Virus record (IMG/VR): IMGVR_UViG_3300008450_000279
Coordinates: 1-30,853 of that record
Direction: 5' to 3' (one strand)
DNA length: 30,853 nt
Source of the DNA: a virus
This document shows, piece after piece, positions 1-30,853 of the stretch. The number at the start of each line of letters is the position of its first letter. Position 1 is the stretch's first letter. Both the position numbers and the translations under genes were made by a program. Below the pieces are notes generated by a model that saw only the letters and a list, made by a program, of their open reading frames with translations, ran no database searches and was not told the DNA's origin.

Positions 1-245
1 ATTGGCGCCAACACCTGGTTCAGTTTTTAAATCAACGCCGCCAGGCAGGCCAGCAGCATTATATAAATCTCCTGTTTCAGGATTTCTTCTGAAATTTGAT
101 AATGTGCCATCTTCCGTGTATATGTTAATACCACGAGAATCTCCGTTTGTGGCTTGTGTTTGAATTAGTGTTTTTACTGGAGGATTGGTATTTTGATCTC
201 CTCCACCAGCATTGGAAGTAACTGGAACGTCTGCGGTTGTGGCCA
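1..245 (-). CDS. Partial virion/baseplate-region protein, cut by left edge
   Basis: An open frame runs from an ATG at 245 to the window edge without a stop, giving the first 81 residues of a longer protein. It starts MATTADVPVTSNAGGGDQ and is rich in Gly, Asn and Thr. It starts 5 bases after the stop of the gp53-like gene, so it belongs to the same minus-strand operon. In T4-like cyanophages, gp48 and gp53 genes are often followed by the gp5/gp25/gp6 baseplate genes, so a baseplate role is a fair guess. The visible part has no diagnostic motif and I do not recognise the family. The frame is certain; the function is not. Confidence 0.6.
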
Positions 246-249
246 TGTG

Positions 250-552
250 TTAGTACCCCAATGTAGATTTTAGTGTTGACTCTTTGGGAAGATAAATTTG
301 TGTTCCTACAGCAAAATCCAGTGGAGGTTTTGTCAGCGTGTTTGGATTGCGTTGATAAAACACCCACCAAAGACCTGGCACGCCATACAAGTCATAGGCC
401 AACATGTCGGGTCTGTACTGATAGGTTAAATTTATAGTGAACAAAATATCATCAGTTTCTTTGGGAATAGGTCTGTTGACCATGACATCCAAGAAAAATT
501 GCGAGTACCCAGTTTGATAGTAAGGACTGGTTGCATCGTAGTTTGTGGCCAT
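250..552 (-). CDS. 53: Baseplate wedge protein, gp53-like
   Basis: The 100-residue protein has the core signature of T4 gp53 and related LysM-like wedge proteins. A tyrosine-rich strand is followed by YRPDMLAYDLYGVPGLWWVF, the same pattern as the 'ELANAIYGNPQLYWV' segment of T4 gp53, and then by PPLDFAVGTQIYLPKES, a typical 'lies near hub, sets the lower limit' LysM-like ending. It is about half the length of T4 gp53 and lacks the helical C-terminal part, as small gp53 versions in aquatic phages do. In the family it helps join baseplate wedges during tail assembly. The ATG at 552 overlaps the preceding gene's stop by one base (TAATG), and its strong AGGAGG ribosome site lies inside that gene's last codons, which suggests coupled translation. 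Confidence 0.72.
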   Translation of the reverse strand: MATNYDATSPYYQTGYSQFFLDVMVNRPIPKETDDILFTINLTYQYRPDMLAYDLYGVPGLWWVFYQRNPNTLTKPPLDFAVGTQIYLPKESTLKSTLGY

Positions 553-1868
553 TACCAGAATCCTCCTTTGAGTAAGTTACCTTTGGCAAAGTTTTCTAGA
601 CTGAATCCTTGGCTGACTTGCTGTCGAGTTTGTAGTGGATGCAACACAACTGATATTTCTATCTTGGTAGGAACATAAGTTGTTTGGCCCAGTCCATTTA
701 CTGTGTTGCGTACCACACCCAAGTCTGCTGGCGTTCCTTGCGCACCTTTTGGTAAATGAGAAGTTGTTAGTCTTCGTAACACACTTTCAATAGTAGAAGC
801 TGGAGAACTTGAAACTTTAGGTGTTCTCTCAGACATGTTTAAGCCTTGATTGTTAGGCTTGACCTGTATGTAATCAACGTTATTGGGCAAGGTATAATTG
901 AAACTGGCAACCAAACAAGGATGGTTGTTGAATTGATATTCGCCAAATCCAGACAGCTCAACCAATGGTGGCGGTGAGCCACGTTGCGGATCTTTGCCAT
1001 AAAACATTTTTGTAACTGAACGGAAAAAGTGTATTACCGCCAGCAAATATTCAGCTTCAGCAGTGTCTTGTGCTGTGAATGTTCCAGTAACAGTTATATC
1101 ACCAACTTGACTGCTTTGATAAAAGTATCCACGATAGTTTGAGTGTGTGAGATTGTAACTGTCGTACTTGGCTGAGTACTGAGTTGATATTGTTGGCGTG
1201 TAGGGAAAAATTATTCCATCTGTGGGAACCAATGGGCGTAAAATGCCAGGATCTTCTGCTTTGTAGAGATATTTTGCACCTGGAGCCAATCTCAGTCTCA
1301 CACGCCAATCGCCTTGCGAGGATGTGTTAAATCGCTGTTGCAGTGTGAATTGATCACGCAGTTGTGATTGTGCGGCTGCGCCAGCTGCCGCTTCAAAATC
1401 ATTGGGATCAACATTGGCAGCCTGCGCAGATTCTGCAGCTTCGGTTGCTGCCAATAATGCTGCGTCGCCAGTTGCTACTGGTGCTGGTCCAAATATTGCA
1501 CGACCTTCTGCTTCACGTAGCTGTGCCAATTCAGCTTCGTTGGTTGCATCTAATGCTTCATCGCCTGATGCTGACGCCGGTGCTGGTGCAAATATTGCAC
1601 GACCTTCTGCTTCACGTAACTGTGCCAATTCAGCTTCATTGGCTGCATCTATTGCTTCATCGCCTGATGCGAACACCGGTGATGGTGCAAAAACTGCAAC
1701 GCCTTCTGCTTCACGTAGCTGTGCCAATTCAGCTTCGTTGGTTGCATCTAATCCTTCATCTCCGACTGGTGCTGGATTACGAGACTCAATGGTTTCTGGG
1801 GCAGCCGGTTGCGGCAGCTCTGGGTCTGTTGCAGGATTTTGTTCAGCTGGTGAATTTGTAGTAGCCAT
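552..1868 (-). CDS. Baseplate/tail-tube-cap-like virion protein with 33-residue repeats
   Basis: The 438-residue protein has two parts. Residues about 35-145 hold three near-identical 33-residue units with the core ATNEAELAQLREAEG and Ala/Pro-rich linkers; the first 30 residues are also Pro/Glu rich. From about residue 170 a beta-rich domain begins, including DGIIFPYTPTIST, YNLTHSNYRGYFYQSS, ITVTGTFTAQD and LAVIHFFRSVTKMFYGKD. This C-terminal domain is common in aquatic T4-like phages, and its place directly before gp53 fits gp48 (tail tube cap) or gp54. I cannot separate these two by eye. The start is supported by an AGGAA ribosome site 7 bases upstream and by a late-promoter motif at 1885-1892. 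It shares a 107-base divergent spacer with the gp55 gene. Confidence 0.55.
   Translation of the reverse strand: MATTNSPAEQNPATDPELPQPAAPETIESRNPAPVGDEGLDATNEAELAQLREAEGVAVFAPSPVFASGDEAIDAANEAELAQLREAEGRAIFAPAPASASGDEALDATNEAELAQLREAEGRAIFGPAPVATGDAALLAATEAAESAQAANVDPNDFEAAAGAAAQSQLRDQFTLQQRFNTSSQGDWRVRLRLAPGAKYLYKAEDPGILRPLVPTDGIIFPYTPTISTQYSAKYDSYNLTHSNYRGYFYQSSQVGDITVTGTFTAQDTAEAEYLLAVIHFFRSVTKMFYGKDPQRGSPPPLVELSGFGEYQFNNHPCLVASFNYTLPNNVDYIQVKPNNQGLNMSERTPKVSSSPASTIESVLRRLTTSHLPKGAQGTPADLGVVRNTVNGLGQTTYVPTKIEISVVLHPLQTRQQVSQGFSLENFAKGNLLKGGFW
1504..1800 (-). repeat. Three tandem 99-bp units inside the baseplate gene
   Basis: Near-identical blocks recur with a 99-base period: the 'ccttctgcttcacgta' block begins at about 1504, 1603 and 1702. 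Each unit encodes 33 residues with the core NEAELAQLREAEG. The 99-base spacing keeps the reading frame, so copies can be gained or lost without breaking the gene. The first two units read from the plus strand are the most alike, which suggests recent duplication. Confidence 0.85.
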
Positions 1869-1884
1869 TGTTGTTCCTATACCT

Positions 1885-1892
1885 TATTTATT
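1885..1892 (-). promoter_or_regulatory. Late-promoter motif (AATAAATA) for the baseplate operon
   Basis: On the minus strand AATAAATA matches the T4 late consensus TATAAATA at 7 of 8 positions. If the T4 geometry holds, transcription starts near 1879, giving an 11-base leader with an AGGAA ribosome site before the ATG at 1868. It faces away from the sigma70-like promoter of the gp55 gene. Confidence 0.55.
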
Positions 1893-1923
1893 GCTGATAA
1901 AAACGGCATAGTTTAACAAGAGG

Positions 1924-1951
1924 TTGACAAGTGTTGTAAATCTGCTACAAT
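1924..1951 (+). promoter_or_regulatory. Sigma70-type promoter for the gp55 gene
   Basis: A perfect -35 TTGACA (1924-1929) and a -10 TACAAT (1946-1951, 5 of 6 matches to TATAAT) are separated by 16 bases. Initiation is expected near 1958, giving a short leader with TTGGAGA before the ATG at 1976. This is an early-type signal read by unmodified host polymerase, as expected for a gene needed before late transcription. Confidence 0.75.
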
Positions 1952-1975
1952 AAGTACATACTTGGAGACCCTTGC

Positions 1976-2872
1976 ATGACACTAATTGCAAAACCCGCAC
2001 CTAAGGTAAACTACCTTAACAATCGTGACATTTTAAAAGAAATACACCTGAGCAAAAACACCTACTGTTGTTATCGTGATCCAGCAATTGATCACCAATA
2101 CGACATAATTTTGCCCAGTCTAGACAAAATCAATCAGCGCACCATTGTTGAAGCTCGCAGAAATCGAGCAGATCGTATCAAACGTGAAACTGGTGAAGTG
2201 ATTGATCAAAAGAAGATCCCCAACACAGATCTTGTGTTTAGAATCACCTGCTGGGAACACATACCCATGGCACCCAAAAAAGTTACCAAAGCCGCTGCCA
2301 AGAAAAAGAAACTGGAAGACATACTTGATTTGGATGATGTGTCAGAAGATCCGCTGGCAGATTTAATAGATGAACCTGTGCTAGACCCCACACATGTGCG
2401 TGTGAATTTTCCCCCGTTTTTTCACTACAGACTTGACGAGCAAAAGGTACCGTTTTTGGTGGGCAAGAGTCATTGGCGTGGCGATTTGGCCACAGGAGAG
2501 TTTTCAAAGGATCACGGCAACATGACCAAGAAGCTGGCCATGATGTTTATGAAACTGTGTGAACGCTATGCCACTCGTTCCAACTGGCGTGGCTACACCT
2601 ACAACGAGGAAATGCGTGGACAAGCTCTACTTCAACTTAGTCAAATTGGTTTACAATTTGACGAATCTAAATCGCAAAACCCCTTTGCTTACTATACCGC
2701 TGCTATCACTAATAGCTTTACACGGATTCTTAACATTGAAAAGAAAAATCAAAATATCAGAGATGACATCCTGGAGATGAACGGCTTGAACCCATCGTGG
2801 ACTAGACAGAACTCCGGCAAAGCTGGCATGGCTGCCATGTCCGGACCGGTTGTATCTAGTCTGGATCAGTAG
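1976..2872 (+). CDS. 55: Late-transcription sigma factor, gp55-like, with internal insertion
   Basis: The 298-residue protein resembles T4 gp55 (about 185 residues) at both ends. The start has KVNYLNNRDILKEI, matching T4 'YNYVNNKELLQAI'. From residue 181 it has the core GNMTKKLAMMFMKLCERYA, then NWRGYTYNEEMRGQALLQLS, QFDESKSQNPFAYYTA and FTRILNIEKKNQ. gp55 binds host RNA polymerase and recognises TATAAATA late promoters, and such motifs are present before most structural genes here. Between the two conserved parts lie about 135 extra residues, including the charged run KKVTKAAAKKKKLEDILDLD and FPPFFHYRL. Similar inserted gp55 forms occur in aquatic T4-like phages, as far as I recall. The insert's role is unknown. 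Start: TTGGAGA lies 8 bases upstream. Confidence 0.85.
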   Translation: MTLIAKPAPKVNYLNNRDILKEIHLSKNTYCCYRDPAIDHQYDIILPSLDKINQRTIVEARRNRADRIKRETGEVIDQKKIPNTDLVFRITCWEHIPMAPKKVTKAAAKKKKLEDILDLDDVSEDPLADLIDEPVLDPTHVRVNFPPFFHYRLDEQKVPFLVGKSHWRGDLATGEFSKDHGNMTKKLAMMFMKLCERYATRSNWRGYTYNEEMRGQALLQLSQIGLQFDESKSQNPFAYYTAAITNSFTRILNIEKKNQNIRDDILEMNGLNPSWTRQNSGKAGMAAMSGPVVSSLDQ

Positions 2873-2884
2873 TATACTAGCAGG

Positions 2885-3901
2885 ATGACTAATCTATTCC
2901 GCAAAGCCGCAATCTTCACTGACATACATTTTGGACTCAAAAGCAATTCAACTCTGCACAATGAAGATTGTTTGGCCTTTGTAAAATGGGCCACTGCTAA
3001 GGCCAAAGAGGAAGGGTGCGAAACTGCCATGTTTCTGGGTGACTGGCACAACAATCGAGCCAGCCTAAATATTGTTACCCTAAACTATAGCCTTCGATCA
3101 TTAGAGCACCTAAATGCTAATTTTGACCGTGTGTATTTTATACCTGGGAATCACGATCTTTATTATCGCGACAAGCGTGATATTCAGAGCGTGGAGTGGG
3201 CACGTCATCTCCCCAATGTGGAAATATGTAACGATTGGTTTAGTAGCGGTGACGTCGTTATTGCTCCTTGGCTTTGCGGCGATGACCATAAACGTATTCC
3301 TAAACTAACTGGCAAGTACATGTTTGGACACTTTGAACTGCCCGGCTACTTGATGAATGCCATGGTAGAGATGCCAGACCATGGCGAAGTGCGCAGAGAA
3401 GACTTTGAGAATTTTGAACATGTATTCACCGGACACTTCCACAAGCGACAGACTAAAAAGAATATTACCTACATCGGTAATGCGTTCCCTCATAATTATG
3501 CAGATGCTGGTGACGACGAACGAGGACTTACTATATTGGAGTGGGGAGCAGCGCCTGTTTTTCATGCTTGGCCTGCTCAACCGACGTATAGAGTATACGG
3601 ACTCGCCAACCTTATTGACAACGCTCCGGCTCTTCTTAAGCCCAAAATGCATGTGCGTGTTGGACTAGACATTGAGATTTCATATGAAGAAGCCAACTTC
3701 ATCAAAGAAACGTTTGTGAAAGACTACGACCTACGTGAGATGTCGCTTATTCCAAACAAAAACTCAGATGTAGACACAGATATGGCGCCAGGCGAGATTA
3801 AATTTGAGTCAGTGGATCAAATTGTCACAGACCAACTCACTAACATTGAATCAGAATTCTACGACAACAAGTTACTGTTAAAGATTTATCAAAACTTATG
3901 A
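2885..3901 (+). CDS. 47: Recombination nuclease subunit gp47 (SbcD/Mre11-like)
   Basis: The 338-residue metallophosphoesterase has all the expected metal-binding motifs in order: TDIHFG (D13, H15), GDWHNNR (D53, H55), GNHD (N89, H90) and GHFHKR (H184, H186). In T4, gp47 forms a complex with gp46 that processes DNA ends for recombination-dependent replication and host DNA breakdown. Length is normal for the family (T4 gp47 is 339 residues). It starts 12 bases after gp55 and its stop overlaps the gp46 start (ATGA), as expected for a two-subunit complex made in fixed ratio. The C-terminal third (about 245-338) would be the gp46-binding part. Confidence 0.95.
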   Translation: MTNLFRKAAIFTDIHFGLKSNSTLHNEDCLAFVKWATAKAKEEGCETAMFLGDWHNNRASLNIVTLNYSLRSLEHLNANFDRVYFIPGNHDLYYRDKRDIQSVEWARHLPNVEICNDWFSSGDVVIAPWLCGDDHKRIPKLTGKYMFGHFELPGYLMNAMVEMPDHGEVRREDFENFEHVFTGHFHKRQTKKNITYIGNAFPHNYADAGDDERGLTILEWGAAPVFHAWPAQPTYRVYGLANLIDNAPALLKPKMHVRVGLDIEISYEEANFIKETFVKDYDLREMSLIPNKNSDVDTDMAPGEIKFESVDQIVTDQLTNIESEFYDNKLLLKIYQNL

Positions 3902-5979
3902 TACAAATACGAAATCTCACTGTTAAAAACTTCATGAGTGTAGGCGCAGCCACACAGGCCATTGACTTTGACCGCAATGATCTTACACTGGTGCTGGGTG
4001 AAAACTTAGACTTGGGTGGCGATGGATCGAGAAACGGCACAGGTAAGACCACAATCATCAATGCACTAAGTTATGCATTATATGGCCAAGCACTGTCAAA
4101 CATCCGCAAAGACAATCTAGTAAACAAAACCAATGCCAAACACATGTTGGTCAGCTTAGACTTTCATATCAACGGCACAGACTACAAAATTGAACGTGGG
4201 CGCAAACCCAACGTACTCAAGTTCTATGTAAACAACGAACACAAGGCCGCAGAGGATGAGGCACAGGGAGATTCAAGAGAGACACAAGACGCCATAGAGC
4301 GTATTATTGGCATGAGCCATGACATGTTCAAACATGTGCTGGCGCTGAACACCTACACAGAACCGTTTCTAAGTTTGAAGGCCAATGACCAGCGCACAAT
4401 CATTGAGCAGTTGTTAGGTATTACCTTGTTGAGTGAACGTGCGGACCGCATCAAAGAACTCAACCGACAAACCAAAGATGCTATCCAGTCTGAAGAGTTT
4501 AGAATTCGTGCTGTGCAAGAAGCCAACAAACGCATCGAAGAACAGATTGAGAGTCTAAAGCGTAGGCAAGTGCTTTGGCAAAAGAAGTACGACAGTGACG
4601 TGGCTTATCTAGTTGGTCAGTATGACGATCTAGCAAAGATTGATATTGAACTAGAACTGCTGGCTCACAAAGATCTAGCTGTGTGGTCTGCAAGAAAACA
4701 ACAACAAGATGCATATACTGCTCTTGTTGGTCGACAAACTGCTTGGAAACAAAAACAACACAAAGACATTGGTGAGCTAGAATCAACCTACAACAAACTC
4801 AGTCATATCGACATCTTGGCAGAACTTCAAGCACACACAGATTTGGCTGCTTACATTCAAAAAGCCAAAGACATTACAGACTTAGAAAAATACATTGCTC
4901 GATGTGTAGCAGACGAGGCCAAAGAACAAAAGGTCATCAACAAACTCAAAGCCGAAATTGAAGAATTAAAAAATCACAAGTGCTATGCTTGCGGGCAAGA
5001 CTTCCATGATACCAATCACGAAACAGTATTGGCAACAAAAGAAAAGGCCTTGCAAGAGGCAGCACTACAAGCATTGTCTATCAATACTCAGTGGATGGAA
5101 AATACAGATGCGTTAACCGCATTGGGCGAGTTGGGTGCCAAACCCACAACACACTACCAAACAGAAACAGAAGCTATTCGACATTCTAGTGAGTTGGAAA
5201 ACATTCAACACAAGATTGATGCCAAACGTGCAGAAACAGATCCCTATGCTGAACAGTTAGCAGAACACACACCTGTAGAAGTTGGCACACAACCTGTCAC
5301 ACATTATGATACCGAAACACAGGCAATCGATCATCGCAGTCGCATGAACACCCTGCTGACACAGATCAATGGCAAAGCACTAGAGACCGATCCGTATACA
5401 GAACAAATTACCGAAATGCAACAACAGGCCCTACAGGTTGTGAGTTACGATCACTTAAACGAACTTACTAGAGTGCAAGACCATCAGGACTTCTTGCTCA
5501 AACTTTTGACCTCAAAAGACTCGTTTGTGCGTAAGAAGATTATTGAACAGAACTTGAGCTATTTGAATCAACGTCTCACACACTACTTGGATAGAATTGG
5601 CTTACCACACACAGTGAAGTTCATGAACGACTTGACAGTGAGCATTGAAGAACTGGGTCGTGAACTGGATTTTGACAACTTGAGTCGTGGCGAACGCAAT
5701 CGATTGATCTTAAGCATGAGCTGGGCATTCCGTGATGTTTGGGAAAGTTTGTACTCGCCCATCAACTTGTTGTTTATTGACGAGATGATTGACAACGGGT
5801 TGGACACACAAGGTGTGGAAAATGCACTAGGCCTGTTGAAGAAGATGAGTCGCGAACGCCACAAGTCAATCTGGCTGGTTAGTCATAGAGATGAACTTAC
5901 TAGCAGAGTTGAAAACATTCTCAAAGTGATCAAAGAGAATGGCTTTACCAGCTACAACACAGATATAGAAGTGGCATGA
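3898..5979 (+). CDS. 46: Recombination nuclease subunit gp46 (SbcC/Rad50-like ATPase)
   Basis: The 693-residue SMC-type ATPase has an extended Walker A loop (GGDGSRNGTGKTT, K50), a coiled-coil middle with a zinc-hook CYAC (C362, C365), the ABC signature NLSRGERNR (S596-E599) and Walker B LLFIDE (D628, E629). It is longer than T4 gp46 (560 residues); the extra length lies in the coiled coil. The region before the hook has repeated 'LAxYxxLAxIDIxLELxAHxDLA'-like segments (about 235-320), and after it there are repeated 'PxxHYxTETxAIxH' segments, suggesting internal duplication of coiled-coil units. It works with gp47 just upstream (4-base overlap). The longer Walker A loop is known in cyanophage-type gp46. 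Confidence 0.95.
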   Translation: MIQIRNLTVKNFMSVGAATQAIDFDRNDLTLVLGENLDLGGDGSRNGTGKTTIINALSYALYGQALSNIRKDNLVNKTNAKHMLVSLDFHINGTDYKIERGRKPNVLKFYVNNEHKAAEDEAQGDSRETQDAIERIIGMSHDMFKHVLALNTYTEPFLSLKANDQRTIIEQLLGITLLSERADRIKELNRQTKDAIQSEEFRIRAVQEANKRIEEQIESLKRRQVLWQKKYDSDVAYLVGQYDDLAKIDIELELLAHKDLAVWSARKQQQDAYTALVGRQTAWKQKQHKDIGELESTYNKLSHIDILAELQAHTDLAAYIQKAKDITDLEKYIARCVADEAKEQKVINKLKAEIEELKNHKCYACGQDFHDTNHETVLATKEKALQEAALQALSINTQWMENTDALTALGELGAKPTTHYQTETEAIRHSSELENIQHKIDAKRAETDPYAEQLAEHTPVEVGTQPVTHYDTETQAIDHRSRMNTLLTQINGKALETDPYTEQITEMQQQALQVVSYDHLNELTRVQDHQDFLLKLLTSKDSFVRKKIIEQNLSYLNQRLTHYLDRIGLPHTVKFMNDLTVSIEELGRELDFDNLSRGERNRLILSMSWAFRDVWESLYSPINLLFIDEMIDNGLDTQGVENALGLLKKMSRERHKSIWLVSHRDELTSRVENILKVIKENGFTSYNTDIEVA

Positions 5980-7457
5980 CTGATGTTTTGATTTTAAGTA
6001 TACCACGTTTGAGTGCCACTCGGCCTCAAAGTGCCTGTGGCATACTCAAATCAATTTGCAATCGTGCGGGCGTTACTTCAAAAGTTTTTGATATTAATTT
6101 GGACTTTTATCAAAATTTTAAATCTTCTAATCCGTCAACTGCCAATGCCATTGATCAATATTGGATACAATGGAACAAAAATCTGTTGCCTGAGGAGAAA
6201 ACAACTTACTCTAGTTGGTTGCAAGCATGGGTTGAAAAATTAATGGCTTTTGATTGCAAGATCATTGCAGTAAGTGTATTCAGTTGGGAAAGTCAACGAT
6301 TTTGTCTTGACTTTTTTCCATTGTTGCGTAAAAATTTTACAGGCACAATCATTGTAGGCGGACAAGGTCTTATCAATGAACAAAACGGTAGCTTTAGTAC
6401 CAAGATGCATTTTGCACACAAGTTAAAAAATCAAGGACTAATTGATCATTGGATTGCTGGAGAAGCTGAAAACAGTTTTTACAATTTTTTAACTGGTAGC
6501 AATGTACCTGGATTAGACAGTGATGTGTTGGTCAATGATGTTGATCTTGATACTAACAACATCGCAGATTATAGTGACTTTGCAATAGAACAATATGTAA
6601 CTGCCTACCCCGGCGGGGTATTGCCAATTGAAAGCAGTCGTGGATGTGTTAGAAGCTGTGCGTTTTGTGACATCCCCACACATGCTGGAGGATATAGATA
6701 CAAAAACGGAAAGGTACTAGCTAATGAAATGATTGGCTATTACCAACAGTATGGTGTGCGTAACTTTTATTTTAACGATGCGTTGATGAACGGCAGCGTC
6801 AAAGATTTTAAACTATTTTTGAACTGCATCATTGAGTTTTATCAACAAAACAATTTACCTGACAGATTCTTTACATTCAGTGGTTATTGGATTGTGCGAA
6901 GTGAAACTCAATTCAAAGAGCACAATTTTGAACTGCTAAGTCGTGCCGGAGGAGAAATGTTTGAAACTGGAGTTGAGACTGGTAGCGAACGTTTGCGAAA
7001 CATCATGAACAAGGGATTTTCAAACGCAGATCTTGAGTTTAACATACAGCAGTTCAGCAAGTACAAAATGAAATTCTTCTTGTTGTTGCTGGTAGGGTTT
7101 CCAAATGAAACACAAACCGACTTTGAAGAGACCAAGAACTTGCTACGACGCTGGCAGAAATATGTTGCACTAGGAACTATTATTGGATGCAACTTAGGCA
7201 CAGGATTGACAGTAGAACAAGGAACACCTATGTTTGATAATCCTGCAAAATTTAACATTGTTCCAATCAAGGGCGACACCGCCAAAGGCATCAATTGGAT
7301 TTGTACCACAACACCTGAACTTGACTATGCAGAACGTGTGCGTCGACGCATTGAACTGCACAAGTTGGCCGAAGATCTGGGATATACTATCTGGAAAGGT
7401 GATGATCACTTGAGTATTATCAAAGATCGATATCTTACGGAGTTGGCCAATGTCTGA
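5976..7457 (+). CDS. Radical SAM enzyme with B12-binding-like N-terminus
   Basis: The 493-residue protein has the radical SAM cluster motif CxxxCxxC as GCVRSCAFC (C224, C228, C231), which binds a 4Fe-4S cluster and cleaves SAM to 5'-deoxyadenosyl radical. Residues 1-190 look like the Rossmann-type B12-binding domain of class B radical SAM enzymes (LILSIPRLSATRPQSACGIL, then IIVGGQGL), but I see no DxHxxG cobalamin ligand motif. After the cluster come GVRNFYFNDALM, GGEMFETGVETGSERL and FFLLLLVGFPNET, typical TIM-barrel strands of the Elp3/MiaB-like group. The substrate is unknown. The ATG overlaps the gp46 stop (ATGA), and the next gene overlaps this one by 8 bases, so the cassette is translationally coupled to the recombination genes. 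Confidence 0.85.
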   Translation: MTDVLILSIPRLSATRPQSACGILKSICNRAGVTSKVFDINLDFYQNFKSSNPSTANAIDQYWIQWNKNLLPEEKTTYSSWLQAWVEKLMAFDCKIIAVSVFSWESQRFCLDFFPLLRKNFTGTIIVGGQGLINEQNGSFSTKMHFAHKLKNQGLIDHWIAGEAENSFYNFLTGSNVPGLDSDVLVNDVDLDTNNIADYSDFAIEQYVTAYPGGVLPIESSRGCVRSCAFCDIPTHAGGYRYKNGKVLANEMIGYYQQYGVRNFYFNDALMNGSVKDFKLFLNCIIEFYQQNNLPDRFFTFSGYWIVRSETQFKEHNFELLSRAGGEMFETGVETGSERLRNIMNKGFSNADLEFNIQQFSKYKMKFFLLLLVGFPNETQTDFEETKNLLRRWQKYVALGTIIGCNLGTGLTVEQGTPMFDNPAKFNIVPIKGDTAKGINWICTTTPELDYAERVRRRIELHKLAEDLGYTIWKGDDHLSIIKDRYLTELANV

Positions 7458-7944
7458 ATTTTTGTTTGAGTTTGATTACGATGATTATTTTGGTATCCCT
7501 ACAGTCAAAATTTTTATTGATCAACAATGCTTGTATCAAGACACAGTGAAAAAACAAATTGTTGTGAACACAGAGTTAGTGCCAGGTACTCACACATTGA
7601 CTATAGAACACTTTGGTAAGCATGCCTGGAAACATCAGAATGCCGAACATGATCGTCATATTGAATTAAAATCTATTGTGGTCGACGGAGTAGATTTAGA
7701 TCATCATGAACATTGCATGCTAACGCATCAAGGACGTTGGTACCCAGATTACAGTTTGGAGTGCATTACGCCATGTCATTGGTTGGGCAACAACGGTACA
7801 TGGATTTTGAATTTTGATGCGCCAGTATTGAATTGGATTATTAAAACAATCAATCCTGCAGGCGTGAGTCCAGAACAAACACTGGATCGCAGTGGCAATG
7901 ACATACTCAAAGACACTTTGGACTTTTTTAAAATAAATGTTTGA
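7450..7944 (+). CDS. Unknown beta-rich protein between two radical SAM genes
   Basis: The 164-residue protein is not recognised with certainty. Its N-terminal 70 residues alternate acidic, aromatic and strand-forming residues (FEFDYDDYFGIPTVKIFI, ELVPGTHTLTIEHFGK), resembling small beta-sandwich carbohydrate-binding modules of the calcium-dependent xylan-binding type. A histidine-rich segment (KHAWKHQNAEHDRH, DHHEHCMLTHQG) follows. There is no signal peptide or membrane segment. It overlaps the radical SAM gene before it and the one after it by 8 bases each, so it is almost certainly part of their function, as partner, substrate carrier or substrate. This role is an inference from context. 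Confidence 0.8.
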   Translation: MSEFLFEFDYDDYFGIPTVKIFIDQQCLYQDTVKKQIVVNTELVPGTHTLTIEHFGKHAWKHQNAEHDRHIELKSIVVDGVDLDHHEHCMLTHQGRWYPDYSLECITPCHWLGNNGTWILNFDAPVLNWIIKTINPAGVSPEQTLDRSGNDILKDTLDFFKINV

Positions 7945-9025
7945 TTATAAAACTATTGACGAGTATCAGATAGAGATCACCAGCTATTGTAATGCTGCCT
8001 GTCCCCAGTGTCCTCGCAACCTCAACGGACATGGTATCAATCCTTACATGCCGTTAACACACTTATCACGTGAAGTAATTGACCGTGCATTCTCTGAAGA
8101 ATTGTGCAGTAGATTACGTCAAGTATTCTTTTGCGGCAGTTATGGCGATCCCATCATGCATCCAGACTTTTTAGACATACTACGTGACTTTAGAAAGAAA
8201 GCTCCTACACTTTGGTTATACTTCCATACCAATGGCGGAGTACACGATCCTGATTACTGGGCAGAAGTTTCTAGTATCATGAACGGCTACGGACAAATTG
8301 ACTTTGGTATTGACGGACTAGAAGATACTTTACATTTGTATAGAAAAAATGTAAAATACAACAAAGTTATTGAAAACGCCGCTGCGTTTATAAATGCTGG
8401 AGGACGAGCACAATGGAACTATATTGTATTCAAACACAACGAGCACCAAGTTGAGCAGGCCAAACAACTGGCCAGCAGTATGAAATTTTTTAACATACTA
8501 ATTCGAAACACTGGTAGATTTTTGAATCACACCACCCTGGAAGAGATGCCTGTGTGGCCAGTGGCCAAAAGTGACTATGTACTTGAACCACCTAGTGATG
8601 CACAGTACAAGAATCGCAGTATGACATTTTTACCTGAGTTAAAAAAGCAACAGAACTACTTTGCTACTACTACTATCAAATGTGATGCCTTGCAAGGACG
8701 CAAAGTAGCTATCAACGCCGAAGGTGTTGTATTACCATGCAACTTTTTCAATCACAATTTGTATGATGCAAGATTTTATGATGGATCAATGCCAGGAGCA
8801 AATGCATTAAGTCAGCCCGGTGGTCGCAATCAAGTACGAGACTTTTTGTTGTGTTACGGATTAGATAATCTCAACATTCATAACAATAGCCTCGAAGGTG
8901 TTTTTGAAAATCCCATGTGGAGTGATTTAGTTGAATCGTTTACTCGTGATCGATTGTTTGAATGTGCTATGACATGCGGTGAAAAATTTACAAAAGTTTG
9001 GGATCAAGGAGGAAGCAAAAGATGA
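7937..9025 (+). CDS. Radical SAM enzyme with SPASM/twitch-like C-terminus
   Basis: The 362-residue protein begins with a classic cluster motif EITSYCNAACPQCPRN (C18, C22, C25). It continues with FFCGSYGDPIMHPDF (the GGEP-like strand) and LWLYFHTNGG. The C-terminal part has KCDALQGRKVAINAEGVVLP followed by CNFF and, near the end, ECAMTCGEKF: a cysteine pattern like SPASM or twitch domains that bind extra Fe-S clusters. Such enzymes modify peptides, sugars or tRNA-like substrates; here the substrate is unknown. It overlaps the gene before it by 8 bases and the SDR gene after it by 4. Similar genes are seen in aquatic phages. Confidence 0.87.
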   Translation: MFDYKTIDEYQIEITSYCNAACPQCPRNLNGHGINPYMPLTHLSREVIDRAFSEELCSRLRQVFFCGSYGDPIMHPDFLDILRDFRKKAPTLWLYFHTNGGVHDPDYWAEVSSIMNGYGQIDFGIDGLEDTLHLYRKNVKYNKVIENAAAFINAGGRAQWNYIVFKHNEHQVEQAKQLASSMKFFNILIRNTGRFLNHTTLEEMPVWPVAKSDYVLEPPSDAQYKNRSMTFLPELKKQQNYFATTTIKCDALQGRKVAINAEGVVLPCNFFNHNLYDARFYDGSMPGANALSQPGGRNQVRDFLLCYGLDNLNIHNNSLEGVFENPMWSDLVESFTRDRLFECAMTCGEKFTKVWDQGGSKR

Positions 9026-9612
9026 AAATGTTAGTTACAGGCGGTAACCGAGGACTGGGGCAACACCTAGTGGATGTGTTTGGTGCTGACAGTGTCAGCA
9101 GATCCACAAACTTGGATATCACTGATGACCAAGCAGTCAAATTGATTGCTCAACAAAGTTTGAATTATGATGTGTTTGTAAACAATGCATTTGATGGGCC
9201 ACCACAAGAAGCCTGGGCCAACTTTGCACAAACAAACTTGTACATGGCAGTATACGACAAGTGGAAAAACGCTGGCAAAAGTGGGCACATCTTTAATATT
9301 GGATCAGTGGGCGAGCATCATATTGTTGCTGCTGAGCCTAGATTTGAAACGTACCGCGTGGCCAAGGCGGCACTGGCACATGCCAGCAGGCAGGGCACCC
9401 AGTCATTCAAACAAAATCTGGTGCAGTTCAGAACCACGCTAATCACACCTGATCGCTTGGACACAGAACTAAGTCGTGGACGGCCCACCTGGACAGGAAA
9501 CGGCATTAATTTAAAAGATATTAGCAATTTTATAACATACGCTATCTCTGTTGGTCCAAACACAGTGATAGAAGAGGCAACTTTTTACGTAAACTTTGAT
9601 CATAAATCATAA
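9022..9612 (+). CDS. Short-chain dehydrogenase/reductase (SDR)
   Basis: The 196-residue protein has the SDR nucleotide-binding loop LVTGGNRGLG (T6-G13), LDIT (D32), the NNA motif (N54-A56), IFNIGSVG (S95) and the catalytic YRVAK (Y111, K115). It is shorter than the usual 240-260 residues, mostly lacking the substrate loop and last helices, as in atypical SDRs. An upstream in-frame ATG at 8998 exists, but 9022 is the better start: AAGGAGG lies at 9006-9012, the SDR fold begins right at MKMLVTGG, and ATGA overlaps the preceding stop. NAD(P)-linked oxidation or reduction of a product of the two radical SAM enzymes is a reasonable inference. Confidence 0.88.
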   Translation: MKMLVTGGNRGLGQHLVDVFGADSVSRSTNLDITDDQAVKLIAQQSLNYDVFVNNAFDGPPQEAWANFAQTNLYMAVYDKWKNAGKSGHIFNIGSVGEHHIVAAEPRFETYRVAKAALAHASRQGTQSFKQNLVQFRTTLITPDRLDTELSRGRPTWTGNGINLKDISNFITYAISVGPNTVIEEATFYVNFDHKS

Positions 9613-9645
9613 CTATAACACGAAAGGCAAACCCACTAAACGCAC

Positions 9646-10074
9646 ATGACATGGCTACATCAAGACACCCCAGTTGAGACTCTGCCCGAAGAATGTGTAG
9701 GTTTTGTTTATCTAATCACAAATAATCTATCTGGACGCAAGTACATAGGCAAAAAATTAGCAAAATTTAGCAAAACAACATACAAAATAGTCAAACAAAA
9801 GAACGGCACAAAGAAGCGGAAGAAGATACGATCAAAGATTGATTCAGATTGGAGAGAGTACTACGGGTCAAGCCCAGAATTAACCGCAGACGTAATCACT
9901 TTAGGCACCGAAAACTTTACCAGAGAAATACTTTACTATTGTAAATCAAAATCAGAATGTTCGTACATTGAAGCAAGAGAACAGTTCACAAGAAAAGTAT
10001 TGGAATCAACAGATTATTATAACGGCCATATTCAAGTTCGTGTGCATGGCTCACACATCGTAGGAAAATTATGA
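9646..10074 (+). CDS. GIY-YIG-type nuclease domain protein
   Basis: The 142-residue protein has a GIY-YIG-like core: GFVYLITNNLSGRKYIGKK (residues 19-37), where GIY is replaced by GFVY and YIG is intact. It continues with a Lys-rich stretch (about 46-66) and WREYYGSS, and then KSECSYIEAREQF with the conserved glutamate, followed by YYNG. Related proteins in cyanophages are labelled Seg-like homing endonucleases, but none of the DNA-binding NUMOD repeats of real homing enzymes is visible. It could be a stand-alone DNA-processing nuclease. It overlaps the next gene by 4 bases and lies about 250 bases upstream of the candidate structured RNA. The ribosome site is weak. Confidence 0.72.
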   Translation: MTWLHQDTPVETLPEECVGFVYLITNNLSGRKYIGKKLAKFSKTTYKIVKQKNGTKKRKKIRSKIDSDWREYYGSSPELTADVITLGTENFTREILYYCKSKSECSYIEAREQFTRKVLESTDYYNGHIQVRVHGSHIVGKL

Positions 10075-10337
10075 CTAAACTTGACTACAGTAAAACTAAC
10101 AAAAGCGACACTGGCTTTTTGAATGATCCGTATTGGACTAATCCAAAGACAGGATTTGATAAAGCATGGCACGAACAACGAAAAAAACTCAGGCAACAAT
10201 TAGGCATACACGAAAATCATGAATGGGAAATAGTCAACAAACCTACCGGACCGCATGCAGGCAAAATAGTTTGCAACACTTGCGGTGGAAAATTTGTTAA
10301 TTGGATTCCAAAAGGTTATATTTTACCTAACACTTAA
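10071..10337 (+). CDS. Small conserved-looking CxxC protein
   Basis: The 88-residue hydrophilic protein has the N-terminal motif DPYWTNPKTGFDKAWHEQRKK and a C-terminal HAGKIVCNTCGGKFVNWIPKG with a single CxxC knuckle. One CxxC plus a preceding histidine (H75 region) could bind zinc, possibly as a dimer. I do not recognise a named family, although similar HxGKIxCxxCGGKFVxW endings are seen in T4-like aquatic phages. Its ATG overlaps the GIY-YIG stop (ATGA), so the two are made together. Its 3' end contains the predicted promoter of the structured RNA. Confidence 0.7.
   Translation: MTKLDYSKTNKSDTGFLNDPYWTNPKTGFDKAWHEQRKKLRQQLGIHENHEWEIVNKPTGPHAGKIVCNTCGGKFVNWIPKGYILPNT
10294..10322 (+). promoter_or_regulatory. 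Sigma70-like promoter for the structured RNA
   Basis: TTGTTA (10294-10299, 4 of 6 matches) and TATATT (10317-10322, 5 of 6 matches) are separated by an optimal 17 bases. Initiation is expected near 10329, just before the stop of the small CxxC gene and at the start of the 450-base region without ORFs. Confidence 0.5.
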
Positions 10338-10796
10338 GGTTGGCGGGCCAGTTTGTAATACCGCTGTGGAAAAACCGGGGAATAACCGGACACGTGACAT
10401 ATTGAGGCACTCCCGTCAGTAAATCTGACTATCCTGAAAAATTGGAAGTGAGTCTGAGGCTAGAACAATAGGGCCGACGCATTGATATAGTATGAATGTT
10501 AGCATACGAGAACACCGGCTATAAAAATCTAAACACTAGGAACGAGGTTTAGAGCACGTAGAAATATGTGTATCGTGGTAGGAAGGAAAAGCACAGAGTC
10601 CTTTAGCATACGGTGTATAATAAATTACCTACTTCCAATGTCTTGGCTAGTGATACTCACATGAAGACAACAGCGGAACCGCGCAAAACGGTTCCGTCTG
10701 ACTAGATCTATCTACATGAATACTTAATCGCTTCGCTCTTGAAAATCAATCAATTAACGAGCGCAAGCGAAGTTAATAGACTTGCGTAGCAAGTCT
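10330..10796 (+). ncRNA. Candidate large structured non-coding RNA
   Basis: This 450-base stretch between convergent genes has no ORF but many strong helices. A 9-bp long-range pairing joins 10441-10449 (ATTGGAAGT) to 10631-10639 (ACTTCCAAT). Local hairpins are GCGG/CCGC (10343-10346/10361-10364), CCGG/CCGG (10375/10386), GTCAG/CTGAC (10415-10429), GTATG/CATAC (10490-10507), TCTAAAC/GTTTAGA (10528-10553), CGGAACCG/CGGTTCCG (10674-10696), a 10-bp stem with one bulged C (10729-10738/10759-10769) and AGACTTGC/GCAAGTCT (10778-10796). Competing pairings exist: CACTCC 10408-10413 can pair with the same GGAAGTG, and the repeat TTAGCATACG (10499, 10603) offers two partners for GTATG. A promoter lies upstream. 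It does not look like tRNA, tmRNA, RNase P RNA or 6S RNA. The family is unknown to me. Confidence 0.6.
10778..10796 (+). terminator. Hairpin ending the RNA region, between convergent genes
   Basis: A perfect 8-bp stem AGACTTGC/GCAAGTCT with a 3-base loop (GTA) ends at the stop codon of the convergent nucleosidase gene. Only a poor T-rich tract (TTATAATAAGTTT) follows on the plus strand. On the minus strand the hairpin follows the gene stop directly, with a TATT tail. It may stop both transcripts weakly, or be an end-protecting structure. Confidence 0.5.
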
Positions 10797-11338
10797 TATA
10801 ATAAGTTTAACTCTTTGAGTTTGTTGACATAATGTGATTGTCCTTGAGCAACTTGTTGTTGCCAATCATTGTGTGCGTGTTGGTTGGCTTGATCGCTGAT
10901 GTATTTCCAACACACAAACTCAACTCCATATTTCTCGCATGCTTTGGCAATGGCATAGGCTTCCATGTCTACAACATCTGCTGGTATTTGTAGTATGGGA
11001 TTCATCACAAAGTTGTCACCAGTACTGCAAGTTAAGCCAGTAGAGTTGCCAATGTGTGTGCTAGTTTCAAAAGGTGTTTGTCCTGGGGTACACCCTAATG
11101 CTTCACAAGTCATGTCTCTTTGCACAAACTGAGTGCATTGATAGAATCCTGGTGCGACTGTTATACCACCAGCTGTGCCAAAGTTAATGATACGCCGGGG
11201 ACGATACTTTGTGATAACTTCACTGGCAGTGATGGCAGCGTTAACCTTGCCCACACCAGTGTAAAACAAGTTCATCATGTGGCTGAGATCTGGTGCTTCT
11301 GCTCGAATAGCTATTAAAATAATATCATTCATCAACAT
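10796..11338 (-). CDS. MTA/SAH (5'-methylthioadenosine) nucleosidase-like protein
   Basis: The 180-residue PNP/UDP-phosphorylase-family protein resembles MTA/SAH nucleosidase (Pfs/MtnN): IILIAIRAEAP (E14 fits the catalytic acid position), FYTGVGKVNAAI, IINFGTAGG, VVDMEAYAIAKACEKYGV (M125, E126) and YISDQA (D149). The family cleaves MTA, S-adenosylhomocysteine and 5'-deoxyadenosine to adenine plus a ribosyl sugar. It is about 50 residues shorter than E. coli MtnN; the shortening is in the loop before and after GTAGG. The first ATG (11338) is chosen because GGAAGGA sits 8 bases upstream; a second in-frame ATG is 6 bases later. It overlaps the apt gene by 14 bases, so adenine release and reuse are coupled. 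Confidence 0.78.
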   Translation of the reverse strand: MLMNDIILIAIRAEAPDLSHMMNLFYTGVGKVNAAITASEVITKYRPRRIINFGTAGGITVAPGFYQCTQFVQRDMTCEALGCTPGQTPFETSTHIGNSTGLTCSTGDNFVMNPILQIPADVVDMEAYAIAKACEKYGVEFVCWKYISDQANQHAHNDWQQQVAQGQSHYVNKLKELNLL

Positions 11339-11849
11339 TGACCATTCCTTCCCACATAATATTGTGCCGAGTCAATGCTGTCCCTCCAGGCAAGTTCTGC
11401 AAGTTTATAATCACAGCAGCAGAAATTTTAGTGTCAATCCAATGACTGCGAATTAGATTTGCTGTGGCCATTATAGTGCCTCCAGTGGCTAGCAAGTCAT
11501 CCACAATCAATGGATGTGCGCCTACTGGAGCGTGTGGGTGCATTTCAATGGTATCAGTGCTGTATTCAGTTTGATAGCTGTGTTGTATTGTGGGGCCGGG
11601 CAATTTGCCACGTTTACGTACTAGGATTAGTGGAAGTCCTAATTGTCTTGCTACAGGTGCCGCAAACACAAAGCCACGGCTTTCCACAGCCACAAGACTG
11701 GAAGCATTATACCAATGTGCTTGATGCTTTAACCATCCACAGCAGTAATCAAATGCTTCTGGATTGGCAAGAATGCCAGTTACGTCAAAAAAGTTAATAC
11801 CTGGTTTGGGCCAATCAGGTACTACAGGTACATGATCGAGGATGTTCAT
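11325..11849 (-). CDS. apt: Adenine phosphoribosyltransferase
   Basis: The 174-residue protein is close to full family length (E. coli Apt is 183). It shows NFFDVTGILANPEAF near the start, the flexible-loop region VRKRGKLPGPTIQHSYQTEY, DTIEMH, and the PRPP-binding motif PLIVDDLLATGGT (113-125). It catalyses adenine + PRPP to AMP + pyrophosphate in the cytoplasm. Apt is uncommon in phages. Its gene overlaps those on both sides (4 bases with the preceding DUF6614-like gene and 14 with the nucleosidase gene), so it should act with the nucleosidase. Catalytic residues appear intact. Confidence 0.92.
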   Translation of the reverse strand: MNILDHVPVVPDWPKPGINFFDVTGILANPEAFDYCCGWLKHQAHWYNASSLVAVESRGFVFAAPVARQLGLPLILVRKRGKLPGPTIQHSYQTEYSTDTIEMHPHAPVGAHPLIVDDLLATGGTIMATANLIRSHWIDTKISAAVIINLQNLPGGTALTRHNIMWEGMVNVDE

Positions 11850-12181
11850 ACAAATGTGTCTGGCCAGTCTCTAAATAAAGCATGTTGAATATTGCCTGAC
11901 ACAAATTGATTGAATGACTTGTGTTTGACTTCAAGTTCACCCTCAAGCGGTGCTACTCGTTTGAAAGCCGAGTCCATTTGACCCATGTCTCGGAACTCCA
12001 TGATAATCATCCATTCAGGCATGTCCGCAATTGAACGGAATCCCATCTTGCATCTTGTGATACGATAGTCTACCATCTTGTCTTCTGATATCAAATGATC
12101 AAAGAAACTTTTCATTCCGTTGACCCAGTCTAAGTCTGAGATGTCGCCTTCTTTGTCTGCCCAAATTGTATATAAATCCAT
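11846..12181 (-). CDS. DUF6614-like small alpha/beta protein
   Basis: The 111-residue protein has the pattern MDLYTIWADKEGD, YRITRCKMGFRS, EWMIIMEFRDMGQMDSAF and HALFRDWPDTFV, which I recognise as the layout of the DUF6614 family (an acylphosphatase/ferredoxin-like fold of unknown function found in bacteria). No catalytic motif is known to me. It sits between the ATE/GNAT-like gene and apt, with a 4-base overlap with apt and a 2-base gap before it. The family assignment is from memory of its sequence pattern and needs a profile search. Confidence 0.7.
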   Translation of the reverse strand: MDLYTIWADKEGDISDLDWVNGMKSFFDHLISEDKMVDYRITRCKMGFRSIADMPEWMIIMEFRDMGQMDSAFKRVAPLEGELEVKHKSFNQFVSGNIQHALFRDWPDTFV

Positions 12182-12183
12182 AG

Positions 12184-12618
12184 TTACTCCAGTGGTCCTA
12201 GTATTTCAAATCCGTCCATGTTGGATTTGTATAGGTGTGCTTGCTCAAGATACAAGTATTGGAATCCTCGTTCCTTGTAGATAGCACACTCTGTTTTCAT
12301 TGTTTCAATTCCCAACCGTAGTTTAGGATTGTTGTAGTTCCATGCAAATTGATCGCACAGTGCGTTATGATCATCATAGCGTCGGATCAAACTGAATGCA
12401 ACCAATCGATTTTGATCGTAATATCCTATTACATCTGTCATTGGGTCTGTGTAACGACAGTCAAATATAGGCATCACACTTGCAAAATGTTTGTATTTGC
12501 AATAGTCTCTGTAGATAGAGTTTAGCTGTTTGATGTTGGGCTCACGCAAATACTCCCACTTTACATTTGGTGTGTAGTTGGTCTGGCTGAGATCGATTCT
12601 GGCAAACTGATAGCTCAT
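12184..12618 (-). CDS. Acetyltransferase-fold protein resembling the ATE C-terminal domain
   Basis: The 144-residue protein resembles the GNAT-like C-terminal half of arginyl/leucyl-tRNA-protein transferases: LNSIYRDYCKYKHF, VIGYYDQNRLVAFSLIRRYDD, an aromatic strand (DQFAWNYNN), then LGIETMKTECAIYKERGFQYLYLEQ and YKSNMDGFEIL, matching the family's 'SLGxxxxLxEI..A...GxxYxYLGY...KMxYK' order. In ATE this domain moves an amino acid from tRNA to a protein N-terminus. Here the N-terminal domain of ATE is missing, so the real donor and acceptor are unknown. Similar one-domain proteins occur in cyanophages. It overlaps the gene before it by 4 bases. Confidence 0.65.
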   Translation of the reverse strand: MSYQFARIDLSQTNYTPNVKWEYLREPNIKQLNSIYRDYCKYKHFASVMPIFDCRYTDPMTDVIGYYDQNRLVAFSLIRRYDDHNALCDQFAWNYNNPKLRLGIETMKTECAIYKERGFQYLYLEQAHLYKSNMDGFEILGPLE

Positions 12619-13115
12619 CTTGGATCCTTACGATGTTCAAACAGTCCCGCAAGATACTCTTCTGGCCAGTTGTGATAGAATCCCTTCTCAGCCATAAGTT
12701 TGGCTTTGTTGTTTAAGTCGCTGAGACTTTGCACTAGAGCTAGAGCATACTTGCCTTGATTCATACACACACCGTTCACCATCTCAACGTCTGCGGGATG
12801 ATCCTCTAGTGCAAGTAGATCGTTGCGTAACAAATGTTCCTTGTTGGCATTTTTCAAACTGTCACTGAACAATTCATATGGCCATTCCACAGGATCGTAA
12901 GCATAGATAATAACTTCCTTATCGCCCATGCCCCATCGTGCTCGATTTTTAAGATCAAAGTAAGGATCTACGCCAACATGTACATCGTAGCTTTTTTTCA
13001 TGCGTGCTGAGCGTGCGTATGGACAAGGAGCCCAGCCTCCAAGAGCAGGATGTGGAACTTCTACAAAGTTCACAATCCAGTTTTCAATATCTTGTTTAAC
13101 TGTATCTAAGTCCAT
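12615..13115 (-). CDS. Unknown protein with PCPYA motif
   Basis: The 166-residue protein begins with a helical stretch followed by NWIVNFVEVPHPALGGWAPCPYARSARM. The 'wxxNfxxxxxPxLgxxxPCPyArxAr' pattern recalls DUF1415-type proteins and small conserved proteins found in aquatic phages and bacteria. The centre (KEVIIYAYDPVEW) looks like a strand. No catalytic residues are identified. The ATG (13115) overlaps the TAA of the -1 frame extension of the gp26-like gene (TAATG), so it is coupled to that reading frame and not to the 281-codon frame. This coupling independently supports translation of the extension. Confidence 0.7.
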   Translation of the reverse strand: MDLDTVKQDIENWIVNFVEVPHPALGGWAPCPYARSARMKKSYDVHVGVDPYFDLKNRARWGMGDKEVIIYAYDPVEWPYELFSDSLKNANKEHLLRNDLLALEDHPADVEMVNGVCMNQGKYALALVQSLSDLNNKAKLMAEKGFYHNWPEEYLAGLFEHRKDPR

Positions 13116-13345
13116 TAGAAATACGGCAGTTTAGTTTTGTTGGTGGTTTCCATGTTTTCTTCGGCTATCTTGCTGATCATTTTTCTTTCAGTGAAACTTA
13201 GTGCCAACACCTGATCGTAGGTGAGTCCGCCGCGCATTAACCAAGCCAATCTTAAACTGTTTGATCTAATTGCGTTGGCCTCCTGATCAAGGCTGTCAAT
13301 GTACTCGCCAATTTCCTCTACTGGGAGGATCAGGAGGCGGCTTCG
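13115..13345 (-). CDS. -1 frame extension of the gp26-like gene (76 codons)
   Basis: This frame encodes 76 residues after the slippery site: LPVEEIGEYIDSLDQEAN, LRLAWLMRGGLTYDQV, LSFTERKMISKIAEENM and ending KLPYF. The frame is open from a TGA inside the gp26-like gene, but it has no ATG, GTG or TTG before the conserved-looking part begins; the first TTG is 30 codons in. It is exactly in the -1 frame relative to the gp26-like gene at AAATTTTTTC. The end overlaps the next gene's ATG. The helical FTERKMI segment resembles the C-terminal parts of T4 baseplate hub/assembly proteins (gp26/gp51 group). The most likely product is a 353-residue fusion with the upstream 277 residues. An ATT start after AGAGGA is the alternative. 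Confidence 0.65.
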   Translation of the reverse strand, partial: RSRLLILPVEEIGEYIDSLDQEANAIRSNSLRLAWLMRGGLTYDQVLALSFTERKMISKIAEENMETTNKTKLPYF

Positions 13346-14175
13346 AAAAAATTTGTAAGATCCAGATTTAGTGCTTGATCATGTTCGTGATTGCATTCAC
13401 TGCAAGTGAGATGCACAGGTTTCAGTTCTGTACGATTGCGCAAGTCAACTGCGTGATCTCTAACAGCAACAAAAATTTGACGATCGCAGTTTTGCAAAAA
13501 TTCATCAATGTGCTCAGTCTCTGACACAACAGCATTTGGTGTACGAATTGCTGAAATTGAGTACTTGAGAGCTCGCATGGTCAGCTGAGTTAGTATTTTC
13601 ATCACTTCTGCTAGTTTTTGTAACTTTTCGTCTTCGGTGAGCTCAGTATCCATGCTGATGTTGCGCATCATGCGTTGATTTTCAAACTGCTCAAGATTGA
13701 TTTCATTTTGCTTTTCGTAACTCATGGGATGAAAATAAATTTCCAAATCACCATAAGTTACTGTGGCAGAAAAGTCCGGCATGGTCAACTGATCCAGTGC
13801 ATTGCGCAAGTCTAACGCAAAACTCTCAATGTGTTTGCAAGCAGGACATGTAGTTTCAATTTCAAGCTCATGCCCGTAGCTGGCAATACGAATAGCAACT
13901 AGGATAGAATTCAAATCTGCCACAGGAGCATGCCAGGCATTCTTAATTGACGGCACACAACTGTGTATTACATTGACCACAGCTTGCCCGCTAAACAGCG
14001 CATCTGGCGTGCGATAGGTGATTTCGTCAATGGCTGTCATGGGATAAACAGGCAGCTCACCGTTTTGAGGCACGTCTAAGCTGCCTTCGGGCCAGTATTT
14101 GCCCTGGCTGGGCAACCGCAAGTAAATTGCTGGTTGTCTAAAAAATTGTCTAAGTGGATTGTGATTTTGGTTCAT
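13330..14175 (-). CDS. 26: Baseplate hub/assembly protein, gp26-like
   Basis: The 281-residue protein has the N-terminal signature IYLRLPSQGKYWPEGSLD, LPVYPMTAIDEITYRTPDA and VVNVIHSCVPSIKNAW that marks the gp26-like baseplate hub family in T4-like aquatic phages. It carries two zinc-knuckle pairs, ACKHIESFAL (with CPAC) and CSECNHEH, suggesting a bound zinc. In T4, gp26 is needed for the central hub of the baseplate. It lies head-to-head with the tape measure gene. Just before its stop there is a slippery AAATTTTTTC run leading into a 76-codon extension in the -1 frame. The start has only a weak GGG ribosome site 6-8 bases upstream. Confidence 0.8.
   Translation of the reverse strand: MNQNHNPLRQFFRQPAIYLRLPSQGKYWPEGSLDVPQNGELPVYPMTAIDEITYRTPDALFSGQAVVNVIHSCVPSIKNAWHAPVADLNSILVAIRIASYGHELEIETTCPACKHIESFALDLRNALDQLTMPDFSATVTYGDLEIYFHPMSYEKQNEINLEQFENQRMMRNISMDTELTEDEKLQKLAEVMKILTQLTMRALKYSISAIRTPNAVVSETEHIDEFLQNCDRQIFVAVRDHAVDLRNRTELKPVHLTCSECNHEHDQALNLDLTNFFEAAS
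13345..13354 (-). promoter_or_regulatory. Candidate -1 programmed frameshift site
   Basis: Read on the minus strand, the run AAATTTTTTC contains two in-frame X-XXY-YYZ heptamers: A-AAT-TTT and T-TTT-TTC. It lies 4 codons before the stop of the gp26-like frame. Slippage by -1 enters the 76-codon extension, which lacks its own start. Downstream, TCCTC/GAGGA with a 6-base loop (about 13311-13329) could form a small stimulatory hairpin. Confidence 0.6.
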
Positions 14176-14183
14176 AGTGTACC

Positions 14184-14205
14184 CATAAATATACTTCTAC
14201 TTATA
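14184..14205. promoter_or_regulatory. Divergent late-promoter motifs between gp26-like and tape measure genes
   Basis: On the plus strand CATAAATA (14184-14191) would start transcripts near 14197, with a 20-base leader carrying ATAGGTG before the tape measure ATG. On the minus strand TATAAGTA (14205-14198, one mismatch to the T4 consensus) would start near 14192, giving a 17-base leader for the gp26-like gene. The two sites lie only 6 bases apart, so both polymerases cannot sit there at once. Confidence 0.5.
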
Positions 14206-14216
14206 GGTGTTTTTCA

Positions 14217-17200
14217 ATGGCGGACGTAAATCAAGCATCACAAGAAATGGCTGAAGTCATAGCACGAGTTTCTGACGACCTTAGAAATTTTGGGCGAGTT
14301 ACTGAAGATACCCAGGCAGCACTGGCAGCAGGAAGTTTCCGTCGAGCAAAAGAACTTGACAAGGCCAGTGCGTTAACAGCAGGTGCGCTGGGAAACCTAG
14401 CAGGTGCAGGTCTTGCAGCCGGCAAAGCCATGTACGATGGCCAAAAAGGCGCCGCAGCATTTAACAGTTCACTTGACAGCATGAGCAAAGCAGTTACCGC
14501 AGCCGGTGCTGCGTTGACTTTCTTGGTGCCTGGCGGGTTCTTGATCAAAGCTCTAATTGGTCTGGGCACAGCCGCAGTTGGCGCTAGTATTAAGATGACT
14601 CAGGCGGCCAACGACATGGCCGACAACTTGTTTGCTGCCAATACCAAAATGGCCAAAGCTGGCCTGGCTGGTTCAGATGGCATGATGGGCATCTTCCGCG
14701 ACGCCAAGAAGCTTGGCTTGAGCATGAAAGAGCTGGGTGTATACACCAATGCAGTAGCAGCCAACAGCGCAGAATTGGCCTTGTTCAAAGGCACAGCATT
14801 TGAAGGACGTCAGGCATTTGCCAACATTGGTGCGGCCATGAAGCCTTTCCGGGTCAGCTTAGAGGCAGCTGGTATCAGTCTGGAAGATCAGATTGAAGGA
14901 ACAGCTGGCTATTTGAGACTGCAAACTTTGATTGGTCAGAGTCAAAACAAAACCAACCAAGAACTGGCTACTGGTGCTAGAAAATATCTTGTTGAAATGG
15001 ACGGCCTCAGCAAGCTCACAGGCATGCAACGTCAAGAAATTGAAAAGCAAATGGAATCTGCTCTCAGCGAACAGAGATTCCGTGCCAAGCTGGATGCCAT
15101 GCGAGCGACCAAGGATCCTCAACAAATGGCTGCTGCTGATCAACTGATGAGAGCTAATCTTATGTTGAGCAAGCAGGCTCCAGAGTTAGGACAAGCATTT
15201 AGAGACATTCAATCTGGAGCTCTTACCAGCGATGCTGCTGTCAAGGGCGTGATCAGCACTCAAGGTCAGTTGATGCAATCAAGTGAAGCATTGCAGTCAG
15301 GTCAAATTGATGCCAATCAAGCTGTCAAACAAATTGGTACCTCAATTGGCCAATTCAATAAGGACTTGAACTTTACGGCTCAGCTGGGCCTGTTGAATGA
15401 TTTTGCAATTGATTATGCACAGGGACAAAAACTGGCTATTTTTGCCCAGCAAGACATCAGTAAGATAGCTGCTGAAATTGTCGTTGAACAAAACAAACAG
15501 ATGAGTGGCCTGGGTGATGCCAACACTCGGGCCATGGCTGAACTGCGTGAAATGCAGCGCAATGCCAATGAAAAATTTGAGACCACAGTGTCGCAATCAA
15601 TCAGCACTGCCATTGCCATGAGCAAATCTTTGGTCGGAGTTACTGAACCTATTGCCACTGCATTTAAAGAACTGCAACCAGTGATGGACAAGTTTATGAA
15701 ACAAATGGTCAAACTCACAGACTGGATTGCCGAAAAACTAGGATTCATTGTTGGTAAAACTGTTGATGTGGTAGAAGCCACACAAAAAGACGGCATGGGC
15801 GGATTTTACAGATCTGGCGGCAGTGAAATGGTTGGAACTGGTGTTGGTGCATTAGCTGGTGCGGCGGGTGGTAAAATAGCTGGTACTTATGCAGGTGGAA
15901 TAGTTGGCTCTCTTTTTGGACCTGCGGGCACTGTGGCTGGAGCCGCTATAGGTGGAAAGATTGGCCCATATATTGCCACTGCCCTTGGTAGTGTTCTTGG
16001 CAAATATTTAGGCATGGGCGCTGATGCATTAGGTACCGCATTAACTCCTCCTGGGCGTGCCGCTGGCGGACCTGTCAGCAGACGAAATCCCTACATTGTG
16101 GGCGAACGTGGTCCAGAGCTCATGGTGCCTGAGCAATCAGGAAAAATTATAAACAATGACAAACTAAGCAAGATGTTTGAGTCAATGGCTTCTTCTGTAT
16201 CTTCAGGACAAGTCAGTGTTGATATGATATCTCAAGTGATGGGCAGTTCTGTAACTGTGGTTACTAACACCAATGACGAACTGACTAACAATTTGAGAAC
16301 CACACAAAACGTTGGTAGCACATATCAAGCAATACTGAGATCTGTTGACGAGCTAAACGATAAAAACAAAAAAACAACAGAATCAGTAATTGTAGCTCAA
16401 CGTGATACTTTGACAGACATACAACGCATTGAACGTTACACTGATCAAGACACCAAACGCACAAAAGAGTTTGTGGATTTTCACAAAAAATATCTTGACA
16501 GTGTCACCCAGATATTGGGTGAAAACTTAGAGCTACTGCAAGAACAATCTGAACAAAGTGGTTCTGCGGGTTCAGGCGGTGCGCCAGGCATGGGTGGAGG
16601 CACTGGCCTAAAAATTCCAGCAGCACCACCAGCTGGGGGCATGGGCGGAGGTAGCGGTGTTAGCCCAGGTGGCGGCCAAGGCATGAAAACTGCCAATGAA
16701 AACAATTTGTTGTCCATGGGCCTCAAATTTGATCCCAATCGTGATGTACAAGCTGAAGGCGCGGCAATCAGCCCTAAGCTGATTGAGCTGGCTAAAAATG
16801 TTCAAAGTCTAGTGCCTGGATTTTCAGCATTTACAGGATTTAACGATCAATTCCACAATGAAAAAAGTCCAAATAGCTTGCATACCAAAGGCCAGGCCAT
16901 GGACTTTGTGCTGAACAAAAAGCCCACACGAGAAGAAGGTGCAAGCATTGTTAGTTGGCTCAAACAGTCAGGAGCCAGTCTTGCTATAGATGAGTACCAC
17001 AACGCCACTAAAAATGCCACAGGTGGCCACTTCCATGCACAGATCCCGGCATTTGGTGATGGCGGCATGGTGGACAAAGCCACACTGGCGTTGATTGGTG
17101 AAAAAGGTCCAGAAGCTGTGATTCCCATGGATGGCAAAGAAATTCCACTGAATATATCCAAGCCAATTCCGATCAAGCTGGATTTCAAAGATGTAATGGC

Positions 17201-17693
17201 CGAAGGCGGCATTGGCCCATCAGTCATGGGCTACAATCAATATACGGGTTACAATACAGGAGCAGTAAGTACTGATCTTGCCGCAGTTAAAGAAATTGCA
17301 ACAGCCATGGGGGCTTTTGATAAAGCATCACAAACCATCACTGATCCAGCAACCTGGAAAGAAATTATAAATTCAGGCATTGCAACAAATTTTGATACTA
17401 ATATTATGAAAATAGGCACTCAAATGTTTGACGGCGCAGGCCCCCTATTAGGTCAACGATTGAATGATATTGTGGCCGAAAACGGTGTGAATCAGAAAGA
17501 AGCATTTGATTTAATGTTTGCAGAGTTCAAAGAAGCTATGACAGTATTGGGAACAGAAATGGCAAATAAAATAGCCAAAGAAAACGCTTCCCCAGAAACA
17601 GATGCGCTGATTGCCGGCATTGATGCACTAATTGCCAAGCAGAGTGAAGCCAACGACATCAGCAAGAAGATACTCCAGGTGAGTGCAAACTAA
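14217..17693 (+). CDS. Tail tape measure protein with M15-type peptidase domain
   Basis: The 1158-residue protein has helical, Ala/Gln-rich segments, two hydrophobic segments (about 92-125 and 538-606, the latter a glycine-zipper like VGALAGAAGGKIAG) and two copies of the tape measure motif GERGPELMVP (629) and GEKGPEAVIP (961). Between them, residues about 845-945 form a D,D/L,D-peptidase-like domain: SLHTKGQAMDF (H889, D896) and GGHFHAQ (H938, H940) give the SxHxxGxAxD...HxH zinc site of the M15/VanY group. Tape measures set tail length and pass into the cell envelope; an embedded peptidase would cut peptidoglycan during DNA entry. T4 itself uses gp29 without such a domain. Confidence 0.85.
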   Translation: MADVNQASQEMAEVIARVSDDLRNFGRVTEDTQAALAAGSFRRAKELDKASALTAGALGNLAGAGLAAGKAMYDGQKGAAAFNSSLDSMSKAVTAAGAALTFLVPGGFLIKALIGLGTAAVGASIKMTQAANDMADNLFAANTKMAKAGLAGSDGMMGIFRDAKKLGLSMKELGVYTNAVAANSAELALFKGTAFEGRQAFANIGAAMKPFRVSLEAAGISLEDQIEGTAGYLRLQTLIGQSQNKTNQELATGARKYLVEMDGLSKLTGMQRQEIEKQMESALSEQRFRAKLDAMRATKDPQQMAAADQLMRANLMLSKQAPELGQAFRDIQSGALTSDAAVKGVISTQGQLMQSSEALQSGQIDANQAVKQIGTSIGQFNKDLNFTAQLGLLNDFAIDYAQGQKLAIFAQQDISKIAAEIVVEQNKQMSGLGDANTRAMAELREMQRNANEKFETTVSQSISTAIAMSKSLVGVTEPIATAFKELQPVMDKFMKQMVKLTDWIAEKLGFIVGKTVDVVEATQKDGMGGFYRSGGSEMVGTGVGALAGAAGGKIAGTYAGGIVGSLFGPAGTVAGAAIGGKIGPYIATALGSVLGKYLGMGADALGTALTPPGRAAGGPVSRRNPYIVGERGPELMVPEQSGKIINNDKLSKMFESMASSVSSGQVSVDMISQVMGSSVTVVTNTNDELTNNLRTTQNVGSTYQAILRSVDELNDKNKKTTESVIVAQRDTLTDIQRIERYTDQDTKRTKEFVDFHKKYLDSVTQILGENLELLQEQSEQSGSAGSGGAPGMGGGTGLKIPAAPPAGGMGGGSGVSPGGGQGMKTANENNLLSMGLKFDPNRDVQAEGAAISPKLIELAKNVQSLVPGFSAFTGFNDQFHNEKSPNSLHTKGQAMDFVLNKKPTREEGASIVSWLKQSGASLAIDEYHNATKNATGGHFHAQIPAFGDGGMVDKATLALIGEKGPEAVIPMDGKEIPLNISKPIPIKLDFKDVMAEGGIGPSVMGYNQYTGYNTGAVSTDLAAVKEIATAMGAFDKASQTITDPATWKEIINSGIATNFDTNIMKIGTQMFDGAGPLLGQRLNDIVAENGVNQKEAFDLMFAEFKEAMTVLGTEMANKIAKENASPETDALIAGIDALIAKQSEANDISKKILQVSAN

Positions 17694-17694
17694 C

Positions 17695-17702
17695 GGTAAA
17701 TA
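17695..17702 (+). promoter_or_regulatory. Late-promoter motif (GGTAAATA) before the portal gene
   Basis: GGTAAATA matches TATAAATA at 6 of 8 positions. With T4 spacing, transcription would start at about 17708, only 2 bases before the portal ATG at 17710, and no ribosome site is visible. It overlaps the end of the tape measure gene spacer. Confidence 0.4.
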
Positions 17703-17709
17703 AACAACC

Positions 17710-19470
17710 ATGGCAGAACCCAAACAACAAGGCTGGCGCAAATATTTCAAAGTTGCAGACACATCCGGAGTGATGAGTCCAATTTCTGGACAAAATCAAT
17801 TTGGATTGTCCAACTACGGCAAAAACGACGGCTCTGATTCGATGATAAATGATTTTACTTTTCGAAACTATGCCAGCAGATTGCCCGAAGTTTATTCAGG
17901 CCATCCCAACAGAGTAGAGCGTTACAATCAGTATGAGAACATGGACATGGACTCAGAGATCAATGCCTGCTTGGATATTATTGCTGAGTTTTCCACACAG
18001 ATCAACGAGTCAAACGCCACCCCGTTTGACATTCAATACAACGAAACACCCACAGACCACGAAGTTGACATCATTAAAAAACAACTGCAACAGTGGGTCA
18101 AGCTGAACAAACTAGATCAGCGCATATTTAAACTGTTCCGTAACACCATCAAGTATGGTGATCAGGTGTTTGTGCGTGATCCAGAAACATTTGAAATGTA
18201 CTGGGTTGACATGACCAAAGTTGCTAGAGTTATTGTGAACGAATCTGAAGGCAAACGTCCTGAACAATATGTGATCCGTGACATCAACCCCAACTTCCAA
18301 AACATGACTGTGGCAGCAAAGACCACCACAGACTACATGACCAATCCTGTGACAGGCAGTGTATCTGGCGCTGCCAACTACACCATGCCCAATGGTGGGT
18401 CAGGTGGCGGCGTGGGCAACAGTCGCTTTATGACTGCCATGAACGAAACTTGTTTAGATGCCAAGCATGTGATACACATGAGCTTGAACGAAGGCCTAGA
18501 CGTATTTTGGCCGTTTGGACGCAGTGTACTAGAACAGATTTACAAAGTATTCAAGCAAAAAGAACTGCTGGAAGATGCAATCTTGATTTATCGTGTGAGC
18601 CGTGCTCCTGAACGACGAATCTTTAAAATTGACGTAGGCAACATGCCATCACACTTGGCCATGGCGTTTGTGGAACGTGTTAAAAACGAAATGCATCAAC
18701 GTAGAATCCCCACGGTATCAGGTGGCGGAGCCAACATGATGGATAGCAGTTACAATCCACTGTCAATCAACGAAGACTACTTTTTCCCACAAGGACAAGA
18801 CGGCCGCGGAAGCTCAGTTGAGACATTGCCAGGCGGTCAAAACCTAGGCGAAATTGACGACTTAAAGTACTTTAACAACAAAATGGCCCGTGGTCTGCGT
18901 GTGCCATCGAGCTATTTGCCCACTGGTCCTGACGATTCAGACCGTGCTTTTTCAGACGGAAAAGTAGGCACAGCTCTTATACAAGAGTACAGATTCAACC
19001 AGTATTGTGAGCGTTTGCAAGGGCATATTTCACAAAAATTAGACGACGAATTCAAGATGTTTTTGAAATGGCGTGGGTTTAACATAGACTCTAGCCTGTT
19101 TAATTTGAAGTTTTCACCGCCTCAAAACTTTGCAAGTTATCGTCAAAGCGAACTAGACAACACAAGAATTCAAGCATTCACAGCCATGGAGCAACTGCCT
19201 TACATGTCAAAACGTTTTATGCTACAGCGTTTCTTGGGATTGAGTGAAGACGAAATCAAAGAAAACGAAGAACTCTGGCGAGAAGAACGTGATAGCCCTG
19301 AAATGCAAAATTCAGGCGGTGCTGACTTACGTTCTGTGGGTATCACGCCTGGCGGCATGGAAACTGATATTACCACTGGCGAAGAAATTGGGCAAATGCA
19401 ACAGCCTGGCGCAGGCGAAATGGTTGGCCCTGGCGCGGCTGCACCTGGGGCTGCACCTGGCGGAGTATAA
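17710..19470 (+). CDS. 20: Portal vertex protein gp20
   Basis: The 586-residue protein is a clear T4-type portal: FTFRNYASRLPEVYSGHPNR, RYNQYENMDMDSEINACLDI, DQVFVRDPETFEMYWVDMTK, SRAPERRIFKIDVGNMPSHL, QRRIPTVSGG and the long helical segment with DDLKYFNNKMARGLRVPSSY. It forms the 12-subunit ring at one head corner, through which DNA is packed and where the tail attaches. Length is slightly above T4 gp20 (524). A Gly-rich loop (GGSGGGVGNS) lies near residue 230 and a low-complexity Gly/Ala/Pro tail at the end. It starts 16 bases after the tape measure gene and opens the head gene cluster. Confidence 0.96.
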   Translation: MAEPKQQGWRKYFKVADTSGVMSPISGQNQFGLSNYGKNDGSDSMINDFTFRNYASRLPEVYSGHPNRVERYNQYENMDMDSEINACLDIIAEFSTQINESNATPFDIQYNETPTDHEVDIIKKQLQQWVKLNKLDQRIFKLFRNTIKYGDQVFVRDPETFEMYWVDMTKVARVIVNESEGKRPEQYVIRDINPNFQNMTVAAKTTTDYMTNPVTGSVSGAANYTMPNGGSGGGVGNSRFMTAMNETCLDAKHVIHMSLNEGLDVFWPFGRSVLEQIYKVFKQKELLEDAILIYRVSRAPERRIFKIDVGNMPSHLAMAFVERVKNEMHQRRIPTVSGGGANMMDSSYNPLSINEDYFFPQGQDGRGSSVETLPGGQNLGEIDDLKYFNNKMARGLRVPSSYLPTGPDDSDRAFSDGKVGTALIQEYRFNQYCERLQGHISQKLDDEFKMFLKWRGFNIDSSLFNLKFSPPQNFASYRQSELDNTRIQAFTAMEQLPYMSKRFMLQRFLGLSEDEIKENEELWREERDSPEMQNSGGADLRSVGITPGGMETDITTGEEIGQMQQPGAGEMVGPGAAAPGAAPGGV

Positions 19471-19473
19471 ATA
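19466..19473 (+). promoter_or_regulatory. Perfect late promoter TATAAATA at a start codon
   Basis: This is the exact T4 late consensus, overlapping the portal stop codon. In T4, initiation is 6 bases after the last A of the octamer, which is 19479 here, the A of the next gene's ATG. No ribosome site is present between them. Confidence 0.65.
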
Positions 19474-19478
19474 TAATC

Positions 19479-19697
19479 ATGCTGCTACAAGAATTTTTCA
19501 AAAAAGATCCTGAGGCCTATCAAGATCTATCGCAAGACAACAGTCAACCGCAACTGGGTGATCTGCGCAAAACTCGTTTGACTTTGAGACAACTAAACAA
19601 GTTGAGAAAAATGAATGACGTCCGTGCATTTGAGTACAAAGAAAAACTCAAACTAGTGCGCCAACAATACTCACCTCCCCCAGCCCCAATGGCTTAA
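19479..19697 (+). CDS. Small basic protein between portal and prohead core genes
   Basis: The 72-residue protein has a short acidic start and a basic helical core (LRKTRLTLRQLNKLRKMNDV) with an ending RQQYSPPPAPMA. Small genes of this kind follow gp20 in T4-like aquatic phages; in T4 the place is taken by gp67, an acidic prohead core protein, but this protein is basic, so it is not a clear gp67 match. Function is unknown, probably in head assembly. There is no ribosome site; the perfect late promoter just upstream predicts a leaderless mRNA beginning at this ATG. Confidence 0.72.
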   Translation: MLLQEFFKKDPEAYQDLSQDNSQPQLGDLRKTRLTLRQLNKLRKMNDVRAFEYKEKLKLVRQQYSPPPAPMA

Positions 19698-19749
19698 TTG
19701 GCATTTATCGCCATTTTGACTCCTTAAACAGCAGAGTTTTTGGTTGTTA

Positions 19750-19757
19750 TGTAAATA
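19750..19757 (+). promoter_or_regulatory. Late-promoter motif (TGTAAATA) before prohead core gene
   Basis: TGTAAATA matches 7 of 8 positions of TATAAATA. Initiation near 19763 gives a 27-base leader containing TAGGAG 10 bases before the ATG at 19790. This promoter could drive the core, gp21, gp22 and gp23 genes. A weak TGGC/GCCA hairpin just after the preceding gene (about 19700-19714) may reduce read-through. Confidence 0.5.
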
Positions 19758-19789
19758 ACAGCACACTTTACCTATAGGAGTTTTCCCTT

Positions 19790-20671
19790 ATGAACAAATT
19801 TGAACAGTTGATTGAATACGTGATCAACGACGAAGACCAAAAAGCTCGCGAGCTTTTCCATGACATCGTGGTGGCCAAAAGCCGTGAAATCTACGAAAAT
19901 CTAATGCAAGAAGAGGCTGATGAAGACCTTGACGAAGCAGAAGTAAACGAAGCTGACGATTCCGACGACGAAGAAACTGACGACGAAGAACTCGACGAAG
20001 GTGCAATGGGCGGCGATGCTAGCGATGATTTAATTGACGAAATTGAAGCTGACGAAGAACAAGACATGAGCATGGAAGCCGAAGGCGATGATGACATGGG
20101 CGATGATGACGAAGGCGGAGATTTTGGCGGCGACGACATGGGCGGTGACGACATGGGCGGTGACGACATGGGCGGCAGCGATGAGCCAGCAACCAAAGAT
20201 GACGTTATGAATCTAGAAGACAAACTAGATGAGTTGATGGCCGAGTTTGAAGGCTTGATGGGCGGCGACGACATGGGTGACATGGGCGACGGCGACGGGT
20301 TTGGTCCCGAAGAAGGTGGCGATGCCATTGAAATGGACGACACAGGCGAAATGGAACCAGGCATGATGGAAGCCATCAGCATGAAAGCAGCCCCAAAGCC
20401 AGTTACCGCTGAACAAGGCAACGGCAAAGCAGGTCCTGTAGCATTTAACTCAGGTGCAGCTGGTATGGCCAGCAAGCCAGTACACACTGGCACCAGCATG
20501 GGCGGCGTGCATGACAGTGCCGCATATCGTAATACAGTAAAAGAACTTGGCGTAACTCCCACTCAAGACGCTGGAAAGAAAGCATTTAAATCTGCTGCTC
20601 CTGCGCCTGTAAAGAGTCAAGCCAGTGGTGTAAACACCAAAAGCCCACTACCAAGCGGTCGTAAGGGTTAA
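19790..20671 (+). CDS. Acidic prohead core (scaffold-associated) protein
   Basis: The 293-residue protein starts with a helical segment, FEQLIEYVINDEDQKARELF, typical of the prohead core proteins that sit between gp20 and gp21 in aquatic T4-like phages. Residues about 40-200 are extremely acidic, including tandem GGDDM units. The end (about 200-293) is basic and Ala/Pro rich (KSPLPSGRKG). By position it corresponds to T4 gp67/gp68, which shape the head scaffold and are cut by gp21. The acidic region may bind the scaffold or DNA-like surfaces; this is inference. The charge pattern is extreme compared with its neighbours. Confidence 0.75.
   Translation: MNKFEQLIEYVINDEDQKARELFHDIVVAKSREIYENLMQEEADEDLDEAEVNEADDSDDEETDDEELDEGAMGGDASDDLIDEIEADEEQDMSMEAEGDDDMGDDDEGGDFGGDDMGGDDMGGDDMGGSDEPATKDDVMNLEDKLDELMAEFEGLMGGDDMGDMGDGDGFGPEEGGDAIEMDDTGEMEPGMMEAISMKAAPKPVTAEQGNGKAGPVAFNSGAAGMASKPVHTGTSMGGVHDSAAYRNTVKELGVTPTQDAGKKAFKSAAPAPVKSQASGVNTKSPLPSGRKG
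20117..20172 (+). repeat. Tandem GGDDM-coding repeats
   Basis: Four tandem 15-base units encode GGDDM or GGDF/GGS variants (GGDFGGDDMGGDDMGGDDMGGS). Further GGDDM and GDDMG units recur to about 20285. The unit length is a multiple of three, so copy number can vary without a frameshift. Confidence 0.75.
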
Positions 20672-20675
20672 TTAG

Positions 20676-21314
20676 ATGTCATCTAAGTACCTAAGAGAAG
20701 ATCTTACTTTTAGCCAGGCCAACATCCAAGTTTTGGAAGAAGCTGATGTTGGCGGCAAAAAGCATCTCTATCTCAAAGGCATCTGCATTGAAGGCGACAA
20801 GCGCAATGCAAATGAGCGTATCTACCCCCGACACGAAATTATCAAAGCAGTAGAAACTATCAACGAGCAGATCCGTGACGGTAACTCCGTTTTAGGTGAA
20901 GTGGACCATCCAGATGATTTAAAAATCAATTTAGATCGTGTGTGTCACACAGTTGAAGGCATGTGGATGGACGGACATGCCGGTTGCGGCAAGTTGAAAA
21001 TTCTGCCAACCCCAATGGGTGAATTGATAAAGACTCTGTTGACATCAGGCGTGAAGCTGGGTGTTAGCAGTCGTGGATCAGGTAATGTCGATGACAGAAC
21101 CGGACATGTAAGTGACTTTGAAATAGTCACTATAGATGTGGTTGCCCAACCCAGTGCTCCTAATGCGTATCCTACAGCAATCTATGAAGGTCTCATGAAT
21201 ATGAGAAACGGTCATAAGATCTTAGAGATGGCTAGAGAGTCTGGTCAGGACGACAAAGTGAAGAAGTATCTCGCAGGTGAGGTTAAACGCCTTATCCGAG
21301 AACTCAAAATCTAA
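20676..21314 (+). CDS. 21: Prohead maturation protease gp21
   Basis: The 212-residue protein has the T4-type gp21 signatures: LKGICIEGDKRNANERIYPR, SVLGEVDHPDD (H78), KLGVSSRG (S131/S132) and FEIVTIDVVAQPSAPNAY (D154), a herpesvirus-assemblin-like serine protease. It cuts the scaffold and capsid proteins at Leu/Ile-X-Glu sites during head maturation. Length equals T4 gp21 (212). It starts 4 bases after the core gene and is followed by gp22 12 bases later, the conserved order. An AAGGG ribosome site lies 10 bases upstream. Confidence 0.95.
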   Translation: MSSKYLREDLTFSQANIQVLEEADVGGKKHLYLKGICIEGDKRNANERIYPRHEIIKAVETINEQIRDGNSVLGEVDHPDDLKINLDRVCHTVEGMWMDGHAGCGKLKILPTPMGELIKTLLTSGVKLGVSSRGSGNVDDRTGHVSDFEIVTIDVVAQPSAPNAYPTAIYEGLMNMRNGHKILEMARESGQDDKVKKYLAGEVKRLIRELKI

Positions 21315-21326
21315 GGAGAACCAGGC

Positions 21327-22421
21327 ATGTTTGATGCTATTAAACCATTGCTTGACAGCGGATTAATCAACGAAGATGTTAGTAAAGAACTCAACGAAGC
21401 TTGGGAATCTAAACTGACAGAAGCTCGTGAGATTGTGCGTGCAGAACTTCGCGAGGAGTTTGCACAACGCTATGAGCATGACAAAACAGTGATGGTAGAA
21501 GCCCTAGATAAGATGGTAACAGAAGGTCTCGCAGGAGAATTAGCCAGCATTGCTACTGAAAAGCAAGCATTGGCTGAAGACCGTGTGAAGTTTCAACACA
21601 AGATGAAAGAGTCAGCCACTAAGTTTAACAGCTTCTTGGTTACTAAACTTGCTGAAGAAATTTCTGAACTGCGCAAAGACCGTAAGATGCACACAGAAGG
21701 AGTTGCAAAACTTGAGAACTTCGTGGTGCATGCATTGGCAAAAGAAATTCAAGAATTTGCTGCTGACAAACGTGACTTGGTGGAAACCAAAGTGCGTTTA
21801 GTTAGTGAAGCACGTAACAAACTTGAAACTTTGAAAGCACGATTTGTTAAAGAAAGTGCCAACAAAATGAGCCAGGCTGTTAGCAAACATCTTAAGGCTG
21901 AATTAAACCAGTTGCAAGAAGACATCAAAGTTGCTCGCGAGAACAATTTTGGTCGTCGTATCTTTGAAGCATATGCTACCGAATTTGGTGCTACTCACTT
22001 GAATGAGAAAGCCGAAGTTCGTAAGTTGCATAACACAATTGCGCACAAGGACAAGAAATTGTCTGAGGCAATTAAACTCACCATGAAAGCAAAAGTCCTG
22101 GTTGAGAATAAAGAGCGCGAACTGCGTATGATTAAAGAATCTAATGAGCGTGACAGCTCATTGGATGAATTGCTACGTCCCTTGAACAAGGAAAAGCAAG
22201 AAGTCATGCGTAATTTGCTCGAAAGCGTCCAAACTAACCGTTTGAAAAACGCTTTTGAAAAGTATCTACCAGCAGTGTTGGAAGACCGTTCCGTGAAAGC
22301 CCATAAAGTGATCACAGAAAACGTCACCGCAGTTACTGGTGATAAAAATGTTTCGAACCAGCAGACCGCCCAGGAAGATCGCAGCAATGTGATTGACTTG
22401 AAGCGCCTGGCAGGGCTTTAA
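21327..22421 (+). CDS. 22: Major scaffold protein gp22
   Basis: The 364-residue protein is almost all predicted coiled coil, rich in Lys, Glu and Ala, as expected for the internal scaffold of T4-type heads (T4 gp22, 269 residues). Conserved parts include MFDAIKPLLDSGLINEDVS at the start, NFGRRIFEAYATEFGATHLN in the middle and LDELLRPLNKEKQEVMRNLL near the end. Many (L/I)xE sites are available for gp21 cleavage. It has a good AAGGAG ribosome site and lies between gp21 and gp23 in the canonical order. Confidence 0.93.
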   Translation: MFDAIKPLLDSGLINEDVSKELNEAWESKLTEAREIVRAELREEFAQRYEHDKTVMVEALDKMVTEGLAGELASIATEKQALAEDRVKFQHKMKESATKFNSFLVTKLAEEISELRKDRKMHTEGVAKLENFVVHALAKEIQEFAADKRDLVETKVRLVSEARNKLETLKARFVKESANKMSQAVSKHLKAELNQLQEDIKVARENNFGRRIFEAYATEFGATHLNEKAEVRKLHNTIAHKDKKLSEAIKLTMKAKVLVENKERELRMIKESNERDSSLDELLRPLNKEKQEVMRNLLESVQTNRLKNAFEKYLPAVLEDRSVKAHKVITENVTAVTGDKNVSNQQTAQEDRSNVIDLKRLAGL

Positions 22422-22440
22422 AATTTTTTAGGAGACTTAA

Positions 22441-23637
22441 ATGTCACAAGATCTATTAGAAAGTCGTTGGGATGAGACCAAAGAGGCCCTGTTAGAAGGC
22501 CTCCAAGGCACCAAACGCAATAGCATGAAAGTTATTCTTGAGAATACTCGTCGCTATTTGAAAGAGAATGCTTCTTCTGGAAGTACTGTTTCTGGCAACA
22601 TCGCCACACTTAACCGTGTGATTCTGCCAGTGATTCGTCGTGTTATGCCTACCGTTATTGCTAACGAGTTGGTTGGCGTTCAGCCCATGACAGGCCCAGT
22701 TGGCCAAATTCACACCTTGCGTGTGCGTTACGCCAACAGCTTGACTGACAACTCAGCTGCCGCTACAAGCGTTACAGCTGGTCAAGAAGCATTGAGCCCA
22801 TTCACAATTGCAACTGCTTACTCTACTGTGCCAGCAGGCACAGCTACAGCTACTACCTACACCGGCGGCTCAACAGCCAGCATGGAAGGTACCGGCGGTA
22901 AGCAAATCAGCGTTCAAATCTTGAAACAAGCTGTTGAAGCCAAGACCCGCAAGCTGCAAGCTCGCTGGACTTTTGAATCTGCACAAGACGCACAAGCCAT
23001 GCATGGTATTGACGTTGAAGCAGAAATCATGGCTGCTCTGGCTCAAGAGATTACCGCTGAAATCGACCAAGAGATTCTTTTGAGCTTGCGCTCATTGGCA
23101 TCCACTGAGTTCACATACAACCAAGCTACCGTTTCAGGTACAGCTACATTCGTTGGTGACGAACATGCCGCATTGGCAGTTTTGATCAACCGTGTTGCTA
23201 ACTTGATCGCCCAACGTACTCGTCGTGGCGCTGGTAACTACGCTGTTGTGAGTTCAGCTGCTCTGACAGTGTTGCAATCAGCAACAACTTCAGCTTTTGC
23301 TCGTACCACAGAAGGCACCTTCGAAGCACCTACAAACACCAAGTTTGTTGGCACATTAAACGGCGCTATGCGTGTGTTCGTTGACAGCTATGCCAGCGAT
23401 ACAACTCCAGTTCTGGTTGGCTACAAAGGCTCTTCAGAAGCTGACGCTCCTGCATTCTACTGCCCATACATTCCGTTGATGAGCAGTGGTGTTGTGTTGG
23501 ATCCATCAACCTTTGAACCAGTGGTGTCATTCATGACACGTTATGGTTACATTGAGTTGACCAACACTGCATCGTCATTCGGTAACGCCGGTGACTATGT
23601 GGGTGAGATCGCAGTATCTAACTTGTCATTCTCCTAA
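22441..23637 (+). CDS. 23: Major capsid protein gp23
   Basis: The 398-residue HK97-fold capsid protein is clearly T4-type: TVSGNIATLNRVILPVIRRV, VGVQPMTGPVGQIHTLRVRY, ARWTFESAQDAQAMHGIDVE, RTRRGAGNYAVVSSAAL and FYCPYIPLMSSGVVLDPSTF. It is shorter than T4 gp23 (521), lacking the insertion domain, as in aquatic relatives. The N-terminal segment up to about residue 36 has the gp21-type site VILE before NTRRYL, so this part is probably removed in mature heads. AGGAG lies 8 bases upstream. A strong terminator follows, so the head transcript ends here. Confidence 0.97.
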   Translation: MSQDLLESRWDETKEALLEGLQGTKRNSMKVILENTRRYLKENASSGSTVSGNIATLNRVILPVIRRVMPTVIANELVGVQPMTGPVGQIHTLRVRYANSLTDNSAAATSVTAGQEALSPFTIATAYSTVPAGTATATTYTGGSTASMEGTGGKQISVQILKQAVEAKTRKLQARWTFESAQDAQAMHGIDVEAEIMAALAQEITAEIDQEILLSLRSLASTEFTYNQATVSGTATFVGDEHAALAVLINRVANLIAQRTRRGAGNYAVVSSAALTVLQSATTSAFARTTEGTFEAPTNTKFVGTLNGAMRVFVDSYASDTTPVLVGYKGSSEADAPAFYCPYIPLMSSGVVLDPSTFEPVVSFMTRYGYIELTNTASSFGNAGDYVGEIAVSNLSFS

Positions 23638-23670
23638 TCAGAGAACCAACCCAGGGATGGGAAGGAACGA

Positions 23671-23695
23671 AAAAGCACCCGAGGGGTGCTTTTTT
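23671..23695 (+). terminator. Strong intrinsic terminator after gp23
   Basis: The stem AAAAGCACCC/GGGTGCTTTT has a 3-base loop (GAG) and is followed by a T run (six Ts from 23690). The A/T-flanked stem can also work from the minus strand. It separates the head genes from the fibre region. Confidence 0.92.
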
Positions 23696-23702
23696 GTCCT
23701 CT

Positions 23703-23710
23703 GATAAATA
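23703..23710 (+). promoter_or_regulatory. Late-promoter motif (GATAAATA) next to a start codon
   Basis: GATAAATA matches 7 of 8 positions. With T4 geometry initiation falls at 23715-23716, on the ATG at 23715. No ribosome site lies between the gp23 terminator and this ATG, so a leaderless mRNA is predicted. Confidence 0.6.
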
Positions 23711-23714
23711 ATTC

Positions 23715-23981
23715 ATGGCTAATCGAATTCCGCTGGTTGTCAACTCAGCGAGCAGTCAAATTGAAGAAATAGCAGTTGGTGACAATCTTAATTTAAGTAA
23801 TAACGACATTATAAATGTAGGCAATGTCAGTGCGGTTGGCAAAACTACTTCCAGTACTATGCAGTTATTAGGATTGGTAGCTGATCCTGCAGGTGTAGCA
23901 GGCTTGATTTACTACAACATTAACACAGGTAAATTTCGTGGATATAATGGCGTAGTTGGCGCCTGGCAAGATCTAAATTAA
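23715..23981 (+). CDS. Short fibre-like protein sharing the N-terminus of the large fibre gene
   Basis: The 88-residue protein starts MANRIPLVVNSASSQIEEIA and continues GDNLNLSNNDIINVGNVSAVG, nearly the same as the first 40 residues of the large fibre gene at 28977. The end (LIYYNINTGKFRGYNGVVGAWQDLN) is a C-terminal phage fibre motif in which a short beta segment with WxxL closes the protein. It thus looks like a minimal fibre with head and tip but no shaft, either a real short adhesin or a reduced copy. Its stop overlaps the convergent glycosyltransferase gene by 4 bases. Confidence 0.75.
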   Translation: MANRIPLVVNSASSQIEEIAVGDNLNLSNNDIINVGNVSAVGKTTSSTMQLLGLVADPAGVAGLIYYNINTGKFRGYNGVVGAWQDLN

Positions 23982-25129
23982 ACTTTCATCCACCCTAGAT
24001 ATTGGCTGACTTTTTTGGTAACTGCTGTCCAGTCATCAAAGTTTTCTTGTCTAAAAAGTCTAGCAGTTGAATACCAAGGACTAGAATCTTGATTCAACAA
24101 CCAACGCCAGTCTGTGCTGAATTTTTGTAGCATTATCCATGTGGGCCGACCTAATGCGCCACTCAAGTGTGACACAGCAGTGTCTACGCCAATAACAACG
24201 TCCATGGCCATAATTAATGCCGCAGTGTCTACAAAACTTTTAACGCTGCCAGGATAGGCCTGCACTCCTGCTTCAAGCAAGGCTGCTTCTTCTTCTTCAG
24301 GATCGGCGTCAACTTGCAAATTGATCCATTCGTATTGAGGATTAGATTTGATCATGTCCAGCATTACAGGGAACGGCACACTCTTGTGTTGATTAAGCCA
24401 AGAATCTCTGCGCCCACTCCAACAAAAACCCACACGCATGCGGGTTTTAGGACCCAGTATCTGCAACCACTCTTGCTGACGGCCTTGATCTACGTTGAGA
24501 TAGTTCACTGGCCTGGGCAAATTTTCCAACGTTACTCCAAGTATGCCAGGGATGCTCATGATAGGAATCCAATAATCAAACTCACCCATGTCGTCAGTGT
24601 ATGTTCCCAACTGCTGAATGACGTCGCTAGATTGCAACAAAGGAATCAATCCGTCGGTAACCTGAAGCTTGATTTTTGCTCCAGCCACATGCAAGTTGTA
24701 CAAGAATCTGCAAAACTGAATGTTGTCTCCGTGGCCTTGTTCGCCTACCACAAGAATAGTTTTGTCTTTGAGATCTTCGCCACGCCAGCGAGGCTGTTGG
24801 TGTTTGGGTTCAGTGCCAGCAAGATGTTCGTATTGCCATCTGGCTTCATAAGCTGGCCATCCATTGGTGTAGTCGCCCATCAACAACAGTGCCACTGCCA
24901 AATTGAATCTAGCAGTTACGTTATTTGGATCCAAGAGAACAGCATGTTGCAAGAACGGTATGGCTCGTTGAGGATGTCCAATTTCTCGCATGACATTGCC
25001 GTAGTTGTTGAATGCCGCTGCTGAATCCATGTCTTTGGCAAATGCCAATGCATAACATTGCAGGGCTTCACCGTATTGTCGGTCAGCTCGATGTTGGTTG
25101 CCTTGTGAAATTAAAAAATCAGTTTCCAT
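23978..25129 (-). CDS. TPR-repeat glycosyltransferase
   Basis: The 383-residue protein has about two to three TPR units (residues 1-95: GEALQCYALAFAKDMDSAAA, RAIPFLQHAVLLDPNNVTAR), the linker GWPAYEARW and a glycosyltransferase-like domain: ILVVGEQGHGDNIQF, RMRVGFCWSG, then VVIGVDTAVSHLSGALGRPT, as in heptosyltransferase (GT9-like) and OGT-like TPR enzymes. TPR-glycosyltransferases of this type are common in aquatic phages and bacteria. It is the only minus-strand gene in the fibre region, so it may glycosylate fibres or change host surface sugars; the target is unknown. A late motif reads directly onto its ATG. Confidence 0.82.
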   Translation of the reverse strand: METDFLISQGNQHRADRQYGEALQCYALAFAKDMDSAAAFNNYGNVMREIGHPQRAIPFLQHAVLLDPNNVTARFNLAVALLLMGDYTNGWPAYEARWQYEHLAGTEPKHQQPRWRGEDLKDKTILVVGEQGHGDNIQFCRFLYNLHVAGAKIKLQVTDGLIPLLQSSDVIQQLGTYTDDMGEFDYWIPIMSIPGILGVTLENLPRPVNYLNVDQGRQQEWLQILGPKTRMRVGFCWSGRRDSWLNQHKSVPFPVMLDMIKSNPQYEWINLQVDADPEEEEAALLEAGVQAYPGSVKSFVDTAALIMAMDVVIGVDTAVSHLSGALGRPTWIMLQKFSTDWRWLLNQDSSPWYSTARLFRQENFDDWTAVTKKVSQYLGWMKV

Positions 25130-25134
25130 GGTAC

Positions 25135-25142
25135 TATTTAAT
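25135..25142 (-). promoter_or_regulatory. Late-promoter motif (ATTAAATA) for the glycosyltransferase gene
   Basis: Read on the minus strand, ATTAAATA matches the late consensus at 6 of 8 positions. Six bases downstream is the A of the ATG at 25129, so a leaderless transcript is predicted. No ribosome site is visible upstream of the ATG. Confidence 0.45.
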
Positions 25143-25169
25143 GGCTATATGACTACATTCTAACATTTC

Positions 25170-25265
25170 CATAAATACTTGTCAACACAATACGGTGTTT
25201 TATGCGGTTTAACCCGCCGCGTAGCGACTAGAACTCGCATCGGACTTCTGTAAGGAGAAACAAAA
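25170..25265 (+). promoter_or_regulatory. Late promoter plus long leader of a virion gene
   Basis: CATAAATA (25170-25177) is a late motif with initiation near 25183, giving an unusually long leader of about 83 bases. The leader has a small GCGG/CCGC hairpin (25203-25216) and a strong AAGGAGA ribosome site before the ATG at 25266. The length and the optimal ribosome site suggest high expression of the gene. Confidence 0.5.
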
Positions 25266-26051
25266 ATGGGACGTCCTCTTAAAATACAAAAAACAAGCAC
25301 TGGTTCAGGCAACGGCGGCGCAGCCGTTAGCGTTGACATTGGCTTTCCAAATTTTGGATCATTAACTGCCCCTGTGACCAACACAGGCGACACACTCAGT
25401 GCTACTGAATATCTTGGCGTGGTGGGTGGTGCAGCCCCCACTGATACGCCTTCGGCAACCAATCCTAGAATTGACGTAATTGTGAACATTGCAGCCCCTG
25501 ACGGCAGCGGTATTGGCGTTGCTAATGGATATATTATCCGTCAAAAAGGTTCACACAAATACCTAGTTGGTGATGCCAATGGCGTTAACGACGGCAGTTT
25601 TGTAGTTGGGCAAGCATATCAAATTAGTGTTGTTGGAACAACAACTAACTGGACCGCAGCCGGTGCTCCTAGTAACTTTGGATTAGGCACAATTTTCACA
25701 GCAACTTCTGTTGGTGGATCTGGCAACGGCGCAGCATTCTCAGTGGGTGTTTGTGTACTGGCCGATGACACTACTCCAGCAGCTGGATTGATGGCTATCA
25801 CATTTACAGTTACTGATTCTACTGCTACTACTATCTCCAAATTGACCAACAAGTTCTTGTTGGATTGGACTGGCGGCGCAAACTATGACCCTGCCAGCGT
25901 TGTGGCTGACAAGCGTTATGCAACCAACTTCTTTACAGACGAAGGTACAGTTATCAAATCAGGTACCACTGGTGCAGCAAACTCAGGCACAGTACAAAGC
26001 GGACAACAAAATCTGCTTGACTTGGCCATTGTTGACAACGTTACTTCTTAA
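25266..26051 (+). CDS. Virion structural protein (GRPLKI family)
   Basis: The 261-residue protein starts MGRPLKIQKTSTGSGNGG and has the segment YLGVVGGAAPTDTPSATNPR, then GYIIRQKGSHKYLVGDANG, VCVLADDTTPAAGLMAITFT and KRYATNFFTDEGT. This is the pattern of a structural protein found in many T4-like aquatic phages (often labelled virion structural protein). A module of about 45 residues (GQAYQISVVGTTTNWTAAGA to AAFSVG) is inserted before VCVLAD; the same module occurs in unrelated phage structural proteins, so it may be mobile. Its long leader and strong ribosome site suggest an abundant product. Confidence 0.75.
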   Translation: MGRPLKIQKTSTGSGNGGAAVSVDIGFPNFGSLTAPVTNTGDTLSATEYLGVVGGAAPTDTPSATNPRIDVIVNIAAPDGSGIGVANGYIIRQKGSHKYLVGDANGVNDGSFVVGQAYQISVVGTTTNWTAAGAPSNFGLGTIFTATSVGGSGNGAAFSVGVCVLADDTTPAAGLMAITFTVTDSTATTISKLTNKFLLDWTGGANYDPASVVADKRYATNFFTDEGTVIKSGTTGAANSGTVQSGQQNLLDLAIVDNVTS

Positions 26052-26067
26052 TTGATTTAACCCCTGG

Positions 26068-26099
26068 ATCCTCCTAGATAACTACTAGGAGGATTTTTT
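26068..26099 (+). terminator. Terminator hairpin that also holds the next ribosome site
   Basis: A perfect 10-bp stem ATCCTCCTAG/CTAGGAGGAT (26068-26077/26085-26094) has a 7-base loop and is followed by five Ts and the ATG at 26100. The 3' arm contains AGGAGG, the ribosome site of the next gene. The hairpin can end the transcript or, in read-through RNA, hide the ribosome site. Confidence 0.75.
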
Positions 26100-26687
26100 A
26101 TGAGTTTTGGTTTTGTATTAGGCAATGGTGTCAGTCGGTTAGAATTGAATTTGCAAACTCTCAAAGAGCTTGGTCCAATCTATGGATGTAATGCATTGTA
26201 TCGAGAATTTGCACCCACGGTTTTGGTCAGCACAGACAAGCCCATTAGCGAATCCATTCAACACAGTGGATATGCCAGTGAACACAGGATGTACACTCGA
26301 AAACCCATACCGGGACTAGGAGCACATAGAGTCCCGGATGATTATTTTGGATTCAGTTCAGGACCCATTGCAGTGGCTCTTGCGGCTATAGATCAAAATC
26401 GTGCAGTGTATCTCATTGGATTTGATATGGGTCCCACAGCCGGGGACCGATTTAACAATGTGTACGCAGACACTGAGTTCTATAAAAAAAGCTCTGCCCG
26501 CCCAACTTACACAGGAAATTGGGTCAAACAACTGCAAAGAGTGTGCAAGGACTTTCCAGACGTTGGATTTTTCCGGGTAATGGGCAAAACCACAGCGGCA
26601 ATTGCTGAGTTACGGGGCATTAAAAATCTAGCTGCCATGCAAATGGAAGACTTTCAAAACCGCATAAATAACACAAAGGATCTTTAA
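26100..26687 (+). CDS. MptE/DUF115-like (glyco)transferase-fold protein
   Basis: The 195-residue protein starts FGFVLGNGVSRLELNLQTLK, followed by LGPIYGCNALYREFAPTVLV and STDKP, then FSSGPIAVALAAIDQNRAVY and LIGFDMG. The GNGxSR, 'GxNxLY' and STDxP motifs resemble the MptE-like/DUF115 group and related sialyltransferase-like folds in phage and bacterial surface-sugar loci. The reaction is unknown. It lies between two virion genes and only 1 base before a fibre gene, so modification of fibres is possible. Its ribosome site is inside a terminator hairpin, so it is probably made at a low level. Confidence 0.65.
   Translation: MSFGFVLGNGVSRLELNLQTLKELGPIYGCNALYREFAPTVLVSTDKPISESIQHSGYASEHRMYTRKPIPGLGAHRVPDDYFGFSSGPIAVALAAIDQNRAVYLIGFDMGPTAGDRFNNVYADTEFYKKSSARPTYTGNWVKQLQRVCKDFPDVGFFRVMGKTTAAIAELRGIKNLAAMQMEDFQNRINNTKDL
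26663..26670 (+). promoter_or_regulatory. Late-promoter motif (CATAAATA) for a fibre gene
   Basis: CATAAATA matches 7 of 8 positions and lies inside the end of the preceding gene. Initiation near 26676 gives a 12-base leader with AAGGA before the ATG at 26688. Confidence 0.5.
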
Positions 26688-28202
26688 ATGACTACCTACA
26701 ATCGTGTCGCAGGCAATTTGGTATTCCAATCCGTAGGAAATACCGACACAGTAACTTTTGAAGGCTTGACAGCCAATGCAGCCACGGTTGTGATCAACGG
26801 TAACCTTTCAGTGACTGGCAATGCCGCACTCACAGGTAATATTTCTGGCGATAATATCTTTAACGGAACCACCAGTATTGCTATTCCCACTGCCAGTGGC
26901 AATGCAGTAATTTCAGTAGGTGGTGTGTCCAATGTGGCAGTTTGGTCAACCACTGGTGTGGTTATCACAGGAACAGAATCTGTGACTGGCAATGTCACAG
27001 GCGGTAACGTATTAACTGCTGGATTGATTTCAGCAACAGGCAATGTCAGTGGTGGAAATATTGTTGCATCAAGCAATATTATTTTAAGTTATACTTCAGG
27101 TGCAACTACAGACAGAATTCTGCGTTTTTCTGATGCAAATACTGCTATTACCACAGTTGGTGCCAACATTGGAGCAATTGAATGGTTTACATCTGATGCA
27201 GCACCAGGATCTAGAGTTACCGCTGCCATCAGAGCTGTGTACTCCGACTCTCTTGGCAATGCCAATATTTTAATTCAAACAGCCAACACCACAGCAGCCA
27301 CTCGTATTGCTATCATTGGAGCATCTGGCAACGTTGGTATTGCCAACACTGCACCATTGCACACATTTGCAGTTAGTGGCACCATGTACGGATCCAGCAC
27401 ATTGACCATAGTTGGCAACATAGATGGCGGCAATCTAAGCACAGCCGGGTTGGTAACAGCCACGGGCAATGTAACTGGTGGTAATGTGGCCACAGCTGGA
27501 TTGATAACAGCTACAGGTAACATCACCGGCGGCAATTTGATCAGTGTTGGTGCAATTGGCGCAGGAGCCGGCGGCATCAGCACAACTGGCAACGTTACAG
27601 GTGGTAATTTGGTCAGCCAAGGTGTTATCACATCAACTGGTAACATTACCAGCGGCAACGTGTTTATTGGTACCACAGCCAGCTTGACAGCCAATGTCAA
27701 TGCTGGAAACGCAGTTATCACATCAAATGTTTCTGGCGCCAACGTCAGTATTGGAACCCTGCTGACTGGTAACGGTATTGGAGTACCAAATTTTGTTGTG
27801 CAATCTAGCGATGCTCCAATTTCTTCAGCTACCCCGGCCAACATTGGAACATTGACATTTACAGCCGCTGCTAACAATCGATATTCTTTTGTGAGTTATG
27901 TTACACTGGTCCCAGACGGATCAATGACCATTTCTCCAAGCGTTAATTTTTCATCAGGCACCTGTAACTTCACTACAGAAACTCAAACCACTGGTACGTC
28001 TGCATTTGCCACAGCTACAAAAACCACAAGTGATGACGTGGCAACCACTTATGCCAGCACCGGCACCGTTGCTAGAACACTGAGAATTTCGGGTACTTTC
28101 TTCAACACAGTAGATACCGCAGTGACCTTGAGATTGCAAAATTCCACCGGTATAATAACCGCTAAAACAGGTTCTTACCTTACTTTCACCAAAGTTGCCT
28201 AA
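26688..28202 (+). CDS. Repetitive fibre/adhesin protein
   Basis: The 504-residue protein is made of repeated short beta units of the type 'GNVTGGNxxTAGLITATGNITGGN', rich in Gly, Asn, Thr and Val, with the units clearest at about 95-140 and 235-330. The N-terminal MTTYNRVAGNLVFQSVGN gives a short head, and the C-terminal part (about 360-504: VQSSDAPISSATPANIGTLT and after) looks like a beta-sandwich tip. Such proteins form the trimeric shaft of phage fibres. It is related to the two genes downstream by these units. Conventional expression with AAGGA. Confidence 0.7.
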   Translation: MTTYNRVAGNLVFQSVGNTDTVTFEGLTANAATVVINGNLSVTGNAALTGNISGDNIFNGTTSIAIPTASGNAVISVGGVSNVAVWSTTGVVITGTESVTGNVTGGNVLTAGLISATGNVSGGNIVASSNIILSYTSGATTDRILRFSDANTAITTVGANIGAIEWFTSDAAPGSRVTAAIRAVYSDSLGNANILIQTANTTAATRIAIIGASGNVGIANTAPLHTFAVSGTMYGSSTLTIVGNIDGGNLSTAGLVTATGNVTGGNVATAGLITATGNITGGNLISVGAIGAGAGGISTTGNVTGGNLVSQGVITSTGNITSGNVFIGTTASLTANVNAGNAVITSNVSGANVSIGTLLTGNGIGVPNFVVQSSDAPISSATPANIGTLTFTAAANNRYSFVSYVTLVPDGSMTISPSVNFSSGTCNFTTETQTTGTSAFATATKTTSDDVATTYASTGTVARTLRISGTFFNTVDTAVTLRLQNSTGIITAKTGSYLTFTKVA

Positions 28203-28222
28203 AACGGTAAACTGGGTCTTAT

Positions 28223-28230
28223 GGTAAATA
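28223..28230 (+). promoter_or_regulatory. Late-promoter motif (GGTAAATA) before the second fibre gene
   Basis: GGTAAATA matches 6 of 8 positions. Initiation near 28236 leaves a 17-base leader with AGAGGA (28235-28240) before the ATG at 28253. Confidence 0.4.
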
Positions 28231-28252
28231 CACCAGAGGATCCTGTAAACCT

Positions 28253-28954
28253 ATGGCACAACAAATAATTGACACCGGCGCCGCGGCCAATGATGGCACG
28301 GGCGAGCCGTTGCGTGATGCATTCGATGCTGTAAATGACAATTTTACAGAAATTTATGCCGCAGGTCCTGTTGGCAGCAATGTTGTTATTGCCAACAATG
28401 TAATTTCTGTCAACGGTCTTAATTCCAATTTGGTGCTGGCTGCCAATGGTATTGGAAACATTCAGGCCAATAGTTCCATCATGCCTTCAATTGATGCTGT
28501 GTATGACATAGGATCGCCAACCAAACGAATTGACACAGTTTATGCTTCGTATTTTGTGGGCAACGGCAGCCTGCTTACAGGTATTGCTGGTGGATCTGGC
28601 AACGGCACAGCCATTGCTAACGGCACATCAAATGTAGCTGTTCGCAGTTCAGGTGGTAATGTCACAATTGGCATTGGCGGAACTGGCAATGTGGCTGTGT
28701 TTTACAACAACGGCCTCACTCTCAGCGGCAACCTACAAGCTGCAAATATTTTCAGCACTGGCTTGGTCAGTGCTTCGGGCAACGTTACTGGCGGCAATAT
28801 CAATGCCACTGGCAATATTTACATTGGTAACACTGTTTTTACTAGAACACTAACTGTGGGCACTAGAACCACTCCGGTATCCGTACCATTGTCCAGTAAC
28901 AACAGTTTTAATGTTTTGACTCGCACCGGCAACGTGGTTGTGTATACCACATAA
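28253..28954 (+). CDS. Fibre-like virion protein with conserved phage head motif
   Basis: The 233-residue protein starts QQIIDTGAAANDGTGEPLRD and AFDAVNDNFTEIY, a motif found at the start of many phage tail fibre and structural proteins. It then has DIGSPTKRIDTVYASYF, GNGSLLTG, a block TSNVAVRSSGGNVTIGIGGT and GNVTGGN units. The TSNVAV to GIGGTGNV block is shared with the two neighbouring fibre genes. The ending (NVLTRTGNVVVYTT) is short. It probably is a short fibre or a fibre-attachment protein. Late motif and AGAGGA lie upstream. Confidence 0.72.
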   Translation: MAQQIIDTGAAANDGTGEPLRDAFDAVNDNFTEIYAAGPVGSNVVIANNVISVNGLNSNLVLAANGIGNIQANSSIMPSIDAVYDIGSPTKRIDTVYASYFVGNGSLLTGIAGGSGNGTAIANGTSNVAVRSSGGNVTIGIGGTGNVAVFYNNGLTLSGNLQAANIFSTGLVSASGNVTGGNINATGNIYIGNTVFTRTLTVGTRTTPVSVPLSSNNSFNVLTRTGNVVVYTT

Positions 28955-28976
28955 ATGATAAAATTGGATTAAGATA

Positions 28977-30853
28977 ATGGCAAACAAGATTCCGTTAGTA
29001 GTAAACACAGGTAGCGCACAGATTCAAGAGCTGGCCAGTGGCGATAATTTGCTGTTGACCAACAATGATATTTTGGGTGTAGGCAGTATCACTGCTGCCA
29101 ATAACATTGTTGCTAGTGGCAATGTTTACGGTACGTATTTTATTGGTAACGGTTCACAGTTAACTGGGCTTGCCACCGGCAATTCAACTGCTATTGAAAG
29201 TGGAACATCTAACGTTGCTGTTGTAAGTTCAGGCGGCAATGTCACTGTTGGTATTGCTGGCACCGGTAATGTGGTTGTGGTTGGAACCAACACAGTCACA
29301 GTCAAAGCCAATATTCTTCCTGCTGCCAATCTAACCTACAGCCTTGGCAGCCCAACAGCACAGTTCAACGATCTTTATCTTTCCAACAGCACTATTTTCC
29401 TAGGCAATGCCACAATCAGTGCCAACTCAACTGCTGTTATAATGACCAACGAAAGTGGTCAACAAACTGTAATCAGCGGTGGCGGTACGCTCACAAGTTA
29501 TGGCAATGCCAATGTGGCATCTTATCTTGCCAGTGGCGCAGACACTAGCAACATTATCACTACTGGCAATGTTCAGGGCACTTATGTTTTAGGTAATGGT
29601 TCACAACTGACTGGCTTGCCTGCAACATACGGCAATGCCAATGTTGTGGCTAATTTGGCTGCACTAGGCACCAACCCAATATCAACTACTGGTAACATCA
29701 CTGCTGGATATGTGTTTGGTAATGGTAGCCAACTGACTGGCTTGCCTGCAACATACGGCAATTCAAACGTTGCTGCATACCTGCCAACCTACACTGGTAA
29801 CCTAGGTGGCGGCAACGTTGGAGTGAGTGGAGCAGTAACTGCTGCCACAGTTAGTACTTCAGGCAACATCACCGGCAGTTATATATTAGGTAATGGTAGT
29901 CAACTGACTGGCTTGCCAGCAACATATTCAAACGCTAATGTTCAGGCATATTTGCCAACCTACTCGGGCAACATTGGCGCACTACTTGCCAACGGCAACA
30001 TACAAGTTGTCAACGGTATTTTCATTGGTAACGGTGCTGGACTTACTGGCGTTACTGCCAGCTCAAATGTTGGATCAGCAAGCAAACTTTCAAACGGCAC
30101 AACAGAATTTAATATTCCTGTGGCCAACGGCAACGTGGTTGGTAACATTGGTGGCGTGACCAACGTTTATACTTTTGCCTCAACAGGAATGAGTGTTGCT
30201 GGTAACGTAACAGCAAACTACTTTATTGGTAATGGTAGTCAACTGACCGGTTTACCTGCCAGCTATGCAGATTCAAATGTTACAACATTATTGGCCGCGT
30301 TAGGGTCAAATGTTATTAGCGGAACAGGCAACATAACAACCACTGCCAACATCAGTGGCGGCAATGTTGCCGGTACATTGAGCACAGCCGCACAACCTAA
30401 TATCACAAGTGTTGGTACACTCGGATCATTGAGTGTAACTGCCAATATTGATGGTGGCAACTTACGCACTGTTGGACTGATATCAGCAACTGGCAATGTG
30501 TCAGGTGGTAATTTAAATGCCACAGGATTGAGCTTGAGTGGTAACGTTGTTAGTGCGTTAGTTTCAGCAGCCAATATTACAACTACTGCTAACATTTCAG
30601 GCAACTACATTTTAGGTAATGGCTCACAACTCACAGGGGTCAATTCCGTAACTGTTGATGTAACAGACACAAACGGCCTAACAACCATTTACTACCCTAC
30701 GTTTGTAGAGAATCGCACCACAGCTCAGATAGCACGGGCGGATGTGGATCTCACCTACCGGACTGATGATAACCTATTGACCGTGGGCAATGTTTCAGTC
30801 ACTGGCAACATAGATGGCGGTAATCTACGCACAGCAGGGCAGGTTACAGCTAC
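28977..30853 (+). CDS. Large fibre protein with GNGSQLTG repeats, cut by right edge
   Basis: The frame is open from an ATG at 28977 to the window end (at least 625 codons), with no stop. It starts MANKIPLVVNTGSAQIQELA, as in the short gene at 23715, continues with FIGNGSQLTGLATGN and a TSNVAVVSSGGNVTVGIAGT block, and then repeats the unit 'GNVxGxYxxGNGSQLTGLPATYxNxNVxxxL' at about 29592, 29718, 29889 and 30228, and in looser form at 30024 and 30615. GNGSQLTG marks turns in phage fibre shafts, often before an intramolecular chaperone domain, which would lie beyond the edge. It has a weak ribosome site (GGATTAAGATA). Confidence 0.85.
   Translation, partial: MANKIPLVVNTGSAQIQELASGDNLLLTNNDILGVGSITAANNIVASGNVYGTYFIGNGSQLTGLATGNSTAIESGTSNVAVVSSGGNVTVGIAGTGNVVVVGTNTVTVKANILPAANLTYSLGSPTAQFNDLYLSNSTIFLGNATISANSTAVIMTNESGQQTVISGGGTLTSYGNANVASYLASGADTSNIITTGNVQGTYVLGNGSQLTGLPATYGNANVVANLAALGTNPISTTGNITAGYVFGNGSQLTGLPATYGNSNVAAYLPTYTGNLGGGNVGVSGAVTAATVSTSGNITGSYILGNGSQLTGLPATYSNANVQAYLPTYSGNIGALLANGNIQVVNGIFIGNGAGLTGVTASSNVGSASKLSNGTTEFNIPVANGNVVGNIGGVTNVYTFASTGMSVAGNVTANYFIGNGSQLTGLPASYADSNVTTLLAALGSNVISGTGNITTTANISGGNVAGTLSTAAQPNITSVGTLGSLSVTANIDGGNLRTVGLISATGNVSGGNLNATGLSLSGNVVSALVSAANITTTANISGNYILGNGSQLTGVNSVTVDVTDTNGLTTIYYPTFVENRTTAQIARADVDLTYRTDDNLLTVGNVSVTGNIDGGNLRTAGQVTA
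29592..30650 (+). repeat. GNGSQLTG-type shaft repeats in the fibre gene
   Basis: Near-identical DNA (ggtaatggtagtcaactgac and variants) begins at 29592, 29718, 29889, 30228 and, less well, 30615. Distances of 126, 171, 339 and 387 bases are multiples of three. The first two copies share about 40 bases almost unchanged, which suggests recent in-frame duplication. Confidence 0.8.

Follow-up and report, generated by a model that had tools for sequence, protein, structure and literature searches.

The gp26-like gene on the minus strand at positions 13330..14175 of the window, that is, of the whole stretch of 30,853 nucleotides of the IMG/VR virus record IMGVR_UViG_3300008450_000279 analysed here, very probably encodes, in a large relative of T4, a tail assembly chaperone for which -1 programmed ribosomal frameshifting yields two forms, a short one of 281 aa and a long one of 353 aa. 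Working from the sequence, we could establish a slippery heptamer, a conserved -1 coding frame, a hairpin and homology to gp26 and gp51 of T4, and we infer the chaperone role in the window phage. According to the mechanism that we propose, most ribosomes would read through to the TGA stop codon and produce the short form, while a minority would slip back one base on U_UUU_UUC, possibly with the aid of an 11-bp hairpin whose start lies 6 nt downstream. The slipped ribosomes would produce the long form with a helical C-terminal domain, and the two forms together would make up a coat on the tape measure protein that keeps it ready until the tail is assembled. Because contigs carrying a 100% identical gp26-like protein are up to 364 kb in length, we have labelled the window jumbo-type.

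The unshifted product, i.e. the short form (TAC-N), contains a PF12322 domain (E 9.6e-15; 55.3 bits against the Pfam cut-off of 24.5) and matches phrog_150 ('baseplate hub') in PHROGs with E 8.8e-18. Its AF2 model (pLDDT 93.4) resembles the models of other phage gp26-type proteins, the best BFVD match being a T4-like baseplate hub assembly protein (E 1.5e-25). A Foldseek search of the PDB with this model gave nothing at E 0.001 or below, and the search of the PDB by sequence gave three non-significant matches to designed proteins (E 0.11-0.69). The extension encoded by the -1 frame (TAC-C) is predicted to be helical (AF2 model, pLDDT 90.2) and, when searched alone, had no significant match in Pfam or PHROGs. 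The best BFVD match of its model was a phage protein without a name (E 7.6e-4), and the tape measure chaperone of Citrobacter phage Moogle ranked sixth with E 0.54, a mere hint. Erwinia phage Special G carries a 539-aa protein resembling the short form (BFVD, E 1.5e-8) and an 86-aa protein that very weakly resembles the extension (E 5.7), and the accession numbers of the two are close.

The end of the gene reads ...ACA AAT TTT TTC GAA GCC GCC TCC TGA on the minus strand. The run AAATTTTTTC at 13354-13345 comprises two overlapping in-frame X_XXY_YYZ heptamers, A_AAT_TTT (13348-13354, minus strand) and T_TTT_TTC (13345..13351, minus strand), and four sense codons (GAA GCC GCC TCC) lie between the latter and the TGA at 13330..13332, so that the two heptamers four codons before the stop noted in the preliminary description are confirmed. 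Among 30 window genes picked from the ORF list, an X_XXY_YYZ heptamer within the final 16 codons is found in the gp26-like gene alone. The -1 frame (13115..13351, minus strand) starts with FFRSRLL and runs to LPYF and a TAA, its translation being FFRSRLLILPVEEIGEYIDSLDQEANAIRSNSLRLAWLMRGGLTYDQVLALSFTERKMISKIAEENMETTNKTKLPYF, with 76 codons after FF, and homologous -1 frames are present in relatives. The TAA (13117-13115) overlaps the ATG of the next gene (12615..13115, minus strand), to which no function is assigned and which lies outside the fusion; the predicted size of the fusion is 277 + 76 = 353 aa. The length of the frame, its overlap with the next ATG and the size of the product had all been given in this way by the preliminary description, and its count of 29 initial codons without a start was conservative: the first ATG/GTG/TTG, a TTG, is at codon 35 from FF, and the first ATG is at codon 39.

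An important part of the evidence comes from relatives of different depth. Among 19 loci of close IMG/VR relatives, three run off the contig before the gene end, and the 16 that hold it all have TTTTTTC in frame and a homologous -1 extension (16/16). Distant metagenomic relatives, consisting of the best 80 of at least 585 confirmed and of 16/16 confirmed from a second scan, keep xxT_TTT_TTC and a -1 extension of 72-80 codons in 96/96 cases, with one extension (L049) shortened to 68 codons by a contig end. Since both distant scans used patterns located elsewhere in the gene, the slip site was not selected for. Cyanophage-type relatives, the best 80 of 591 confirmed, have the slip site and a -1 extension in 80/80 cases, three of the extensions being shortened at contig ends. 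For jumbo isolates chosen from 64 matching records and by further searches, the heptamer and a homologous -1 extension were found in 12/12 (Phosso, Atu_ph07, Vibrio 2.275, SCTP-2, RaK2, Munch, BF, XacN1, XaC1, Hallingskeid, GAP32 and slurp01), XacN1 having T_TTT_TTT. The same arrangement occurs also in P-SSM2, S-RIM8, Rhizobium phage LG08, ValKK3 and Desulfovibrio phage 7757, and the slip site of RL38J1 is T_TTT_TTG. The upstream heptamer A_AAT_TTT is lost in many relatives, which have AGT or TCT before TTT, and L017 has CAATTTTTTC; because xxT_TTT_TTC is kept where A_AAT_TTT is lost, we regard U_UUU_UUC as the site. Thus, the slip site is present in every single-gene relative examined with the exception of one distant group, the Ackermannviridae type.

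For the analysis of constraint we have assembled 198 loci, namely the 96 distant and 80 cyanophage-type relatives and 22 chosen others, leaving aside further near-copies from close relatives and the ten phages of the T4 type, the Ackermannviridae type and P1; a k-mer rule reduced this set to 153 non-redundant loci. The slip site is present in 198/198 loci when C, T or G is allowed as its last base. All 153 non-redundant loci have T as the wobble base ahead of TTT, a base expected in about 54% from the way these genes encode the same amino acids (log10 P = -47.6, a value that ignores shared descent). The slip codons are TTT TTC in 151, TTT TTT in one and TTT TTG in one of these loci, and the base after the heptamer is G in 139/153. 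The -1 frame directly after the heptamer mostly keeps FFRx[RKQ]LL or something close to it in jumbo types, and the unshifted tails range from 1 to 11 codons and vary in sequence. For pairs of 78-codon extensions with a DNA identity of at least 72%, the dN/dS-like ratio, calculated from single-change codons only and from pairs that are not independent, is 0.11 in the -1 frame (22 pairs), against 1.7 (22 pairs) and 2.7 (20 pairs) in the other frames. The -1 frame therefore evolves as a protein under purifying selection, and the protein-like character ascribed to it in advance is borne out. The preliminary description had named the conservation of the heptamer and of a constrained -1 frame as what would support frameshifting, and the relatives bear this out strongly.

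Elements that may stimulate the slippage were also examined. The window has a perfect 11-bp stem, with the 5' arm GCCTCCTGATC at 13328..13338 (minus strand), 6 nt 3' of the heptamer, and the 3' arm GATCAGGAGGC at 13278..13288 (minus strand), separated by a loop of 39 nt (MFE -26.2 kcal/mol, z -2.67); the unshifted TGA lies within the 5' arm. This hairpin is a probable stimulator. Stems starting 3-10 nt downstream of the site beat 95% of shuffles in 59/87 jumbo-type loci (in-gene control 12/87) and in 47/65 cyanophage-type loci (control 2/65), where the label 'cyanophage-type' includes, in these stimulator counts, the rhizobial, ValKK3 and desulfovibrio loci. Upstream of the site, at a distance of 8-18 nt, 60/66 cyanophage-type loci have an SD-like motif (control 3/66), which is not above the control in jumbo types (5/87 against 4/87). 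The folding z-score of the 60 nt downstream is strong in cyanophage types (-2.54, control -0.35; 34 of 66 loci folded) and weak in jumbo types (mean -0.85, control -0.19; 45 of 87 folded), which we read as a sign of stems spanning more than 60 nt. Covariation was examined in three sets of rows picked by their geometry: 60 rows of the cyanophage type, 23 of the 29 jumbo rows that have one codon after the site, and 34 of the 44 jumbo rows that have four, which is the subgroup of the window. Rows left out, RaK2-type among them, were judged too divergent, and plain counts were made on all 29 and 44. The two-sided changes and the score both lay above all 500 shuffles for the cyanophage-type rows and for the one-codon jumbo subgroup; in the latter, shifting the stem by one column yields 14 two-sided cells where the stem itself has 13, and its covariation support is accordingly moderate. 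For the 34 sequences of the window's subgroup, neither measure exceeded the shuffles (64/500 and 257/500 as high), and the paired fraction is 66.9% against 31-45% for slid stems, which is the one kind of support for the stem in this subgroup.

Among other explanations, the extension could be a separate small gene, translated from a non-standard start or by stop-restart coupling, with an incidental T run. Several relatives do have ATGA or TAATG at the stop, and some are annotated accordingly (Phosso, slurp01); the cyanophage gp51 is annotated as a gene of its own; and Vibrio 207E48 and D531 have TAATG without the heptamer. Early starts, within the first 11 codons of the extension, are frequent in one group in particular, an ATG being found in 60/66 cyanophage-type and 13/87 jumbo-type loci and any ATG/GTG/TTG in 63/66 and 35/87, respectively. 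However, the window has no ATG/GTG/TTG before codon 35, the -1 residues ahead of any possible start are conserved, and the wobble-T heptamer is present in 198/198 loci, even where an early start is absent. The preliminary description had considered the ATT after AGAGGA as a possible real start, and this did not hold up: AGAGGA sits 1 nt from the ATT, too near for a well-spaced SD; half of the window's subgroup (17/34 sequences) has ATC or GTN as this codon; and 0/34, the window included, show an SD-like motif ahead of the codon at a distance of 4-14 nt. Both an own start and the ATT start were rejected for the window, with no start before codon 35 and no SD-like motif, and we consider a separate gene very improbable. 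The preliminary description had further held that relatives with the extension as a separate gene and without the slippery run would speak against frameshifting. Such relatives do exist, namely three Ackermannviridae-type phages and six T4-type phages with a full-length gene 51; the nearer relatives are not of this kind.

Slippage of RNA polymerase, instead of the ribosome, on the six T is slightly less probable still. The T run is present and is needed by both mechanisms, but six T is short for bacterial transcriptional slippage, and the hairpins a few nt downstream and the upstream SD-like motif of cyanophage types fit the ribosome. That a sequencing or assembly error splits a single long gene deserves a thought, homopolymers being error-prone as is generally known, but the same run and frame recur in many contigs, in different samples and in isolate genomes, and these relatives refute it; its probability is negligible. 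A chance overlap of the T run with an open frame is just as negligible: in simulations about 3% of random frames remain open over 75 codons, so that the open frame by itself is weak evidence and conservation in relatives decides, and chance is refuted by that conservation and by the purifying selection in the -1 frame. Ribosomal frameshifting stays by far the preferred reading.

We next compare the gene with its counterparts in T4-type phages. Both gp26 and gp51 of T4, the one T4-type pair included in the PF12322 scan, match this family over its whole length, as the window protein does, and gp51 has an extra C-terminus that matches the extension; in the alignment gp51 continues where gp26 and the frameshifting proteins stop. 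The comparison of the gp51 C-terminus with cyanophage-type extensions gave E 3.5e-11, and that of jumbo-type extensions with six gp51 C-termini gave E 1.5e-5 at a probability of 79% (hhalign, single target; 0/100 column shuffles as high in both cases). The jumbo-type and cyanophage-type extensions match each other weakly (E 0.0012, probability 19%), yet better than 100 shuffles. A different alignment setting gave E values of 1.1e-9 (cyanophage against gp51), 5e-4 at a probability of 13% (jumbo against gp51) and 0.001 (jumbo against cyanophage), and because of the second of these values the homology between the jumbo-type extension and the gp51 C-terminus appears to be of moderate strength. T4 differs from the window in having two separate genes, a short 26 and a long 51, as do Krischvirus FL15, RB43, Acinetobacter phage Berthold, Proteus phage phiP4-3 and Aeromonas phage 25, and in none of these six T4-type phages was a canonical slip site with an extension found at the end of gene 26. 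ValKK3, which also belongs to Straboviridae, retains the slip site.

The tree, unrooted and built from 46 proteins, places the gp26s and gp51s of the six T4-type phages in one clade (99/97). Within it the gp51s form a clade (100/99), and the long-branched gp26 of RB43 falls beside them (93/85). The expression state requires two changes on the tree, and because the T4-type proteins form a single clade, one duplication in the T4 group giving genes 26 and 51 would fit. The heptamer is absent in three Ackermannviridae-type phages, phiA8-29, Vibrio 207E48 and D531 (the D531 record is without a family), which keep the extension and have CTT TTC or CTT TTT in place of the heptamer; TAATG at the junction of Vibrio 207E48 and D531 suggests a switch to stop-restart. 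Putting these results together, we lean, with modest confidence, to the following joint reading. Jumbo, cyano-, rhizobial, vibrio and desulfovibrio phages would all have retained U_UUU_UUC at the end of their T4-type chaperone gene, its helpers having been swapped, with many jumbo phages using a long-range hairpin (loop of about 40-50 nt, with the unshifted stop often in the 5' arm) and cyanophages an SD-like motif and a short hairpin; the T4 group would have left frameshifting once by duplication, and the Ackermannviridae type would have lost the heptamer separately.

The presumed client of the chaperone is the divergent neighbour (14217..17693, plus strand; 1158 aa), a probable tape measure protein 41 nt away from the chaperone gene. 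Its match to PHROG tape-measure families is weak and in short stretches, with a best E of 2.4e-8, its top PHROG match is a family without a function (1.6e-10), and no Pfam family was matched; the divergent tape measure gene noted in the preliminary description is therefore divergent indeed and probable in its identity. A divergent ORF of at least 150 codons lies beside the gene in 80/82 jumbo-type loci having enough upstream sequence, and 44 (blastp) or 41 (phmmer) of the 80 are similar to the tape measure candidate of the window. In the record of Acinetobacter phage Berthold, gp26 and gp51 are both annotated as 'tape measure protein assembly chaperone'. Other genes of the window also attracted our attention. 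Overlapping genes of the phosphorylase superfamily (PF01048) and of a phosphoribosyltransferase (PF00156, adenine-type by its look) at 10796-11849 (minus strand) are a possible phage purine salvage module; two radical-SAM genes and a short-chain dehydrogenase gene form one run at 5976-9612 (plus strand), adjoining gp46/gp47-like nuclease genes; and TPR repeats are fused to a glycosyltransferase-9-like region at 23978-25129 (minus strand), downstream of the capsid gene.

In lambda G/GT and P2 E/E', a -1 slip near the 3' end of the gene gives a longer minor product linked to the tape measure protein, and the chaperone gene of lambda lies directly upstream of the tape measure gene on the same strand. 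The window gene matched no such family in the Pfam scan and differs in gene order; since it is divergent from the tape measure gene, we consider that it would work like lambda G/GT and have not filed it as lambda-type. Frameshifting is reportedly conserved in several T4-like groups according to Vladimirov, Gautam and Davidson (2022, Virology 566:9-15), who are said to name genes 26 and 51. In the papers citing this study, some T4-like phages are described as using, in place of frameshifting, two genes, one short and the other a long fusion (PRFect paper, PMC10885494, citing Vladimirov et al., 2022), and poly-T slip signals are mentioned in T4-like chaperone genes (Adele paper, PMC12846349, citing Vladimirov et al., 2022). 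As far as these citing passages go, the principle of frameshifted T4-like tail assembly chaperones is already known in print, and the remark in the preliminary description that no such site had been described for gp26-type genes is out of date. The chaperones concerned likewise have, by the same passages, short and long forms, the latter with a C-terminal domain, and they belong to the same family PF12322 as the window protein if the gene numbers 26 and 51 are right; the window differs in that it represents an uncultivated phage of the jumbo type, in which the chaperone and tape measure genes are divergently arranged. The Vandenendeviridae locus of phage Adele also has, in the part of its description concerned (PMC12846349), a conserved -1 frame and a poly-T motif and is routinely annotated as two genes, but it differs in its GTTTTT motif, in having the tape measure gene downstream and in belonging to another virus family. 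PmgB of P1, which is proposed as a tape measure chaperone in a passage of PMC9024508 and whose family is weakly matched by the Atu_ph07 counterpart of the window protein, was rejected as a frameshifting counterpart, having no slip site and no -1 extension. Among the matches listed in open-access PMC there was no paper on the slip site in jumbo phages, and the word 'frameshift' is absent from the text of the papers on Atu_ph07 (PMC6102473) and RaK2 (PMC3622015). What is added here is the jumbo-phage lineage, the stem-loops, the wobble constraint, a tree fitting one T4-group duplication, and the Ackermannviridae-type exceptions.

These results bear on annotation as well. Database names are often 'baseplate hub' for gp26 and 'baseplate hub assembly catalyst' for gp51, and in the frameshifting phages examined the latter is listed as an independent small protein whose start was guessed, or is missing; our evidence indicates that the listed small protein is the C-terminal part of a longer chaperone. 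The -1 frame continues into a short ORF annotated gp51 in P-SSM2, S-RIM8 and ValKK3, and these short genes have the look of frameshift extensions that were misannotated and given guessed starts. The gp51 of cyanophages is given as about 20% of the usual length in a passage of Sullivan et al. (2010, PMC3037559). The frameshifting form is found in RaK2-, Munch-, Atu_ph07- and SCTP-2-like jumbo phages and in an environmental group of at least 585 confirmed relatives, of which the best 80 were read. Frameshifting, duplication and heptamer loss form a natural series, which offers a way to ask why phages keep two forms of the chaperone.
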